Positions 1 through 64,000 of a stretch of DNA of 64,000 nucleotides are shown here, one piece after another. The notes beneath the pieces were generated by a model, which had not been told where the DNA came from, did no database searches, and worked only from the letters and a program-made list of their open reading frames with translations. The DNA comes from an uncultured Chthonomonadales bacterium (GTDB lineage: Bacteria > Armatimonadota > Chthonomonadetes > Chthonomonadales > CAJBBX01): NCBI GenBank assembly GCA_938005745.1, contig CALLMM010000001.1, positions 1-64,000 of the forward strand, read 5' to 3'. The first letter of the stretch is position 1, and every line of letters starts with the position of its first letter. Both the position numbers and the translations under genes were made by a program.

Positions 1-32
1 CGTTTCAATTCCACGCTGGTTCGATTAAAAGC
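1..32 (-). CRISPR. Terminal CRISPR repeat at the leader end of an array leaving the window
   Basis: Bases 2-32 form a 31-base CRISPR-type repeat. Read on the minus strand it begins GCTTTTAATCG and ends GGAATTGAAAC, so it has the ATTGAAAC 3' handle typical of many type I repeats. Base 1 would be the first base of a spacer. No second copy follows to the right, so the array must continue to the left, outside the window. In this orientation the repeat is the leader-proximal one and bases 33 to about 140 would be the leader. Only one repeat is visible and no cas genes are present, so the call rests on repeat type alone. Confidence 0.6.
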
Positions 33-136
33 CTACATCCTGTGGGCGGGAAAGGCAGGTACACAAGATATAGACCGCCCTCCCGAACTGACCCTATTAT
101 ACACCATTTCTACGCGCTGTGCAACCCCTGAATCGT

Positions 137-192
137 AAAAAAAGAGTCGTCGGGGTCACGCTCAGCAACCGGCTACCGACGCCCGACGACTC
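137..192 (-). terminator. Leftward intrinsic terminator between glycosidase operon and CRISPR leader
   Basis: Bases 144-154 (GAGTCGTCGGG) and 182-192 (CCCGACGACTC) form a perfect 11-bp inverted repeat with a 27-base loop. The run of seven A at 137-143 becomes a U tract after the stem on a leftward (minus-strand) transcript. It would therefore stop minus-strand transcription arriving from the right, just before the putative CRISPR leader. No minus-strand gene lies immediately to its right, so it looks like an insulator. The long loop lowers confidence in termination efficiency. Confidence 0.5.
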
Positions 193-291
193 GAAAATTA
201 CCATCCAGCAGCATTCACAGTCCAGCTCTCCCTCCCCGGTAGGATTTCCGCAAGACGCATCGAAAACTGCCGCAAAGAGAGGAGAAACCCG

Positions 292-2435
292 GTGAATGCA
301 ACGGCGCATATGCTGCTGGCAGGCGTTCTGACGGCGTTCACGGCAGTCGTCCGCGCCGAAACGCCGATCTCACCTGCGCGCGGAGGGGGGCGGCGCATGG
401 AACGAGAAACGGAGGTCGCCATTCGCGGCGACGCCTTCTACATCAACGGCAGGCGGACCTATGAAGGTCGAACCTGGCAGGGAATGCGGATCGAGGGACT
501 GCTCTTCAACAGCCGCATGGTGCAGGGCATCTTCGACGATCTGAACCCGCAGACCCGCCCGCAATGGGCGTACCCGGATACCCGTCAATGGGACCCGGAG
601 CGCAACACCCGCGAATTCCTCGCCGCCATGCCGGAGTGGAGGCGGCACGGACTGCTCGGCTCACCCTCAACCTGCAGGGCGGCAGCCCGCAGGGATACTT
701 GCAGGAGCAGCCCTGGCATAACTCTGCCATCGCTGAAGACGGCAGTCTGCGTCCCGACTTCATGGCGCGCCTGCAGCGCATCCTGGATCGCGCCGACAAA
801 CTGGGCATGGCGGTCATTCTGGGCGTCTTCTACTTCGGACAGGATCAGCGGCTCCGGGACGAGGCGGCGGTGATCCGCGCGCTTGATAACGCGACGGACT
901 GGGTCCTGGCGCAAGGCTATCGCAACGTGCTGCTGGAGGTCAATAACGAGTGCAATGTGCGCTACGATCACCCGATCCTGCAGCCGCCGCGCGTGCATGA
1001 ACTGATCGCGCGGGCAAGGAGCCAACGACACGCCGGACGCCGGCTGCTGGTCAGCGCCAGCTACGGCGGCGGAACTATCCCCGGCGAGAACGTCGTCCGC
1101 GCCGCCGACTTCCTGCTGCTGCACGGCAACGGCGTTTCCGACCCGGAGCGGATCGCGGAGATGGTGCGCCGGACGCGGCGCGTTCCCGGCTACCGCCCGA
1201 TGCCCATTCTCTTCAACGAAGACGACCACTTTCACTTCGACCGACTGCGCAGCAACATGACCGCCGCCATCGGCGAATACGCTTCCTGGGGCTACTTCGA
1301 CTTCCGCATGCGGGGCGAGGGCTACGACGAGGGGTTCCAGAGCGTGCCCGTCAACTGGAGTCTCTCCAGCCTCCGCAAACGCGCCTTCTTCCAGCAGGTT
1401 GCCGAGATCACCAACTCCCCCGCAGCTCCCCGTTATGAGATTGTGCCCGGAGCAGAATGGGAGACGCGCGCGCCGGAGCAGGTCGGGCTGAACGCCGCAA
1501 AACTGGACGCGCTGCGCGATCTGGTCGGTGGGCGCGGATGCGTGGTGCGCGGCGGCTATCTGGTCTACGCCTGGGGCGATCAGACGAAGAGCGCGGACGT
1601 GGCTTCGGCGGTTAAACCGATCATCAGTATGCTGCTGCTGATGGCGGTGCAGGAGGGCAGGCTAAACAGCGTGGATGAGAGGGTCGCCGATCACGAGCCA
1701 CGCCTGCGCGATCTCAATGGCGGCAAAGACGCGAACATCACCTGGCGGCATCTCGCCTCCCAGACCTCCGGCTACGGGCTGTCTGAAGCGCCGGGAACCG
1801 CCTGGGCGTACAACGACTACGCCCTCGCCCTCTACTTCGACGCCCTGATGGACAGAGTGTTCCGCGAGGACGGCACGCAGGCGTTCAAAACCCGCATATC
1901 CGATCCCCTTCAGTTTCAGGACGCCTTCAGCATGGAGGCGTTTGGAGAACGGGGCGCAAAGGGGCGGCTCGCCGTCTCCGTGCGCGACTTCGCCCGGATC
2001 GGGCTGCTGTGGCTGCGGGGCGGGCGCTGGCGTAACCGGCAGATTCTCGGGCAGGAGCTGGCGCATCTGGCGCTGGCTAGCCCTGTCCCCGTCAACCTGC
2101 CCCGTACCACAGGACGGGACGCCGACATGCTGCCGGGACAGCGCACGCTGGGAGGCGGCAAAGACCAGACGCCGGTCGGTCCCGGAGTCTACCCCTTCAA
2201 CTGGTGGCAGAACCGTCACGGACCGCAGGGACAGCGGCTCTGGCGCGACGCGCCCCCCGACGCCTTCGCCGCCAGCGGTCACTGGGGAAGGCGAATGCTC
2301 TGGATCATCCCCTCTCTGGATATGGTCGTCTCCTGGAACGACGCGCAGATGGATGCGCACAACAACGCGCCCGGCGATCCCAACGGCAAGGAGAACCGCG
2401 CGGTAAAGCTGATGCAGGAGGCAGCGGAAAGATGA
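292..2435 (+). pseudogene. Secreted glycosidase-like / beta-lactamase-family fusion protein, frameshifted
   Basis: The reading frame starts at a GTG (292) behind a GGAG-type ribosome site with a Sec signal peptide (MNATAHMLLAGVL..., cleaved near residue 22-25). It runs in one frame to about base 659 and then continues in another frame to 2435. Adding a single base near 658-660 restores one 715-codon frame, so this is a one-base deletion, either real or a sequencing error. The N-terminal half (to about residue 380) looks like a TIM-barrel glycosidase: INLQGG-like strand (NLQGGSPQGY) and a VNNECN segment supplying a likely catalytic Glu. The C-terminal half resembles serine beta-lactamase/esterase (class C PBP fold) proteins with SAVK as the SxxK nucleophile motif, YND as the Tyr motif and GHWG near the end. 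The next gene overlaps its stop by ATGA, so the two are an operon. The substrate is unknown; plant or microbial polysaccharide is inferred. Confidence 0.65.
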
Positions 2436-3610
2436 AAATCCTGATCCTGACGGCGGCAGCCTCTCTCCTGCTGACCGCCCTCTCCGCCGAAAAAAGCCCG
2501 CAGGATCGGTCGGGACGCGCCCCCTACGGAGCATGGAAGCACGGTCCGCCCTCCGATCCCGGCTACTTCCCCATTGCGGTCTGGCTTCAGAACCCCGCCA
2601 ACGCCTCGCGCTATAAGGCGGCAGGCATCAACCTCTACGTGGGGCTGTGGCAGGGACCGACGGAAGAGCAGCTCGCCGCGCTGAAGCGGGCGGGGATGCC
2701 CGTTATCTGCGATCAGAACGCCGTCGGGCTGAAGCATCGGGACGACCCGATCATCGTGGGATGGATGCACGGCGACGAACCGGATAACGCGCAGCCGGTC
2801 TACGACCCGCAGACCGGAAAACAGACCGGCTGGGGACCCTGCGTCCCGCCCGCGAAGATCGTGGAGGACTACCGCCGACTGCAACAGACCGACCCCTCGC
2901 GTCCCATCCTGCTCAATCTGGGACAGGGGGTCGCCAACGACTCCTGGATCGGGCGCGGTCCCGGCGCGAAGCTCTCCGACTATGAGACCTATGTGCAGGG
3001 ATGCGACATTGTCTCCTTCGATGTCTACCCGGCGGCGGACGGCTACCCGCTCTGGTATGTGCCCAAGGGCGTGGAGCGGCTGGTAAAGTGGTCGCAGGGG
3101 AAAAAGCCTGTCTGGAACTGCATCGAGTGCACACGGATCAATCACCCCGAGCGCAAAGCCACCCCGGAACAGGTACGCGCGCAGGTCTGGATGGCGCTCA
3201 TTCACGGCTCGCGCGGCTTGATCTACTTTGTCCACTCGTTCCAGCCGCAGTTCAACGAACATGCGCTGCTCGACGACCCGCAGATGCTGGCTGCCGTCAC
3301 CGCCCTCAACCGCCAGATACATGCGCTCGCGCCGGTTCTCAACAGCCCGACCCTTGCGGGCGTCGCCGAGGTGAAGTCTTCCGCTGCGGATGCGCCCATC
3401 GCCTGCATGGCGAAGCGTCTCGACGGCGCGACCTACCTGTTCGCCGCCGGCATGCGAGACCGCACAGCGCGCGGTCAGTTTACCGTGACGGGGCTGCCTG
3501 CACGGGCTTCGGCGGAGGTTCTGGGAGAGGGGCGCACGATTCCGGTTCTCAACGGGCGCTTTGAGGACGACTTCCCGCCCCACGGCGTGCATCTGTACCG
3601 GATTCGCTGA
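2432..3610 (+). CDS. Secreted TIM-barrel glycoside hydrolase-like protein
   Basis: This 392-residue protein starts at ATG 2432, overlapping the previous stop by four bases, and begins with a clear signal peptide (MKILILTAAASLLLTALSA). A (beta/alpha)8 glycosidase fold is suggested by an early strand with INLYVGLW, the segment GWMHGDEPD near residue 110 (Glu as likely acid/base) and WNCIECTR near residue 230 (Glu as likely nucleophile), which is the spacing of retaining clan-A glycosidases such as GH42/GH35 relatives. A small C-terminal beta domain follows. It is exported, coupled to the upstream fusion gene, and probably trims the same polysaccharide. The exact GH family cannot be assigned from sequence alone. 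Confidence 0.6.
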   Translation: MKILILTAAASLLLTALSAEKSPQDRSGRAPYGAWKHGPPSDPGYFPIAVWLQNPANASRYKAAGINLYVGLWQGPTEEQLAALKRAGMPVICDQNAVGLKHRDDPIIVGWMHGDEPDNAQPVYDPQTGKQTGWGPCVPPAKIVEDYRRLQQTDPSRPILLNLGQGVANDSWIGRGPGAKLSDYETYVQGCDIVSFDVYPAADGYPLWYVPKGVERLVKWSQGKKPVWNCIECTRINHPERKATPEQVRAQVWMALIHGSRGLIYFVHSFQPQFNEHALLDDPQMLAAVTALNRQIHALAPVLNSPTLAGVAEVKSSAADAPIACMAKRLDGATYLFAAGMRDRTARGQFTVTGLPARASAEVLGEGRTIPVLNGRFEDDFPPHGVHLYRIR

Positions 3611-3711
3611 AAGTCGCTGCATCCCCGGATAGACAGAGAGGAGCGCGAACGCCCGACGCCGAACATACCCGCCAGAGAGCCGGACGGCGCGCGGAGCGTT
3701 GCGCGCGCTGT

Positions 3712-3868
3712 CCCTCCCTGTCATGGCGAGGGAGGCGCAAGCCGACCCCCTCCCTGTCATTGTGAGGGAGGCGCAAGCCGACCCCCTCCCTGTCATTGTG
3801 AGGGAGGCAACCGCCGACCCCCTCCCTGTCATTGTGAGGGAGGCGCAAGCCGACCGAAGCAATCTCAC
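3712..3868. repeat. Four 36-bp tandem copies of the dispersed TGTCATTGCGAGG repeat
   Basis: Units start at 3712, 3748, 3784 and 3820, exactly 36 bases apart. Each reads CCCTCCCTGTCATTG, then GAGGGAGGCGCAAGCCGA with small changes; the array ends in GAAGCAATCTCAC at 3856-3868. It fills most of the 338-base gap between the glycosidase operon and the PhyH gene. There are no variable spacers, so it is not a CRISPR. Related copies occur at 6032, 35905, 42845, 48165 and 52739. I see no gene in 3611-3948. Confidence 0.85.
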
Positions 3869-3948
3869 ATCTACCGAAAAAGAGACAGCGATAGAATTCG
3901 TTCTGTCGTTGTAACAGCTATCCTTCACCACGCAGGAGAACAACAGAG

Positions 3949-4770
3949 ATGGGTCTCACGCAGGAGCAGGTCAGGCAGTTTCAGGAGCGAGGCTACGTCG
4001 CCGTCCCCGACTTCTACAGCGCGCGCGAGGTCGCCGCACTGAGGGCGGAACTGGCGCGTCTGAAGCGGGAGGGCTATCTGCGCAACGTGGCGACCGAAGG
4101 CGACGGTAAGACCCACTCCCACGTCAAGCAGAACCTGCAGCTATGCCCGATGTCGCCGCACAGCCCGCTCTTTCGCGCCATGCCCTTCGATACGAAGGTG
4201 ACGCAGGTGATCTCACAGCTTATCGGCGACCCGGTGGTGCTGCACCTCGATCAGGTCTTTATCAAACCGGGACAGCACGGCATCGGAACCAGCTGGCATC
4301 AGGACAACGCCTACTTTCAGATCGCCGACCCGCTGAAGGGAACCGCGATGTGGGTGGCGGTTCACGACGCCACCGTCGCCAACGGCACGCTGCACGTTAT
4401 CCCCGACAGCTTCCGAACGGTCTACGAGCATTCGCGCGACCCCTACAGCGATCACCACATCCGGTGCTATCCCGACGAGTCGCAGGCGGTCGCGCTGGAG
4501 CTGCCCGCGGGAGGCGCCGCCTTCTTTGCCTATGGCACCGCGCACTGCACCCGCGCCAACACCACCGACCAGGAGCGGGCAGGCGTCGCCTTCCACTTCC
4601 TCAACGGCAGCGTGATCGGCGAAGGCTACTTCCGCACGGAAGACCGTATGAAGCATCCCTACCTGACCGGTCCGCTGGCGGACGGCGGGCTGTCCGCCTA
4701 CGGACAGGCGATCGCGGGAACATGGGAGCAGGAGGTGGCGCGCGCGCGGGAATCGAACCGGAGCTTGTGA
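3949..4770 (+). CDS. Phytanoyl-CoA dioxygenase (PhyH) family protein
   Basis: This 273-residue cytosolic protein has the Fe(II)/2-oxoglutarate dioxygenase pattern of the PhyH family. The metal-binding HxD pair is in SWHQDNAYF near residue 108, the distal His in the TAHCTRAN segment near residue 200, and a following Arg (ERAG) would bind 2-oxoglutarate. The N terminus (QVRQFQERGYVAVPDFYS) is the standard family opening. The start at 3949 follows a purine-rich CAGGAGAACAACAG site. Only 45 bases separate it from the aminotransferase downstream. The substrate is unknown; in this type of genome such genes sit among sugar-modification loci, so a hydroxylation role in small-molecule or sugar metabolism is inferred. 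A second PhyH gene lies at 57779. Confidence 0.85.
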   Translation: MGLTQEQVRQFQERGYVAVPDFYSAREVAALRAELARLKREGYLRNVATEGDGKTHSHVKQNLQLCPMSPHSPLFRAMPFDTKVTQVISQLIGDPVVLHLDQVFIKPGQHGIGTSWHQDNAYFQIADPLKGTAMWVAVHDATVANGTLHVIPDSFRTVYEHSRDPYSDHHIRCYPDESQAVALELPAGGAAFFAYGTAHCTRANTTDQERAGVAFHFLNGSVIGEGYFRTEDRMKHPYLTGPLADGGLSAYGQAIAGTWEQEVARARESNRSL

Positions 4771-4815
4771 GAACGCCCTCCCGCCCCCGGAGGCGGAGAC
4801 CAAGGAGAGACGACG

Positions 4816-6003
4816 ATGCGCGTGCGAATCAGTCATCTGGTCAACTCCCTCACACGGCAGGCGCTCTATGAGAACGTGTCCGGCTATGTGGGCAAGGAGA
4901 CCGATTTTGCATGGCTGGAAGAGCAGGCGCGCAGCGTCTACGGTCTCCCTGCGCTCCACCGTTTCGATCTCGGTGAGAACGCGCGGGGATGCTCGCCCCG
5001 CGTACAGGAGTTCTTCGGCAGCCTCTCCCCCTCTGAACTGCTGCACTATCTCTCCGAATATCCGGAATCGTCGCGCCGCCTGAAAGAGCGGCTCGCGCAG
5101 CTCAACGGCGTGCCTGCGGACTGGATCGCGCTGGGAACCGGGGTCGTCTCCTTCATCTCCATCCTCTGCCACACCTTCTACGAGTGGGGAGACCGGGTTC
5201 TGCTGCCAACCCCGACCTTCTTCGTGATCGAGGAGTATACGCTGCGATCCGGCGCGCTGCCCATCTATATGCCTCTGGCGGGAGAGGAGGGCTTTCGGTG
5301 GACATCCCGCATGACCGATCAGGTGATCCGCCAGATGCAGAGCGTTCCCATCAAGATGCTCTGGCTCTGCTCGCCCAATAACCCGACCGGTCAAGCCATT
5401 CCCGCCGCAGAGGTCGAAGCGATGGTGCAGGCGGCGGAGGAGGCGTTCGCGATGGTCGTCGCGGATGAAGCCTACGGAGAGTACACGGACGACCTGCCGG
5501 ACTACGCCTCTGCGGCGCGTCTCCTGCCCCGCTACGAGAACCTGATCGTGCTGCGCAGCTTCTCCAAAGCCTATGGTCTCGCCGGTATGCGGATCGGATA
5601 CGCCATGATGTCCTCCAGAGTGGTACACGACGCCGTGGCGCGCCAGATGGAGTACTTTCCCGTGACCAAACTCTCCATCGAACTGGCGCGGGTCGCGGCG
5701 GAGGATCAGGACTACATCGCCTGGACCCGCCGGCACACGCGAGAGAGTTTCCAGGCTCTGGCGGAGGCGTTGACGAAACTACCGGGAATCGAGTTCGTTC
5801 CCACACAGTCCAACATCTTCCTCCTGCGCTGCGCGGGAGCCTCTACCGCCGCGCTCAAAGACGCTCTCCTGCGGCGCGGGGCGCTGGCGGCAGATGCCGA
5901 TGTCGAGGGACTGCGGGGACAGGGCTGGGTCCGGATCACCTGTCGCGAACCCGATGACAACGCCTTTCTGCTGAGCGCGCTGGAGAGCCTTTCGATAGAT
6001 TGA
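4816..6003 (+). CDS. PLP-dependent class I/II aminotransferase (HisC-like)
   Basis: This 395-residue fold-type I aminotransferase carries the motifs CSPNNPTGQ (binding the substrate carboxylate and PLP ring), VADEAYGEY (Asp pairing with the pyridine nitrogen), and SFSKAYGLAGMRIGY, whose Lys forms the Schiff base. Near the C terminus, RITCREPDDN holds the carboxylate-binding Arg. Length and motif set match histidinol-phosphate or aspartate-type aminotransferases. It starts after an AAGGAGAG ribosome site and is probably co-transcribed with the PhyH gene, so it may act on a dedicated amino acid rather than in histidine biosynthesis, for which no other genes are nearby. Its substrate is not predictable from the sequence. 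Confidence 0.8.
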   Translation: MRVRISHLVNSLTRQALYENVSGYVGKETDFAWLEEQARSVYGLPALHRFDLGENARGCSPRVQEFFGSLSPSELLHYLSEYPESSRRLKERLAQLNGVPADWIALGTGVVSFISILCHTFYEWGDRVLLPTPTFFVIEEYTLRSGALPIYMPLAGEEGFRWTSRMTDQVIRQMQSVPIKMLWLCSPNNPTGQAIPAAEVEAMVQAAEEAFAMVVADEAYGEYTDDLPDYASAARLLPRYENLIVLRSFSKAYGLAGMRIGYAMMSSRVVHDAVARQMEYFPVTKLSIELARVAAEDQDYIAWTRRHTRESFQALAEALTKLPGIEFVPTQSNIFLLRCAGASTAALKDALLRRGALAADADVEGLRGQGWVRITCREPDDNAFLLSALESLSID

Positions 6004-6031
6004 TGCCGGCGGAGATCGAGTGTCGGGTTGT

Positions 6032-6120
6032 GAGGTTGCTTCGGTCGCTCACCCTCCCTCGCAATGACAGATCGGGAGGCTCTCACACTGTCATTGCGAG
6101 CGTCAGCGCAGCAGTTTTGC
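6032..6120. repeat. Copy of dispersed palindromic repeat upstream of the stress-protein gene
   Basis: The left arm reads GGTTGCTTCGGTCGCTCACCCTCCCTCGCAATGACAG (in pieces across 6034-6070) and the right arm begins TGTCATTGCGAGCG at about 6089. The two arms are inverted relative to each other, so the element can fold into a long hairpin. It occupies the first half of the 226-base gap before the universal stress gene. Confidence 0.7.
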
Positions 6121-6229
6121 CGCATTCCGCTCATACAGAAGCGGAGTTACAGACTATCCGGGGCGAACTTCCTGCGGAGAAAGGCAGTAGAATCAAAAGA
6201 GACCCGTTTTCAGAGAAGCGAGGAGCGAT

Positions 6230-7054
6230 ATGAGACAGATTTTACTGGCGGTGGACGGTTCGGAGGGAGCGGATGTTGCGGCGCATCATGCGATAGACTT
6301 TGCCAAGTTCAGCGGCGCCTCCATCGAAGGGCTGCATGTGATCGGCCCGGGCGCGCTTCCGGCGGAGGATGAGTCGGTCGAGGTGACGGGCGTCAGCGCG
6401 CATATGGAGGACGAGGAGAAGCTCGACCTGACCGCGCGCACGGGAGAGCAGCTTCTGGACGAGGTGCGGCAGTGGACGCAGGAGGCGCAGGTTCCGTTTC
6501 TCGCACGGGTAGAGCGCGGAGAGACCGCTGGACGCATCCTCTTCCATAGCGATATGTGCGACATCACCGTGATGGGCGCACAAGGCGAGAACGCGCACCC
6601 CTCGCGCCTGATTGGAAGCACCACCAGCCGCGTGGCTTTGGATGCGATTCGCCCCGTTCTTGTCACGCGCGGCAGCTATCGTCCGTTCCGGCGCGTGCTG
6701 ATCGCCTACAACCGCACCGACGGCGCGGCGGACGCGCTCACCTTTGCCGCGCGCTGGGCGCACGCCGCGCAGTGGGAGCTGACGCTCGTAACCGGCGCCG
6801 ACTATGAGCCGGACGGGGAGCAACTTATCGCGCAGGCGAAGCGTTTTCTGGCAAACTGGGGCGTCCATGCGAACAGCCGGGTCTCGATCCCGGGCGATGG
6901 AACGCAGGCGGTCTTTCACGCCACGCAGGACCTTCAGCCCGATCTGATCCTGATCGGCTCGCGGGGGCGCGGCTCGGTGGCGCGGCTGCTGCTGGGAAGC
7001 ACCTCCAAAGAGGTTCTGGAGCAGTCGCCCTGCTCCGTGATGATCTTCCGATAA
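6230..7054 (+). CDS. Universal stress protein with two UspA domains
   Basis: This 274-residue cytosolic protein contains two tandem UspA domains. The first starts with ILLAVDGSEGADVAAHHAI, the ATP-binding Asp-containing strand, and ends near residue 145 with LIGSTTSRVALDA. The second starts near residue 155 with RVLIAYNRTDGAADAL and ends with GSRGRGSVARLLLGSTSKEV, the full G-2x-G-9x-G-S/T nucleotide-binding signature, so at least the C-terminal domain should bind ATP. The start is preceded by a GCGAGGAGCGAT ribosome site. It appears monocistronic, with a repeat element upstream and convergent lgt downstream. Family members modulate survival under starvation or oxygen limitation; no specific target is evident. 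Confidence 0.9.
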   Translation: MRQILLAVDGSEGADVAAHHAIDFAKFSGASIEGLHVIGPGALPAEDESVEVTGVSAHMEDEEKLDLTARTGEQLLDEVRQWTQEAQVPFLARVERGETAGRILFHSDMCDITVMGAQGENAHPSRLIGSTTSRVALDAIRPVLVTRGSYRPFRRVLIAYNRTDGAADALTFAARWAHAAQWELTLVTGADYEPDGEQLIAQAKRFLANWGVHANSRVSIPGDGTQAVFHATQDLQPDLILIGSRGRGSVARLLLGSTSKEVLEQSPCSVMIFR

Positions 7055-7085
7055 CGCGCCGATCCGCTGTCAGGGATTCCGTCGG

Positions 7086-7919
7086 TCAGGAGGCGGCTAC
7101 GGAGCCGCCTCTTTGACTGTCGGGGTCGCAGAAGCGGCGGCGGAGCCGCCAGAGCAGTATCAGCGCGACCGGCAGCAGCGCGGCGCAGAAGACCTGCGCA
7201 TGAGTCAGTCCGAACAGAAAGACCTGCGCGGTTGCGCCCTTGCGGAAGTGTTCATCAATAAAGCGATAGATGCAGTAGAGGGCGATGTATCCCAGGAAGA
7301 TTTCACCGTCGCGGTGCGGACGGCGGCTCCAGCGATCCAGCAGGAAGAAGGTGATTAGGCTCATGATGGTCGCGTACAGCTGCGTGGGATGGCTGGGGGC
7401 GGTCGTGTAGGAGACGCTTGCGTTCTCGAAATGGAAGCTCACCGCCCAGGGCAGATCGCAGGCGTGTCCGTAGCAGCAGCCGTTAAGGAAACAGCCGATT
7501 CGCCCGACGGCGTATCCCAGCGCGAAGGCGGGCGCGATCAGATCCGCCAGTTCCAGAAAGCGATACTGATAGCGGCGGCAGCACCCGTAGAGGTAGATAA
7601 AGGCGAAGATGGGCGCGCCGAGAAAGGTGAGACCGCCGGTCCAGATTTTGAAGACATCCAGCGGATTCTGGCGAAACTCGCCCAGGTTGAGCAGCACGTA
7701 GACGACCCGCGTGCCCAGTATCCCGATGAACAGCCCGATCAGGGACATATCGAGGATGCGCTCCGGCGTGATGACGCCGGGTTCCTTCGGATCTCTGCCT
7801 GCCATGCGCCGCTGCGCGGCGCGCATCACATACCAGAGCGCGAGCAGAAACCCGATCAGCACCATGACGCCGTAGGAGCGTATCGGGATGGGACCGATAT
7901 GGAAGAGTGTGGGATACAT
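7086..7919 (-). CDS. lgt: Prolipoprotein diacylglyceryl transferase
   Basis: This is the membrane enzyme that transfers diacylglycerol from phosphatidylglycerol to the lipobox Cys of prolipoproteins. It has about seven membrane segments, the opening IGPIPIRSYGVMVLIGF, the signature AVGRIGCFLNGCCYG near residue 130 and the closing FIDEHFRKG segment, all typical of Lgt. I chose the start at 7919 because family members begin with FHIGPIPIRSYG right after the Met. In-frame Met codons at 7949 and 7982 would add 10 or 21 residues, and none of the three has a strong ribosome site. It follows lspA by 101 bases, so the two lipoprotein-processing steps are genetically linked. Confidence 0.92.
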   Translation of the reverse strand: MYPTLFHIGPIPIRSYGVMVLIGFLLALWYVMRAAQRRMAGRDPKEPGVITPERILDMSLIGLFIGILGTRVVYVLLNLGEFRQNPLDVFKIWTGGLTFLGAPIFAFIYLYGCCRRYQYRFLELADLIAPAFALGYAVGRIGCFLNGCCYGHACDLPWAVSFHFENASVSYTTAPSHPTQLYATIMSLITFFLLDRWSRRPHRDGEIFLGYIALYCIYRFIDEHFRKGATAQVFLFGLTHAQVFCAALLPVALILLWRLRRRFCDPDSQRGGSVAAS

Positions 7920-8019
7920 AGGCGGGTACAGAGTGCCGGAGAGCGTCATGCCTGCCGCCGGAGATCGCAGCCAGCCGACCATCCGGCGCGGGACGGCGTA
8001 TGCCGCCCCTCGCAGGGCG

Positions 8020-8520
8020 TCATCCGGCGGCTTCTTCTCCTTTACGCCCCTCCCCCTCTTCCATGCGGACGGTCGCAGCGGGTCTCTTGAAGAGGAAGTG
8101 CCAGGCGAGGATCAGGATTCCCAGAGTGATGGCGGAGTCGGCGATATTAAAGATGGGCCAGATATGAATATCGAAGAAGTCGCGCACATAGCCGAAGCGC
8201 ACCCGGTCTATCAGGTTGCCGACGGCTCCGCCGAACGCCAGCATCAGCGCCGCGCTCGCCCGGAAATCGTGCTGCTGGAATCGGTGATAGGTTACCAGCA
8301 GCGCGACGATGGCGACCGAGGCGACCAGCACAAAGTAGTGGTTTTTCGCCTGAAACAGACTGAATGCGCCTCCCGTATTATGGGTCGGCGTCAGGGAGAG
8401 CAGAGGACCGAGCACCGGCACGCTCTGCCCGTAGGAAATCGCGCCCATGACCGCCTCTTTGGTCACCTGATCGGCGATCAGGATCACCAGCGCGGTCACA
8501 TAGAACCAGACGCTCTTCAC
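8020..8520 (-). CDS. lspA: Lipoprotein signal peptidase (signal peptidase II)
   Basis: LspA is the aspartic membrane protease that cleaves signal peptides from diacylglyceryl-modified prolipoproteins. The 166-residue protein has four membrane segments and all signature blocks: the DQVTK segment near residue 17, NTGGAFS, GNLIDRVRFGYVRDF with the first catalytic Asp, and FNIADSAI with the second. I chose the GTG at 8520, which overlaps the stop of the upstream zinc-finger gene by GTGA. A longer Met-initiated frame to 8616 only adds residues that lie inside that gene. Translational coupling with the TraR/DksA-type gene is likely. Confidence 0.92.
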   Translation of the reverse strand: MKSVWFYVTALVILIADQVTKEAVMGAISYGQSVPVLGPLLSLTPTHNTGGAFSLFQAKNHYFVLVASVAIVALLVTYHRFQQHDFRASAALMLAFGGAVGNLIDRVRFGYVRDFFDIHIWPIFNIADSAITLGILILAWHFLFKRPAATVRMEEGEGRKGEEAAG

Positions 8521-8876
8521 CGTCCCTCCATCCGGCTCTGGCAGGTTATGCAGAAGGTGGCATAGGGAAGCGCCTCCAGTCTGCCCTCGGCAATCGGCTT
8601 GCCGCAGTGATCGCATAAGCCGTAGGTTCCGTTCTCGACCTTCACCAGCGCGGTATTTATCTGCTCCAGCAGATCTTCCACATTCTCATTGAGCGCAAGG
8701 TCCTTCTCGCGCTCGAACATCTCCGTTCCGGTATCGCCGGGATGATTCACATCGAAATCAGCCAGCTCGCCCGAATCGGAGTTAAAGCTGCCATTCAGCC
8801 ACGCCTTATCGCTCTCCAGACGCTTCTTCTCGTCCAACAGCATCTGGCGGAACTTCTCGATGTCCAGAGGAGGCAT
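8517..8876 (-). CDS. TraR/DksA-family C4 zinc-finger protein
   Basis: This 119-residue protein has a charged coiled-coil N-terminal half (DIEKFRQMLLDEKKRLESD onwards) and a C-terminal four-cysteine zinc finger, CDHCGK about 20 residues before CITC. That is the TraR/YteA/DksA arrangement. An acidic segment of the DVNHPGDTGTEMFEREKD type in the middle is typical of the Gram-positive and Chloroflexi branch. Such proteins act on RNA polymerase or are of unknown function; here it is adjacent to lspA and ileS, a conserved neighbourhood in many genomes. It lacks the tip DxxDxA pattern that I would expect of canonical DksA, so a ppGpp-cofactor role is not assured. Confidence 0.85.
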   Translation of the reverse strand: MPPLDIEKFRQMLLDEKKRLESDKAWLNGSFNSDSGELADFDVNHPGDTGTEMFEREKDLALNENVEDLLEQINTALVKVENGTYGLCDHCGKPIAEGRLEALPYATFCITCQSRMEGR

Positions 8877-8923
8877 TTTCCCTTCCTTTTACGCGGTCTG
8901 GCTCCCCGCCCTCCGCGCTTCTC

Positions 8924-11761
8924 TCAATCGCCGTTTTGCGGCAGTCTTTTGATCACCTCTGCACAGCGCCCGCAGAGGTCGCTGTATGCAGCATCCGTGC
9001 CCACGTCCGTCTTGATCAGCCAGCATCGCGCGCACTTCTCTCCCCGGGCAGGCTCCACCCGGATGGCTGTCCCCTCCTCCGCCGTGCGACCATTGGACAG
9101 GGCGACCTGTGAGACCTTGAAGATGACCGGCAGGTACGGCGTAAAAGGCTCCAGGGCGGTCGCGGTCCGCGCATCGGTCGCCAGCTCCACCTGCGCCTCC
9201 AGCGGGTTGTTGATCCGCTTCTCCTGCTTCGCCGCCTCCACCGCCTGATTGACGCTCTGGCGGATCGCTAGCACCGGCTCCCAGCGCGCCAGCACCTCCG
9301 CATGCCGCGACGGGTCGGCGGTCGGGAAATCGGCTAACTGCACGCTGACCGGCTTATCCGGCATCTGCAGGTAGCCCCAGACCTCCTCCGCCGTGTGCGA
9401 CAGAATGGGAGCCAGCAGACGCGCCAGCGTATGCGCCAGCGTGTGGAGCGCGGTCAGGGCGGAGCGCCGCTCCAGACTGTCGGACGCCTCGCAGTAGAGC
9501 CGGTCTTTGAGCACATCCATATAGAACGCGCTCAACTCCACCACGCAGAAGCTGCTGATCGTATGGTAGACGCGGTGGAACTCGTAGACCTCGTAGCCTG
9601 CGGCACATGCCGCCACCACGCGATCGAGCTGCGCCAGCGCCCAGCGATCCAGATCGAGCATCTGCTCTTCCGGAACGGCGTCCCGGGTTGGATCGAAGGG
9701 TCGGCGCACCGGCTCGCCCGCGCGGTAGTCCGTCACATACAGGTTGTTGACCAGAAACCGGAACGTGTTGCGGATGCGCCGGTAGGTCTCCCCGATCTGA
9801 TCCAGCAGTTCGGCGGAGCTGTTCACATCCTCAAAATAGTCGGTTGAGGCGACCCAGAGCCGCAGGATGTCCGCCCCGCTTTTTTCCATCACCTGCAGCG
9901 GCTCGATCACATTGCCCAGCGACTTGCTCATCTTTCGCCCCTGCTCATCCACCGTAAAGCCGTTGGTGATGACGGCGCGGTAGGGGGGCGTGTTGTCCAG
10001 CCCGACCGAGATCATCAGCGAGGAGTTGAACCATCCGCGATGCTGATCCGATCCCTCCAGATAGAGGTCGGCGGGGCGGCGCAGTTCGGGCCACTGCGGA
10101 CTCTCCAGCACCGCCACATGGGTCGAGCCGGAGTCGAACCAGACATCCAGAATATCGGTCTCTTTATCGAATTTTGTTCCGCCGCAGTGCGGACAGGCGA
10201 AATCGGCGGGCAGAATCTCCTCCGCCGGGATCGCGTACCAGGCGTCCGATCCCTCCCGCGACACCAGATCGCGCACTGCCTCGATCGCCGGCTGGCTGAT
10301 CACCTCCCTGCCGCAGGATCGGCAGTAGAACGCCGGGATGCCGACCCCCCAGGCGCGCTGGCGGCTCAGACACCAGTCGGGACGGTTCGCCACCATCGCG
10401 CTGATGCGGTTGATGCTGACCGCCGGGAACCACTGCACCCGGTTGATCGCCTCCAGAGACCGCTGGCGGTGTCCCTCATGGTCAATATTCATAAACCACT
10501 GCACGGTGGCGCGAAACAGCAGGGGGCTGTGGCAGCGCCAGCAGTGCGGATAGCTGTGATCGTAGCGGCTGTGGGCGAGCAGATGCCCCGCCTCCCTCAA
10601 CGCCTCCAGCACCCTCTGATCCGCCTCTCCGGTCAGGATCCGCGCCCCCTCAAACGACGCGCCCGCCTGCGCCGTGAACGCCCCCGAGGCGTCTACCGGA
10701 CACAGAACTTCCAGTCCGTAGCGGCTTCCGGTCTCGAAGTCCTCTTTTCCGTGTCCGGGAGCCGTATGCACGACGCCCGTTCCATCCTCCATCGTAACGT
10801 AGTTTGCCAGCACGACCGGCGAGGTGCGCGCAAAGAGCGGATGCTGCGCAACGATACCCTCCAGCGCGCTGCCCCGCACCGACTTCCGGACGACGTAGCC
10901 GGCGCGCCCCAGCGCCTCCATCACGCGCCCGACCAGCGCCTGCGCCAACAGCCAGACCTCGCCCTCCGTCTCGACCAGACTGTACTCGGCGTCGGGATGC
11001 ACCGCCAGCGCAAGGTTCGCCGGGATCGTCCAGGGCGTGGTCGTCCAGATCAGGATCGCGGCGTTGCCGGTCTCCCCGAACAGCCCGGTCGGATCGTTCA
11101 GCAGGGGGAAACGCACGTAGATGCTGTTGGAGGTGTGCGGCTCGTACTCCACCTCGGCATCGGCGAGGGCGGTCTCGCAGCGGGCGCACCAGAGCACCGG
11201 CTTGAGGTCACGGTAGATGTACCCCTTCTCCGCCAGCCGACCGAACACCTCTACGATCTTCGCCTCGAACTCCGTGGACATGGTCAGGTAGGGGTTATCC
11301 CAGTCCCCCCGCACCCCCAGACGCTTGAACTGCTCCTTCTGCTTCTCCACCCAGACGGCGGCATACTCTCGGCAGCGCTTGCGCATCGTCACCTTGTCCG
11401 GGCGAATCCCGGATGCCATGAACTCTTTGGAGACGTTGTTCTCAATCGGCATGCCGTGATTGTCCCAGCCCGGCACATAGGGAGCGCGGTAGCCCTGCAT
11501 CGTCCTGTACTTGACGATGATATCCTTGGCGATCTTATTGAGGGCGTGTCCCAGATGGATATTGGCGTTGGAGTAGGGAGGACCGTCGTGCAGAATGAAG
11601 GTACCTCGCGGAGCCTCCTTCTCCAGGGAGAGGCGATACAGCCCGATGGCGTCCCAGTGCTTCTGAAGCGCGACCTCGCGCTCCGGCAGGTTGGCGCGCT
11701 GCGGCATCGCGCCGGGGTCTCTGTCGCTCAGTGTGATATTCAGGGTCTTCTTGTAGTCCAT
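8924..11761 (-). CDS. ileS: Isoleucyl-tRNA synthetase
   Basis: The 945-residue class Ia synthetase charges tRNA-Ile. It carries the HIGH-type motif as HLGHALNK near residue 60 (in GPPYSNANIHLGH), the editing (CP1) domain with a WTTTPWTIPANLA segment, the KMSKS loop in GRKMSKSLGN near residue 600, the anticodon-binding domain, and a C-terminal zinc knuckle (CARCW and CGRCAEVI), which marks the bacterial IleS1 type. I chose ATG 11761 because homologues begin MDYKKTLN; an upstream Met at 11821 would add 20 residues of no family similarity. I see no T-box leader in the 92 bases upstream. Confidence 0.97.
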   Translation of the reverse strand: MDYKKTLNITLSDRDPGAMPQRANLPEREVALQKHWDAIGLYRLSLEKEAPRGTFILHDGPPYSNANIHLGHALNKIAKDIIVKYRTMQGYRAPYVPGWDNHGMPIENNVSKEFMASGIRPDKVTMRKRCREYAAVWVEKQKEQFKRLGVRGDWDNPYLTMSTEFEAKIVEVFGRLAEKGYIYRDLKPVLWCARCETALADAEVEYEPHTSNSIYVRFPLLNDPTGLFGETGNAAILIWTTTPWTIPANLALAVHPDAEYSLVETEGEVWLLAQALVGRVMEALGRAGYVVRKSVRGSALEGIVAQHPLFARTSPVVLANYVTMEDGTGVVHTAPGHGKEDFETGSRYGLEVLCPVDASGAFTAQAGASFEGARILTGEADQRVLEALREAGHLLAHSRYDHSYPHCWRCHSPLLFRATVQWFMNIDHEGHRQRSLEAINRVQWFPAVSINRISAMVANRPDWCLSRQRAWGVGIPAFYCRSCGREVISQPAIEAVRDLVSREGSDAWYAIPAEEILPADFACPHCGGTKFDKETDILDVWFDSGSTHVAVLESPQWPELRRPADLYLEGSDQHRGWFNSSLMISVGLDNTPPYRAVITNGFTVDEQGRKMSKSLGNVIEPLQVMEKSGADILRLWVASTDYFEDVNSSAELLDQIGETYRRIRNTFRFLVNNLYVTDYRAGEPVRRPFDPTRDAVPEEQMLDLDRWALAQLDRVVAACAAGYEVYEFHRVYHTISSFCVVELSAFYMDVLKDRLYCEASDSLERRSALTALHTLAHTLARLLAPILSHTAEEVWGYLQMPDKPVSVQLADFPTADPSRHAEVLARWEPVLAIRQSVNQAVEAAKQEKRINNPLEAQVELATDARTATALEPFTPYLPVIFKVSQVALSNGRTAEEGTAIRVEPARGEKCARCWLIKTDVGTDAAYSDLCGRCAEVIKRLPQNGD

Positions 11762-11853
11762 AATCGTTTCAAGCCTGCCTGTAACCTGCCTGCGACATCG
11801 GAAGACGTCCGCCTCAAGCAAGGGTGGTATGCGTCCCGTCCTCTCCCCTGGCG

Positions 11854-12456
11854 TTACCTCCAGGTAAAGCTGGCGATCACCTTATCGAACTCGCTCGCGT
11901 AGCGCGCAAAGGTCGCCGGCTCCGCGGCGAGCGTGATGACAAAAAGCTGCCCGTCGCGGATGCAGGTCAGCTCCCGGATTTGAGCGGGCGGATCGCCCGG
12001 AATCGCAAGCCGCACCACACGCTCTATGGCCGGCAGACCGTCCAGCCTCCTCCGGCTCTCTTTCAGAATACGGTAGGATCGGGAGCGAGCCGCCTCGGCG
12101 CGCGTATGCCGGGCATACTCCTCCAGAGTCATATTTCCCAGGGGGCGCGTGACAACCGTAATATTGGCGGTAAACGCGGCGGCGGCCTCCGCGGGCGTCT
12201 TCAGCGACCGGTTGACGCGCTCCACAAACTCCCGATGCGTCTCTATTCTGTTCTGAGGCAATGTACGCGCCGGCGCGCGGCGCGGTTCCATAAAGACCGC
12301 CGCCGCATCCGGGTGGGCTTTCTGTACCCAGCCTGCGGGAGGGGTGAAGCCAAAGCGGTGGGTCGGGTGGATATAGGGAGCCTGCGCCTGCGCAACCGCC
12401 GCCAGCAAGAGCCATAAGAGCGTCCCCGCAACGCTCCCCGCGCGCACAAAGAACAT
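11854..12456 (-). CDS. Secreted PsbP/DcrB-like protein of unknown function
   Basis: The 200-residue protein starts with a signal peptide (TLLWLLLAAVAQAQA, cleavage after about residue 25). The mature part begins with HPTHRFGFTPPAGW and ends with ASEFDKVIASFTW. This beginning and end are typical of the small PsbP-like/DUF1795 fold, in which an amphipathic FxxPxGW strand opens and an FxxVxxSF helix closes the domain. It probably acts outside the cytoplasmic membrane; no catalytic residues are apparent. It lies 92 bases upstream of ileS on the same strand and may head the ileS transcript, or be independent. No specific role can be assigned. Confidence 0.6.
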   Translation of the reverse strand: MFFVRAGSVAGTLLWLLLAAVAQAQAPYIHPTHRFGFTPPAGWVQKAHPDAAAVFMEPRRAPARTLPQNRIETHREFVERVNRSLKTPAEAAAAFTANITVVTRPLGNMTLEEYARHTRAEAARSRSYRILKESRRRLDGLPAIERVVRLAIPGDPPAQIRELTCIRDGQLFVITLAAEPATFARYASEFDKVIASFTWR

Positions 12457-12585
12457 CGCAGCACCTCCTGCGCTCAGAGGGGACAGGAACAGAATTTGAG
12501 CACAAATTTTACCTCTATTTACGCGCCTGCGTCAACGCGAAGGCGCGCTCGCGCGCAGGAAAGTGCATCTTTTCACGATCAGGTA

Positions 12586-12614
12586 TTGTCAGGGCGCGGC
12601 AGTTCTGCTATCGT
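12586..12614 (+). promoter_or_regulatory. Probable sigma-70 promoter for uxuA
   Basis: TTGTCA at 12586-12591 and TATCGT at 12609-12614 are separated by 17 bases, giving five and four matches to the -35 and -10 consensus. Transcription would begin near 12621, about 70 bases before the uxuA ATG. The region lies in the divergent gap between the PsbP-like gene and uxuA. Confidence 0.45.
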
Positions 12615-12691
12615 ATCCTCACCATGCGCCATAACGCCGGGACGCTCGCGGCGATCTTATGCAAGCCGATCAACAACAGGGAGAAGACGCC

Positions 12692-13678
12692 ATGATCAAT
12701 CTGGAGGAGCTGCCGATGCGCGTCGGCGTCGGGCAGTACAGCGAGTTAAGCGACGAGTATCTGGCTTTCGCGGTGCAGTGCGGGGTCAAAGACGTGCAGC
12801 TGAATACGCCCCGTCTGCCCGGAACGGAGCGATGGGAGTACGAAGACCTGAAGGGACTGCGCGAACGCGCCGAGTCGTATGGACTGCGCCTGATCTGTCT
12901 GGAGAATGTGCCGGTCTCGTTCTACGATAAGATCATGCTGGGGCTGCCGGGACGCGAGCGGCAGCTGGAGAACATGATCGCCACGATCCGCAACATCGGC
13001 AGGGCGGGCATTCCGATCTTCGGGTATCACTGGATGCCCAACGGGGTCTGGCGCACCGATACCGCCGTCCCTATCCGCGGAGGCGCGCTCTCGACCGCCT
13101 TCGACTTCGAGAAGGTGAAGGATGCGCCTCCCTCGCACGGGCGCGTCTTCACTGCCGAAGAGATGTGGGCAAACTACGACTGGTATCTGGAGCGCATCCT
13201 TCCGGTCTGCGAGGAGGCGGGCGTGCATCTGGCGCTGCACCCGGACGATCCGCCGATTCCCATGCTGGCGGGGGTGGCGCGGCTGTTCGGGTCGTTCCAG
13301 GGCTTCCGCCGGGCGATGGAGCGGCATAACAGTCCCATGCACGGACTGGACTACTGTCACGGCAACTGGTCGGCAATGCGCGCCGGGGCGGGCGTGATGG
13401 AGTCGATCGAGTGGTTCGGTCCGCAGGGTCGCCTGCTCTATGTCCATCTGCGGGATGTGCAGGGCGGCGCGGACAACTTCACGGAGTGCTTCATTAACGA
13501 GGGCAACAACAACATCCTGGAGGTGGTGCGCGCACTCAAGCGGTCCGGCTTCCAAGGGTTTCTGCTAGACGACCACGTGCCCCGCATGGTCAACGACTCG
13601 GCATGGGGACATCGGGGACGCGCCTACGCCATCGGCTACCTGATGGCGATGGTGGAGGCGGTCAACGCGATGGATTGA
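12692..13678 (+). CDS. uxuA: Mannonate dehydratase (UxuA-type)
   Basis: This 328-residue TIM-barrel protein belongs to the xylose-isomerase-like superfamily and matches UxuA, which dehydrates D-mannonate to 2-keto-3-deoxygluconate in hexuronate catabolism. Diagnostic segments are GVKDVQLNTP, the metal-binding HPDDPP near residue 193, DYCHGNW near residue 225 and VHLRDVQGG, supplying His, Asp and Cys ligands. I chose ATG 12692 because a GGGAGA site precedes it and residues MRVGVGQYSELSDEYLAF match the family opening. It seems monocistronic and is closed by a strong convergent terminator. No other uronate genes are adjacent, though several sugar genes lie elsewhere in the window. Confidence 0.8.
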   Translation: MINLEELPMRVGVGQYSELSDEYLAFAVQCGVKDVQLNTPRLPGTERWEYEDLKGLRERAESYGLRLICLENVPVSFYDKIMLGLPGRERQLENMIATIRNIGRAGIPIFGYHWMPNGVWRTDTAVPIRGGALSTAFDFEKVKDAPPSHGRVFTAEEMWANYDWYLERILPVCEEAGVHLALHPDDPPIPMLAGVARLFGSFQGFRRAMERHNSPMHGLDYCHGNWSAMRAGAGVMESIEWFGPQGRLLYVHLRDVQGGADNFTECFINEGNNNILEVVRALKRSGFQGFLLDDHVPRMVNDSAWGHRGRAYAIGYLMAMVEAVNAMD

Positions 13679-13696
13679 GGGGGGATCATCCCCAAC

Positions 13697-13738
13697 TGAG
13701 AGAGAAAAAGACGCCGCGGGGTGTCTTTTTCTCTCTCA
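13697..13738. terminator. Bidirectional intrinsic terminator between uxuA and hypB
   Basis: Bases 13697-13712 (TGAGAGAGAAAAAGAC) and 13723-13738 (GTCTTTTTCTCTCTCA) are a perfect 16-bp inverted repeat with a 10-base GC-rich loop. The A-rich and T-rich arms make it suited to stop transcription from both sides. The right arm contains the hypB stop codon (13736-13738), so the terminator is embedded in the very end of the hydrogenase transcript. Confidence 0.75.
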
Positions 13739-14395
13739 GGCAGCAAGCCCCTCCAGATAGCGATACCACGCCTCCATCCCCTGCCCGGAGCGAGAGGAGA
13801 GTTCCAACAGAAGCGCGCGGGGGGCGACCTGCTGAATGTTGCGCCGCAGCGCCTCCATATCCGCGCCGACCGCCTCCGCAATATCTATCTTGGTGATGAC
13901 CGCCGCATCGGCGCGCTCAAAGATCACCGGATACTTCAGCGGCTTGTCCTCGCCCTCCGTGACCGAGACCAAAACCACCCGCGCCGTCTCTCCCAGATCG
14001 TAGGACGCCGGGCAGACCAGATTCCCCACGTTCTCAATGATCAGCATCTGCAGCGGGCGCAGATCCATCGCCTCCATCGCGCGGGCGACCATGCCCGCGT
14101 CCAGATGGCAGTAGCCGCCGGTGGTAACCTGCACTACCGGCGCGCCCTTGCCCTGAAGCCGCCGCGCGTCGTTATCGGTCTGCAGGTCGCCGACGATCAC
14201 GCCGATCCGGAGGCGGTCGCGCAGATCCGTCAGGGTGCGCTCCAGCAGCGCCGTCTTGCCGGAGCCGGGGGAGGAGACGATATTGAGAACGCGCAAGCCG
14301 CTCTCCTGAAACCGTTTCCGGTGAAGAGCGGCTAACTCCGCGTTGCGTCCCAGTACCGATTCGCCGATCTCCACGACGATCCGGCTCCCGTCCAT
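13736..14395 (-). CDS. hypB: Hydrogenase nickel-insertion GTPase HypB
   Basis: HypB is the SIMIBI-class GTPase that, with HypA, delivers nickel to the large-subunit active site. The 219-residue protein has the P-loop SPGSGKTAL near residue 42, the dimer-bridging metal motif region with GGYCHLDAGM near residue 95 and the base-recognition TKID near residue 160. It lacks both the N-terminal CxxCGC motif and a His-rich stretch, so it is a short form relying on HypA for metal storage. It is the last gene of the hydrogenase cluster, 23 bases after hypA. The gene ends inside the bidirectional terminator. Confidence 0.95.
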   Translation of the reverse strand: MDGSRIVVEIGESVLGRNAELAALHRKRFQESGLRVLNIVSSPGSGKTALLERTLTDLRDRLRIGVIVGDLQTDNDARRLQGKGAPVVQVTTGGYCHLDAGMVARAMEAMDLRPLQMLIIENVGNLVCPASYDLGETARVVLVSVTEGEDKPLKYPVIFERADAAVITKIDIAEAVGADMEALRRNIQQVAPRALLLELSSRSGQGMEAWYRYLEGLAA

Positions 14396-14418
14396 CGTCA
14401 GGCTCCTTCAGAGGCGGC

Positions 14419-14772
14419 TCAGTGCCGTTCCAGCGACAGTTCCACGTAGGTTACGTCCAGCTCCCGCCCCTGCCGGATCTCGGTGCGCCGGTTATGGCAC
14501 GTCGGACACTCGTACCAGTATCCGTCCGGCGTGAACTCGCGGTCGCAGGCAGAGCAGTAGAGGACGAGAGGAACCGTCTCCACCACCAGTTTCGCGCTCT
14601 GTGCCGGCGTATCCTGCTTGAGGGCTTCAAACGCAAACTCCAGCGCGTCCGGAACCACTCCCGAAAGCTCCCCCACGCGCAGCCCCAGCGCGCTGATGCT
14701 GTGTGCGCCCATCCGCTGCGCCCGCTCGATCGCGATTTCCAGCGCGCTCTGCATAATACTCACCTCATGCAT
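14419..14772 (-). CDS. hypA: Hydrogenase nickel-metallochaperone HypA
   Basis: HypA binds nickel through its N-terminal Met-His pair, here MHEVS, and carries a structural zinc site of two CxxC pairs, CSACDREF and CPTCHNR, near residues 73 and 89. At 117 residues it has standard length. It overlaps the upstream maturation protease gene by eight bases and precedes hypB, so all three are translated from one message with hoxH. It serves nickel loading of all three hydrogenases encoded in the cluster, since it is the only hypA here. Confidence 0.95.
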   Translation of the reverse strand: MHEVSIMQSALEIAIERAQRMGAHSISALGLRVGELSGVVPDALEFAFEALKQDTPAQSAKLVVETVPLVLYCSACDREFTPDGYWYECPTCHNRRTEIRQGRELDVTYVELSLERH

Positions 14773-15223
14773 TCCTTGCCTCTTCCTTTCCGTTCAGTCC
14801 GTGCAAAAAAGCGTCCATCGCTTCGATGGCGGCAAGCACTCCTTCACGGGAGGCGTCTGACAGCGGCGAACCCGGCTCAAAACTCTCCGCCGGTATAGTG
14901 ATCATATAGGCGGCAGGATTCGCCCGGTAAAGGACGGAAGCCATCAGGAGCAGTCCGCAGGGATCAAGATAGTGAGTCAGCGCGGCATGGGGAGGCGCGG
15001 GAGCCAGCGGAACCATTCCCTGAAACGGCTCCCCGGAGGCGCAGGCGTCCACAAAGATCACGCACTCCGCCTCCGCAATCTCGGCGGCGAGTTCCGGCAT
15101 CAACTGATGCACCGAGAGCGTCTTTACCCCCGGATAGCGCCGTTCGGCAATCGCCTCGACCGCCGCGCGTCCCGCCGCGTCGTCTCCCCGCAGCGTATTG
15201 CCATAGCCGATAATCAGCTGCAT
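14765..15223 (-). CDS. hoxW: [NiFe]-hydrogenase maturation endopeptidase (M52), HoxH-type
   Basis: This 152-residue M52 protease removes the C-terminal tail of the large subunit after nickel insertion. The nickel-sensing residues are visible: the Asp of GNTLRGDDAAG near residue 15, the Asp of VFVDACASG near residue 57, and the His of ALTHYLDP near residue 85. It starts on the stop of hoxH (TGATG overlap), so HoxH is its likely substrate. The symbol hoxW follows from this position. A second, diverged M52 protease at 21946 sits next to the group 3b large subunit. Confidence 0.88.
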   Translation of the reverse strand: MQLIIGYGNTLRGDDAAGRAAVEAIAERRYPGVKTLSVHQLMPELAAEIAEAECVIFVDACASGEPFQGMVPLAPAPPHAALTHYLDPCGLLLMASVLYRANPAAYMITIPAESFEPGSPLSDASREGVLAAIEAMDAFLHGLNGKEEARNA

Positions 15224-16647
15224 CAGTTCCGGACAACCGTCTGGAGCACCTCGCCGTCGGGTCCGATCAGCGACACCTCCAGCGGCATCTGCCCGGCGGC
15301 ATGAGTCGAGCAGCTCAGGCAGGGGTCGTAGGTGCGAATGACCGCCTCCACCCGGTTGAGCATCCCCTCCGGGATCTCCGGTCCCCGGATATACTCCTTC
15401 GCCGCCTGCGTGATCCCGCGGTTCATCGCCAGATTGTTGTGCCCGGTCGCGATGATCAGGTTCGCCCAGGTGATCAGCCCGTCGTCATCAATCCGGTAGT
15501 GATGGATGAGCGTGCCCCGCGGCGCCTCCGAGACGCCCACGCCCTCCGTCCGGTTCGGCTCGGCGAAGGCGCGCACGTGCGGATTGAGGATGTCCGGGTC
15601 ATCCAGCAGCTCGCGGATCCGCTCCACGGCATAGAGGATCTCGATCAGGCGCGCATAGTGGAAATGGAACGAGCTGAAGCGCTCCTCTTTCGGCAGGGAG
15701 AGAAACTCCTGCAGCTCGGTGTCGGCGCGGGGCGTTTTGCACTTCTGCACGTTGTTCAGACGCGCCAGCGGTCCGACCCGGTAGAGTCCGCCGGGATAGC
15801 CCTGTGGCTTGAAGTAGGGGAACTTCAGATACGACCAGTCCTCCACCGCCTCTCCGATATACTCCTGGTAATCGGCGGGGGCGAAATCGGACACCACCCG
15901 CTTGCCGTCCGGCGCGGTGATCCGCAGCAGCCCGTCGTAGTGTTCCAGTTCGCCGGAGGGAGTCACCAGCCCCATGAAGAGCGATGGGAAGCTGCCGAAA
16001 CTGCCGATCTCCTGCGTATAGTTCTTCAGCGCGGGCTTGAACCAGTGGAGGGTGCGTTGAATGATGGACAGCGCTTCCGGCAGGATCGCGCGAATATCCT
16101 CGCGGCGCTCCGGCGTCAACGGGTCGCTGACGCCGCCCGGAACCACCCACGCCGGATGAATGCGCTTGCCGCCCAGCCATTCGATGATCTGCTGCCCGAA
16201 CATGCGCAGGCGGATGCCGTCGCGCGCGGTGTCCGGATGGCTGTTCATCAAGCCGAACACGTTGCGCTTCTCCGGGGGCGAGTCCCAGCCCAGCAGCAGG
16301 TCCGGCGCGGAGAGATGGAAGAAGCTGAGGGCGTGCGACTGGAGCAGCTGCGCCAGATTCATGATCCGCCGCAGCCGGGCAGCGGTATCCGGGATGCCGA
16401 CCGCCAGCAGCGCATCGCAGGCTTTGGCGGAGGCGATCAGGTGGCTCACCGGGCAGATGCCACAGATCCGCGCCATCAGCGACGGCATCTCATAGAAGGG
16501 ACGCCCCTCGCAGAACTTTTCAAAACCGCGAAACTGGGTGATATGCAGCCGCGCCTCCGAGACCGTCTCATCCTCCGCCAGGTGGATGGTGATCTTCGCG
16601 TGTCCCTCGATGCGCGTAATGGGATCAATGGAAATCGTTTTGCTCAT
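15223..16647 (-). CDS. hoxH: Bidirectional NAD-linked [NiFe]-hydrogenase large subunit HoxH (group 3d)
   Basis: HoxH holds the Ni-Fe active site of the soluble NAD(H)-dependent hydrogenase. The 474-residue protein starts [15 protein letters not shown], has the L1 motif [10 protein letters not shown] near residue 63 and the L2 motif DPCLSCSTH near residue 446, followed by a tail of about 19 residues beginning AAGQMPLEV that must be cleaved for maturation. The whole chain aligns closely by eye with cyanobacterial HoxH ([39 protein letters not shown]). Its partner genes hoxEFUY lie at 28207-31646, about 11.5 kb upstream in the same strand, while the intervening genes encode two other hydrogenases. 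The protease follows immediately. Confidence 0.95.
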
Positions 16648-16720
16648 GATATCTCTCTTGGTGACAGGGGTTTCGTAATGCCGGCAGTCAGGGAGCGGAC
16701 CGCTCTCCGGCGGGATCGAG

Positions 16721-17071
16721 CTACTTCTCCTCTCTCTTCAGAACGGGCGCTCCCTGAAACAGAATATCGGGCTTCTGATAGGATGGGTGGGCATACGCCT
16801 CCCGCATCTGAACGCATCCCTTCTTGCACGCCTCCACGCAGCAGGCGCACCCGACGCACTTGAACAGGTCGAAGGAGATGGTTCGGGCGGGGCGGTCCAC
16901 CTCGATCGCTTTGGCGGGGCAGCGCAGACCGCAGGCTCCGCAGTAGACGCAGTCGGCGGTCTCGAACGCGACGGTTCCGCGCACGCCGGGGATCGGGGCG
17001 CGCCGCTGCGGCTCCAGGCGCGTGCTCGGTCGGGAGAAGAGATTCCGCATCACGTTGCGCAGCATGCGCAT
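16721..17071 (-). CDS. echF: Ech-type hydrogenase ferredoxin subunit (EchF)
   Basis: This 116-residue polyferredoxin-like subunit carries two 4Fe-4S motifs, [16 protein letters not shown] and [15 protein letters not shown], and resembles EchF/NuoI. It would pass electrons from reduced ferredoxin to EchC in the membrane-bound group 4 hydrogenase. I chose the ATG at 17071; the open frame extends to 17194 but that part only shadows echE. The gene follows echE by 22 bases and ends 73 bases before hoxH. In the second motif the spacing is CxxCxxCxxxC, as expected. Confidence 0.9.
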
Positions 17072-17093
17072 GTCAGATCGTCTTCGCTTTCTT

Positions 17094-18173
17094 TCAGCGC
17101 TCCGTGCAGCTGATGCACGGGTCAATGGAGAGGGTGATGACGGGCACGTCGGCAAATTCGCAGCCCGGCAGCATCGCCACCAGCGGCGGCACATTGGCGA
17201 AGGTCGGGGTTCGCACCCGCATTCGCTCCAGCTTCTGGGAGCCGTTGGCGGCGACCATGTAGAGCAGTTCGCCCCGCGGCTGCTCCACCCGCGTCACGAC
17301 TCTCCCGTTGGGACGCCCGCGCGGTCGGGCGGCGATCTCGCCGTCTGGCAGCCGCTGAATCGCCTGTCGGATCAATTCGATGCCCTGATAGCACTCCAGC
17401 GCGCGCACCTTTGCGCGGGCGTAGCAGTCTCCGGCGGTCTCCACCACCGGCTTGAAATCCAGCTCGTCATACGCCGCGTAGCCGGTCATGCGGGTATCTT
17501 CGGCGATCCCGCTGGCGCGCAGCACCGGACCGACCGCGCCGAGTTCGACCGCCTTCTCCGCCGTCAGAACGCCCTTCCCCACGATCCGCTTGCGTACCGT
17601 ATAGTCCTCCAGCAGCGCAGGGATCGAGTGATCCAGCGCGCGCTCCACCTCTTTGAGGGTCTGCAGAATCTCCTCCAGATGCTCGTCGCTGATGTCGCGG
17701 CGAACCCCGCCGATACAGCAGGTCGAGATGATGATCCGGCTCCCCGCCGTCTTCTCAAACAGGTCCATCACCCGCTCGCGGTTGCGCCAGAACTCCATGA
17801 ACAGGCTCTCATAGCCGAAGGCGTCGGCGAAGAGTCCCAGCCACAGATGCTGGCTCTGCAGGCGGTGCAGCTCGCCCCAGATCACCCGCAGGTAGCGCGC
17901 GCGCGGCGGAACCTCGCAGGGAAGCAGTTTTTCGATGGCTTCGCAGTAGCACAGCGCGTGCAGAAAGCTGCATATTCCGCAGATGCGCTCCACCAGAAAG
18001 ACGTTCTGCACATAGTCCATCTTTTCGGCGGCTTTCTCTATCCCGCGATGGACATAGCCGATGTGCGGAATCGCCTCCTGTACCACCTCGTCCTTCATCA
18101 CCAGCTTCAACTGGATCGGCTCGGGCAGCACCGGATGCTGCGGACCGAACGGGATGACGGTTTTCAGCGCCAC
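17094..18173 (-). CDS. echE: Ech-type [NiFe]-hydrogenase large subunit (group 4)
   Basis: This 359-residue protein is homologous to NuoD and to the Ech/Hyc large subunits. It retains both nickel motifs: RICGICSF near residue 63 and DPCISCTER as the very last residues. The four Cys show that it is a true hydrogenase rather than a complex I quinone-site subunit. It ends two residues past the last nickel-ligating Cys with no extension, as in Ech, so no protease is needed. It begins six bases after echD on the same transcript. The enzyme couples ferredoxin oxidation and H2 evolution to ion pumping through EchA/EchB. Confidence 0.93.
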   Translation of the reverse strand: MALKTVIPFGPQHPVLPEPIQLKLVMKDEVVQEAIPHIGYVHRGIEKAAEKMDYVQNVFLVERICGICSFLHALCYCEAIEKLLPCEVPPRARYLRVIWGELHRLQSQHLWLGLFADAFGYESLFMEFWRNRERVMDLFEKTAGSRIIISTCCIGGVRRDISDEHLEEILQTLKEVERALDHSIPALLEDYTVRKRIVGKGVLTAEKAVELGAVGPVLRASGIAEDTRMTGYAAYDELDFKPVVETAGDCYARAKVRALECYQGIELIRQAIQRLPDGEIAARPRGRPNGRVVTRVEQPRGELLYMVAANGSQKLERMRVRTPTFANVPPLVAMLPGCEFADVPVITLSIDPCISCTER

Positions 18174-18178
18174 GACGA

Positions 18179-18568
18179 CTATCCCTCCATCCTGACCTTC
18201 GCCATCGGCGTCGGCTCGTTATCCTCCGTCAGAAGCAGATGCCCGTGATAGTCTATCGCCATCCCGGTGATGTTCACCCCGAACAGCTCCCGGACCTCGT
18301 TCTCCACCAGAAAGGCGGCGAAGTAGATGTCGCTGATGCTGGCCACTTCGGCGGCGCGCGGCGCATGGACCAGCAGATGCCGCATCTTCAGCTTCTCGTC
18401 GAAATGGTAGTAGAGGGCGAAGGTCTCGCCCATATCCATGCAGGTGATCGTGATGAACCGCAGGCGTTGATCCCGACACCGCTGCACGGCGGCGCGCAGC
18501 GCCGAGAGTTCGATCTCCTCGCACGCCTCGATATCGGGCAGAGCCGCTCCGCCGGGCGGGGCGCTCAT
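18179..18568 (-). CDS. echD: Ech-type hydrogenase NuoC-like subunit (EchD)
   Basis: The 129-residue protein corresponds to the 30-kDa-subunit (NuoC) fold in its short Ech form. The segments FITITCMDMGETFALYYHF and VENEVRELFGVNITGM are the recognisable conserved strands of this fold (the ERE-type region being the strongest). It has no cofactor motif and acts as a structural link between the small and large hydrogenase subunits. It overlaps echC by four bases (ATGA) and precedes echE by five. Confidence 0.85.
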   Translation of the reverse strand: MSAPPGGAALPDIEACEEIELSALRAAVQRCRDQRLRFITITCMDMGETFALYYHFDEKLKMRHLLVHAPRAAEVASISDIYFAAFLVENEVRELFGVNITGMAIDYHGHLLLTEDNEPTPMAKVRMEG

Positions 18569-19047
18569 CGCCTCTCCTCCCTCTCCGCCGGCTCCGCCTG
18601 CATCTGCGAATGCGGCTCCCGGCTGCGCTGCTCGACCCGCTCCATCGCCATCAGCACGCCCTCGGCGATCGCCTCCGGGCGGGGCGCGCAGCCCGGCACA
18701 TAGACATCCACCGGGAGAATGCCGTCCACTCCTTTTAAGACATTATAGCACTCATGAAAAATCCCGCCGGAGAGGGCGCAGGCTCCCACCGCCACCACCG
18801 CGCGCGGTTCGGGCATCTGCTCGTAGAGGTTGCGCAGCACGCGGGCGTTGCGCCGGTTGCAGGTTCCCGTTACCACCAGCACATCGGCGTGTTTGGGGTT
18901 GCCGACGTTGATAATGCCGAACCGTTCGACATCGTAGACCGGCGTCAGGCAGGCAAGCACCTCGATATCGCAGCCGTTGCACGCCCCCGCGTCAAAGTGA
19001 ACGATCCAGGGCGACTTTTTCCGGCACTTATGGACGAAATTAAACAT
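18565..19047 (-). CDS. echC: Ech-type hydrogenase small subunit (EchC, NuoB-like)
   Basis: This 160-residue NuoB-like protein coordinates the proximal 4Fe-4S cluster. The ligand motifs are GACNGCDIEVL near residue 22, TGTCNRRN near residue 60, GACALSGG near residue 90 and PGCAPRPEAI near residue 120. It is the electron-entry partner of EchE. The C terminus (EQRSREPHSQMQAEPAEREERR) is a hydrophilic tail. It follows echB by 43 bases, the only noticeable gap within the ech block. Confidence 0.93.
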   Translation of the reverse strand: MFNFVHKCRKKSPWIVHFDAGACNGCDIEVLACLTPVYDVERFGIINVGNPKHADVLVVTGTCNRRNARVLRNLYEQMPEPRAVVAVGACALSGGIFHECYNVLKGVDGILPVDVYVPGCAPRPEAIAEGVLMAMERVEQRSREPHSQMQAEPAEREERR

Positions 19048-19090
19048 GACTCATCCTGAATAGTCGGTTGTTTTCTGACGGGCGTCTATC

Positions 19091-19954
19091 CTAACGCCCT
19101 GCGATCCCGTAGAGCAGAAACAGGTTCAGCAGGGAGGCGCCGATCCCGAAGAGCCAGGTCACGCGGAGCATCCATCGCCAGGTCATACGCGCCGTGATAT
19201 TGTCTATCACGATCACGGCGAAGTAGCAGCCCAGCGCCAGCAGCGCGCCGCACAACAGGTTCGTGTGCCAGAACAGCGCGATAAAACCCAGCAGAAAGAC
19301 CAGCTCATACCAGTGCGCGATCTCGATCAGCCCCATCTGCGGACCGGAGAACTCCGTATAGATTCCGCGCACAAGCTCCTGATGGGCGTGGTGTGAGCCG
19401 GAGATGTCCATCGGCGACTTGTGCAGCTTGATCGCCATGACCAGTATCATCGTGACGATAAAGAGCGGCAGCGAATAGATCAACGGCTGCCGGAGCGACA
19501 TCACGCTGCTGGCGGAGAAGCTGCCGGTCTTCAGATAGATGGCGACCACCATCAGCACCAGCAGCGGCTCATAGGCAAGCAGTTGAAGCACTTCGCGCTG
19601 GCTGCCTATCTGGCTGTAGGGCGACTTCACGCTGAAGCCTCCCAGGATCAGCGCGACGCTCCCCAGCGCCAGCACAAACAGCAGCACCAGCAGATCCATC
19701 CCCAGAACCAGCAGCACCAGGCTCAGCGCCATCGAAGCCAGATAGACCGAGACGCTGACCGACTGAAACCCGTTGACGATGAGCCTCTGCTTGGAAAACA
19801 GCTTGACCGCATCATAGAAGGGCTGCATCAGGGGCGGACCGATGCGCTTTTGCATACGCGCCGTCAGCTTCCGATCCGCTCCTGTCAGCGCGCCTCCGAC
19901 TATCGGGGCGAACAGCAGCGCCGCCAGCGCCAGCAGGATACGCTCTACTTCCAT
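19091..19954 (-). CDS. echB: Ech-type hydrogenase membrane subunit (EchB, NuoH/HycD-like)
   Basis: This 287-residue integral membrane protein has about eight hydrophobic segments and the NuoH-family signatures ARMQKRIGPPLMQPFYDAVKLFSK near residue 33 and the acidic loop with EFSGPQMGLIE near residue 205. It anchors the hydrophilic module and forms part of the ion path. I chose ATG 19954, which overlaps the end of echA by ten bases; the longer open frame to 20038 only shadows echA. The residues GADRKLTARMQKR match the family start region. Confidence 0.92.
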   Translation of the reverse strand: MEVERILLALAALLFAPIVGGALTGADRKLTARMQKRIGPPLMQPFYDAVKLFSKQRLIVNGFQSVSVSVYLASMALSLVLLVLGMDLLVLLFVLALGSVALILGGFSVKSPYSQIGSQREVLQLLAYEPLLVLMVVAIYLKTGSFSASSVMSLRQPLIYSLPLFIVTMILVMAIKLHKSPMDISGSHHAHQELVRGIYTEFSGPQMGLIEIAHWYELVFLLGFIALFWHTNLLCGALLALGCYFAVIVIDNITARMTWRWMLRVTWLFGIGASLLNLFLLYGIAGR

Positions 19955-21939
19955 AGAGAAGCCGTCCCGAACAACAGAATACACAGCGCAACGCCGACCG
20001 CCGTCATCCAGCGGCGATGGGTCTCCTCGCCGACCCACGACTCAAAGTAGTAGCCGCTGATGAGCAGCTCGGTCTTCTCTTCTCCGGCGGCGCGAAAGGT
20101 GACGGTCGGCAGACCGCTCACCTGCTCTCCGCAGAGATAGACATCCCGCACCTGCGGTCGGCGCGCCCGCATGATCCACAGCGGGATCAACACCGCCGCC
20201 GTCAGCGTCAGCGCAAAGGGAAGCCATGGGAACTGCAGCACCTCTCCCATCGGCGGGATCTGCGCCGCCGTCGGGCGGATCGCCTCGTAGTACTGCGTGA
20301 CCGCCGGAATCACAAGCTGCGTCAGAACCGGGACCACCAGCAGGCTGAAGATGACCGCGCCGGAGGTCAGCAGCAGCAGCGGAATTAGATACATGCTGTG
20401 CAGACGCTCGATCCCCCAGCGGGGCGTGCTGGGAGCCGAAGAGAGCAGGCGTCCCGTCCACTTCGTCCAGAAGACGACCGTCATGGTGCTGCCCAGAATC
20501 AGCAGGATCAACAGCGCGGGCAGCTCGACCGAGGCTTCCAGCGCGACTAGTTTGGCAATCAGCACGCCGAACGGGGGCAGCAGCATCGAGAGAATGCCGA
20601 TCACCATCAGGCTGGTGGTGAGCGGCATGGTGTTGACCAGCCCCTGCATCTCCTCGATATCGCGGGTCTGCATATGCTGCTCCACCACGCCCGTCGCCAT
20701 AAACAGCATCCCTTTGGAGATGGAGTGAAAGATGATCAGCATCACCGCGCCGGTCATCGCCAGCGGCGTGTTCAGCCCCACGCAGGCGATAATCAGCCCC
20801 AGATTGGAGATGGTCGAATAGGCGAGCACTGCTTTGGCGTTGGTCTTGCCGATCGCCAGTAGCGCGCCCGCCACAAACGAGAACCCGCCGACAAAGGCGA
20901 CCACATCGCTCAGATAGGTGTTGTGAAACGCCGGAGCGAACCGAACGATCAAGTAGACCCCCGCTTTGACCATCGTGCTGGAGTGCAGCAGCGCGGAGAC
21001 GGGGGTCGGGGCGACCATCGCCCCCAGCAGCCAGCTCTGAAAGGGCATCTGCGCCGACTTGGTGAAGCCCGCCAGACAGAAGCAAGCCATCGGCAGCAGC
21101 AGCGCGGTCTGCGCCGCTGCGCCCCCTGCGCTGTCCGCCAGAACCTGCCGCACGGAGAGCGGCTCCCCTCTTGCCGCCAGCAGCAGGATTCCTGCGATCA
21201 TCGCCACGCCCCCCAGAAGGTTCATCCAGAGGGCGCGATCCGCGTTTCTCCGCGCCTCCTCCGTCCCGTCGTGGCGGATCAGCATAAAACTGCAGAGCGT
21301 GGTCAACTCCCAGAAAGAGGCGAGCCAGAGCAGATTATCCGCCAGCAGCAGCCCGTTCATAGCCCCCAGAAAGAGCAGCAGAAAGAGGAAGAAGCGCGGC
21401 TTGCGGCTGACGTGAATCTGATGATGCGCCTCATGGTCGCGCATGTAGGGCAGGGCGTAAGTAGCGATGATCATGCCGATGATCGAGACAATCAGCGTCA
21501 TGATGATCGCCAGCCAGTCTGCCGCCAGCGGAGCGGCGTGCGCATGAGGAGGCTTCATCCCCGCCTCCAGCCACAGGAAACCGCCCGCCTGAAGCAGAGC
21601 CAGCGCGAAGATCTGCGGACTGCGCCGCGCCGCGCCGAGTATGCAGAAGATCAGCAGCAGTGCGCCGTCCCCCAGCAGGATCAGCAGGTCCCAGGAGACT
21701 CCCCCCACCGGCGGAGGGGTAAACAGGAGAGAACGCTGCTCCAGCGCTCCCCACAGAAAGAGCGTCAGGGAGGCTCCGGTCACCACCCACGCCGTTACAA
21801 TGACGATCCCCACGCGCGCGGCATTAAGGCGCACAGCAAAGACCAGCAGCCCGGAAAGCGCGGGCAGCAATACCAGAATCCCGATCAGCGCGCCGGGAGA
21901 GACCGATCGGATCAGGCTTGCCACGTCCATGAACTGCAT
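19945..21939 (-). CDS. echA: Ech-type hydrogenase antiporter-like membrane subunit (EchA, NuoL-like)
   Basis: This 664-residue protein belongs to the NuoL/Mrp antiporter family with about 16 membrane segments. Key proton-channel features are visible: SFWELTTLCSFMLI with the conserved Glu on helix 5, FTKSAQMPFQSWLLGAMVAPTPVSALLHSSTMVKAGVYL with the helix-7/8 lysine and His, and a further Lys in ILSMLLPPFGVLIAKL. It would translocate H+ or Na+ during H2 evolution from ferredoxin. It is the first gene of echABCDEF, six bases after the maturation protease gene. The order is the same as in the archaeal ech operon. Confidence 0.92.
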   Translation of the reverse strand: MQFMDVASLIRSVSPGALIGILVLLPALSGLLVFAVRLNAARVGIVIVTAWVVTGASLTLFLWGALEQRSLLFTPPPVGGVSWDLLILLGDGALLLIFCILGAARRSPQIFALALLQAGGFLWLEAGMKPPHAHAAPLAADWLAIIMTLIVSIIGMIIATYALPYMRDHEAHHQIHVSRKPRFFLFLLLFLGAMNGLLLADNLLWLASFWELTTLCSFMLIRHDGTEEARRNADRALWMNLLGGVAMIAGILLLAARGEPLSVRQVLADSAGGAAAQTALLLPMACFCLAGFTKSAQMPFQSWLLGAMVAPTPVSALLHSSTMVKAGVYLIVRFAPAFHNTYLSDVVAFVGGFSFVAGALLAIGKTNAKAVLAYSTISNLGLIIACVGLNTPLAMTGAVMLIIFHSISKGMLFMATGVVEQHMQTRDIEEMQGLVNTMPLTTSLMVIGILSMLLPPFGVLIAKLVALEASVELPALLILLILGSTMTVVFWTKWTGRLLSSAPSTPRWGIERLHSMYLIPLLLLTSGAVIFSLLVVPVLTQLVIPAVTQYYEAIRPTAAQIPPMGEVLQFPWLPFALTLTAAVLIPLWIMRARRPQVRDVYLCGEQVSGLPTVTFRAAGEEKTELLISGYYFESWVGEETHRRWMTAVGVALCILLFGTASLWK

Positions 21940-21945
21940 CGCTTT

Positions 21946-22404
21946 CTAAGAGGTTATCTGAATCAACTCCTCCCGGATCGCCTCCGCCGCCTTCTCGACG
22001 GCAGAGCGCACGGAGGGGGAGAGAGAATCGGTATACGAATAGTCCGCGCCTTCGATCCCGTAGATCACCCGGCGAGCAGGCGGAAAGCCCAGCGCGCGGC
22101 TCAAGCCCAGCGCCTCCGCCACCCCCAGAGCATGGGTGGAGCCGCCGGAGCGCAGCGACGCCGGCAGCGGAGAATCGGTTATATCCAGCCGCAGCAGGGT
22201 TCCGGCGGCGGCTCCGGAGCAGACCGCATCTATGAGGATCAGCGGCTCTCCGGTCCGGAGGATCTCCAGCAGGGCGGCGGCGTCGCCGTCCTGCTCCAGA
22301 ACCGTCACCCCCGGCAGAGCCATCTCGCGCAGCGCGCGGGCGACCGCCAGCCCTGCGCCGTCATCTCCCCGAAACCGATTGCCGATGCCGATCACATAGA
22401 TCAT
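21946..22404 (-). CDS. Second [NiFe]-hydrogenase maturation endopeptidase (M52)
   Basis: This 152-residue M52 protease has the nickel-binding set GIGNRFRGDDGAG near residue 5, ILIDAVCSG near residue 56 and the His of GGSTHALGV near residue 88. It follows hyhL by 62 bases and precedes echA. EchE has no cleavable tail, so its likely substrate is the group 3b large subunit HyhL, which carries nine residues after the last ligand. It is equal in length to the HoxH-associated protease but differs through most of the chain, which suggests substrate specialisation after duplication. Confidence 0.88.
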   Translation of the reverse strand: MIYVIGIGNRFRGDDGAGLAVARALREMALPGVTVLEQDGDAAALLEILRTGEPLILIDAVCSGAAAGTLLRLDITDSPLPASLRSGGSTHALGVAEALGLSRALGFPPARRVIYGIEGADYSYTDSLSPSVRSAVEKAAEAIREELIQITS

Positions 22405-22466
22405 GCGCGTCTTTCAACTCCCGCTCTCCGTCTGCCTCTCTGAAGACGGAAAGCGGGTATGTGAAC

Positions 22467-23756
22467 CTACTCCCGCGTCACCTTCAGCTTGAGAAAATGC
22501 GTGGCGCAGGAGATGCAGGGGTCGTAGTTGCGAACAGCCTGCTCGCACTGCCAGGTCAACTCGTCATCCGACAGGTGCATTACCGTCGGCACAAACTCGC
22601 GCAGGTCGTTCTCGATCGTCTTCTGGTTTTGCGAGGTCGGCGGAACGATCTTCGCGCTGGTGATCAGCCCCTGATCGTCCAGCGTGTAGCGATGGTACAG
22701 CAACCCTCGCGGGGCTTCCGAGCAGCCAAAGCCGGTGGCGGCTCTCGGCGTCATCGTAACCGCCGCCTCCGCCGGGCGCGTATACTGCGAGATGATCCGC
22801 AGCGCCTCTTCGCAGGCATAGAGCGTCTCGACGGCGCGCACGATGATGCTCTTGAACGGATTGAAGCAGATCGGCGGCAGTCCGGCCGACTGCGCGGCTG
22901 CCTGCGCCCGCGGAGTCAGCCGATCATAGTTGAGATTGTAGCGCGCCAGCGGTCCGACATGGTAGGCGCCGCGCTTGCGATGCGCGGAGTGCAGCGCGTT
23001 CGTATAGGGAACGTGCTCCTCCAGGAAGAACTCTTCGAACTCCCGGACGGCGATATCCAGTCCCCGGTTGGAGACCAGCCGCCCCTCGCAGAAGGGATAC
23101 TCCTCCGGGTGACGCAGGGCAACGAACTCATAGGCGCGCTCAAAATTGGGAAAGGGGAGCGTGGAGGACCAGCGCACGGTCTCCTCCGCCGCCTCCACCG
23201 CCCACTGCAGCGGCTCGACCAGCGTCTGCAGTTCGCGCTCGGTCGGCACGCGATAGAAGCCGCCGACGCGCACATTGATCGGGTGGATCTCGCGCCCGCC
23301 GAGCAGCTGAACAATATCGTTGCCGATCTTTTTCAGCTTCAATCCCCGCTCTACCGCCGCCGGATGCGCCTGCGCCATCTGGATGGCGTCCTGAAACCCC
23401 AGAAAGTCCGGCGCATGCAGCAGATAGATATGCAGCACATGGCTCTCGATCCACTCGCCGCAGTAGAGCAGGCGGCGCAGCTCGCGCAGCGGTCCCTCCA
23501 CCTTCGCCCCGAAAGCGTCTTCCATCGCATGCACCGAACTCATCTGGTAGGCGACCGGACAGATACCGCAGATCCGGGCGGTGATGTCGGGGGCTTCGCT
23601 GTAGTCGCGCCCGCGCAGAAACGCCTCGAAGAAGCGGGGCGGCTCGAATATCTTCAGGCGAACGTCGTTGACATTGCCGTCTTTGATCTTGATCTCCAGC
23701 GCCGTCTCCCCCTCCACACGGGCGAGATAAGGCACTCTAACTGCTCGATTGCTCAT
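22467..23756 (-). CDS. hyhL: Group 3b [NiFe]-hydrogenase (sulfhydrogenase-type) large subunit
   Basis: This 429-residue protein carries L1 [19 protein letters not shown] near residue 62 and L2 DPCISCATH near residue 412, followed by a nine-residue tail FLKLKVTRE. The opening [13 protein letters not shown] and the overall length match group 3b alpha subunits of soluble NADP-linked hydrogenases (also called sulfhydrogenase). I chose ATG 23756, which overlaps hyhS by 20 bases; the longer open frame to 23948 shadows hyhS. The gene follows hyhB-hyhG-hyhS on one transcript. Sulfur-reducing activity is known for some family members and cannot be judged here. Confidence 0.93.
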
Positions 23757-24525
23757 GCGCTTCACTCTCCCTTCGGAAGGGTTCCGCGTAGGCGTTAAAG
23801 CTGCGGAACAGGCGGACAAGCTGCGGGTCGGAGGCTCCGTGCCGGCTCCACCAGTCCGCCAGAGACGCCGGGTTCGGACTCTCTTTCGGACCGAAGCAGC
23901 CGTAGCAGCCGCGATGGTAGGCGGGACAGAGCGCGCCGCATCCCGCATGCGTGACCGGACCCAGGCAGGGCGTCCCGTTCGCCACCATCACGCAGACGAT
24001 CCCCCGCCGCTTGCACTCCGTGCAGACGCTGTGGGCGGGGGTGTTGGGCTTGCGTCCATGCAGCAGCGCGTTCAGCGCCTCTACCAGTTGGTGCTTGTTG
24101 ATCGGACAGCCCCGCAGCTCAAAGTCCACAAAGACATGATCCGCAATCGGGGTGGACTTATTGAGCGTCTCGATATAGTGCGGCGAGGCGTAGACGACCC
24201 GATGAAACTCGCGCACATCCCGGAAGTTGCGCAGCGCCTGAATGCCGCCCGCCGTCGCGCAGGCGCCGATGGTCACCAGGAACTTCGAGGCGCGGCGCAC
24301 CTGATGGATCCGTTCGGCGTCGTGCGGCGTCGTGATCGAGCCTTCGACCAGCGAAATATCGTAGGGACCCTTGAGAACCGCCCGCGACGCCTCCGGGAAG
24401 TAGGCGATCTCGACCGCACCGGCGATGGTCAGCAGCTCCTCCTCGCAGTCCAGCAGGCTGAGCTGACAGCCGTCGCAGGAGGCGAACTTCCAGACGGCGA
24501 GCTTCGGCTTTCTGGCGACCTCCAT
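23737..24525 (-). CDS. hyhS: Group 3b [NiFe]-hydrogenase small (delta) subunit
   Basis: This 262-residue electron-transfer subunit has the proximal-cluster motif [19 protein letters not shown] near residue 14 and [10 protein letters not shown] near residue 93. It then has [14 protein letters not shown] near residue 140 and a C-terminal set of Cys ([35 protein letters not shown]) for further 4Fe-4S clusters. It has no Tat signal, consistent with a cytoplasmic enzyme. It lies one base after hyhG and overlaps hyhL. It pairs with the HyhL active-site subunit. Confidence 0.92.
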
Positions 24526-24526
24526 C

Positions 24527-25417
24527 TCACACCTCCCGCTTTCCGAAGAACGGCTCGATCACATCGTAGCGATAGACCGGACCGTCCTTGCAGACGAACC
24601 AGGGACCGAACTGACAGTGACCGCAGATGCCGACGGCGCACTTCATGTTGCGCTCCATCGAGAGGTAGACGTTCTGCGCATCCACGCCGCGTTTCTGCAG
24701 TTCGAGCACGGCGAAGCGCATCATCACCTCCGGTCCGCAGATGAAGGCGACGGTGCTGAGCGGGTCGAACGGGGCGCGGGAGATCAGCGAGGTGACCACC
24801 CCGACGTTGCCGCGCCAGCGGTCGCTGGCGCGGTCCACCGTCACATAGACCTCCAGATCGAAGTGCGAGCGCCACTTCTCCACCTCGCGGCGGTAGAGGA
24901 TATCGTTGGGGCTGCGGGTTCCGTAGAGCAGTACGATCTTGCCGTACCGCTGCCGCTCATGCAGCATGTTGTAGAGGGCGGTCCGCAGCGGAGCCAGTCC
25001 GATGCCTCCCGCCACAATCACCACATCATTGCCTGCCGCCTCTTCGATTGGCCACGCGCTGCCGAACGGTCCGCGCACGCCCAGCACGTCGCCGGGTTTG
25101 AGGCGGCGCATGGCGCGGGTTACCACGCCGACGGCACGGGTGGTGTGCACCAGCGTATCGGGACGCGAGGGATCGCCGCAGATGGAGATGGGAATCTCCC
25201 CCACGCCCAGCACATAGAGCATATTGAACTGTCCCGGCTTGAAACGAAACGGCTTCGCGCCGTCGGCGGACTGAAGCTCTACCGTAAAGGTATCCGACGT
25301 CTCCTGACGCACGCGATTCACCACATAGGGACGCGGAAGCATGGGGGCTGCCTCCTGCGGCTCGAGGACGGGCGGCTCCCACGCCGCCGCAGCGTTCTCC
25401 AGCAGAGGAGTCGTCAT
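24527..25417 (-). CDS. hyhG: Group 3b hydrogenase FAD/NAD(P)-binding (gamma) subunit
   Basis: This 296-residue protein belongs to the ferredoxin-NADP reductase superfamily as found in sulfhydrogenase gamma and dihydroorotate dehydrogenase PyrK. It has an FAD domain ([21 protein letters not shown] near residue 57), a NAD(P) domain beginning [20 protein letters not shown] near residue 130, and a C-terminal 2Fe-2S ligand set [12 protein letters not shown] with a later Cys in FVCKDG. It exchanges electrons between NADP(H) and the iron-sulfur chain. It overlaps the preceding cNMP-fold gene by four bases. Confidence 0.92.
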
Positions 25418-25884
25418 TTTGGCTTCCTCTCCTTATGCCCGTACATGTCGAGAAGCTGCAGGCGGGTCGCCTGAAGACGCTCCTCCAGCACCAGTGTGAA
25501 ACGCTTCAGCAGCTCATAGCCCATCGCCGGATTATCGTCGCACTTTTTGCGCAGACAGGTTCCATCCAGCGCGAGCGCGCGGGTTACCTCTAGGGCGCGG
25601 GCGTCGAATCGCCAGCGATAAGGCGGAACCAGCCACGACCATCCCAGCACATCGTTTTCGCTGATGGTCTGGATGACGATCGGACCCTGCTCCATGTGAA
25701 TCTCCAGCGCGACCCTGCCGTGTCGAATCAGATAGAAGCGATCCGCCTCCTCGCCTTCGCGGAAGATCACCTTCCCCGCCTCAAAGACGACGTTGGTCGC
25801 GCATCCGGCAATGACCTGCACATACTCGGAAGCCAGCCCCTGCGTAAAGGGGTGATCCAGCAGAACGCGCTCAAGCGTTTTCAT
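25414..25884 (-). CDS. Stand-alone cyclic-nucleotide-binding-fold protein, hydrogenase-associated (copy 1)
   Basis: The 156-residue protein is one cNMP-binding beta-barrel ([24 protein letters not shown]) with a short C-terminal helix and no helix-turn-helix, so it is not a Crp/Fnr regulator. The phosphate-binding cassette is unusual: [18 protein letters not shown] near residue 80 takes the place of the usual FGEIALL...PRSATV, so the ribose-binding Glu is absent. It sits between hyhB and hyhG, overlapping both, so it should be made in step with the hydrogenase. A sensor or regulatory subunit role is inferred. Copy 2 lies at 27058. Confidence 0.8.
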
Positions 25885-27034
25885 GGGTTTTCTCCTTTGA
25901 TCCCCGAACCTTTCCCTGGAAAGCGCGGACCTCCTCGGTCAGATCAATGGCGACCGGACACCAGGTGATGCACCTCCCGCACCCCACGCACCCGGACACC
26001 CCGAACTGGTCGTGCCACGTGGCGAGCTTATGGGTCAGCCACTGGCGGTAGCGCGCCGAGGGAGAGTAGCGCACGCTGCCGCCCGTGATGTAGGAGAAGT
26101 CCATCATAAAACAGGAATCCCAGCGCCGGCGTCGTTCAGCGTTTCTTCCCCCTAGGTCCACGCTGTCCTCCACCGTCATACAGAAGCAGGTCGGGCAGAC
26201 CATAGTGCAGTTGCCGCAGGTCAGGCAGCGCGCTCCGACCTCCTCCCAGTGAGGATGTTCATAACTGCGATAGAGAAGCTCTTTCAAGCCTTCGACGTGC
26301 ATTGTCCGGCTCTGCTGCCGGGCGGTCTGCCGGCTGATCTCCCACGCCTGCGCGATCTGCGCGTCGGTCGCGGGCGCGTGCGGAATCTCCTGCAGCAGGT
26401 CCGCGCCCCGCTCGGAGCCGGTTTCAACCAGAAAGTGGTGCGTCCGCCTGTCGATCACCTCCGTCAGAGCCAGATCGTAGCCCGACTCCGCGCGGGGACC
26501 GGTTCCCATCGAGGCGCAGAAGCAGGTTCCGCTCGCCTGCGCGCACTGAACGACAATGATCAGGAGGCTTGCGCGCCGCTCGGCGTAGACCGGGTCTATG
26601 TAGCCTTTGCCCAGAAAGACCCGATCCTGCACCGCGATCGCCTCCAGTTCGCACGGGCGCACGCCCAGAAACGCCATCTTCGGCGCCTCCTGCGAATCCA
26701 GCATAAACTGCAGATTGCCATTCTCCCGCCGCGCGCGCCACAGCCGCAGATTGGGCGGGTTCAGAAACTGCTTCCAGGAGCGCGGTCCGACGCCGTAACC
26801 GAAATAAGCCTCGTCCTCGCGCCGTTTCAGCCGGTAGACGCCTCCCTCCTGTTCGTCTGTCCAGCCGACGGGCAGTTCCGACACCGAACGTATCTCCTCC
26901 AGAACGACGGCGTTGTCGGAGAGCGTCGGTCCGATCACCTGATAGCGCCGCGCATGCAGCGCCTCCAGCAGACGCGGGAGATCCTCTGCCTGCAGGATGG
27001 CGGTCTCCTGCGTGTGCGAAGCGGATGTGCTCAT
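25871..27034 (-). CDS. hyhB: Group 3b hydrogenase 4Fe-4S (beta) subunit
   Basis: This 387-residue protein resembles the sulfhydrogenase beta subunit. Its C-terminal region carries two 4Fe-4S motifs, CLTCGNCTMVCPTCFC near residue 270 and CVGCGRCITWCPVAIDL near residue 355. The N-terminal 220 residues form the conserved beta-subunit domain, with FLGVRPCELEAIAVQDRVFL, and Cys residues within QCAQASGTCFCASMGTGP that may bind another cluster. It relays electrons between HyhG and HyhS. It overlaps the downstream cNMP-fold gene by 14 bases and follows copy 2 of that family by 23. Confidence 0.9.
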   Translation of the reverse strand: MSTSASHTQETAILQAEDLPRLLEALHARRYQVIGPTLSDNAVVLEEIRSVSELPVGWTDEQEGGVYRLKRREDEAYFGYGVGPRSWKQFLNPPNLRLWRARRENGNLQFMLDSQEAPKMAFLGVRPCELEAIAVQDRVFLGKGYIDPVYAERRASLLIIVVQCAQASGTCFCASMGTGPRAESGYDLALTEVIDRRTHHFLVETGSERGADLLQEIPHAPATDAQIAQAWEISRQTARQQSRTMHVEGLKELLYRSYEHPHWEEVGARCLTCGNCTMVCPTCFCMTVEDSVDLGGRNAERRRRWDSCFMMDFSYITGGSVRYSPSARYRQWLTHKLATWHDQFGVSGCVGCGRCITWCPVAIDLTEEVRAFQGKVRGSKEKTHENA

Positions 27035-27057
27035 GATGGTATTCCCTTCGCCTGCCG

Positions 27058-27519
27058 TCAGCGTCTGACGGCGTAACTGTCGAGCAGCTGCCTGCGGGTT
27101 GCAAGAAGACGCTGATCCATCACCAGCGCGAATCTCTGCAGCAGCTCTGCGCTCAGGCTCTGCTCCTGGTTCAGAAGCTCGCGCAGCCGGACGGCATCCA
27201 CCTGTATCGCCTCGGTGCGCTCCTGCGCCCGGGCGTCAAACTTCCAGTGGTAGGGCGGAACCAGCCACGACCATCCCATCACCTCTCCGGGTCCGATCGT
27301 CTGCACCGTAATCGGTCCCGGCTCCAGATAGAATATCTCCAGCGCAACAGTTCCGGTCAGGACCAGGTAGAAGGCGTTCGCCTCCTGCCCCTCGCGAAAG
27401 ATCATCTCGCGGGGCTGAAACTGAATATGCTTTGAGCAGTCCCTGATGGTCTGGAGGTGCTCTGCAGACAGTCCCTGTGTGAAGGGATGTTGAACAAGAA
27501 GGCTCTCCAACGGCTCCAT
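27058..27519 (-). CDS. Stand-alone cyclic-nucleotide-binding-fold protein, hydrogenase-associated (copy 2)
   Basis: This 153-residue protein is a close paralogue of the one at 25414. Both open with a HPFTQGL segment and share IFREGQEANAFYL and the unusual cassette [19 protein letters not shown], and both end in a basic helix LLATRRQLLDS. No DNA-binding domain is present. The pair brackets hyhB and probably arose by local duplication; they may form a heterodimer (inference). It is the first gene of the hyh block, 92 bases after the GNAT gene. Confidence 0.8.
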   Translation of the reverse strand: MEPLESLLVQHPFTQGLSAEHLQTIRDCSKHIQFQPREMIFREGQEANAFYLVLTGTVALEIFYLEPGPITVQTIGPGEVMGWSWLVPPYHWKFDARAQERTEAIQVDAVRLRELLNQEQSLSAELLQRFALVMDQRLLATRRQLLDSYAVRR

Positions 27520-27611
27520 GGTCGAACTCCTTTGTTGCCATCACCGCGGACCGGAGACCGCGCGTCGCCGGTCCGGTATATGCCTCATGCGGGAGCGCAT
27601 CGCCCCCGGCT

Positions 27612-28139
27612 TCAAGCCGTCTCTTCCGACCGCATGCCGGACAGATCCTTGACCAGCCACAGCAGCAGGTCGTGATCCACCCGCACCGTCTCTCCCTCTC
27701 TCAGCGGCTCGCTGCCCCGGCAGACACCCCGTCCATCCGGGACATACCCCCGTTTGATGTAGAGCCGCTGCGCCGGTCCGTAGGCATCGAAGATGCCCAC
27801 GCACAGCCCGGCGTATCGGCATCGCTGCGCGATCTCCTGCTCGGCGCGCTCCAGCATCCAGCCGCCCAGACCGCGCCCGCGATCGTGGTATGCGATCTCG
27901 ATATTCTGAATGAGCGGAATGCCCGCCGCCGCAAACGGCGGATAGCGCGATCTCCAGCGGATCGTTACGATCCCGACCAGCCTTCCCTCCTCATAGCCCA
28001 GGATCGTGGTGCTGGAGTCGTCCGCGTGCTCCTGAAAGCTCTCTTCGATAAGAGCCTCGTCGCCGGAGAAGAAGACCGGCTTCACCTCGCGCTTGACCGC
28101 TTCCAGCTCCTCCGGCAGGACGACGCGGAAGGTCAGCAT
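27612..28139 (-). CDS. GNAT-family N-acetyltransferase
   Basis: This 175-residue protein has the GNAT acetyl-CoA motif A, with the beta-4 strand IQNIEIAYHDRGRGLGGWMLERAEQEI near residue 88, and motif B YGPAQRLYIKRGYVPDG near residue 133. The substrate is unknown. It lies between the hox and hyh blocks in the same direction, an unusual passenger in a hydrogenase cluster. Its start region, including ribosome site and ATG, is duplicated in a perfect 32-bp tandem repeat; only the inner ATG at 28139 is in frame. Confidence 0.85.
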   Translation of the reverse strand: MLTFRVVLPEELEAVKREVKPVFFSGDEALIEESFQEHADDSSTTILGYEEGRLVGIVTIRWRSRYPPFAAAGIPLIQNIEIAYHDRGRGLGGWMLERAEQEIAQRCRYAGLCVGIFDAYGPAQRLYIKRGYVPDGRGVCRGSEPLREGETVRVDHDLLLWLVKDLSGMRSEETA

Positions 28140-28188
28140 GGGATCACCTCCAGACAGCGGAAGGTCAGCATGGGATCACCTCCAGACA
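28125..28188. repeat. Perfect 32-bp tandem duplication over the GNAT start site
   Basis: Bases 28125-28156 are repeated exactly at 28157-28188. On the minus strand each unit contains the GGAGGTGATCCC ribosome site and ATG of the acetyltransferase gene. The outer ATG is out of frame (32 is not a multiple of three), so it would yield a short decoy peptide or affect initiation. The perfection suggests a recent slippage event or an assembly artefact. Confidence 0.85.
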
Positions 28189-28206
28189 GACGCCGGTCCG
28201 CCCGTG

Positions 28207-28740
28207 TCATGCGCCGAACCGCGTCTTCTGACTCAGGTCGGGGATGCGCCCCTCCAGCAGTTCGCTGAGCACAAAGTGGATGGTGCCGGCGGAGGGAGGA
28301 CATCCCGGAACAAACACATCCACCGCGACGACCGAATGGATCGGGCGGGCGCGCGGCAGCAGCGGAGGAATCACCTGTGTGGGTGTCTTCGGCTGTATCG
28401 AGACGTTCTCCGTGTAGGCGCGGTGCAGGATGGGACCGACCCCGAAGGGATTGCGCATGCCCGGTACGTTGGAGGTGACGGCGCAGTCGCCCAGAGCGAC
28501 CAGAATCTTTGTGCGCTCGCGCACCATCCGGATCTTGTGCAGGTCCTCCTCGCTGCTGACGGCTCCCTCCACAATGGAGACATCCACACTCTCGGGGAAG
28601 ACCTTGTTATCCACCAGCGGGCTGTAGACTACTTCGATCTTTTTGCCCAGGTCAATCAGCGCCTCGTCCATATCCAGAAACGACATATGGCAGCCGGAGC
28701 AGCCATCCAGCCAGACGGTGGCGACTTTCACGCGGCTCAT
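28207..28740 (-). CDS. hoxY: NAD-linked [NiFe]-hydrogenase small subunit HoxY (group 3d)
   Basis: HoxY carries the proximal 4Fe-4S cluster beside the HoxH active site. The 177-residue protein has the motif [22 protein letters not shown] near residue 11, [17 protein letters not shown] near residue 82 and [16 protein letters not shown] near residue 145, supplying the four Cys. Its length and short C terminus are typical of HoxY. It overlaps hoxU by four bases. Its large-subunit partner hoxH is separated from it by the hyh and ech blocks. Confidence 0.94.
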
Positions 28741-29465
28741 CTCTTTACCTCCCGCATCACGGTCAGATAGGGCAGGAACTGACGGCGCTTCTCCATCTCC
28801 GCCACCGATTTCCCCTTCTCAAACAGCGCTCCCGTCGGGCAGACATGGACGCACTTGCCGCAGCCGGTGCAGGTCTCCGACTCGCCCCAGGGCTGCCCCA
28901 GATCGGTAACGACCCGCGCCTCGATGCCGCGCCCCATCACATCCCAGGTGTGCGCCCCTTCGATCTCGTCGCAGACCCGCACGCAGCGCGTGCACAGCAC
29001 GCAGCGGTTCGGATCGTAGACGAACCGATCATGCGAGGCGTCTATCTTCAGGCGGGGCGTCATATAGGGCAGGTGCACATACTCCAGCCCGCACTTCAAC
29101 GCCAGCGCCTGCAGATCGCAGTGACCGTTGGAGACACAGACGGAGCAGACATGATTGCGCTCCGCATAGAGCATCTCCAGAATCGTGCGCCGATAGTTGA
29201 CGACGCGCTCGGAATGGGTGAAGATCTCCATCCCCTCGGCGACGCGGGTTACGCAGGAGGGCACCAGACGCGGCGCGCCTTTGACCTCGACCACACAGAG
29301 CCGGCAGGCGCCGATATCCTTCAGTCCGGTCAGATGGCACAGTCCCGGTATCTCGATCTCGTTCTCCTCCGCCGCCTGCATGATGGTCTGATCGCTGCGC
29401 GCGCTGATCTCGACCCCGTTGATCACCAGTGTGACGACCTGATATAACGCCGTTGCGTCAGGCAT
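28737..29465 (-). CDS. hoxU: NAD-linked hydrogenase diaphorase iron-sulfur subunit HoxU
   Basis: HoxU corresponds to the N-terminal part of NuoG. The 242-residue protein has a plant-type 2Fe-2S domain ([21 protein letters not shown] near residue 43), the NuoG-type cluster region with [13 protein letters not shown] near residue 103, and two 4Fe-4S motifs, [13 protein letters not shown] and [16 protein letters not shown]. It connects the HoxEF diaphorase to HoxY. It overlaps hoxF by eight bases and hoxY by four. Confidence 0.94.
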
Positions 29466-31113
29466 GGCTGAGAACTCCTTCTGTGGCAGTGATCGGGCAG
29501 ACGCCCGCCGGGCAGCGACGCTCCTGGATATGCGCCAGGTACTCCTCCCGGAAAAAACGCAGGGTGCTGATGACCGGATTGGGCGCAGACTGCCCCAGAC
29601 CGCACAGGCTCGTATCGCGCACCATCTCGCACAGCTCCTCCAACAGCGCCAGCTCCGTCATCGTCGCCTCGCCGGCAGTGATCTGCTGGAGCAGATGGTA
29701 CATCTGCGCGGTTCCCACGCGGCAGGGGATGCACTTCCCGCACGACTCCGACATGCAGAACTCCATGAAGTACTTCGCCACATCCACCATACAGGAGCTG
29801 TCGTCAATGACGATCATGCCGCCGGAACCCATGATGGAGCCGACGGACTTCAGCGAGTCGTAGTCCACCGGCATATCCAGAAACTGCTCCGGGATACAGC
29901 CGCCGGAGGGACCGCCGGTCTGCACCGCTTTGAATTTACGACCGTTGGGGATGCCGCCCCCGATGTCGAAGACGATCTCGCGCAGCGTGATCCCCATCGG
30001 CACCTCGATCAGTCCGGTGTGCGCGACCGCGCCGGTCAGACAGAAGACCTTCGTTCCCTTGCTCTTCTCCGTGCCGATCCCGGCAAACCAGGCGGCTCCC
30101 CTGCGAATGATGGAGGGAACGTTGGCGAAGGTCTCCACATTATTGATCAGCGTCGGGAAGCCCCAGAGTCCTGACTGCGCCGGATAGGGCGGGCGCGGGC
30201 GCGGCTGTCCGCGATGTCCCTCAATGGAGGCGATCAGCGCGGTCTCCTCGCCGCAGACGAAGGCTCCGGCTCCCACGCGCACCTCGACATGGAAGCTGAA
30301 GGGGGTGCCCCCGATATTCTTGCCCAGCAGCCCCAGTCGCTCGGCGCGGTTGATCGCCGTCTTCAGCCGCTTGATCGCGCGGGGGTACTCGGCGCGCACG
30401 TAGATGTAGCCCTGATCCGCCCCGACCGCATACGCGGCAATCGCCATGCCCTCCAGAACGCGGTGCGGGTCGTCCTCCATCACCGAGCGGTCCATAAACG
30501 CGCCGGGGTCTCCCTCGTCGCCGTTACAGATCACATACTTCTTCTCGCTGGGCGCTTTGGCGACGGTGTTCCACTTTAGTCCGGTCGGGTAGCCTGCGCC
30601 CCCGCGTCCGCGCAGCCCGCTGTGGGTGATCTCGGCGATCACCTCTGTGGGGGACATCTGCGAGACGGCGGTCAGCAGCGCGAGATAGCCGTCCGCCGCG
30701 ATATACTCCTCGATCTGATCCGGGTTGATGACGCCGGAGTTCTCCAGCACGATCTTCTGCTGACGGGTGAAGAACGGCAGGTCGGTCGGGCAGATGTCCC
30801 CCTCTCCAGGACCCTCCTTCAGACTCTCCAGGATCGTCGGAACATCCTCCGGCGTTACATGCTGGTAGAGAGTGTTGTGCTTATCCACCTTCACCAGCGG
30901 TCCGTTGGAGCAGAGACCCAGACAGCCGACCTCCAGCCGGAGCACATCGCGCTCCAGCCCCATCTCTTTGCACTTTTCGTTGAGAGCCTGCAGCACGCGG
31001 TCGCTGAAAGAGGCGACGCAGCCGGTTCCCATGCAGACCCGTATCTTCTGAGGCTGCCCCTCTTTGACCTCCCGCTCCTGCTCCGCCATCTTTTGCAGTT
31101 CGTCGAGATTCAT
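29458..31113 (-). CDS. hoxF: NAD-linked hydrogenase diaphorase subunit HoxF (NuoF-like)
   Basis: HoxF binds FMN and NAD(H) in the diaphorase module. The 551-residue protein begins with a thioredoxin-like 2Fe-2S domain ([14 protein letters not shown]). The NuoF core follows, with [16 protein letters not shown] for FMN/NAD near residue 170, the [14 protein letters not shown] segment, and the 4Fe-4S motif [13 protein letters not shown] near residue 455. I chose ATG 31113, which overlaps the hoxE stop by ATGA; the open frame to 31599 only shadows hoxE. The arrangement hoxE-hoxF-hoxU-hoxY is canonical. Confidence 0.94.
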
Positions 31114-31646
31114 GGCTTCGATGCTCCGTTCTTCTGCGCCGCAGCCGGCTGACCGGTCAACTCCTTCAGTCGCTCCAGCAGGTTCTCCGGCGTCACTTTC
31201 GGCGCGACGACGCCGTCGAGAACGCACGCGGGCGCCAGACCGCAGGAGCCGATGCAGCGCGCCTTCAACAGCGAAATCTCCCCGTCGGGCGTCGTCTCTC
31301 CGGCGCGGATGCCGTACTCCTTCTCCACCGTCTCCAGCAGCGTGCCCGCTCCTTTGATGTAGCAGGAGGTTCCCATACAGACCACGCAGACATGCTTGCC
31401 CTGCGGCTTGAGGGCGAAGAAGTGATAGAAGGTCGCCACGCCGTAGACCTTGCTCAGCGGCACGCGCAGGCTGGCGGCGGTATAGCGCATGGAGGCTTCG
31501 TCCAGGTATCCAAACGTCTCCTGAATGGAGTGGAGCGTCTCGATCAGCGCGTGAGGCGCGTATCCGTTGCGGCGCATCGTCGCTTCCACAATACGCCATC
31601 GTTTATCCTCGGAAGGCGGCGCAGGTTTGCTCAACAATCCTGGCAT
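31110..31646 (-). CDS. hoxE: NAD-linked hydrogenase diaphorase subunit HoxE (NuoE-like)
   Basis: HoxE is a thioredoxin-fold 2Fe-2S protein homologous to NuoE. The 178-residue protein has the four ligands in [18 protein letters not shown] near residue 89 and [15 protein letters not shown] near residue 130, and the N-terminal helix bundle [21 protein letters not shown]. It is the first gene of hoxEFUY. The 277 bases upstream contain no gene and hold the likely hox promoter with two inverted repeats. It starts behind an AAGGAGAACAG site. Confidence 0.94.
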
Positions 31647-31712
31647 CCTGTTCTCCTTATTCGCTCAACCCCGAAGGGTGAATAGTGATGTAAGGCACGC
31701 TATATAACCAGC

Positions 31713-31792
31713 GAGGAGAGTGTGCGCGCGCCGAAAGACAGGCACTCCTCTCCTCAAATCTGTGATATTTTTCTCGGTCTTCGTTGACGAAG
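31713..31792. promoter_or_regulatory. Inverted repeats in the hoxE upstream region
   Basis: The 277-base gap between hypE and hoxE holds two dyads: GAGGAGAG at 31713-31720 paired with CTCTCCTC at 31748-31755, and the compact palindrome CTTCGT-TG-ACGAAG at 31779-31792. Further right, TTGACA is present on the minus strand at 31846-31841, but I see no good -10 box at the right distance. These are candidate operator sites for hydrogenase control. No regulator gene with a DNA-binding domain lies nearby. Confidence 0.35.
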
Positions 31793-31923
31793 GAGATCGA
31801 AATCCGGAAGAAGCGGAAAAGAGGCGCAGTAGGGCGCTGCTGTCAACAATTTTCGGAAACGCGCGAGGCGGTTCCTTTGTTATTCCATGCTAAATTGAGG
31901 CTTTTTTCACAATTCACTATACC

Positions 31924-32976
31924 TCAGCAGATTCGCGGCAGCTGCTCGCCGCTGAGCATATCCACCACCCGGTTGGCTCCGACCCGGCTGCGCAGCGAGA
32001 CCAGACCCGGCTCGCCCGCCTCCACCTGCCCGATCCGTTGCGCCTGCGCCGTCAGCGGATGGAAGCGCAGGATCTGCAGCGCGCGCTCCGCCTCCTCCGC
32101 CGGCACAAACGCGATAAAACGCCCCTCATTGGCGACGTAGAGCGGATCGAAGCCGAGCAGTTCGCAGGCGGCGCGCACATCCCCGCGCACCGGTATATCG
32201 TCTTCGCGAACACGGATGGTCACGCCCGCCGTCTCCGCGATCTCCACCAGCGCGCTCGCCAGTCCGCCCCGGGTCAGGTCGCGCATACAGCGAACGGCAA
32301 TCCCCGCCTCGATCAGGCTCAGCGCCGGCTCGACGACGGGCGCGCAGTCGCTCTCAATCGCGCTCTCGAAGCTCAGCCCCTCGCGCTCAGTCATGATGGT
32401 GATGCCGTGGCGTCCGATGTCGCCGGAGAGCAGGATCGCGTCGCCGGGACGCACCTGCGCCGGGTTGAGGGTCAGAGGGTGGGTGATCACACCGATGCCC
32501 GCTGTATTGATGAAGATGCCGTCTCCCTTGCCCCGATCCACCACCTTCGTATCGCCCGTTACGATCTGCACGCCTGCCGCCTCCGCCGCCTCTCTCATCG
32601 AGAGCACGACCCGCTGCAGCGTCTCGGTCGGCAGTCCCTCCTCCAGAATAAACCCCGCGCTGAGCCACAGCGGGCGCGCCCCGCCCATCGCCAGGTCGTT
32701 GACCGTGCCGTTGACCGCCAGCGTCCCGATATTGCCCCCCGGAAAGAAGAGCGGCTGCACCACATAGGAGTCGGTAGTAAACGCCAGGCGGGGGGCGGCG
32801 GAGTCGAGGGAGAGGATGGCGCTGTCGTGGCGGCGGTCGAGGATCGGATTGCGGAAAGCGGGCGCGAAAAGCTGTTCGATCAGACGCTGCATCATTCTGC
32901 CGCCGCCGCCATGCGCCATCAGAATGGTCTTCTGGTCGGTGAGAGGAAGGGGGCAGGAGAGCGAGAAGTCCGTCAT
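31924..32976 (-). CDS. hypE: Hydrogenase carbamoyl-dehydratase HypE
   Basis: HypE dehydrates the thiocarboxamide on its C-terminal Cys to the cyanide ligand of the Ni-Fe site. The 350-residue protein opens with the ATP-binding [11 protein letters not shown], has a PurM-like body ([22 protein letters not shown] near residue 150) and ends in the functional tail PRIC. I chose ATG 32976, which overlaps hypD by four bases; the longer frame to 33096 shadows hypD. It is the last gene of hypCDE. The cyanide donor HypF is not encoded in this window. Confidence 0.95.
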
Positions 32977-34076
32977 GCCTGCCTCTCCGCACAGCGTCCG
33001 CGGTAGCGGTAGTAGGCGGCGCAGGCTCCCTCCGAGGAGACCATCGTCGCGCCGAGCGGATGATCGGGCGTGCAGCGCATGCCGAAGGCGGGGCATTCAG
33101 TCGGCTTGATCAGTCCCTGCAGCACCAGCCCGCTCATACACTCCGAAGGCTCCTCCATCACGCAGTCCGCCACGCCAAACCGCCGCTCCGCGTCAAATTC
33201 GGCATACTCCGGGCGCAGTCCCAGACCGCTGGCAGGAATCTGCCCGATCCCCCGCCAGCGTCGCGGCACGACCTGAAAGACCCGCTGGATCAGATGCTGC
33301 GCCGCCCGGTTTCCCTCCGAGCGCACCGAACGGGAGTACTGGTTTTCGACCTCGGCGCGCCCCTCCTCCAGCTGCTTCACGCACATCAGCACGCCCTGCA
33401 GGATATCCAGCGGCTCAAACCCGGTCACCACAATCGGAACGCGGTACCTCTGCGCCAGCGGATAGTACTCCTCGACCCCCATCACCGTGCAGACATGCCC
33501 CGCCGCTAGAAAGCCGTTGACGCGGCAGCCCGGAGAGTTCAGGATCGCCTCGATCGCCGGAGGAACCAGCACATGCGAGACCAGCATGCTGAAGTTGGTC
33601 AGCCCCATGCGGCGCGCCTGATGCACTGCCAGGGCGTTGGCGGGAGCCGTCGTCTCGAAGCCGACCGCGAAGAAGACCACCTGCCGATCCGGCGTCTTCA
33701 CCGCCAGCGTGACGGCGTCCAGCGGCGAGTAGACGATCCGCACATCTCCCCCCGCCGCCTTCACGCGCAGAAGATCGCGCTCCGCGCCGGGAACCCGCAG
33801 CATATCTCCAAAAGAACAGAAGATCACTTCCGGACGGGCAGCAATCTCCAGTGCCTTCTCGATCATCTCCAGCGGAGTTACGCAGACCGGGCAGCCCGGA
33901 CCGTGCACCAGCCGCACCCCCTCTGGCAGCATCTGATCCAGTCCAAACTTGATGATCGCGTGCGTCTGTCCGCCGCAGACCTCCATCAGAGTCCAAGGAC
34001 GGGTCGTGATTCGTTTGAGCGCCTTCGAAAAACGAGCAGCAAGATCGGCATCCCGATACTCATCTATGTACTTCAC
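32973..34076 (-). CDS. hypD: Hydrogenase Fe(CN)2CO assembly protein HypD
   Basis: HypD is the iron-sulfur scaffold on which Fe(CN)2CO is built together with HypC. The 367-residue protein has the catalytic region [12 protein letters not shown] near residue 32, [11 protein letters not shown] near residue 59, and a C-terminal 4Fe-4S ligand set with CPAFGMRC and the final Cys in [15 protein letters not shown] chose the GTG at 34076, seven bases after a perfect AGGAGG, so it overlaps hypC by 17 bases. An upstream ATG at 34106 has no such site. Confidence 0.95.
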
Positions 34077-34326
34077 TGTCTGCCTCCTGCAGCTCCTGTA
34101 ACGCATCTATCTCTTTCAGATAGTTGAATACCTGCATCGCCTCGGCTTCATCCATCACGCTCAGGGCGAGCCCGACATGGACGATGACGTAGTCGCCTAT
34201 CTGCGCCTCCGGGACGAGCGACAAGTTCACCTGGCGGACAACCCCCCCGAAATCCACCTTTCCGTGGCGTGTGAAGTCTGTGGCGTCGTTCATGCTGATC
34301 ACCTTCCCGGGGATAGCCAGGCACAT
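34060..34326 (-). CDS. hypC: Hydrogenase maturation chaperone HypC
   Basis: This 88-residue OB-fold chaperone carries the invariant N terminus MCLAIPGKV, whose Cys binds the Fe(CN)2CO unit. [18 protein letters not shown] near residue 48 is the standard C-terminal part. It is the first gene of the hypCDE group, behind an AAGGAG site, and faces the LOG gene across a 135-base divergent gap. Only one HypC/HybG-type chaperone is present for three hydrogenases. Confidence 0.95.
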
Positions 34327-34461
34327 CGTCGCTGCTCCTTATTGCGAAATTAGTATGGCGGAAAGATCGAAGAAAAGGGCATTTTGTCTGTTAAGATACT
34401 AACCGAAACCGATGAATAGATACATCCGCGAAATGACGGATTATACGGCGAGGAGGAGACT

Positions 34462-35052
34462 ATGCAGCGAATCTGCGTGTTTTGCGGGTCGAACGGCGGG
34501 GCGCGACCGATCTATCGCGAGCGAGCGCAGGGTCTGGGCGAGGCGCTGGCGCAGCGGGGGCTGGGACTGGTCTACGGCGGGGGGCGCGTGGGGCTGATGG
34601 GCGCGCTTGCCGACGCCGCGCTGGCGGCAGGGGGCGCGGTGATCGGCGTGATCCCCCATATACTCTCGGGGAAGGAGATCGCGCACGGCGGCTTGACGCA
34701 GATGCATCGGGTACGCACCATGCACGAACGCAAAGCATTGATGGCGGACCTCGCCGACGCCTTCATCGCCCTGCCCGGCGGCTACGGCACGCTCGATGAG
34801 CTGTGCGAAATCCTGACATGGGCGCAGCTGGGGCTGCATCAGAAGCCCTGCGCGCTCTACAACATCGAGGGCTACTACGATCCCCTGCTGACGCTTCTGG
34901 ATCATGCGGAGGCGGAGAAGTTCCTGCGCCCGGAGCATCGCGCGCTGGTGCTGGTAGAGGACGACCTCATGCGGCTGCTGGATCGGCTGCAGCAGTGGAG
35001 ACCGCCCGCGCAGGAGCCGATCCTCAAGTGGATCGAGCGGGAGGATCTCTGA
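34462..35052 (+). CDS. LOG-family nucleoside 5'-monophosphate phosphoribohydrolase-like protein
   Basis: This 196-residue Rossmann-fold protein has all LOG signatures: VFCGSNGG at the start, LVYGGGRVGLMGALADAAL near residue 39 and LPGGYGTLDELCEILTW near residue 107 (the PGGxGTxxE motif). Family members hydrolyse nucleoside monophosphates to base and ribose phosphate, including cytokinin precursors and AMP. It starts 8 bases after AGGAGGAG and is a single gene ending at a strong terminator. It transcribes divergently from hypC. Confidence 0.9.
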   Translation: MQRICVFCGSNGGARPIYRERAQGLGEALAQRGLGLVYGGGRVGLMGALADAALAAGGAVIGVIPHILSGKEIAHGGLTQMHRVRTMHERKALMADLADAFIALPGGYGTLDELCEILTWAQLGLHQKPCALYNIEGYYDPLLTLLDHAEAEKFLRPEHRALVLVEDDLMRLLDRLQQWRPPAQEPILKWIEREDL

Positions 35053-35096
35053 AGACAAGGGACGGGAGATCCCCTTCGGCAAGAGAGGGGCGCAAG

Positions 35097-35131
35097 AAAA
35101 AGACCGGAGGCGCACCGCCCCCGGTCTTTTC
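35097..35131. terminator. Bidirectional terminator between the LOG gene and the DCGDCP gene
   Basis: AAAAAGACCGG pairs with CCGGTCTTTT across a GGCGCACCGCC loop, giving a stem of about ten pairs with A-rich and T-rich flanks on both sides. It separates the convergent LOG gene (ending 35052) and the small cysteine-motif gene (ending 35152). Confidence 0.7.
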
Positions 35132-35151
35132 TGTTGAGTCTGACAGAACGA

Positions 35152-35511
35152 CTATTTGGTCGAGCAGTCGCCGGACTTCTTCGCATCCGGAGAGACCGCC
35201 AGCGTGCCGGCATCTTTGGTCATGGGGCAGTCGCCGCAGTCCTTCGGCTTGGCTTTGACCGAGGCGTTGTTGACCTCGCCCGTCATCGGGCAGTCGCCGC
35301 AGTCCGCCTTCTTCTCGCTCACCGCGGCGGGCTGAAGCGAAGCCGCGCTCTTGGAAGGACAGTCGCCGCAGTCCCAGGACTTCTCGCTGACCGCAGCCGG
35401 TCCGACGGGAGCCGCGCCTCTGTTGTTAAGGCTGGCAAAGACGGCGATGCCAAAGATCAGAACAATGGCGGAAAGAATGCCGACACGAAACAGAGCATTC
35501 GGTTTCTTCAT
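35152..35511 (-). CDS. Small membrane-anchored protein with DCGDCP cysteine repeats
   Basis: This 119-residue protein starts at ATG 35511 behind a perfect AGGAGG; the open frame upstream lacks a site. Residues 8-29 (FRVGILSAIVLIFGIAVFASL) form a single membrane anchor. The rest is a hydrophilic linker holding three DCGDCP motifs (Cys at 48/51, 71/74 and 92/95) and a decayed GDC at 114-116, spaced 21-23 residues apart, each followed by a Ser/Lys/Ala-rich stretch. Four CxxC-like units suggest metal binding or thiol chemistry at the outer face of the membrane (inference). The neighbouring 55-residue gene at 35614 is a shorter relative. I do not recognise a named family. Confidence 0.7.
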   Translation of the reverse strand: MKKPNALFRVGILSAIVLIFGIAVFASLNNRGAAPVGPAAVSEKSWDCGDCPSKSAASLQPAAVSEKKADCGDCPMTGEVNNASVKAKPKDCGDCPMTKDAGTLAVSPDAKKSGDCSTK

Positions 35512-35613
35512 GTGGAAAGGTTCCTCCTGTTCCGGATGCGCTCCGGGAAAGCGTTGTGTTTTTCTCTTTACGGATGAAATCGGTAGAATTGCTTCCAGAA
35601 CTCTCAACGCCCG

Positions 35614-35781
35614 TCAGTGACCGGGACAGTCGGTGCAGTCATACGACTTGACGGCATAGGGACCATCCGAAGATTTGGCGGCTACCCGGGTGTTGCCGAT
35701 GCTGGCGGCAAGCGCCACGCCTATCACCGCCAGGATCGCCGCCACCACGCCCAGGCGATACAGACCATAGACCCGCTTCAT
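35614..35781 (-). CDS. Very small membrane-anchored protein ending in a DCTDCP motif
   Basis: A 55-codon frame runs from ATG 35781 (behind GAGAGGAGTATC) to the TGA at 35614-35616. Residues 8-27 are a membrane helix (YRLGVVAAILAVIGVALAAS). The C terminus is SYDCTDCPGH, matching the SWDCGDCP unit of the 119-residue neighbour; the N-termini also match (MK, L-R-G, AI, G-A, AS, N). It lies 102 bases upstream of that gene on the same strand, so the two are probably paralogues, with the larger one grown by repeat duplication. It is too short for routine gene calling. Confidence 0.65.
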   Translation of the reverse strand: MKRVYGLYRLGVVAAILAVIGVALAASIGNTRVAAKSSDGPYAVKSYDCTDCPGH

Positions 35782-35828
35782 GATACTCCTCTCGAAATTT
35801 AGAACGGCTAAATGTCCTCTTCACCTAC

Positions 35829-35834
35829 AATATA
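35829..35834 (-). promoter_or_regulatory. Possible -10 box for the small cysteine-motif genes
   Basis: TATATT on the minus strand (five of six matches to TATAAT) lies 48 bases before the ATG of the 55-residue gene. An 18-base spacer leads to TTGCGT, a weak -35. No other strong -10 is seen in this stretch. Confidence 0.3.
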
Positions 35835-35904
35835 ACCGATTCACCACAGAGAACGCAAGAGAAAAATTACCCGGTTCATCTCCTTTTCTCCATCCTGGCG
35901 GATG

Positions 35905-36039
35905 AGATGGCTTCGGTCGCTCACGCTCCCGCGCAATAACGATCTGGTGGGCAATACCGTCGCAGTTACGCGCGACACACCCCCATTTGTCATTGCGAGC
36001 GAAGCGAAGCAATCTTTCACCTCCCTCGCATGACAGAGG
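35905..36039. repeat. Copy of dispersed palindromic repeat with internal conserved core
   Basis: The left arm (AGATGGCTTCGGTCGCTCAC from 35905) and right arm (TGTCATTGCGAGCG to GAAGCAATCT ending 36015) are inverted. Between them is a core whose reverse complement has GTGTGTCGCGCGTAACTG, also found in the copies near 48200 and 52775. A partial extra unit follows to 36039. This element accounts for most of the 320-base gap 35782-36101; no gene is seen there. Confidence 0.75.
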
Positions 36040-36101
36040 GGGGCGGCTGTAGGCTCCCGCGCACAGAGGAGAAGGCGGCTCTTACGCGCCGTGGTTACGG
36101 A

Positions 36102-37073
36102 TCAGACGATCCCTTTGAGAAAAACACGGTCTGCGGAGGGCGCGAGGGTTAGAACGCTGAGATCTCCGGCGCGCTCCGCCATAACCGCCTCCCAGCGCTC
36201 GCAGTCCTCGCTGAGGAACAGCGCGGACGGGATCGGCGGCTCGATACGGATCGTGAGCGGCTTCTCAAAAGACCAGAAGAGACCGATCAGCAGCGAGGGG
36301 GTCTCCGGGGCAGGCGCGGGGGAGTCGGTTTCGGGAGACGTCGGCGCAGGCGGGTCGGACAGAGGGCGGCAGGTCCACTCCGCCGCGCCGGTCTGGCGTA
36401 TCTCTGCCGCCAGCGCGCCGGAAAATCGGGCTTCGACGGCGACCGGCGGCTCGACCAGCCCGTAGGGACAGGTCTTTTCGCCGACGCGCACCGCCCAGGC
36501 GGAGTCGCCCCAGGAGTAGTGCCAGTACTCTTCGCGGCAGTTGGAGAAGCCGGCGTCGAGCATGGCATGCACCAGGATCATCCGGTTCGCCTTCGCCTGC
36601 GGGGTCAGGCGGTCTGTCCAGGTGTAGGCGGCGTCCCAGCCCTCCAGCGGCGAGGAGACATCCATCAACTCCCCGTCCGGTCCCACCAGCGCCACATCCA
36701 CTGCGCCGCCCGTGCAGTGTCCGGGAGGCGCGGGCTGATCGTAGGGGGCAAAGAACCGATTGGTGGCGCGGCGCAGGGCGGAGAGGGGCCATTCGGGGTG
36801 CTCCTCCTTCATCCGCTGAAAATAGCTGTCCCAGCCGCGCTTCTGCATCCGCAGGGTGCGCAGAGCCGTCCCCACGCGAAAGCAGTAGCCGGGAGGCAGG
36901 TTCTTCTGGGCGCGGTTGAGCATCTCCGCGACGGTGCGGCGCAGATAGGAGCAGGAATCCTCGCGCACCTGCACCTCCGGGCAGAAGTCGCGAATATCTA
37001 CCAGCGGCTCGCCCGTTTCGAGGATCTTGACCCGATTCAGCGCGGCAATGGGTTCCGGAGCGCCGATCTTCAT
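36102..37073 (-). CDS. D-alanyl-D-alanine dipeptidase-like protein (VanX/DdpX, peptidase M15D)
   Basis: This 323-residue protein has the M15D zinc site: HCTGGAVDVAL near residue 118 (SxHxxGxAxD type, here GHCTGGAVD) and EEYWHYSWGD near residue 185, matching the E..WHY segment. Upstream, FRVGTALRTLRMQKR contains the conserved Arg/Gln region. It would hydrolyse D-Ala-D-Ala or related dipeptides. The C-terminal 90 residues are an extra, proline-rich and probably separate part that is not seen in VanX itself. There is no signal peptide. No van resistance genes are nearby, so a role in cell-wall dipeptide recycling is more likely. It overlaps the next upstream gene by ATGA. Confidence 0.75.
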   Translation of the reverse strand: MKIGAPEPIAALNRVKILETGEPLVDIRDFCPEVQVREDSCSYLRRTVAEMLNRAQKNLPPGYCFRVGTALRTLRMQKRGWDSYFQRMKEEHPEWPLSALRRATNRFFAPYDQPAPPGHCTGGAVDVALVGPDGELMDVSSPLEGWDAAYTWTDRLTPQAKANRMILVHAMLDAGFSNCREEYWHYSWGDSAWAVRVGEKTCPYGLVEPPVAVEARFSGALAAEIRQTGAAEWTCRPLSDPPAPTSPETDSPAPAPETPSLLIGLFWSFEKPLTIRIEPPIPSALFLSEDCERWEAVMAERAGDLSVLTLAPSADRVFLKGIV

Positions 37074-37408
37074 CAGTCGTCCCGGTCTCCTTCGTCCTCT
37101 TCCAGATCGTCCACCGCGCCGGAGCAGTCGGTATAACGGCTGATCTCCTCGCCGCGAAAGACGTGCGCGACGAAGTCCTCGCGCTCAAAGCGGGGCATGT
37201 AGGAAGAGACGATATCGTCATCCACCTGCGCCAGAAGCTCCTCTTCGTCAGAGACCGCCATATCCGCCTCAAAGATGATGGTGGCATGGATGGTGTCGTG
37301 GGCGTAGTGCAGGTCTACCTGACCAACGCGCCGATCTCCCTCCCAGATAAGGTAGATCTCCGAGGAGTGTGTGCGTACCAGCCGGGTGAGTTTAAAACGG
37401 TTTTCCAA
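37073..37408 (-). CDS. Conserved-looking hypothetical protein, acidic C terminus
   Basis: I do not recognise this protein of about 111 residues. It most likely starts at the TTG at 37408 (after GAGAGGATCAGCG), because no ATG or GTG fits near the onset of regular protein-like composition. It has beta-rich segments (SEIYLIWEGDRRVGQVDLHY, TIHATIIFEADM) and a strongly acidic end (DDLEEDEGDRDD). Its stop overlaps the start of the dipeptidase gene by ATGA, so the two are translationally coupled and probably act together. Confidence 0.55.
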   Translation of the reverse strand: MENRFKLTRLVRTHSSEIYLIWEGDRRVGQVDLHYAHDTIHATIIFEADMAVSDEEELLAQVDDDIVSSYMPRFEREDFVAHVFRGEEISRYTDCSGAVDDLEEDEGDRDD

Positions 37409-37506
37409 CGCTGATCCTCTCGAAGGCAGACACCGGGACGCAGACAGAACGCCGGCGCGCCGCCGGCAGCCCCGCGCGAGGCAGGCGCGCAGACGCGCTC
37501 GCGGCT

Positions 37507-38865
37507 CTAGGCGGCGCGGCTCTCCGGCAGAGGATGGGGGATCAGATCGTGTCCGCTCTTGTCGGGGACAAAGACGACCCTCGTCTGCGGGGCGCGCACA
37601 GTCAGCGCCGCGTTCTGAACAGCGAGCGACACTCCCGGATAGACCGTCCCCGTGACCGTGATCTGCGCCTCCACGCGAGACTTTGCGCCCAGCAGCAGCG
37701 TGCGTCTCTCGGAGTGCAGTTCGCCGACATGCGCCTCCAGCGCGCGCCGCTGCTGAACCAGCTGCTGCACCATCTGGCGTTTCGCGGCAGGCATCGGATC
37801 GGCGCCGCCTGTCTGGAGCGGTCGTAAAGCCTGGGCTATTTTCCAGATTTTCGCCTCGCAGCCGGCAATCTCCTCCTCGACCTCCTTCATGCGAATCTGA
37901 CACAGGTGATCCACCCCGACCTGCGCCAGGGTCGGCTTCTGATCGGGCGATCCCAGCGTCACCGCGACCAGCCCCTCCAGCGCATACAGCTGCCCGCCGA
38001 TAATCGCAGCCTCCTCCAGCGCGATGATCTTCTTCCGGGAGATGATATCACAGTGCAGCAGCAGACCCTGTACGTAGACATTGCCTTCGGCGATCACTCG
38101 GGCTCTCGCCGCGCGCGTCAGAAAGACGTCGCCCCGCGCGCGTATCTCCCCGCCGGCGACCGCCCCCTGCACCGCCACCGTTCCCTCCGCCCGCAGATGC
38201 GCCGCCTTGAGGTCCCCCATCAGGATCACGCCCCCGGAGAATCGGTATTCGGCAGGCTGCAGGCTGTCGTGAATCTTTTTATAGGCATGAACGTACAGGT
38301 GACAGCCGTGAATCTCCGCAAAGCCGTCCACCGCCGCGAAGTAGTTCATCCGGTCTTCCGAGACACGCACCCCGGTCTCCGCGATCAGCGCCGCCTCCTG
38401 CACCGGATTGGGAAGCACCTCCCGGATCGGCGCGGTCAGCGTCCTGCCGGGCGTGCCGGGGCGCGCCGGCGTAAGGGTCGCCAGCGGCTGTCCGGCAACT
38501 ACCAGCCGCTCCTCTTCCAGCGCAAAGTAGTCGAGCAGTCCATCGGGGCGCTTCGGCAGCGGACGCGCCAGCTTCTCATAGTCCACTTTCCAGAGGATCT
38601 GCCCGTTCGTGCCCTCCTGCGGAAGCGTTCCCTGCGCCACTATAATGCGGTCCGCCTTCACGCCCTTCTGCAGGGCAAAGTGGCAGGCGCGCTGTATATC
38701 GCTGTCTCGATAGCCATAGACCACCCCTCGCTGACGCAGGCACTCCATCACGTCCTGCGGAGTTACCGCTCTGCCTCCCCCCTTCGGGGGATGGATGGTC
38801 GCCATCGCCTGGGTTCGATCGTTGTTTAACTCAAGCTCGACATAGCCGTCCTGATCTTTTGACAT
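37507..38865 (-). CDS. FapA / DUF342 family protein
   Basis: This 452-residue protein matches the DUF342 (FapA, flagellar assembly protein A) family. It has an N-terminal alpha-beta domain (MECLRQRGVVYGYRDSDI near residue 42), a linker with LVVAGQPLATLTPARPGTPGRTL near residue 113, a right-handed beta-helix of the polymer-forming type (residues about 190-310) and a coiled coil (VEEEIAGCEAKIWKIAQAL through RRALEAHVGELHSERRTLL). No flagellar genes are seen in the window, so its role here may be cytoskeletal or in cell envelope organisation, as in other non-flagellar carriers. It is followed by a 98-base gap before the 37073 gene. Confidence 0.85.
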   Translation of the reverse strand: MSKDQDGYVELELNNDRTQAMATIHPPKGGGRAVTPQDVMECLRQRGVVYGYRDSDIQRACHFALQKGVKADRIIVAQGTLPQEGTNGQILWKVDYEKLARPLPKRPDGLLDYFALEEERLVVAGQPLATLTPARPGTPGRTLTAPIREVLPNPVQEAALIAETGVRVSEDRMNYFAAVDGFAEIHGCHLYVHAYKKIHDSLQPAEYRFSGGVILMGDLKAAHLRAEGTVAVQGAVAGGEIRARGDVFLTRAARARVIAEGNVYVQGLLLHCDIISRKKIIALEEAAIIGGQLYALEGLVAVTLGSPDQKPTLAQVGVDHLCQIRMKEVEEEIAGCEAKIWKIAQALRPLQTGGADPMPAAKRQMVQQLVQQRRALEAHVGELHSERRTLLLGAKSRVEAQITVTGTVYPGVSLAVQNAALTVRAPQTRVVFVPDKSGHDLIPHPLPESRAA

Positions 38866-38990
38866 TCATCTCTCCATTCTCGTCCGGTAGCCGCCGCGGT
38901 AACACACGCAGACGCACCGCCCCCGGAAACCGGCGGACGACAGGGCGAGACAGTATCTTTTTCGGACAGATGAGGCGTTTTTTTCAGGTG

Positions 38991-39815
38991 TCAGGCGTCG
39001 AGCAGCGCCTCCAGAAAGAGGGCAAGACCATCCTCATCGAAGGAGGGGGCGATCCGATCGGCTTGCGCGCGGATGGCTTCGGAGGCGTTCTGCATGGCGA
39101 CCCCCAGCCCCGCCCAGCGTATCATGGGCAGATCGTTGTTGCCGTCACCGATCGCGATGGTCTCCTCCCGGGCGATCCCCAGACGCTCCGCCAGCAGCGC
39201 CAGCGCCACGCCCTTATCGGTCGCCGGGTTCATGAACTCCAGGTACTCCGGATTGGTCTTGGTGATGTAGAGGGCGGAGCCGAACCGGCGGCGGAAGTGC
39301 TCCAGCAGGCGGTCCGTTGTCTCGGGGGTGTCAATAAGGATCATCTTGGTCGGCGCAGACCCGCGCAACGGTCGCAAGTCCTCGATCACCTCCATCGGGG
39401 AGCCGGTCTGACGCACGTAGAACTCCGCCCAGACCCCGCGCTGCGCCACATAGAGATGATCGTCGAGATAGTAGTTCAGATGGAAGCCCTGTTCGGCGCA
39501 GAACTGCACGACTTCGGCGGCGGCGTCCGCCGGAACGCGCGCATGATGCCAGACCTCTCCCGTGCGGGGATGCTTGACCATCGCGCCGTTGTAGGAGATG
39601 ATCGGCGCGTCCAGCTGCAGTTCATGATAGAAGCGGGTAGTCGCCTCGTGCATTCTGCCGGAGGCGATGACGCAGACCACCCCCCGCGCCGCCAGCGCCT
39701 GCACCGCGCGCGCATTGCGCGGCGGTATCCGGTGCTCCCGGTTCAGCAGCGTGCCGTCCAGGTCTATCGCCGCCAGACGATAAGGCAGCGCGCCTCTCTC
39801 TCTGCGCTCAGTCAT
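38991..39815 (-). CDS. Cof-type HAD-IIB phosphatase
   Basis: This 274-residue HAD hydrolase has motif I AIDLDGTLLNREH near residue 17 (both Asp of DxDGT), motif II VIASGRM near residue 50, and motifs III/IV in DKGVALALLAERLGI and AIGDGNNDLPMIRWAGLGVAMQNA near residue 220. The class IIB cap lies between. Such Cof enzymes dephosphorylate sugar phosphates, PLP or flavin precursors; the substrate is not evident. Its ATG overlaps the stop of the upstream glycosyltransferase gene by four bases. Confidence 0.9.
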   Translation of the reverse strand: MTERRERGALPYRLAAIDLDGTLLNREHRIPPRNARAVQALAARGVVCVIASGRMHEATTRFYHELQLDAPIISYNGAMVKHPRTGEVWHHARVPADAAAEVVQFCAEQGFHLNYYLDDHLYVAQRGVWAEFYVRQTGSPMEVIEDLRPLRGSAPTKMILIDTPETTDRLLEHFRRRFGSALYITKTNPEYLEFMNPATDKGVALALLAERLGIAREETIAIGDGNNDLPMIRWAGLGVAMQNASEAIRAQADRIAPSFDEDGLALFLEALLDA

Positions 39816-41569
39816 TTCGGCTCCTCTTTTCGTGCGTCATCGGGACGGCTCTCCTCCCTTTCGGGGGCGCCCCTGTCAACCGGAGGGATCGGAAGCGGGT
39901 TGTTCTTCGAGACCCCCGGCGGCAGTTGATAGAGGGTCAGGCGTCCGGGACGTCCGTCAGGCTCCTCGCTGCGCCAGACGACCTGCCAGGAGCCGAGCAT
40001 TCTCTTCAGGCGCGGGTCCATGCCGACGGTATCGGTAACCGTGCTGCCGACCGCCGCAAAACGGTAGACGCCGGAGGCGACCTGCCGCAGAAAAGACTCT
40101 TGCGCGTTGCCGGGAGGGATCGCCTGCACCTGCCACTCCTTCGACGCCAGACCGCTGTAGTGGACCATATACCAGCGTCCCACCGTTCCCCACTGGGATG
40201 CGAGCATCATATCCCCCGGCTTCCAGCGTCCCGCCAGAAACCGCACCGCTTCGTGCCAGCGAGAGCGCAGGCTGCGCTCCTCCATCCCCGCCAGCAGATA
40301 CGGGTCGCAGCCCTTGATCGCCAGCAGGCAGGCGATCCCCATCGCCGCATATCCTGCCGGTCGGCTCCATTCGCCTGCCGCCGAGAAGAAGAGACCGCAC
40401 ATCAGGGTCAACAGGGGCAGCGCGTGCGACAGGTACTCCGGACCGATCATGTGCGCCTTATGCGCCGCCAGAAGAACCACTCCGCTGACCGTCAGCAGCG
40501 CTCCCGCCGGAGGCGTTACCCTGCGGCGCGCCAGCAGAGCCGCCGCCGTCAGCAGACCGATGAGATAGAGCAGAAAGAACTCTTCAAAGAAACGGGCATA
40601 CCAATAGGCGTATGCCCAGCGGGGGGCGCGCGCGTAGGTTGTCCCCAGGATCGTGACGGGCCAGGCGTCATCCGCCATCGCCATATAGTGGCACAGCATG
40701 GCCACTGCGCCTCCCAGCAGTCCGGCGGGCCAGAACAGATAGACGATCAGCAGAAAAACGCCCGCTCCGACCGCCAGCGCGCGCAGGATATGCCTGCGCC
40801 GCGCCGGGTTGCGGAAGTCGGGAAAGAGGAGGAACGGGGTCGTCAGCAGCGTCGCCAGCAGCACGACGAAGAACATCTCGGAGGTGACAAACATCCCTCC
40901 CAGCGCGGCGCATGCGCCGATCAGCCAGCCGGCGCGGTGCGTGCGGGCGTACATCATCAGCGTCAGCAGCAGCGCCAGAATCCAGACGGTGATGAAAGAC
41001 CAGGGGATCGCGTGCGAGGCGCTGCGTATCTGCGGAGGCGTCCACACCACCACGAAGGCGCAGGAAGCCGCCGCCCAGATGCCGTAACGCCCTCCCCCCT
41101 GCAAACGATGAAAGAGCGCCAGCCCGCACAGATAGACCAGACAGACCGCCAGACACCCGGCAATCACATGCGGCAGACGGAGGACTCGCTCGCTGACGCT
41201 GAAGCGAAGCATCAGCCCGGTGACGTGAACGATCAGCGGCGGGTGGTAGTGTCGCATCTGCAGTAGCCGGTTCGGCTCGGAGGGGACGTCGGAGAGGTCC
41301 CAGCGGTTCGCCTGAAAGCCGCGCACCGCCGCAAAGGCATAGCGCGCCTCGTCAAACCAGAGATCGCCCCGGGTATAGCTCCAGCGGATCGGAAAGGCGG
41401 CAAGGAAAAGAGCTGCCAGAATCAGCGCATGATGCTGCCAGGAGGGACAACGCGCAGAGAGACCGTGACCCGAGGTCGTCCCGGATCCCGTCGGACCGTC
41501 GTCTCTCTCCACCTCGGAGAGGGCGGCGTCCGTGACGGGCGGAACGGAAGCAGGATCTTCAGCCGGCAT
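39812..41569 (-). CDS. Polytopic glycosyltransferase (ArnT/PMT, GT39/GT83-like)
   Basis: The 585-residue protein has about 11 membrane segments. The first periplasmic loop contains WSYTRGDLWFDEARYAF near residue 70, the DE pair typical of the GT-C superfamily that uses polyprenyl-phosphate sugar donors. The N-terminal 45 residues are a Ser/Gly-rich hydrophilic tail and the C-terminal 170 residues form a soluble domain (KEWQVQAIPPG). The acceptor, lipid or protein, is unknown. It is coupled to the HAD phosphatase downstream. Confidence 0.75.
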   Translation of the reverse strand: MPAEDPASVPPVTDAALSEVERDDGPTGSGTTSGHGLSARCPSWQHHALILAALFLAAFPIRWSYTRGDLWFDEARYAFAAVRGFQANRWDLSDVPSEPNRLLQMRHYHPPLIVHVTGLMLRFSVSERVLRLPHVIAGCLAVCLVYLCGLALFHRLQGGGRYGIWAAASCAFVVVWTPPQIRSASHAIPWSFITVWILALLLTLMMYARTHRAGWLIGACAALGGMFVTSEMFFVVLLATLLTTPFLLFPDFRNPARRRHILRALAVGAGVFLLIVYLFWPAGLLGGAVAMLCHYMAMADDAWPVTILGTTYARAPRWAYAYWYARFFEEFFLLYLIGLLTAAALLARRRVTPPAGALLTVSGVVLLAAHKAHMIGPEYLSHALPLLTLMCGLFFSAAGEWSRPAGYAAMGIACLLAIKGCDPYLLAGMEERSLRSRWHEAVRFLAGRWKPGDMMLASQWGTVGRWYMVHYSGLASKEWQVQAIPPGNAQESFLRQVASGVYRFAAVGSTVTDTVGMDPRLKRMLGSWQVVWRSEEPDGRPGRLTLYQLPPGVSKNNPLPIPPVDRGAPEREESRPDDARKEEPK

Positions 41570-41638
41570 CTTTCGCAGGAATGACAGGCGGGCTCATGGG
41601 CACAGACGGGATAACCTTCCTCCAGCGCAGGGCAGGTG

Positions 41639-42217
41639 TCAGATCAGTTCAGAGGCGGTGATGATGCTCTCCGCGATCTCGCGCATCTTCTTATTCTGAT
41701 TACGCGCCTGGAAGTGGATGCGTTTGAACGCCTCCTCCTCCGTCAGCTTCATGCGGTCCATCAGGATGCCTTTGGCGCGCTCGATCAGTTTTCGCGTCTC
41801 CAGCGCCTCTTTCAGGTCGGCGATCTCCTGCGACTGCGACTGTATCTGCCGGAAACGACGCACCGCCACCTCTAGAGCCGGAGCAAGGTCCTCCTTGCGG
41901 AACGGCTTCATCAGGTAGGCGACCGCGCCGGCCTCGCTGGCTTGCTCGACCAGCTCCTTATCGCTGAAAGCGGTCAGGAACAGCAGCGCGCAGGGCGTCT
42001 CCTCCATGATCTTTCGCGCCGCCTCTATGCCGTCCATCTCCGGCATACGGATATCCATGATGATGACATCGGGCCGGGTGTTTCTTGCCGCCTCTATGGC
42101 TTGAATGCCGTTCTCAACTTCTGCTACCACCTGATGCCCGAGCTTCTCCAGACGCGCGCGCAGTATCGTGCGCGTCAACGATTCATCCTCCGCGATCAGA
42201 GTACGCAGGGCTTCCAT
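41639..42217 (-). CDS. Response regulator with ANTAR RNA-binding output domain
   Basis: This 192-residue protein has a receiver domain (DE pair in LIAEDESLT, phosphoacceptor Asp in DVIIMDIRMPEMDG near residue 54, Thr in LLFLTAFSD, Lys in YLMKPFRK) joined by a coiled coil to a C-terminal ANTAR domain (LIERAKGILMDRMKLTEEEAFKRIHFQA). Such proteins bind two-hairpin RNA to prevent termination, often in nitrogen or metal pathways. I chose ATG 42217, preceded by GAGGAGAAGCG. No histidine kinase is adjacent and I did not find an ANTAR-type twin hairpin in the window. Confidence 0.92.
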   Translation of the reverse strand: MEALRTLIAEDESLTRTILRARLEKLGHQVVAEVENGIQAIEAARNTRPDVIIMDIRMPEMDGIEAARKIMEETPCALLFLTAFSDKELVEQASEAGAVAYLMKPFRKEDLAPALEVAVRRFRQIQSQSQEIADLKEALETRKLIERAKGILMDRMKLTEEEAFKRIHFQARNQNKKMREIAESIITASELI

Positions 42218-42335
42218 TCGCGCTTCTCCTCGACGTACAACGGGGTACGAGATACGCACATCAGGATACGATTCGTAATTGCACGGCGCGATTCCTACTG
42301 AAGTATTCCTGTATTCAGGCAATTTCACCGAAGGG

Positions 42336-42695
42336 TTACTCAGGCAGTCTCATCTCCTGCACAAACCGGTTGCATTCATCCACCAGAATCATCTTCGGCT
42401 GGATACGTTCATCCGTCAGAACGAAAGCGGTTATGATCACCCGATGCCCGACCTCCACCTTATGCGCGGCGGCGCCGTTGATACAGATCGTTCCCGAACC
42501 TCTCTCCCCGACCATCACATAGGTCTCCAGCCGCTCCCCATTATCCACATTCCATACGTGCACCAGTTCGCCGGGCAGCAGTCCGGCGCGCTCGATCAGA
42601 TCACGATCAATCGTGATGCTGCCGATATAGTCCACATTCGCTTCGGTAACGGTCGCACGATGTATCTTGCTTTTGAGCAGCGTGAGAAGACGCAT
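42336..42695 (-). CDS. panD: Aspartate 1-decarboxylase
   Basis: PanD makes beta-alanine for pantothenate and coenzyme A. The 119-residue proenzyme has the self-processing site in [10 protein letters not shown] near residue 22, cleaved between Gly and Ser to create the pyruvoyl group, and the conserved NGAAAH segment near residue 72. I chose ATG 42695 because homologues begin [14 protein letters not shown]; a Met at 42779 adds 28 unrelated residues. It is apparently monocistronic, divergent from dnaN. TTGACA on the minus strand at 42779-42774 could be its -35 box, but the -10 is poor. Confidence 0.95.
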
Positions 42696-42820
42696 GGCGT
42701 TCGAAACCGGTTCCCGTTCCTGCGTTTCAGCACGTATCCGCGAAATGCATGATTGGAATCTCTCGCACGGTGCTGTCAACTATTGAGTATCGCACAATCT
42801 ACGCCGGCAAGTCAAATGAA

Positions 42821-42840
42821 ATATGCGCGATCACGCATAT
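42821..42840. promoter_or_regulatory. Palindrome in the panD-dnaN intergenic region
   Basis: ATATGCG at 42821-42827 and CGCATAT at 42834-42840 form a perfect 7-bp dyad with a 6-base spacer, in an AT-richer patch of the 422-base divergent gap. It could be an operator for either gene. Its size and symmetry fit a dimeric helix-turn-helix regulator. Confidence 0.35.
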
Positions 42841-42844
42841 AGTA

Positions 42845-43014
42845 CACAGGTCGCCCCTCTCCCCTGCCACTGTGGAGGAGCGACAGCCAACCCCCTTCTG
42901 TCATTGCGAGGGAGGCGCAAGCCGACTCTCCCCTCTGTCATTGCGAGGGAGGCGCAAGCCGACTCTCCCCTCTGTCATTGCGAGGGAGGCGGAGCCGACC
43001 GAAGCAATCTCACA
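42845..43014. repeat. Tandem 37-bp copies of the dispersed repeat upstream of dnaN
   Basis: TGTCATTGCGAGGGAGGCG units start at 42899, 42936 and 42973, 37 bases apart, with a degenerate copy before them, ending in GAAGCAATCTCAC near 43014. The unit is one base longer than in the array at 3712. It leaves only about 100 bases for the dnaN promoter. Confidence 0.85.
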
Positions 43015-43117
43015 CCCGCCCATCTCCGCCGTAAAAAAAGTCTTCCGATATGCGACACTTTTCCCCCGGCAACGCCCGTCATCTTTACAGAGAACAACAC
43101 CCTCTGGAGGAGATGAG

Positions 43118-44272
43118 ATGGAAAGCGCCCTGATCGATTCCCGTACCAGCCTGAAGGCGATCTGCTCCCGCAAAGACCTGTTCGAAGGCGTACAGACCGT
43201 CGGTCACGCCGTCTCGGGACGATCCGCCCTGCCGATCCTCAGTCATATTCTGGTTCAGTCTGAGGGAGAGTCGCTGCGCCTGAGCGCGACCGACCTCGAA
43301 CTGAGCATCTCTCTCACCATCCCGGCGCGCATCGAGGAGGAGGGCGGATTGACCGCCCCCGCCCGCCTGCTGACCGAACTGCTCAACACCCTCCCCGACG
43401 CCGATCTCGCCCTCTCCGTAGACCGCAGCCACGCTGTCCGCCTCCACTGCGAGCGCTCCGACTACAAGCTGCTGGGACTGCCGGCGGAGGAGTATCCCCG
43501 GCTGCCGGAGGTGAAGGATACCAACCGGTTCGTCATCTCCCAGAGTCTGCTGCGCGAGATGATCAAGCAGACCAGCTTCGCCGTCTCCACCGACGAAGCC
43601 CGCGCCATCCTGACCGGCATCCTGATGGTCTTCGAGGGCGAGATGCTCCGCTTTGTCGCCACCGACACCCATCGCCTGGCAGTTCGCACCGCAAAGGTGA
43701 AGGAGGGGCACGGTGCGCAGCAGGCGATCGTTCCCGCCCGCGCCATGAACGAACTGATGCGCATCCTCAACGACAACGAGGGCGATGTGACCGTCTGCCT
43801 GTCCGAAAATCAGGTGCTTTTCGTCACGCCGGACGGGATCAGTCTGATCTCCCGCCTGATCGAGGGGCAGTTCCCCAACTGGCAGCGCGTCATTCCCACC
43901 CAGCGTCTGCGCCGCCTGACCTTGCAGACCCTCCCCTTCCAGCGCGCCGTGCGCCGCGCCTCCATCGTGGCGCGCAACGCCAACCATCGCGTGATCCTGC
44001 GCACGCTGGACGATAAGCTGACCATCACGGCGGAATCGAGCCTGGAGGGCGTCGCCTATGAAGAGGTGGAGGTCGTCCGCGAGGGCGACGATCTGGACAT
44101 CGCCTTCAACGCCAGATACCTGCTGGACGTCCTCAGTGTGATCGAGGAGGAGGGACTCTATCTCGACCTGACCGAGCAGCTGAAGCCCGGCGTCGTTCGT
44201 CCCATTCTGCCCGAATCGGAGGAGAACGCCGGCGACTACCTCTGCGTGCTGATGCCGATGCAGATCCCGTAA
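43118..44272 (+). CDS. dnaN: DNA polymerase III sliding clamp, beta subunit
   Basis: This 384-residue three-domain clamp keeps the replicative polymerase on DNA. Recognisable segments are ALPILSHILVQ near residue 40, LTGILMVFEG near residue 165, FVATDTHRLAVR near residue 180 and the C-terminal PILPESEENAGDYLCVLMPMQI, matching the family's P-L-x-P-M-R/Q end. I chose ATG 43118 behind TGGAGGAGATG; the open frame upstream runs through the repeat array. dnaA is not adjacent, so this is not the usual dnaA-dnaN origin locus. The next gene starts five bases after the stop. Confidence 0.96.
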   Translation: MESALIDSRTSLKAICSRKDLFEGVQTVGHAVSGRSALPILSHILVQSEGESLRLSATDLELSISLTIPARIEEEGGLTAPARLLTELLNTLPDADLALSVDRSHAVRLHCERSDYKLLGLPAEEYPRLPEVKDTNRFVISQSLLREMIKQTSFAVSTDEARAILTGILMVFEGEMLRFVATDTHRLAVRTAKVKEGHGAQQAIVPARAMNELMRILNDNEGDVTVCLSENQVLFVTPDGISLISRLIEGQFPNWQRVIPTQRLRRLTLQTLPFQRAVRRASIVARNANHRVILRTLDDKLTITAESSLEGVAYEEVEVVREGDDLDIAFNARYLLDVLSVIEEEGLYLDLTEQLKPGVVRPILPESEENAGDYLCVLMPMQIP

Positions 44273-44277
44273 GCGCC

Positions 44278-45300
44278 ATGTATGCGCGTTTCTGCGAACG
44301 CTTTGGTCTGGAGATACCGATCCTTCAGGCTCCGACCGGAAGCATAGCCGGACCGGAACTGGCGGCGGCGGTCTCCGGCGCAGGCGCGATGGGAGGGATG
44401 GGCGTCACCTGGACGCCCCCGGAGACGATTGCGGAGCAGATCCGGCAGACGCGCTCCGTCACACACAAGCCCTTTCTCGTCAACTTCGCGCTGGCGTTTG
44501 AGCCGCTCGGTCTGCAGAGCGCGCTGGAGGCGGGCGCGCCGGTCATCACCCTCTCCTGGGGCGATCCGGCTCCCTATCTCCCCCGCATACGCGCGGCAGG
44601 CGCGACGGTCGGCGTCCAGACGGGAAATCCCGCCGGAGCGCGCCGCGCCGTCCAGCTTGGCGCGGACTTCATTGTCTGTCAGGGGATTGAGGCGGGCGGT
44701 CATGTGCAGTCCACCACCCGCCTCGACGCCCTCCTGCGGGAGGTTCGGGCGCAGCTGGGCGAAGAGGCGTTCCTCGTGGCGGCGGGAGGCATCGCCGACG
44801 CCGCCGACATCGCGCGCGCCCTCAATGCAGGAGCCGACGCGGTGATGATGGGGACCCGCTTCGTCGCGACCGTCGAAAGCCGCGCCCACCCGGAGTATAA
44901 ACGGCGGCTGCTGGATGCCGATTCCGAAGCGCAGACCTCCCTCACCGTCTGCTTCGAGGGAGGCTGGTCTCACGCTCCCCATCGTGTCCTGCGCAACGCG
45001 ACGCTGGAGGCATGGGAGGCAGCCGGATGTCCTCCGATCGGTCGGCGTCCCAGCGAGGGAGAGATCGTCGCCTTCGCCGCCTCCGGCGACCCGATCTATC
45101 GCTATGAAGATGTCGCGCCCCGGATCGGACACACCGGCGCGGTCGGGGAGATGGCGCTCTATGCCGGAACCGGCGTCGGGCGCATCGCGGACCTGCCGGA
45201 AGCCGCCGCGCTGGTTCGCCGCCTCTGGGCGCAGACGCAGGCGCTCCTGCGCCCCGAAAACCGCCCTCAAAGCAGTTCCCCCTCGCTCCATCATGGTTAG
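44278..45300 (+). CDS. Nitronate monooxygenase (2-nitropropane dioxygenase family)
   Basis: This 340-residue FMN-binding TIM-barrel protein has the opening FCERFGLEIPILQAPTG, GAGAMGGMG near residue 37, the catalytic-region QGIEAGGHV near residue 140 (with the active-site His), and the phosphate-binding AAGGIADAADIARALNAGADAVMMGTRF near residue 165. It oxidises alkyl nitronates to carbonyl compounds and nitrite. It lies five bases after dnaN, so the two are probably co-transcribed, which looks like convenience rather than a shared function. Confidence 0.9.
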   Translation: MYARFCERFGLEIPILQAPTGSIAGPELAAAVSGAGAMGGMGVTWTPPETIAEQIRQTRSVTHKPFLVNFALAFEPLGLQSALEAGAPVITLSWGDPAPYLPRIRAAGATVGVQTGNPAGARRAVQLGADFIVCQGIEAGGHVQSTTRLDALLREVRAQLGEEAFLVAAGGIADAADIARALNAGADAVMMGTRFVATVESRAHPEYKRRLLDADSEAQTSLTVCFEGGWSHAPHRVLRNATLEAWEAAGCPPIGRRPSEGEIVAFAASGDPIYRYEDVAPRIGHTGAVGEMALYAGTGVGRIADLPEAAALVRRLWAQTQALLRPENRPQSSSPSLHHG

Positions 45301-45361
45301 ATGTACGGCGCGAGGGGGTATGTTAAGCCCGCAAAGGGCGAGGGCAGCCAGAGACAGATTT

Positions 45362-46525
45362 TCAGCGTTTTCGGGGCTTTGGCGAGCCGCCGGAGGAGGA
45401 AGCCATCGCCGGCTGCGGCTTTAACGCCAGCGCAAGCTGCCACAACATCCAGCCGACCACGCCCAGTCCCAGCACAAACAGCACCAGAAAGGCGATCATC
45501 GGAGACCACTGCGTCTCCACGCGCATCTTCGCCGGATCGAAGAACCGCGCCAGCTCCACATTCTGCAGCCACTGACGGCTGACCGCATTCAACGCCAGCA
45601 CCACGACCTGCGCCGCCGCCGCCGCCAGCGCAATCCGTCCATCCGACGCCCTGCTGCGACCGAGCAGCATACAGAGCCAGACCAGACCGGGGGCGACCGC
45701 CGTCAAGCCAAACAGAACCCCAACGCTGCTCTGCGCCGTCTGACGAAGCTCCGGGCTGAGCGCGCCGAACAGATACCAGCTTCCCATCGCCGCGAACCAG
45801 ACCAGACCGACAGTATGCAGCAGAAAGGCGAACTTCGCCGCCCAGGCGCGGTACTCTTCCGTCTCGCGCTTCGCCAGGAAGACCGTATCCACCAGAATAT
45901 AGACCGCCGCCGTCGTCAACGCCAGACCGAACATCATCAGCCAGCGCGGCAGCAGGGTCGGATCGCCGGTATTGAGCGCGGTTCCGGTGACCGCTCCTCC
46001 CACCGCCGTGCGATTGTATGCCGCCATCATCTGCGGCTCATTGGTCATCAGACTGAAGTTGTTGGCGAAGATGTAGCCGATGGCAAGGAACGCCAGCGAA
46101 CTGATGACGCCGCAGAAGACGCCGCGCGCGGTCACCTTGTTGCGTCGCACCTGCACCGCATAGTAGTAGACCCCGTAGTAGGCGACAATCAGCAGCGGGA
46201 TCACCGCAAACCAGTACCAGCCGATCAGGATGTTCGCCGGATAGACCACCGGATAGTAGCTGACCTGAATGAACAGCAGGGGCACGATCCCGAAGTTGAT
46301 GCCCAGCGCGATCAGGATCGGCAGGGCGTTAATCATGCGATGCGCCAGCAGTCGGGCGTGCGCGCTCCCGAACAGGCTGAATAGGGCGATCAGCACCGTT
46401 CCCGCAAACCAGATATGCATCGGGATCATGTGCAGGGTAAAGCCCAGCGTCTTGAAGAAGAGAATGAACCAGAACGGAGCCGGGCTGCCCAGCGGCGTCT
46501 CGGGGGCGAGAGGGAAATCGTTCAT
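45362..46525 (-). CDS. Polytopic membrane partner of the bd-superfamily oxidase (CydA'-like candidate)
   Basis: This 387-residue protein has about nine membrane segments and no CxxCH. Its segments FKTLGFTLHMIPMHIWFAG, MINALPILIALGINFGIVPLLFIQ and WYWFAVIPLLIVAYYGVYYY show an even spread of conserved His, Tyr and Trp typical of haem-containing bundles. It follows the cytochrome-c-fused subunit gene by 44 bases on the same strand. Its size and helix pattern are more like a CydA paralogue than CydB. The assignment as the second oxidase subunit rests mainly on the operon. Confidence 0.6.
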   Translation of the reverse strand: MNDFPLAPETPLGSPAPFWFILFFKTLGFTLHMIPMHIWFAGTVLIALFSLFGSAHARLLAHRMINALPILIALGINFGIVPLLFIQVSYYPVVYPANILIGWYWFAVIPLLIVAYYGVYYYAVQVRRNKVTARGVFCGVISSLAFLAIGYIFANNFSLMTNEPQMMAAYNRTAVGGAVTGTALNTGDPTLLPRWLMMFGLALTTAAVYILVDTVFLAKRETEEYRAWAAKFAFLLHTVGLVWFAAMGSWYLFGALSPELRQTAQSSVGVLFGLTAVAPGLVWLCMLLGRSRASDGRIALAAAAAQVVVLALNAVSRQWLQNVELARFFDPAKMRVETQWSPMIAFLVLFVLGLGVVGWMLWQLALALKPQPAMASSSGGSPKPRKR

Positions 46526-46569
46526 CTGTCTGCTTACTCCTTTTTATCGCGCAGCGAGCGCGCCATACA

Positions 46570-47967
46570 TTATCGCGCCGAGGCGGCGGACTGCACTCCG
46601 GAGGAGCGTCCGCCGGCAGTCTCCATCGGATGCGGAGAGGTGAGCGTCTCCAGATAGCGGGTCAGCATCTTCGCCTCTTCCGGCGTCCCCGACCAGGGCG
46701 GCATAAAGTAGTGATAGCGATCCAGGTTCAGCACCAGCTTCTCCAGCATGGGCGCGTCCCATCCGCGCAGTATCTCCTTCATGCCGGAGTAGCCGCTGGA
46801 GGCGTGGCAGGAGCCGCAGTGGTACTGGAAGATCGTGTGCCCGACCTCCACCTGCGAGTCCTGCGGCAGGGTTGCCAGGCGCGCATTATCTATTTTGCCC
46901 TCCGCCGTCTTGATCTCCGGGAAACGCTGCGTGATGTAGTGTCGGGTCCAGACCCCTCCATTGAGGAAGCCGGTCTGCTGAAGCGTCGGCACCTCATTCT
47001 TGAGGACGTTATGGCTGTAGACCTCGTTGTATATCACAAAGGGCTTGCGGACCGCCTCGCGCACAAACTCTCCCTCCGCCGTGACGATCACCCCTAATAC
47101 GAACAGCAGGATCGCAAAACCGGAGCTGACCCAGCTCGGGTTCTTATAGGGACCGTAGTAGAACATAAAGAGAACGACCACTGTCAACAGAAAGATCGTG
47201 ACCGCCATGATATTCAGCGCGGCGGCTCCGGTCAGGGCGGCGCGCGCGCTCTCCGGCACGGTCAGCAGCCATCCCAGCCCGCCCAGCAGGATCAACGCGG
47301 CTCCCAGCATGGCGGGACGCGAAGAGCGCTGCGCGATGAGGGTGCGCACCGACGCATTATTGGCGCGAAACGAGGAGTGGAGGAAGACGTAGAGGGTCGC
47401 CAGAAGGAGAGATGCGCCGGTGCGCGCCAGGATTTGAGGGATGGTCTGGGGGTTGAGTACAGCCAGCCAGAAGTTATTCTGCCAGTTGCCGGGATTGAGC
47501 ATGAAGGAGGTGACAGCGGTGATGATGACCAGGCTGATCCAGGCGGAGATGCCGTAGATCCAGCCGATCTGTTCATGCACGCGCGGCTTCAGCCGATCCC
47601 AGGCGTAGTAGAAGATGAAGGCGGCGACGATCTCCAGAACAAAGAAGACATACTCCATCGCCCAGCCGAAAACGAAGGTATGGATCAGGAACTCTGTCGG
47701 CAGCGGGGAGGCAAGACCGATCGTCCACCAGATGCCGACGCCGGTAATCGCCCCATAGGCGACGGTCAGCAGAACGAAAAACCAGGTGTGCTGCTTGAGG
47801 TAGGCGAGATACTCCTTATTGCCGGTGCGATGCGCGTAGCGCACCTCCATCGCCAGGAACAAGCCTCCGCCCACCGCATACGAAGAGACCAGGACATGAA
47901 ATACCGCGATCAGAGCAATCAACATGGGGGAAGTCAGTCCCGGAACGTACCAGAATGGATAGTGCAT
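46570..47967 (-). CDS. Cytochrome bd-superfamily oxidase subunit I with C-terminal c-type haem domain
   Basis: The 465-residue protein has a CydA-like N-terminal half: AVFHVLVSSYAVGGGLFLAMEVRYAHRTGN near residue 20 with the candidate haem His, TVAYGAITGVGIWWTIGLASP near residue 73, and FGWAMEYVFFVLEIVAAFIFYYAWDRL near residue 100 (helix with Glu pair, as in bd). It has about nine membrane segments and then a c-type cytochrome domain from about residue 380 with the single CxxCH motif FQYHCGSCH and a distal Met (YHYFMPPWSGT). The covalent haem suggests that cytochrome c, rather than quinol, is the donor (inference). It lacks an obvious long Q loop. Confidence 0.7.
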   Translation of the reverse strand: MHYPFWYVPGLTSPMLIALIAVFHVLVSSYAVGGGLFLAMEVRYAHRTGNKEYLAYLKQHTWFFVLLTVAYGAITGVGIWWTIGLASPLPTEFLIHTFVFGWAMEYVFFVLEIVAAFIFYYAWDRLKPRVHEQIGWIYGISAWISLVIITAVTSFMLNPGNWQNNFWLAVLNPQTIPQILARTGASLLLATLYVFLHSSFRANNASVRTLIAQRSSRPAMLGAALILLGGLGWLLTVPESARAALTGAAALNIMAVTIFLLTVVVLFMFYYGPYKNPSWVSSGFAILLFVLGVIVTAEGEFVREAVRKPFVIYNEVYSHNVLKNEVPTLQQTGFLNGGVWTRHYITQRFPEIKTAEGKIDNARLATLPQDSQVEVGHTIFQYHCGSCHASSGYSGMKEILRGWDAPMLEKLVLNLDRYHYFMPPWSGTPEEAKMLTRYLETLTSPHPMETAGGRSSGVQSAASAR

Positions 47968-48036
47968 ATAACCCCTCTGTCTTCCAATTTCTCCGCCGGC
48001 GAGGGAGGCGGCTTCGCCTGCGAGTGAACTGGAGGG

Positions 48037-48042
48037 ATTATA
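48037..48042 (-). promoter_or_regulatory. Possible -10 box for the oxidase operon
   Basis: A perfect TATAAT lies on the minus strand 70 bases before the start of the haem-fused oxidase gene, but the -35 position (48060-48065) does not match TTGACA. An activator-dependent promoter is possible. Confidence 0.35.
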
Positions 48043-48164
48043 GAATCCGATCTGCGGGGCTGTTATCCTGCTAACGGCGGATTTTTCGGGGGTTTCTCGG
48101 CAGACAGGGGAAGCGCGGCGGCAGTCTGCAGGTCAACGCCCGCCGTTCTTGCGCAGGAGCCAGA

Positions 48165-48362
48165 AGATTGCTCGCTGTGCTCGCAATGACAATGCGAGGA
48201 CGTGTCGCGCGTGACTGCCGCGGGCATGCGACCCGAATTGTCCTTGCGAGGGAGGTGGCAGGTGACCCTCCTCCTGTCCTTGCGAGGGAGTGCAGCCGAC
48301 CGAAGCAATCTCGTCGTTTTCCGGAACGTGGAAGATTGCTTCGCAGCGCTCGCAATGACAGG
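48165..48362. repeat. Copies of dispersed palindromic repeat before the oxidase/oxidoreductase genes
   Basis: This stretch has AGATTGCTCGCTGTGCTCGC, an internal GTGTCGCGCGTGACTGCC core, two TGTCCTTGCGAGGGAG half-units, GAAGCAATCT and a final AGATTGCTTCGCAGCGCTC segment ending CAATGACAG. It holds about one and a half elements in opposite orientations. It explains most of the 451-base gap 47968-48418, in which I see no gene. Confidence 0.75.
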
Positions 48363-48418
48363 GAAGGGGACATCCGGTCTCTCTCCGGCGACGCGCGCCG
48401 GAGAGAGACCTCCCGCGC

Positions 48419-49519
48419 CTACAGTTTCACGGCGGTAGACTGCGACATTTCCAGCACCTCTTCCCGGCTCACCTCCCGACCGAGCCGATCCGACAGGTAG
48501 ATGCCCTCGCTGATCAGCATGGTCGCCAGCGCGATCTCGGCAGTCGGAAGCAGTTCGACCCGTCCCTGCAGCGCGGCGATCCAGTGCCGCTGCGGCGAAT
48601 CGTAGGCATCCTGCGTCTCATCCAGCTGGTGCCATCGCCAGTCCACGCTGTCCAGTTCAAAGGTGGCGTTCATCTCCACATCGCTGAAGGTGGTGTGGAA
48701 GGAGAACGGCTCCAGCCGGATGCCTCCCTCCGAGCCGACGATGCTGCTGCCCTCGAAGCCGCCCAGATGGATCGCCCACGACTCGATAATATCCAGCGTC
48801 AGACCGCCGTCGAACTTCACGAACCCGACGCCAAGCTCCTCCACATCGAAGCCGCTGATCTCCCGGCGGCGCGCATCCATGCCGGTCTCCTGATAGACCT
48901 TCCCGCTGATCCGCTCCACGTTCGGCAAGCCCAGCAGATAGAGCATCTGCGCGATGTGATAGACCCCCATATCGTAGAGTGCGCCGCCCGCCGCCACCGC
49001 CTTCTGCACAAAGGAGGCGGTTCCATAGCCGTCCACATACGGGCGTCCCCGCCGCCGGAAGCCCGTAGAGCGGGCGTGATAGATTCTGCCCAGCCGCCCC
49101 TCGTTGATCAGCTTCTTGGCGACTTTGGTCTCTTTGGAGTAGAGCGTCGCCAGCTGTATGCTCAGCCTCTTTCCGCAGGCGCGCGCCGTCTCCCGCATCG
49201 CTACCGCGTCCACATATGCCCCCGCCATCGGCTTCTCGCAGTAGACGTGCTTGCCCGCCTCCAGCGCGGCGATGGTTACCGGCGCATGGAAGTTGTTGTG
49301 CAGGCAGACATCCACCGCATCAATGTCGTCCCGCTGAAGAAGCTGGCGGAAATCGGTGTAGGTGTGCGGGATAGAGAACTGCTCGGCAACCCGTTTGACC
49401 TCCGCCTCGTTGATGTCGGCGGCGGCGACGATCTCCGCGCCGTCAATCTCGGCATAGTGGCGCAGGTGGCTCTTGCCGATCTGCCCCACGCCGATCATTC
49501 CTATGCGAATCTTCTGCAT
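48419..49519 (-). CDS. Gfo/Idh/MocA-family NAD(P)-dependent oxidoreductase
   Basis: This 366-residue protein has the Rossmann opening [19 protein letters not shown], the family motif [11 protein letters not shown] near residue 92 with the catalytic Lys, and the second-domain segment with [17 protein letters not shown] near residue 178, supplying the catalytic Asp/His pair. It oxidises or epimerises a sugar or inositol derivative. It is the last gene of a four-gene set (isochorismatase-type, sugar isomerase, serine hydrolase, Gfo/Idh) running leftwards from 52561, which suggests one catabolic task. Confidence 0.92.
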
Positions 49520-49557
49520 GATCTCTTCTCCTTAAACAGAAAGTTTATATCGTTCGT

Positions 49558-51018
49558 TCATCGCTTCTTTAGCTCGATCCAGTGAGCCAGGGCGTTGCCG
49601 ACCCGTCTTCCCGGCGCGCCTCCCTGATCCTTCTCCAGATGCGTGATCGCCATCAGCGCGCCGTTGAGAACTCTGCCCCGACGCTTCAGATCCAGATGCA
49701 GCAGGTAGGGTCGCCGGTTCGCGTCCTCCGTTCCGATGTCTCCCATTAGAACGCCCTGGAAGGCGTTCTCCTGCGCCTGCGGCTCATTCACCAGCGTCTT
49801 CAACTGCTCGCCAAGCTGCGCATGGACATCGCCGGATCGGAAGAAGGTGAGCGTGACGGGAATATCGTTCCGATAGGTGCTGACCGCTCCCTGCCACTCC
49901 CCCAGCAGGGCGCGCGGCGGGGCGAAAGGCTTCTGCGGCTCCGTCTCCGACCCGGACGCCGGTCTCTGCGCCCGTCTTTCGGCATAGGCGGGCAGAAGCG
50001 CCGCCGTCGCCTCCTCCGCAAAGTCAAACGGCAGACGGCTGCAGGCGTTCGCCAGCGCGACGATCGCCAGTCTCTCCGAGGGGATCAGGCGCAGCAGGGT
50101 GTTGACCCCGCCCATTCCTCCGCTGTGTCCCACCGTCACATATCCGTGATCGTCCGTATTGATGCCCCACCCGAACGCATACCCGGAGGTTCCGTTCACG
50201 TTGTCCCGCGGGTCCTGCATGGCGTCTATCGCCGCTTCGGAGAGGATCGCCTTCTGATCGGGCAGCCGCTGTTTGAGATGGAACATGCCAAAACGCAGCA
50301 GGTCGTGCGCGCTGGCATAGACCGCCGAGGCGCCGGGATGATCGAAATCGTAGTTGGGATAGCGCACGCCGTCGGAGCCGTAGCGGATCGCCTGATACGG
50401 CTCCAACCCCGGCGCAACGTTCAACGAGGAGCGAACCATGCCGAGCGGCAGAAAGACCTCCGTCCGCAGGAACTCCGCCAGGGACCTGTCGGAGAGCCTC
50501 TCCACGACATAGCCCAGCACGCCATAGCCCAGATTGGAGTACTGATACCGCTCTCCCGGAGCCGTCACGAGATTGCCGTAGCGGCGGATCGTCTCCTCCA
50601 TTGGAGGGGGCGCATACGGCTCATCTGCGTAGAAGAACTGATAGTGCAGCGGCAGCCCGGCAGTGTGATTGGCGACGCGCCGCACGGTCGCCTCTTCCGC
50701 CCGCCCCGCGTGCGCCGTCAGCTTCGCCGCTCCCAGATAGTCGTTGATCGGCTTATCGAGATCGAGTCTGCCGCGCTCCGCGAGAATCATCGCCGCCGTC
50801 GCCGTGATCGGTTTGGAGATGGAGGCGAGAGAGTAGAGCGTATGTTCGGTCGCCGGGATGCGGTTTTCGCGATCCGCCCACCCGAACCCCTCCTCCCAGA
50901 TCACCTCGCCGTCCTTCGCCACCGCCACCGCCAGCGAGGGAACCGACCGCTCCGCAAGCGCGGCGCGTATCCGTTCCCGCGCCTGTGCGATCCGTGCGGC
51001 ATATCTTTCGGCGTGCAT
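49558..51018 (-). CDS. Beta-lactamase-family serine hydrolase
   Basis: This 486-residue protein belongs to the class C beta-lactamase/esterase family. The catalytic set is SLASISKPITATAAM near residue 64 (SxxK as SISK), YQYSNLGYG near residue 150 (YSN) and the HSGGMGG segment near residue 285. A C-terminal domain of about 130 residues with GEWQGAVSTYRNDIPVTLTFF and NGALMAITHLEK resembles the lipocalin-like domain of such esterases. No signal peptide is seen. It lies ten bases after the sugar isomerase gene. Substrate unknown, probably an ester or peptide rather than an antibiotic. Confidence 0.88.
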   Translation of the reverse strand: MHAERYAARIAQARERIRAALAERSVPSLAVAVAKDGEVIWEEGFGWADRENRIPATEHTLYSLASISKPITATAAMILAERGRLDLDKPINDYLGAAKLTAHAGRAEEATVRRVANHTAGLPLHYQFFYADEPYAPPPMEETIRRYGNLVTAPGERYQYSNLGYGVLGYVVERLSDRSLAEFLRTEVFLPLGMVRSSLNVAPGLEPYQAIRYGSDGVRYPNYDFDHPGASAVYASAHDLLRFGMFHLKQRLPDQKAILSEAAIDAMQDPRDNVNGTSGYAFGWGINTDDHGYVTVGHSGGMGGVNTLLRLIPSERLAIVALANACSRLPFDFAEEATAALLPAYAERRAQRPASGSETEPQKPFAPPRALLGEWQGAVSTYRNDIPVTLTFFRSGDVHAQLGEQLKTLVNEPQAQENAFQGVLMGDIGTEDANRRPYLLHLDLKRRGRVLNGALMAITHLEKDQGGAPGRRVGNALAHWIELKKR

Positions 51019-51027
51019 CTCCTCTCC

Positions 51028-51798
51028 CTACTTCACGCCCGCGTGAACCAGCGCCCGCTGCACCTCCGCCAGCTGCCAGGCGACCTCCACGTACTCGTTC
51101 TGTCCGGAGTGGTGTTCTACGCCCCAGTAGCCCTGATAGCCTGCATCCGCCAGGATCTTGACGCGCTCCTGCAGACAGGTGCGCGTGATGCGGGCGTCCA
51201 GATGGGTGTGCACCGCGTACTTCGCCATGCGGCGGTCGCCCCCCTCCTCGTCGCCGTCCTCCCAGTGTCCGACATGCAGCAGAATGCCGTATGCCGGATG
51301 ATCCACCGCCTTCGCCAGCTTCTCCATGTTGTCGGCGATGAGCGACAACCCCCAGTGGTTCTCCGGTCCGACCACAAAGCCGTGCTCTTCGCCAAACTGC
51401 GCATACTCGCGATAGCGGCTCGCCAGGGTCTCCAGCTGCTCATCGGTGATCGGCGTGAGCGTCCCGCCGGTGTCTATGCGAACCGTCTGCGCGCCCAGTA
51501 GAGCCGCCGCCCGCAGATGCGTCAGCGCGTCCCGGTAGTTCTTTTCGCGCGCCGCCGGGTCGTCCTCCCAGACGTGCGGACCGTCCGCATGATAGTTGGC
51601 GACCGTCATTTCGCGCTCATCAAGCGCCTGTTTCACCTTCTTGAGATACTCCTCGTCGGTCGTGCCGATGATGCCGTTCCAGAAGTCGGCGGCATCGAGG
51701 CGGTAGCGGTATTTTACGGACTCCAGATAGCCGAAGGCGTCCATCATGCCTGCGCCGCGCAGTCCATGAAAGCTGAAGCCGGCAATCGAGATTCGCAT
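51028..51798 (-). CDS. Sugar phosphate isomerase/epimerase (xylose-isomerase-like TIM barrel)
   Basis: The 256-residue TIM-barrel protein has the opening ISIAGFSFHGL, metal-site residues in VGPENHWGLS near residue 145 (Glu) and AYGILLHVGHWE near residue 174, and GYQGYWGVEHHSGQNEYVEV near residue 228. These match the sugar isomerase/epimerase superfamily (Pfam AP_endonuc_2). I chose ATG 51798 behind GGAGAGAGGAAG; an upstream Met to 51900 overlaps the next gene. It probably isomerises a ketose or inosose in concert with the Gfo/Idh enzyme of the same operon. Confidence 0.85.
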   Translation of the reverse strand: MRISIAGFSFHGLRGAGMMDAFGYLESVKYRYRLDAADFWNGIIGTTDEEYLKKVKQALDEREMTVANYHADGPHVWEDDPAAREKNYRDALTHLRAAALLGAQTVRIDTGGTLTPITDEQLETLASRYREYAQFGEEHGFVVGPENHWGLSLIADNMEKLAKAVDHPAYGILLHVGHWEDGDEEGGDRRMAKYAVHTHLDARITRTCLQERVKILADAGYQGYWGVEHHSGQNEYVEVAWQLAEVQRALVHAGVK

Positions 51799-51811
51799 CT
51801 TCCTCTCTCCT

Positions 51812-52561
51812 TTACAGCAGGTCGCTGCTGAGAATGGTGGGGCACCAGAACTTTTCGATGAATTCGACGACGAGGCGGGTTCCCTCCTCGTGTGCGACAT
51901 AGGGCGGCATCGCGGGGTTGTACATCGTGTCGGTCAGGTCGCGGATGAGCGCGGTCTGTACGCCCCAGCGCACCATCTGCTTGATCCCGAAAGAGCGATG
52001 CAGCACGCACATATTCGTATGCACGCCCATGATGAGAAGCTGCGTCAGTCCGCGATGCCGGAGGAAGCGGTAGATCGTCCTGCCGTCGTCGCTGACCCCG
52101 TCCCGCCGATCGTCCACCTCGATGCCGGGGTGCTGCCGGCTCCAGGCGAGATGCCAGGTCGGTTCGCCGGTATCGGAGCCGCCGTCGGAGTCGTTGATCG
52201 GCAGGGGCGGATCGGGATGATCTGCCGGAGGGGGAGGCTCGATGACCGGAACGGCTGCCATCCGCCGAAACGCCGCGGTCTCCCGATAGAAGTCCATCGT
52301 GTCGGAAGGCGCATGAATGATCTGGACGCCGCGCTCCCGCAGGTGGCTCGTGACGCGGCTCATCCGGGGAATCATCGCCTCCAGACGCTCCTGCGCGCCC
52401 CGGCTCCAGTGACGATCCCAGACATCGCACAGCAGCAGCGCGGTCTGCGCCGCCGGGACGGTCCTGCGCTCAACGCTGGTCTGCCAGACGTTGCGCCCGT
52501 TGGCGTCCCTCGTCAGATATCTGCTGCGGAGCATCAGCCGCATGTTTCCACGCTCCGGCAT
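51812..52561 (-). CDS. Isochorismatase-family cysteine hydrolase
   Basis: This 249-residue protein has the family triad: Asp in ALLLCDVWDRHW near residue 45, a Lys/Arg region near RYL..R, and the nucleophile Cys in IMGVHTNMCVLHRSFGIKQM near residue 184. It would hydrolyse an amide or vinyl-ether substrate. A Met at 52543 is an alternative start with a GGAG site; the choice adds or removes six residues. It heads the leftward four-gene operon and faces the SWIM locus across a 406-base gap. Confidence 0.85.
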   Translation of the reverse strand: MPERGNMRLMLRSRYLTRDANGRNVWQTSVERRTVPAAQTALLLCDVWDRHWSRGAQERLEAMIPRMSRVTSHLRERGVQIIHAPSDTMDFYRETAAFRRMAAVPVIEPPPPADHPDPPLPINDSDGGSDTGEPTWHLAWSRQHPGIEVDDRRDGVSDDGRTIYRFLRHRGLTQLLIMGVHTNMCVLHRSFGIKQMVRWGVQTALIRDLTDTMYNPAMPPYVAHEEGTRLVVEFIEKFWCPTILSSDLL

Positions 52562-52681
52562 TCCCCGTTCCCCTCTCGTTCTGGTGTAACCGGATTCCTG
52601 TTTGCGGAGCGGAAAGCGTTTTCCTGTCTGACGCCGGCGATTTCTTTTCTGCGATGGAGGAGAAGACCGACCGATTCAGCG

Positions 52682-52710
52682 TTGACACCGGTCGGAAGCC
52701 CCTCTATAAT
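52682..52710 (+). promoter_or_regulatory. Perfect consensus sigma-70 promoter before the SWIM relic
   Basis: TTGACA (52682-52687), a 17-base spacer and TATAAT (52705-52710) match the housekeeping consensus at all twelve positions. It reads rightwards toward the disrupted SWIM gene at 52968, with a repeat element in the leader. No other candidate in the window is this good. Confidence 0.75.
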
Positions 52711-52738
52711 CAGGAAAACGGTCGGGAGAGAGCGGCGA

Positions 52739-52850
52739 AATTGCTTCGCTGCACTCGCAATGACAGACTGGGGGCGTGTTGCGCGTGACAGGAACGGTCG
52801 AGCGTCCCGGTCTGTCATTGCGAGGGAGGCGGAGCAGACTGAAGCAATCT
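52739..52850. repeat. Clean full-length copy of the dispersed palindromic repeat
   Basis: The left arm (ATTGCTTCGCTGCACTCGCA, then ATGACA) and the right arm (TGTCATTGCGAG to GAAGCAATCT) are inverted around a core with GTGTTGCGCGTGACAGG. It gives the simplest picture of the whole element, about 110 bases with outer AGATTGCTTC/GAAGCAATCT ends. It lies in the leader after the perfect promoter. Outside the promoter and repeat, the 406-base gap 52562-52967 shows no gene. Confidence 0.8.
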
Positions 52851-52967
52851 CCAACCGACACCCGACACCCCTTCTCTGTTGCAGAGAACTATCCGTCAGA
52901 TCCGTTTTCCGCCTCGCTGCTCCCGGCGCGAGTAGAGGAGAAGAGACGTACACGGAGAAGCGCAGGG

Positions 52968-54152
52968 ATGAGCGTGAGCTGGACAGCGGAACAGGCGCTG
53001 ACGTTAGCCCCCGATGCTGCGACCGGACAGGCGGGCAGAGGGCTAGCCGTGCCCGCCCTCTGGAAGTCGCTGGGCAGAGACGCCCGCGCGGTATGGGGGC
53101 TGTGTCAGGGAAGCGGCTCCTCGCCCTATCAGGTGCAGATAGACCTCTCCGAGCCGGCGTTTCGCTGCTCCTGCCCCAGCCGTAAATTCCCCTGCAAGCA
53201 CAGCATCGGGCTGCTGCTGATCCTAGTCAATCATCCGGACGCGGTCCGTGAGGGCAAACCGCCCGCCTGGGCGGCGGAGTGGCTCTCCCTGCGGGAGAAG
53301 CGGGCGCAGAAGCAGGCGGAAACCCGCCCTGCCGCCGTGAAGTCGCAGGAGCAGCTGTCTAAAGCCGCCGCCGATCAGGCAAAACGCGCCGCCCGCCGCG
53401 AAAAGAGCGTGGCAGAGGGGCTGAACAGTCTGGAGATATGGCTGTGCGACCTGATGCGTCAGGGAATCGCCTCGCTCCCCTCCCGCCCCTACCGCTTCTG
53501 GAACGATATGGCTGCCCGACTGGTGGACGCGCAGGCTCCCGGCGCGGCGCGCAGGCTGCGCGAGATGGCGGGCATTCCCGCTACCGGCGAAGGCTGGACG
53601 CAACGGCTGATGACCCGGATCGGACTGCTGCATCTGCTGATCGAAGGCTACCGGCGGATCGGGGAGCAGTCTGAAGAGACGCAGGCGGACATCCGCGCCG
53701 CAATCGGCTGGACGGTCAGCCAGGAGCGGCTGCTGGAATCACCGGGCGTTGCCGATCGCTGGATCACGCTGGGTCAGCGCGTCTACGACGAGGAGCAGTA
53801 CCGGGTACAGCGTACCTGACTATGGGGAGAGAGAAGCCGCCGCGCCGCCCTCATCCTCCAGTTTACGCGCCCCGATCAGGCATTCGACATCACTCTCCCG
53901 CCGGGAATGGGATTTGAGGCGGAGATGGTCTACTTTACCGGCTCCTACCCGCAGCGCGCCCTGCTCAAAGCCCGCCGTTCGCCCATCCAGAGCGTCGCCT
54001 CGTTTCCCGGATACGCGAATCTGGAAGAGGCGCTGTCCGCCGTCTCCGACGCGCTTGCCTGCAATCCCTGGCTGGAGACGATCCCGCTGCCGATAGAGCA
54101 GATGCTGCCCCCGATACAGCGAGATGGACTGGCATCGCACGATCCGCGCTAA
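52968..54152 (+). pseudogene. SWIM zinc-finger protein, interrupted by a stop codon and truncated
   Basis: The first 283 residues from ATG 52968 show the SWIM motif CSCPSRKFPCKHSIGLLL near residue 65 (CxC...CxH) and a Lys/Ala-rich linker. A TGA at 53817-53819 ends the frame. The same frame then continues in recognisable family sequence (LQFTRPDQAFDITLPPG, ACNPWLETIPLP) to 54152, so one codon, probably TGG, has mutated. The C-terminal region normally present is missing; at about 54120 the sequence switches into a VWA-protein segment. In intact loci this gene precedes AAA-ATPase and VWA genes. The gene is a relic or a sequence-error product. Confidence 0.8.
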
Positions 54153-54466
54153 CCTCAAGCACTACCAGAAAGAGCTGAAGACCATCATCCCGGAGACGCG
54201 CATCGGCTACGGTCGCGCTGGCGCGCGCCGCGACCATCGCCGGTTCGGGCGTGCAGATGATCTGCCTGCTGGCGCTGGACGATCACGGCGCGCCGGACTA
54301 CGATCACTCCGTCGCGGCGGAGCTGGCGAGCTTTGGCGTTCCCTGCTTCGCCTGTACGCCCGACCTCTTCCCCGATCTGATGGCGGCGGCGATCAAGAGG
54401 CAGGATGTCGGGCAGTGGGCGGCGGCGCAGGGCATTGCGGTGGAGCGCGCCGAAAAGAGAGAATAG
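54124..54466 (+). pseudogene. Remnant of a CoxE-like VWA-domain protein with internal deletion
   Basis: From 54124 the frame reads WHRTIRANLKHYQKELKTII, then RIGYGR; this is the segment just before the VWA domain in proteins of the MoxR-VWA/SWIM loci. At about 54215 the frame breaks, and another frame continues with ARAATIAGSGVQMICLLALD and PCFACTPDLFPDLMAAAIKR, QDVGQWAAAQGI, the normal C terminus. The whole central VWA core with the MIDAS DxSxS is absent. Roughly 120 or more residues are missing (estimate from family architecture). It cannot function as a VWA protein. Confidence 0.75.
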
Positions 54467-54480
54467 GGAGACAGAGGAAG

Positions 54481-55422
54481 ATGGGGCGAATGCTGCGGAT
54501 GGCGGTCTGGGCGGGAACGCTTCTGCTGATCGGAGATCGAATGCAGGGGGCGGTTACCGTGCAGCGGATCAACTACTACGGATGGGAGGGCGCATACCGC
54601 ATGACCAACGGCACGGCGGAACTGGTCTTCGTGCCGCAGATCGGGCGGGTGATGCGCTACGGCTATGTGGGAGGCGCGAATCTGCTGTGGGAGAACGCCG
54701 CGCTGTGGGGCAGGACATCAGACCCGGCGCAGACGACCGACTGGATCAACTACGGAGGCGATAAGCTGTGGCCCGCGCCGCAGGAGCGTTGGGGCTGGCC
54801 CCCCGACCCGGCACTGGACGGCAGCCCGCACGCCGTGACCGTCCTGCCCGACAGCCGCCTGCGCGTCGAAAGCCCCGTCAGCGAAAAGCACGGCATCCGG
54901 TTCGTGCGCGAGATTACGCTGGCAGCCTCCGGGACGGAGGTTACCTTCCTCAACACCATGATCAACGTCAGCGACCGCGAACAGCGATGGTCGGTCTGGC
55001 AGGTAACGCAGATAGACGATCCCGACGTCACCGAGATGCCGTCCTACACACGGGGCAGGAACCCGAAAGGCTACTATCTGTTCAAAGATGCCGACCCGGA
55101 GGCGGGGATGCTGACGCAGGAGAAGGGGCGGGTGCGGCTGCGCCGCTCCGCCGTCAAAGCCTCCAAGATCGGCGGCGACTCCCCGCAGGGCTGGATCGCC
55201 GCCCGACGCGGCACGCTGCGGCTGACGATGTCCGCCGCCTATGAGCCGGGACAGGAGTATCCCGACAACGGAAGCATGCTGGAGATCTACACCAACCCCG
55301 ACCCGCTGCGATACATCGAACTGGAGCTTCTGGGACCGATCCGGACGCTGCGCCCCGGCGCGCAGACCTCCTTCACAACGCGCTGGCGGCTGGAGCGCGT
55401 CTCTCAGACGGAGACCCGGTAG
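54481..55422 (+). CDS. Secreted DUF4380-like protein (galactose-mutarotase-type fold)
   Basis: This 313-residue protein starts at ATG 54481 after GGGAGACAGAGGAAG. A signal peptide is probable (MLRMAVWAGTLLLIGDRMQGA, cleavage near residue 23). The mature part has NYYGWEGAYRMTNGTAELVFVPQIGRVMRYGY, GGDKLWPAPQE and YPDNGSMLEIYTNPDPLRYIELELLGP, which are the landmarks of DUF4380, a beta-sandwich resembling aldose mutarotases. It is probably carbohydrate-binding. Its last 19 bases overlap the convergent enolase-superfamily gene. Confidence 0.65.
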   Translation: MGRMLRMAVWAGTLLLIGDRMQGAVTVQRINYYGWEGAYRMTNGTAELVFVPQIGRVMRYGYVGGANLLWENAALWGRTSDPAQTTDWINYGGDKLWPAPQERWGWPPDPALDGSPHAVTVLPDSRLRVESPVSEKHGIRFVREITLAASGTEVTFLNTMINVSDREQRWSVWQVTQIDDPDVTEMPSYTRGRNPKGYYLFKDADPEAGMLTQEKGRVRLRRSAVKASKIGGDSPQGWIAARRGTLRLTMSAAYEPGQEYPDNGSMLEIYTNPDPLRYIELELLGPIRTLRPGAQTSFTTRWRLERVSQTETR

Positions 55423-56522
55423 CGCGCGATCACCTCTTCATTCAGCTCCACGCCCAGTCCCGGACCCTCCGGAACCCGCGCCATGCCGTCCTCGACCCGT
55501 ATCGGATCCCGCGCCAGCTCCATCCGCAGCGGCGACTCCTCCACGCAGAACTCCAGCAGGATCGCGTTGGGGATCGAAGCCAGCAGGTGCAGGGAGGCGG
55601 CGATATTGATGTCGGTGGTGAAGGAGTGGTTGATACAGGGCAGTCCTCGATCGTGGGCGAGGTAGGCGATCTTCTTCGCCTCGGTCAAGCCGCCGACCCG
55701 CGTGACATCCACCTGCACCACATCCACCTTTCCCCGATCCATCAGGTCTATAAAGGAGGCGCGGCTGCTCTCCTCCTCTCCGGCGGCGATCCGCACATCC
55801 ACGCTCTCCGACAGCCGACGGTAGCCCTCCAGATTGTCCGGATGCAGCGGCTCCTCCAGCCAGAAGATGTCGTACTCCTCGAAGCGGCGCGCCATCTGGA
55901 TGGCGGTCTTGGCGTCGTAGCACAGCCCGGCGTCTATCAGAATGTCCACCTCCGGTCCGGCGGCGGCGCGCATGGTCTGCACGAGCTGCACATCGTACTC
56001 CAGGTCCTGCCCCATCGGCTCCCAGCCCATCTTGACCGCCGTGAAGCCCTGATCCACATACTGTTTCACCTTGTCCGCCGTATGCTTGAGGTCGTCGCCG
56101 AACAGCGCGCTGGCGTAGGCGCGCACCTGTGAGCGGAAGCCTCCGCCCAGCAGCCGGTAGACCGGCATCTGCAGCGCCTTGCCCATGATGTCCCACAGCG
56201 CCAGATCAATGCCGCTCATCGCCTGGATCGCCGCGCCCCGCCGCCCGTGATAGATGCAGCCGTTATACATCTTGTGCCATATCTTCTCGTAGGCGAAGGG
56301 GTCCTCCCCGATCACCAGTTCGCGCAGACCGCTGCTGATGGTGTGGGAGAAGGGCGCATCAATCAGCGCCTTCGCCACCAGCGGCGACGAGTCCACCTCC
56401 CCGTACCCGACGATCCCCGCATCGGTGCTCACCCGGACCAGCAGCATATCCTGCGTGCCGTCGGTGCGCTTCCGCTTCTGCGGCAGCGACAGAATGATCG
56501 CCTCCACATCCGTAATTTTCAT
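55404..56522 (-). CDS. Mandelate racemase / muconate lactonizing enzyme family protein
   Basis: This 372-residue enolase-superfamily member has the capping domain at the N terminus and a barrel with the Lys in FTAVKMGWEPMG near residue 165, metal ligands in DILIDAGLCYD near residue 197, FWLEEPLHPDN near residue 223 and RIAAGEEESS near residue 248, VVQVDVTRVGG near residue 270 and the His of CINHSFTTDINIA near residue 298. The Kx...D/E/E...H layout fits sugar-acid dehydratases or epimerases. The substrate is unknown; it neighbours several sugar genes. It overlaps the DUF4380-like gene tail to tail. Confidence 0.88.
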   Translation of the reverse strand: MKITDVEAIILSLPQKRKRTDGTQDMLLVRVSTDAGIVGYGEVDSSPLVAKALIDAPFSHTISSGLRELVIGEDPFAYEKIWHKMYNGCIYHGRRGAAIQAMSGIDLALWDIMGKALQMPVYRLLGGGFRSQVRAYASALFGDDLKHTADKVKQYVDQGFTAVKMGWEPMGQDLEYDVQLVQTMRAAAGPEVDILIDAGLCYDAKTAIQMARRFEEYDIFWLEEPLHPDNLEGYRRLSESVDVRIAAGEEESSRASFIDLMDRGKVDVVQVDVTRVGGLTEAKKIAYLAHDRGLPCINHSFTTDINIAASLHLLASIPNAILLEFCVEESPLRMELARDPIRVEDGMARVPEGPGLGVELNEEVIARYRVSV

Positions 56523-56780
56523 CGCTCACAACCCCTTCCCGGTTTTTCTGAGACACGCCGCAGTGTTCGTGACGGTTCCCTATTTCGTGGTAAAACCGGC
56601 GATTCCTGTCCGCACAGGAGGAGGGCGGCAGGCAGGAAAGTGCGGGATGGATGGCAAAGATAGGAGCGAGCCTTCCTGCAACGCCCCGCATCTTATGACT
56701 GCAGAGAAGCGCGAGGAGCAGGCGCCGCCTGCCTCTGCCCTCTGACGCCTGCGATACTCATCGAAAGGATAGCAACTCCC

Positions 56781-57764
56781 ATGTCATCAACGATCATCGG
56801 CGATCCCTTACCCAATATTCCCTGGGAGGACAAGCCGGCGGGAAGCTGGGACGTGATGTGGCGTTACAGCGGCAACCCGGTCATCCCCCGCAACCTGATC
56901 CCCTCCTCCAACAGTATCTTCAACAGCGCGGTCGTGCCCTATCAGGGCAAATTCGCGGGCGTCTTTCGCTGCGACGACCGGCGGCGCTTCATGCAGCTTC
57001 ATGCCGGTCGCAGCGAGGACGGCATCCACTGGCAGATTAACAACGAGCGCATCCAGTTCAGCGGCGAGACGGCGGCGGAACTGGGCTGGGTCTATGGCTA
57101 CGACCCGCGCGTCATCTGGCTGGAAGACCGCTACTACGTGACCTGGTGCAACTGGTTTCACGGTCCTACCATCGGCGTCGCTTATACGCACGACTTCGAG
57201 ACCTTCGTGCAGATGGAGAACGCCTATCTGCCCTTCAACCGCAACGGTGTCCTCTTCCCGCGCCGGATCAACGGCAAATACGCCATGCTGAGCCGCCCCA
57301 GCGATAACGGGCACACCCCCTTCGGCGACATCTTCTACAGCGAAAGCCCCGATCTGACGCACTGGGGCTGCCACCGGCACGTGATGGCGCCCAACGGCGG
57401 CTGGCAGAGCACCAAGATCGGCGCTGGACCCAACCCCATCGAGACCACCGAGGGCTGGCTGCTGATCTATCACGGCGTGCTGACCTCCTGCAACGGCTTC
57501 GTCTACAGCGCGGGCGCGGCGCTGCTCGATCTGGAGAAGCCCTGGAAGGTGATCTACCGCACCGCCCCCTACATCCTCTCGCCGCAGACTCTCTACGAGT
57601 GCGTCGGCGATGTGCCCAACGTCTGCTTCCCCTGCGCCGCCCTGACCGACGCGCCGACCGGACGCATCGCCGTCTACTACGGCTGCGCCGATACCGTTAC
57701 CGGGCTGGCGTTCTGTCAGGTGGACGAGCTGATCGCCTATGTGAAGGCGAACTCATGCGTCTGA
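56781..57764 (+). CDS. Glycoside hydrolase family 130 protein (mannosyl-phosphorylase-like)
   Basis: This 327-residue five-bladed propeller protein matches GH130, which phosphorolyses or hydrolyses beta-mannosidic bonds. The landmarks are [21 protein letters not shown] near residue 32, [17 protein letters not shown] near residue 108 with the catalytic Asp, and [19 protein letters not shown] near residue 213. There is no signal peptide, so it acts in the cytoplasm. It starts after GAAAGGATAGCAACTCCC. It is followed by a PhyH gene and a large membrane protein in the same direction. Confidence 0.88.
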
Positions 57765-57778
57765 CGGAGAGACGAACC

Positions 57779-58654
57779 ATGCTACTGACCCCTTTTGCCG
57801 ACTCACAGCCGCTGCTGGATCAGCCGGAGGCGCTCCGCGCCCGGATGGAGCGGGACGGCTACCTGTTCGTCTCCGGTCTGCTGCCGGAAGAGGCGGTCGA
57901 GGCGCTCTATGCGGCGATCATGGCGATCTGTCGGGAGCAGGGCTGGGCGGACGCCGACAACCTCGCGCTTGGAGAGCCGCGTCTGGAGGGCTACCCCGAA
58001 TGGTGGGCGGTCTACGACTCCCTGCAGAGGCTGGAGGCGTTTCACGCCTTCGCGCACCGACCGGAGATCCTGCGGTTGGTCGAGGCGATCACGCAGGAGC
58101 CGGTGCTGGTGCATCCCCGCAACATCGCCCGGATCACCTTCCCCGGCGCGGCGCACTACACCACCCCGCCGCATCAGGACTACCCGCTCATTCAGGGGAC
58201 GCCGCAGACCTACACCGCCTGGATCCCTCTCTGCGACTGTCCGGAGTCGCTGGGCGGGCTGGCGGTGCTCGCCGGCTCGCATACGATGGGACTGCTTCCG
58301 GTGCATCGCGCCTCCGGTCCGGGAGGGCTGTCCGTCGAGACGGAGCGGTTCGGGCTGACGTGGCATGGTCAGGATATGCGGGCGGGCGATCTGCTGCTGT
58401 TCCACAGTCACACGGTGCATCGCGCGCTGCCCAACGTGAGCGAACGACGGCTGCGGGTCTCCGCCGACTACCGCTATCAGGGCGTTTCGCAGCCGGTGGT
58501 CGAGGATTCACTGATGCCTCACTACGGAAGGATGAGCTGGGACGAGATCTACGAGGGCTGGCAGCAGGAGGAGCTGAAATACTACTGGAAGCGGCTGCCG
58601 GTTCGCATCACAGCGCGTAATTTCGAGATCATGCAGCCGGTCGAGACGCGCTGA
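57779..58654 (+). CDS. Second phytanoyl-CoA dioxygenase (PhyH) family protein
   Basis: This 291-residue Fe(II)/2-oxoglutarate dioxygenase has the HxD metal motif in PPHQDYPLIQGTPQTYTAW near residue 138, the distal His in LLFHSHTVHRALPNVSERRLRVSADYRYQ near residue 205 and the following Arg. I chose ATG 57779, 14 bases after the GH130 stop and behind GGAGAG; a Met at 57755 inside the GH130 gene is the alternative. It differs strongly from the PhyH at 3949, so they are not recent duplicates. Its operon partners suggest action on a sugar or sugar-derived compound. Confidence 0.85.
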   Translation: MLLTPFADSQPLLDQPEALRARMERDGYLFVSGLLPEEAVEALYAAIMAICREQGWADADNLALGEPRLEGYPEWWAVYDSLQRLEAFHAFAHRPEILRLVEAITQEPVLVHPRNIARITFPGAAHYTTPPHQDYPLIQGTPQTYTAWIPLCDCPESLGGLAVLAGSHTMGLLPVHRASGPGGLSVETERFGLTWHGQDMRAGDLLLFHSHTVHRALPNVSERRLRVSADYRYQGVSQPVVEDSLMPHYGRMSWDEIYEGWQQEELKYYWKRLPVRITARNFEIMQPVETR

Positions 58655-58687
58655 GGACGGAGGCGCGCAAGCCTCCTCTACGCCATC

Positions 58688-60652
58688 ATGTCCAGGCGCT
58701 CACAACCCGCTGCCCCCCTGCCGGGACGCCCTGCGATTCCGTGGCGCGCCCTGGTTGTCGGAACGCTCCTTCTGCCGATCAACGCCTTCTGGCTTGTGCA
58801 GATGGAGATGGCAACCAGCGGCGCGCTGCGGGGAACCACCGATCTGGGTCCCTACCCCAGCACCCTCTCGCTGTTCGCCAACGTCATCTTCCTGCTGGCG
58901 GCTCTGGCGGCGCTCAACGCCGCGCTGCGCCGCCTGCGTCGCGCCTGGGCGCTCTCCCAGAACGAACTGCTGATCGTCTACGTCATGCTCACCATCGGGA
59001 CCTGCCTCGCCAGCGTGGACTTCCTGGACGTGCTGTTTCCCATGCTGGGGCATCCGACTCGCTACGCCACCGCCTCCAACGGCTGGAACGATCTGTTCGT
59101 GCGCTATCTCCCCTCCTGGCTCTCTGTGCGCGACGCCGACGCGCTTAAGGGCTGGTACACCGGCAGCGCCAATCCCTACGCATGGGCGCATCTGCGCGCC
59201 TGGATCGTTCCCGTGCTCGCCTGGAGCGCGTTCACGCTGACGCTGCTGTTCGTGATGTTCTGCATGAACACGCTGCTGCGGATCCAGTGGACGCGCAACG
59301 AGAAGCTGAGCTACCCGATCATTCAGCTCCCGCTCGATATGACGGACCCTTCCGGCAGCTTCTACCGTCAGCGGCTGCTGTGGGCGGGCTTTGCGGTCGC
59401 CGGAGGGATCAGCCTGCTCAACGGCATGGCGGTGCTGCTTCCCGGCATCTCCTCCCTGCCGATCAAAAGCCGCGACCTCACCCCCTTCTTCCCGAACCCG
59501 CCCCTCAACGCGATGGGATGGACGCCGATCAGCCTCTTTCCGTTTGCCGTCGGCATGGGGTTTCTGCTCCCGGCGGATATGCTCTTTTCCAGCTGGTTCT
59601 TCTGTCTGACGTGGCGCGTACAACGGATCGTCAGCAGCTACTTCGGCTGGGCGAGCTACAGCCCCAGCTTTCCGTATGTCAACGAGCAGTCGTTCGGGGC
59701 GTATATGGGCGTGGCGGCGCTGGCGATATGGGGTCTGCGGCAGCATCTGGCGACGGTTGTCCGGCAGGCATGGGAGGCGCAGCCTCTGCCCGATCAACCG
59801 ATCAGCTACCGCGCGGCGTTGATCGGCGTCGTGCTGGGAACGATCGCGCTGATCCTCTTCTTCCATGCGGCGGGCGTGCCGTTGTGGGCGTGCGCCGCCG
59901 GGTTCCTCCTCTATTTCGCCATCGCGCTCGCCTGCACGCGCATGCGCGCCGAACTCGGTCCGCCCGCACACGACCTGCATAACGGCGGACCCGACTACAT
60001 CCTGACGGCGGTCTTCGGCAGCCGCGCCTTCACCCCGCAGGCGCTCACTGGGCTGACCTGGTTCTACTGGTTCAACCGCGCCTACCGCACCATCGCCATG
60101 CCCTACCAGATGGAGGCGTTCAAGATCGGGGAGCAGCGGGGCATCTCGATGCGGGGAATCTCGCTCGCCCTGCTGATCTCCTCCCTCGTCGGGCTTGCCT
60201 CCGGCTGCTGGGCGCTCTACGCCATCGGCTACACCTACGGCGCGGAGGCGAAGATGGCGAGCCACTTTCCGGGGTTTGGCTGGGAGGCGTACAATCGGCT
60301 GTCGGGCTGGATTCTCAGCCCGCGCGACACCGATGTCCCGGCGGCGCTGGCGATTCTGGTCGGGCTGGGCTTCACGCTGCTGCTGCAGATGGCGCGGATG
60401 CGCTTCTCCGGCTCGCCCTTCCATCCGCTGGGCTACGCCGTCTCCGGCAGCTTCTCCCTGAGTACCCTCTGGATGCCGCTCCTGATCGCCTGGATCTTCA
60501 AGGTGAGCCTGCTGCGCTACGGCGGTCTTGCCGCCTACCGCAGAGCGCTGCCCTTCTTTCTGGGGCTGATTCTGGGCGACTTTCTGATCGGCTGCGGATG
60601 GCACCTCTTCGGCTGGCTGCTGGGCGTCAACACCTACAGCTTCTACTTCTGA
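58688..60652 (+). CDS. Large polytopic membrane protein (DUF6785/DUF6784-like)
   Basis: This 654-residue protein has about 14 membrane segments. The N-terminal half contains LLPINAFWLVQMEMATSG near residue 30 and MFCMNTLLRIQWTRNEKLSYPIIQLPLDM near residue 195, and the C-terminal half YILTAVFGSRAFTPQALTGLTWFYWFNRAYRT near residue 437, with a conserved PYQMEAFKIGEQ loop. These resemble the large DUF6785 family that is common in Armatimonadota and Planctomycetes, distantly like OPT transporters. A transport role is plausible but unproven. It lies 33 bases after the PhyH gene and ends the rightward set. Confidence 0.65.
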   Translation: MSRRSQPAAPLPGRPAIPWRALVVGTLLLPINAFWLVQMEMATSGALRGTTDLGPYPSTLSLFANVIFLLAALAALNAALRRLRRAWALSQNELLIVYVMLTIGTCLASVDFLDVLFPMLGHPTRYATASNGWNDLFVRYLPSWLSVRDADALKGWYTGSANPYAWAHLRAWIVPVLAWSAFTLTLLFVMFCMNTLLRIQWTRNEKLSYPIIQLPLDMTDPSGSFYRQRLLWAGFAVAGGISLLNGMAVLLPGISSLPIKSRDLTPFFPNPPLNAMGWTPISLFPFAVGMGFLLPADMLFSSWFFCLTWRVQRIVSSYFGWASYSPSFPYVNEQSFGAYMGVAALAIWGLRQHLATVVRQAWEAQPLPDQPISYRAALIGVVLGTIALILFFHAAGVPLWACAAGFLLYFAIALACTRMRAELGPPAHDLHNGGPDYILTAVFGSRAFTPQALTGLTWFYWFNRAYRTIAMPYQMEAFKIGEQRGISMRGISLALLISSLVGLASGCWALYAIGYTYGAEAKMASHFPGFGWEAYNRLSGWILSPRDTDVPAALAILVGLGFTLLLQMARMRFSGSPFHPLGYAVSGSFSLSTLWMPLLIAWIFKVSLLRYGGLAAYRRALPFFLGLILGDFLIGCGWHLFGWLLGVNTYSFYF

Positions 60653-60703
60653 CGCTCCACCCGCTGCATCCGCCCCAGACCGTCCTGGCGAGAGGGGCGG
60701 CGT

Positions 60704-62020
60704 TCACGTCTCGCGCGCCAGGCGCAGGGTCTGCTCGTCGCTGTCGTAGTCCATCAAGCCGGCAAATCGCCCCCAGTTTACCGCCGTCTGAAACTGCACC
60801 TGCGCCTCCTCCGCGCTGTAGTTGCGATCCAGGATGTCCAGAAAGAACTCCTCCCGGATCGGGCGTCCGCCGGCGGCAGCCAGCGCCTCGTACATGGTGC
60901 GCAGGAGCGGGGCATGCAGCAGCGCCTGCTGACGGAAGAGGCGTATCTTCTCCTTGTTGTCTCCGTCCACAAACCGCTCTCCCAGTTCGGTCAGACGGGC
61001 GTCGCCCTGATGAACCTGCGCCAGATCGAGCAGCACCGCCGCATCCAGAATCGGCAGCAGGTCGTCCGCCTCAATACGCAGACGCTCGGAGATGACCGCC
61101 ACATCCTGCGGTCCTCCATACTCCCGGATCAGCTCCAGCAGACCGCTGATCGCGCCGGGGCGGGCGTCGGGCAGAGGCGTGGTGTCCAGGCGACGGTCCC
61201 GGTCGCGCGCCGAGGGAGGCGGGGCGACCTGCGTCTCCGGATTGGTCATCAGCGTATAGATATGGTCTGCCATTGCGCGAAACGCCGCCGAAAGCCGCTG
61301 ACGCGGACGGCTCAGAGCGATGCGAATCTCGCCCCGGATCCGTCCGGGATTGGAGCCAAGAATCACCACCCGGTCCGCCAGCAGGATCGCCTCCTCGATG
61401 TTGTGCGTTACGATCAGGACGCCTTCGGCGGGGAAGGAGCCTGCCTCCCACAGGTCGCTGATCTCTCCGCGCAGGTTCTCGGCGGTCAGCACATCCAGCG
61501 CGCTGAACGGCTCGTCCAGCAGCAGCAGGCGGGGACGAACGACGAAAGCGCGGGCGAAGCCGACCCGCTGCTGCATCCCTCCGGACAGTTCGCGCGGATA
61601 CGCCTTCTCAAACCGATCCAGCCCGACCATGTGCAGCGCGTTCATCGCGCGCTCGCGGGCTTCCTCCGGCTCCAGACGCTGCGCCTCCAGCCCGATCAGC
61701 ACATTCTCCAGCACCGTCAGCCAGGGCAGCAGCGCGAACGACTGAAAAACCATCGCCACATCGGGGTTCGGTCGGTCTACCCGCCGTCCGTTGCTATAGA
61801 TGGCTCCGCCGGTAGGATGGCGCACGCCGGCGATGGCGCGCAGCAGAGTGGACTTGCCGCTGCCGCTGCGTCCCAGCAGCGCGACGATCTCTCCCGGATG
61901 GATATTCATGGAGATGTTCTCCAACACGGTAAACGAGCCGCCCGATTCGGGGCGCGGATAGGTCATCGTTACCTGCTCCACGCGCAGCAGAGGCGCGGCG
62001 GTCGCCGGGTTGTTCGTCAT
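60704..62020 (-). CDS. NitT/TauT-type ABC transporter ATPase with C-terminal AAA-associated domain
   Basis: This 438-residue ATPase has Walker A GRSGSGKSTLLRAI near residue 50, Q-loop VFQSFALLPW, the signature ELSGGMQQRVGFARA near residue 150, Walker B RLLLLDEPFSALD near residue 170 and the H-loop VTHNIEEA. Residues from about 290 form the AAA-associated domain (ISGLLELIREYGGPQDVAVISERL) found in a subset of nitrate/sulfonate/taurine-type ATPases. It follows the permease by 33 bases. The substrate-binding protein is not in the window. Confidence 0.9.
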   Translation of the reverse strand: MTNNPATAAPLLRVEQVTMTYPRPESGGSFTVLENISMNIHPGEIVALLGRSGSGKSTLLRAIAGVRHPTGGAIYSNGRRVDRPNPDVAMVFQSFALLPWLTVLENVLIGLEAQRLEPEEARERAMNALHMVGLDRFEKAYPRELSGGMQQRVGFARAFVVRPRLLLLDEPFSALDVLTAENLRGEISDLWEAGSFPAEGVLIVTHNIEEAILLADRVVILGSNPGRIRGEIRIALSRPRQRLSAAFRAMADHIYTLMTNPETQVAPPPSARDRDRRLDTTPLPDARPGAISGLLELIREYGGPQDVAVISERLRIEADDLLPILDAAVLLDLAQVHQGDARLTELGERFVDGDNKEKIRLFRQQALLHAPLLRTMYEALAAAGGRPIREEFFLDILDRNYSAEEAQVQFQTAVNWGRFAGLMDYDSDEQTLRLARET

Positions 62021-62053
62021 GGTTTTACTCCTTTCATGCGTTTGGATGCGGCG

Positions 62054-63823
62054 TCAGTCCAGATGGAACCGGGTCTCCGCAAGCCTGTACAGACGGCGCC
62101 AGACCAGCCGGTTCGTGACCACCACGAACAGACACATCAGAAAGACGCCCAGCACGATCCGGGGCCAGTCGCCGATCTCGGTCGCGGAGGCGATGTAGGC
62201 GCCCAGTCCCTGCGCCGTCAGCGTGCGGTCGCCCCACGAGACGACCTCCGCCACGATGCTGGCGTTCCATGCCCCGCCCGCCGCCGTGATCGCGCCGGTT
62301 ACCCACGCGGGAAAGATCGCGGGAAGGATCAGCTTCTTCCACAGATGCCAGCCGCGTAGATTCATCACCGCCGCCATCTCCCGCAGGTCGTTGGGCACCG
62401 CCATCGCCCCAGCGATCGTGTTGAACAGGATATACCACTGCGTGCCGAGCGCCATCAGCAGGATTGCCCCCCAGTTCAGGCTGACGCCCGTCTGCAGAAA
62501 AACGACGGTCACCGCCGGGAACAGAAAGTTGGCGGGGAAAGAAGCCGCTATCTGCACGACAGGCTGCAGCACCCGCGACAGGCGCGGGTTAAAGCCGATA
62601 GCGACCCCGACGGGCGTCCAGATCAGAGTCGCGAAGACCAGCAGCGCGCAGACGCGCAGAAAGGTCAGCACGCCCAGCCCGAAGGCAGTGGCGACCTCTC
62701 CCAGCCCGACCTCCGTCGCGACAAACCGCGCGCCGACGAACAGCGCGCCGACCACGACCGCCCCGACCGCCAGGTTGAAGATCCAGTCGCCGTACGCCTC
62801 CAGTCGGGACCGGGACGCGCGCTGCGGCAGGCTCTGCCGCGCCTCCTGCGGGGCGCGGGCTTTGCGCCGGATCAGGCGGCTCTGCAGCCAGTGAAAGCCG
62901 TTTCCCAGCAGACGCGGCAGACGCGCCGAACGCAGCAGATCCAGCAGCCAGGAGTGCGGCTGTACCGCCGCCGCGCTGCGCTCCATCCGGAACCGCTCCG
63001 CCCACGCCACCAGCGGACGCCAGAACAGCTGATCCACCACGACGATGGTGATCACCATCGTCAGGATCGCCCAGCCCAGCGCGCGGGCGTCCTGCTCCTC
63101 CACCGCCTTCGCCACGTAGGAGCCGATGCCCGGAAGCGTGTAGCTCTGGTTCAGCACCGAGATCGCCTCGCTTGCCGCCACAAAGAACCATCCGCCCCCG
63201 AAGCTCATCATTCCGTTCCACACCAGCCCGATCATCGCGGCGGGAACCTCCACCGAGATAAACTTCCTCCAGCGGGAGAACCGGAAGACCGCGGCGGCTT
63301 CATGCATCTCCTTCGGCAGCGTGATCAGCGAGTGATAGAACGAGAAGGTCATGTTCCAGACCTGCCCGGTGAAGATGGCGAAGATCGAGGCGCACTCCAG
63401 ACCGAACAGGCTGCCGGGAAACAGAGCGATGAAGCCGGTTACCGTGATCGAGAGAAAGCCCAGCACCGGCACAGACTGCAGAATATCCAGCAGGGGTATC
63501 AGCACGCGCTCCGCTCTGCGGCTGCGCGCGGCGGCGTATCCGTAGGATAGCGTGAAGATCACCGACAGCCCCAGCGCCGCAAACATCCGAAGGGTCGAGC
63601 GCGCCGCATAGTAGGGAAGATTGCGCGGATCGAGGCTCACCTCCGGCATGACCTGCGGCGGATAGAACTCCGCAAAGAAGTCCCTGCCGATCCTGCCGAC
63701 CGCGTAGAGCAGCAGGAACAGCCCCAGCAGCAGCGCGGCGTCCGTCCAGACGGCGCGCAGACGCGATACCCGGCGGCGGATCGGTTCGGCGGCGGCCGGG
63801 ATAAACTGCGGAAAGCGAATCAT
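62054..63823 (-). CDS. NitT/TauT-type ABC transporter permease, fused double unit
   Basis: This 589-residue membrane protein contains two complete BPD_transp_1 permease units in one chain. The first has an EAA-type loop KEMHEAAAVFRFSRWRKFISVEVPAA near residue 175 and the second DLREMAAVMNLRGWHLWKKLILPAIFPA near residue 490; a charged linker with RRKARAPQEARQSLPQRASRS near residue 320 joins them. About twelve membrane segments are present. This single-chain arrangement with a partner ATPase bearing the AAA-associated domain is a known variant of the nitrate/taurine family. The transported ion is unknown. Confidence 0.9.
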   Translation of the reverse strand: MIRFPQFIPAAAEPIRRRVSRLRAVWTDAALLLGLFLLLYAVGRIGRDFFAEFYPPQVMPEVSLDPRNLPYYAARSTLRMFAALGLSVIFTLSYGYAAARSRRAERVLIPLLDILQSVPVLGFLSITVTGFIALFPGSLFGLECASIFAIFTGQVWNMTFSFYHSLITLPKEMHEAAAVFRFSRWRKFISVEVPAAMIGLVWNGMMSFGGGWFFVAASEAISVLNQSYTLPGIGSYVAKAVEEQDARALGWAILTMVITIVVVDQLFWRPLVAWAERFRMERSAAAVQPHSWLLDLLRSARLPRLLGNGFHWLQSRLIRRKARAPQEARQSLPQRASRSRLEAYGDWIFNLAVGAVVVGALFVGARFVATEVGLGEVATAFGLGVLTFLRVCALLVFATLIWTPVGVAIGFNPRLSRVLQPVVQIAASFPANFLFPAVTVVFLQTGVSLNWGAILLMALGTQWYILFNTIAGAMAVPNDLREMAAVMNLRGWHLWKKLILPAIFPAWVTGAITAAGGAWNASIVAEVVSWGDRTLTAQGLGAYIASATEIGDWPRIVLGVFLMCLFVVVTNRLVWRRLYRLAETRFHLD

Positions 63824-64000
63824 GACGCCCGCTCCTCTCTACCGGGCGGCGCCGGGAACGACGGCGCCGACGGAGAGCGGAGCGCGCCGATGGAACAGAC
63901 GCGCAAAAAAGGCGCGTATGTCTGCGGCGGAGATGCCGGCATGGCTCAGCCTCTCTTTCTATGGTCGTGTAGACGCACGCGAAGAGACGGCGCAAGACGC

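Follow-up and report, generated by a model that had tools for sequence, protein, structure and literature searches.

Known bacterial metallothioneins are cytosolic and fall into Pfam families of their own. YHS domains have been proposed to bind transition metals, and the one in an adenylyl cyclase of Mycobacterium phlei is a probable copper sensor (PMC4626032). Some substrates of MNIO enzymes carry 17-residue repeats with EGKCG motifs (PMC12452194). The buffering of metals in the cell envelope by small disordered cysteine proteins is poorly catalogued, since the genes are short and repetitive and are missed by profile libraries. We analyzed two short adjacent genes in a 64,000-nucleotide stretch of DNA (the window) from an uncultured Chthonomonadales bacterium. 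Neither product, P0001 or P0002, matched a family in Pfam, NCBIfam, PHROGs, PADLOC or the PDB sequences, in line with the initial annotation, which had recognized no known family. The YHS profile PF04945, the curated metallothionein models of Pfam and NCBIfam, and DUF2282 and the other curated RiPP precursor models of these two libraries likewise gave no match in either protein. P0001 and P0002 are probably metal- or thiol-holding proteins of the envelope, of a kind not described before.

Both open reading frames lie on the negative strand. P0002 (35614..35781) is 168 nt long, starts with ATG and encodes 55 amino acids, with a hydrophobic helix or signal sequence at the N-terminus and, within the C-terminal end SYDCTDCPGH, one DCTDCP motif (located by motif search at 35624..35640). 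P0001 (35152..35511) encodes 119 amino acids, in which a hydrophobic N-terminal helix is followed by three DCGDCP units and a fourth, decayed one, SGDCST. Shine-Dalgarno-like sites were read from the upstream sequence of both genes on the same strand, GAGAGGAG at 35782..35795 for P0002 and AGGAGG at 35512..35530 for P0001. For each gene the codon score is positive in only one of the six frames, its own; the same is true of the synonymous component, which at 0.15 and 0.11 for the two ORFs is lower than in conserved genes of the window (0.2-0.36). Downstream of P0001 on the negative strand (35098..35130) is a hairpin that resembles a terminator and leads into a T-rich tract. It was found by folding against shuffles (-29 kcal/mol for the region, z -3.3) and is unlisted in a simple terminator scan. 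Codon frame, Shine-Dalgarno sites, motif count, paralogy and selection on the relatives agree that both are real genes. The claim that the shorter one is beyond the reach of ordinary gene callers is doubtful, because P0002 is small but well formed in its start codon, length, close upstream GAGAGGAG and sole positive frame.

The pattern GAYTGYNNNGAYTGYCC has four matches in the window, as opposed to 0.04 expected from shuffles, and none elsewhere in the 4.26-Mb genome; all four fall at the P0001/P0002 locus. Translation confirmed one DCTDCP in P0002 and three DCGDCP in P0001, where the cysteine pairs begin at residues 48, 71 and 92, giving spacings of 23 and 21 residues within the 21-23 originally reported. 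In the DNA, the three units of P0001 are 61-nt direct repeats of family D1 on the negative strand: DCGDCPSK with its upstream linker (35357..35417), DCGDCPMT (35288..35348) and again DCGDCPMT (35225..35285). The outer copies, 63 and 69 nt from the middle unit, share 62% and 74% identity with it, respectively, which supports the proposed growth by repeat duplication. A 20-nt piece encoding KKSGDC (35164..35183, negative strand, direct repeat family D3) is 85% identical to 35227-35246 and stands in a 63-nt register with the units at 35227 and 35290. The kept register and identity establish it as a real decayed fourth copy, in which the first cysteine and the proline have both become serine. One locus displays the unit side by side at one copy and at three copies plus a decayed one.

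P0001 and P0002 score 35.6 bits against each other (phmmer). When the N-terminal 30 residues were shuffled, with the tail also shuffled around the kept motifs, the score fell to 8.6 ± 3.0 (maximum, 19); it stayed near 30 bits when the tail alone was shuffled and the motifs were kept. The common sequence consists mostly of the hydrophobic head and one motif. The two genes are marked as paralogues by their N-terminal halves, where matching residues had been noticed, and a single gene duplication is the simplest reading of their sequences.

In the AlphaFold2 model of P0001, residues 5-32 are predicted to form a helix, and residues 37-119 have a pLDDT below 50 (mean pLDDT, 46); the tail beyond the helix is predicted to be disordered. 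Hydropathy over 19 residues from position 10 reaches maxima of 2.66 and 2.68 in the two proteins. Membrane anchoring had been proposed, but both proteins contain candidate signal-peptidase sites (VFA/SLN and ALA/ASI), and the signals of the relatives look cleavable. The hydrophobic stretch is stronger in the window pair than in these relatives, so the pair may nevertheless be anchored. Both window proteins have the N-terminal signal or anchor of exported DCxxCP-repeat proteins. Tandem units in a disordered tail are found in P0001, with its three units; P0002, with a single unit, belongs to this group by paralogy only.

We searched the phylum for relatives. P0001 as a query gave weak matches in 17 other genomes, most of them unconvincing when read. 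An alignment-based search of 291 genomes returned mainly the window pair and two groups of relatives; a Spy-like protein and two weak matches of short length made up the rest. The first group belongs to genus g23 of family f6 and contains the segments MHKR...WVSANPQ, SCCAHEG, ECPYM, KKDCSDCPEM and CPFM; its member in genome G203 likewise has a decayed unit, DASGGS. The second group, from genus g43 of family f14, contains MKKFLAPAIAAVALVGLAIAASS and then three DCGSCP/DCGGCP units. As a DNA pattern, two close DCxxCP units occurred in 9 of the 291 genomes and in none of the 291 in a reversed control. Relatives from three clades differ by dN of 0.06-0.33 and dS of 0.23-1.67, with ratios of about 0.1-0.35, and cysteines are kept in the closer pairs at 6/6, 12/12 and 10/10 positions. 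Judged by sequence, the relatives in the two other families are exported proteins of the same layout, under purifying selection and with almost invariant cysteines.

P0001 scores 38.9 bits against the G203 protein, clearly above chance given a maximum of 18.9 in a motif-keeping shuffle control, and marginally above such shuffles against those of G060 and G170. Homology of the window pair with the f6 relatives is fairly likely; for the other relatives, common ancestry and independent gain of the DCxxCP unit are equally possible. The initial annotation had held that a lack of homologues elsewhere, together with a lack of translation, would point to chance coding, and the relatives in other families and in 9 of 291 genomes remove the first of these grounds.

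Other searches outlined the distribution further. Orthologues of a vanX-like neighbour of the pair occur in 10 further genomes of the family to which the window belongs, with no DCxDCP gene within flanks of roughly 1.5 kb. When a collection of genome contigs was scanned for tandem DCxDCP, the matches were all unrelated repeats, either secreted or of low complexity; the scan used exact codons with GAC first and would miss relatives of the DCGSCP type. A plasmid search with an f14 relative found no match. Single-motif DNA matches within the order were discarded as chance-like and in poor frames. A looser CxxCP pattern yielded mostly noise but brought up a protein of genome G008 described below. 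Two loci with weak false matches to P0001, L057 (G092:C18) and L063 (G093:C68), have regularly spaced units (LYLIGVCPQSPT and VGDCGQTPIRYN, respectively) and resemble a translated array of DNA repeats, which may be a CRISPR.

Within the family of the window itself, exported proteins with CxxCP segments between a signal peptide and a C-terminal YHS-type domain are encoded in six genomes, from genera g7, g8 and g4; one representative per genus was scanned, and each scored above the Pfam cut-off. Methionine follows CP within two residues at 11 of 31 sites, as opposed to 1.5 expected, and none of 5,000 shuffles was as high, the sequences being partly related. Both results favour the suggestion that the motif is metal- or thiol-active. 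Against the YHS-fused proteins, P0001 does not outscore motif-keeping shuffles, and the metal link is therefore one of association. A triple-YHS exported protein without CxxCP repeats is encoded in the same genome as the window (L134, G000 contig C56, 6583-7266; E 3e-24).

Relatives display DCxxCP-type units on other exported metal-linked scaffolds as well. In genome G257, DCDNCP repeats are joined to a ferredoxin domain (Fer4_13, above cut-off), and Pfam confirms a cysteine-rich protein of G035 as a member of Metal_resist. The G257 locus L135 (G257:C391, 5799-6536), like L105, encodes an N-terminal hydrophobic helix, four 15-residue GCDDCDGDCDNCPKA-type repeats and a [4Fe-4S] ferredoxin domain; the gene for the ferredoxin-fused protein adjoins one that looks, by eye, like a TauE/SafE-type permease. 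L162 (G008:C248) and L180 (G005:C50) encode exported Gly/Met-rich helical proteins with no Pfam family above cut-off. The G008 protein has CxxCP units near its C-terminus, its relatives in G004, G007, G003 and G010 lack them, and the units are confined to one genus. By eye it resembles ZraP/Spy; no Pfam model confirms this.

The surroundings of the pair include a long region (13736-34326) of apparent genes for [NiFe] hydrogenase and its hyp maturation, with HypC and HypD identified by Pfam and the rest by eye, and within it two CRP-like genes (25414-27519). A dispersed repeat, GTCATTGCGAGCGAAGCGAAGCAATC, occurs at 35989-36014, 48334-48359 and 52739-52764 (three copies with up to three mismatches; 0 expected), one copy sitting between the vanX-like gene and P0002. 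We take this element to occur in several unrelated phyla. Among the carriers of DCxxCP repeats that were examined, there was no common neighbour partner, and neither a metal gene nor a redox gene was evident beside the repeat gene; neighbours recognized by eye included metK, miaB, a TetR-type regulator and cinA-like genes.

We give about an even chance to the reading that P0001 and P0002 are disordered, envelope-facing thiolate proteins that buffer or carry a soft transition metal in the manner of metallothioneins. An N-terminal Sec signal or signal-anchor would export or anchor each protein, and the disordered Lys/Ala/Ser-rich tail with its spaced D-C-x-D-C-P clusters would face the cell envelope. 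There, the cysteine pairs may bind Cu(I) or Zn(II), in some cases joined by Met or Asp as further ligands, and the tail would work as a buffer or carrier whose capacity varies with repeat number. The envelope is oxidising, and counting against a metal role is that the cysteine pairs could simply be disulfides. One alternative is a thiol-disulfide buffer or redox relay in the envelope, whose D-C-x-x-C-P pairs would switch between the dithiol and disulfide states by exchanging electrons with Dsb-type or other carriers and would bind no metal. The CxxC spacing, the predicted envelope location and the ferredoxin fusion of G257 would suit such a relay; the disordered tail, in which no thioredoxin-like fold is predicted, and the lack of an evident redox gene beside the carriers do not, and the methionine enrichment and YHS fusions point to metal instead. 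We consider it unlikely. Even less likely is a structural or adhesive envelope peptide with neither metal nor redox role, whose cysteine pairs serve as cross-links of the protein with itself or with the wall. Such a peptide would fit the disordered low-complexity tail, and cysteine-rich repeats are also found in unrelated secreted repeat proteins, but the proteins are short, similar motifs are fused to YHS domains, and methionine is enriched after CP.

The layout of the pair, small and signal-bearing with repetitive cysteine motifs, also resembles that described for MNIO substrates, and the proteins could be RiPP precursors, for example of a copper-chelating bufferin whose repeated cysteine cores are modified before export. 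This reading was rejected because the enzyme is missing from the window's genome, which is 94% complete and in which the MNIO family PF05114 was not found. Among 11 carrier genomes that were searched, only 2 contained PF05114, away from the repeat gene. With no modifying enzyme evident beside the pair and no match to a curated precursor model, in a comparison that left the Buf_EGKCG and Buf_6/12Cys profiles outside, we regard a RiPP precursor as very improbable. A role as an accessory of [NiFe] hydrogenase maturation, such as a nickel or iron carrier, is suggested by hypC, hypD and hypE (34326-31924), which share the strand of the pair and begin some 0.8 kb downstream of it. An oppositely oriented LOG-type gene and the terminator-like hairpin intervene, however, and this candidate was dismissed because the pair forms a separate transcription unit. 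The carriers in other families have unrelated neighbours, and HypAB and HypCD act in the cytoplasm, so that such a role appears extremely improbable. Chance coding of both ORFs would agree with the finding that, elsewhere in the window's family, the vanX-like gene has no close homologue of the pair beside it. It was rejected on the count and confinement of the motif, the frame-specific codon use and purifying selection in the relatives, to which the Shine-Dalgarno sites and paralogy add, and we assign it next to no probability.

If the soft-metal reading holds and metal binding is confirmed, the relation of repeat number to metal tolerance would be directly testable in one small family. We put forward more tentatively the possibility that the pair belongs to a new, phylum-wide class of exported, intrinsically disordered, metallothionein-like proteins. 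Their capacity would evolve by gain and loss of D-C-x-x-C-P units, and the same unit would also be carried by YHS, Spy/ZraP-like and ferredoxin metal proteins of the envelope.

Four described systems offer a comparison. Bufferins and other MNIO-modified copper RiPPs are likewise signal-bearing small cysteine proteins linked to copper (PMC12452194), but no MNIO gene was detected in the window's genome and the pair has no DUF2282 match. The periplasmic proteins of the Spy/ZraP/CpxP type (Metal_resist, PF13801) include the cysteine-rich protein of G035, and CxxCP units are present on the helical protein that G008 exports; the window pair lacks such a helical domain, and the G008 protein is below every Pfam cut-off. 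The window pair is also without the YHS domain of the exported YHS proteins (PF04945, TRASH-related), and similarity beyond the motif is not significant, yet in the family of the window such proteins have CxxCP repeats at the N-terminus, and the common theme is soft-metal association. Finally, whereas the window proteins bear an export or anchor sequence and match no metallothionein family of Pfam, they resemble bacterial metallothioneins in their small size, their many spaced cysteines and their proposed buffering of soft metals.
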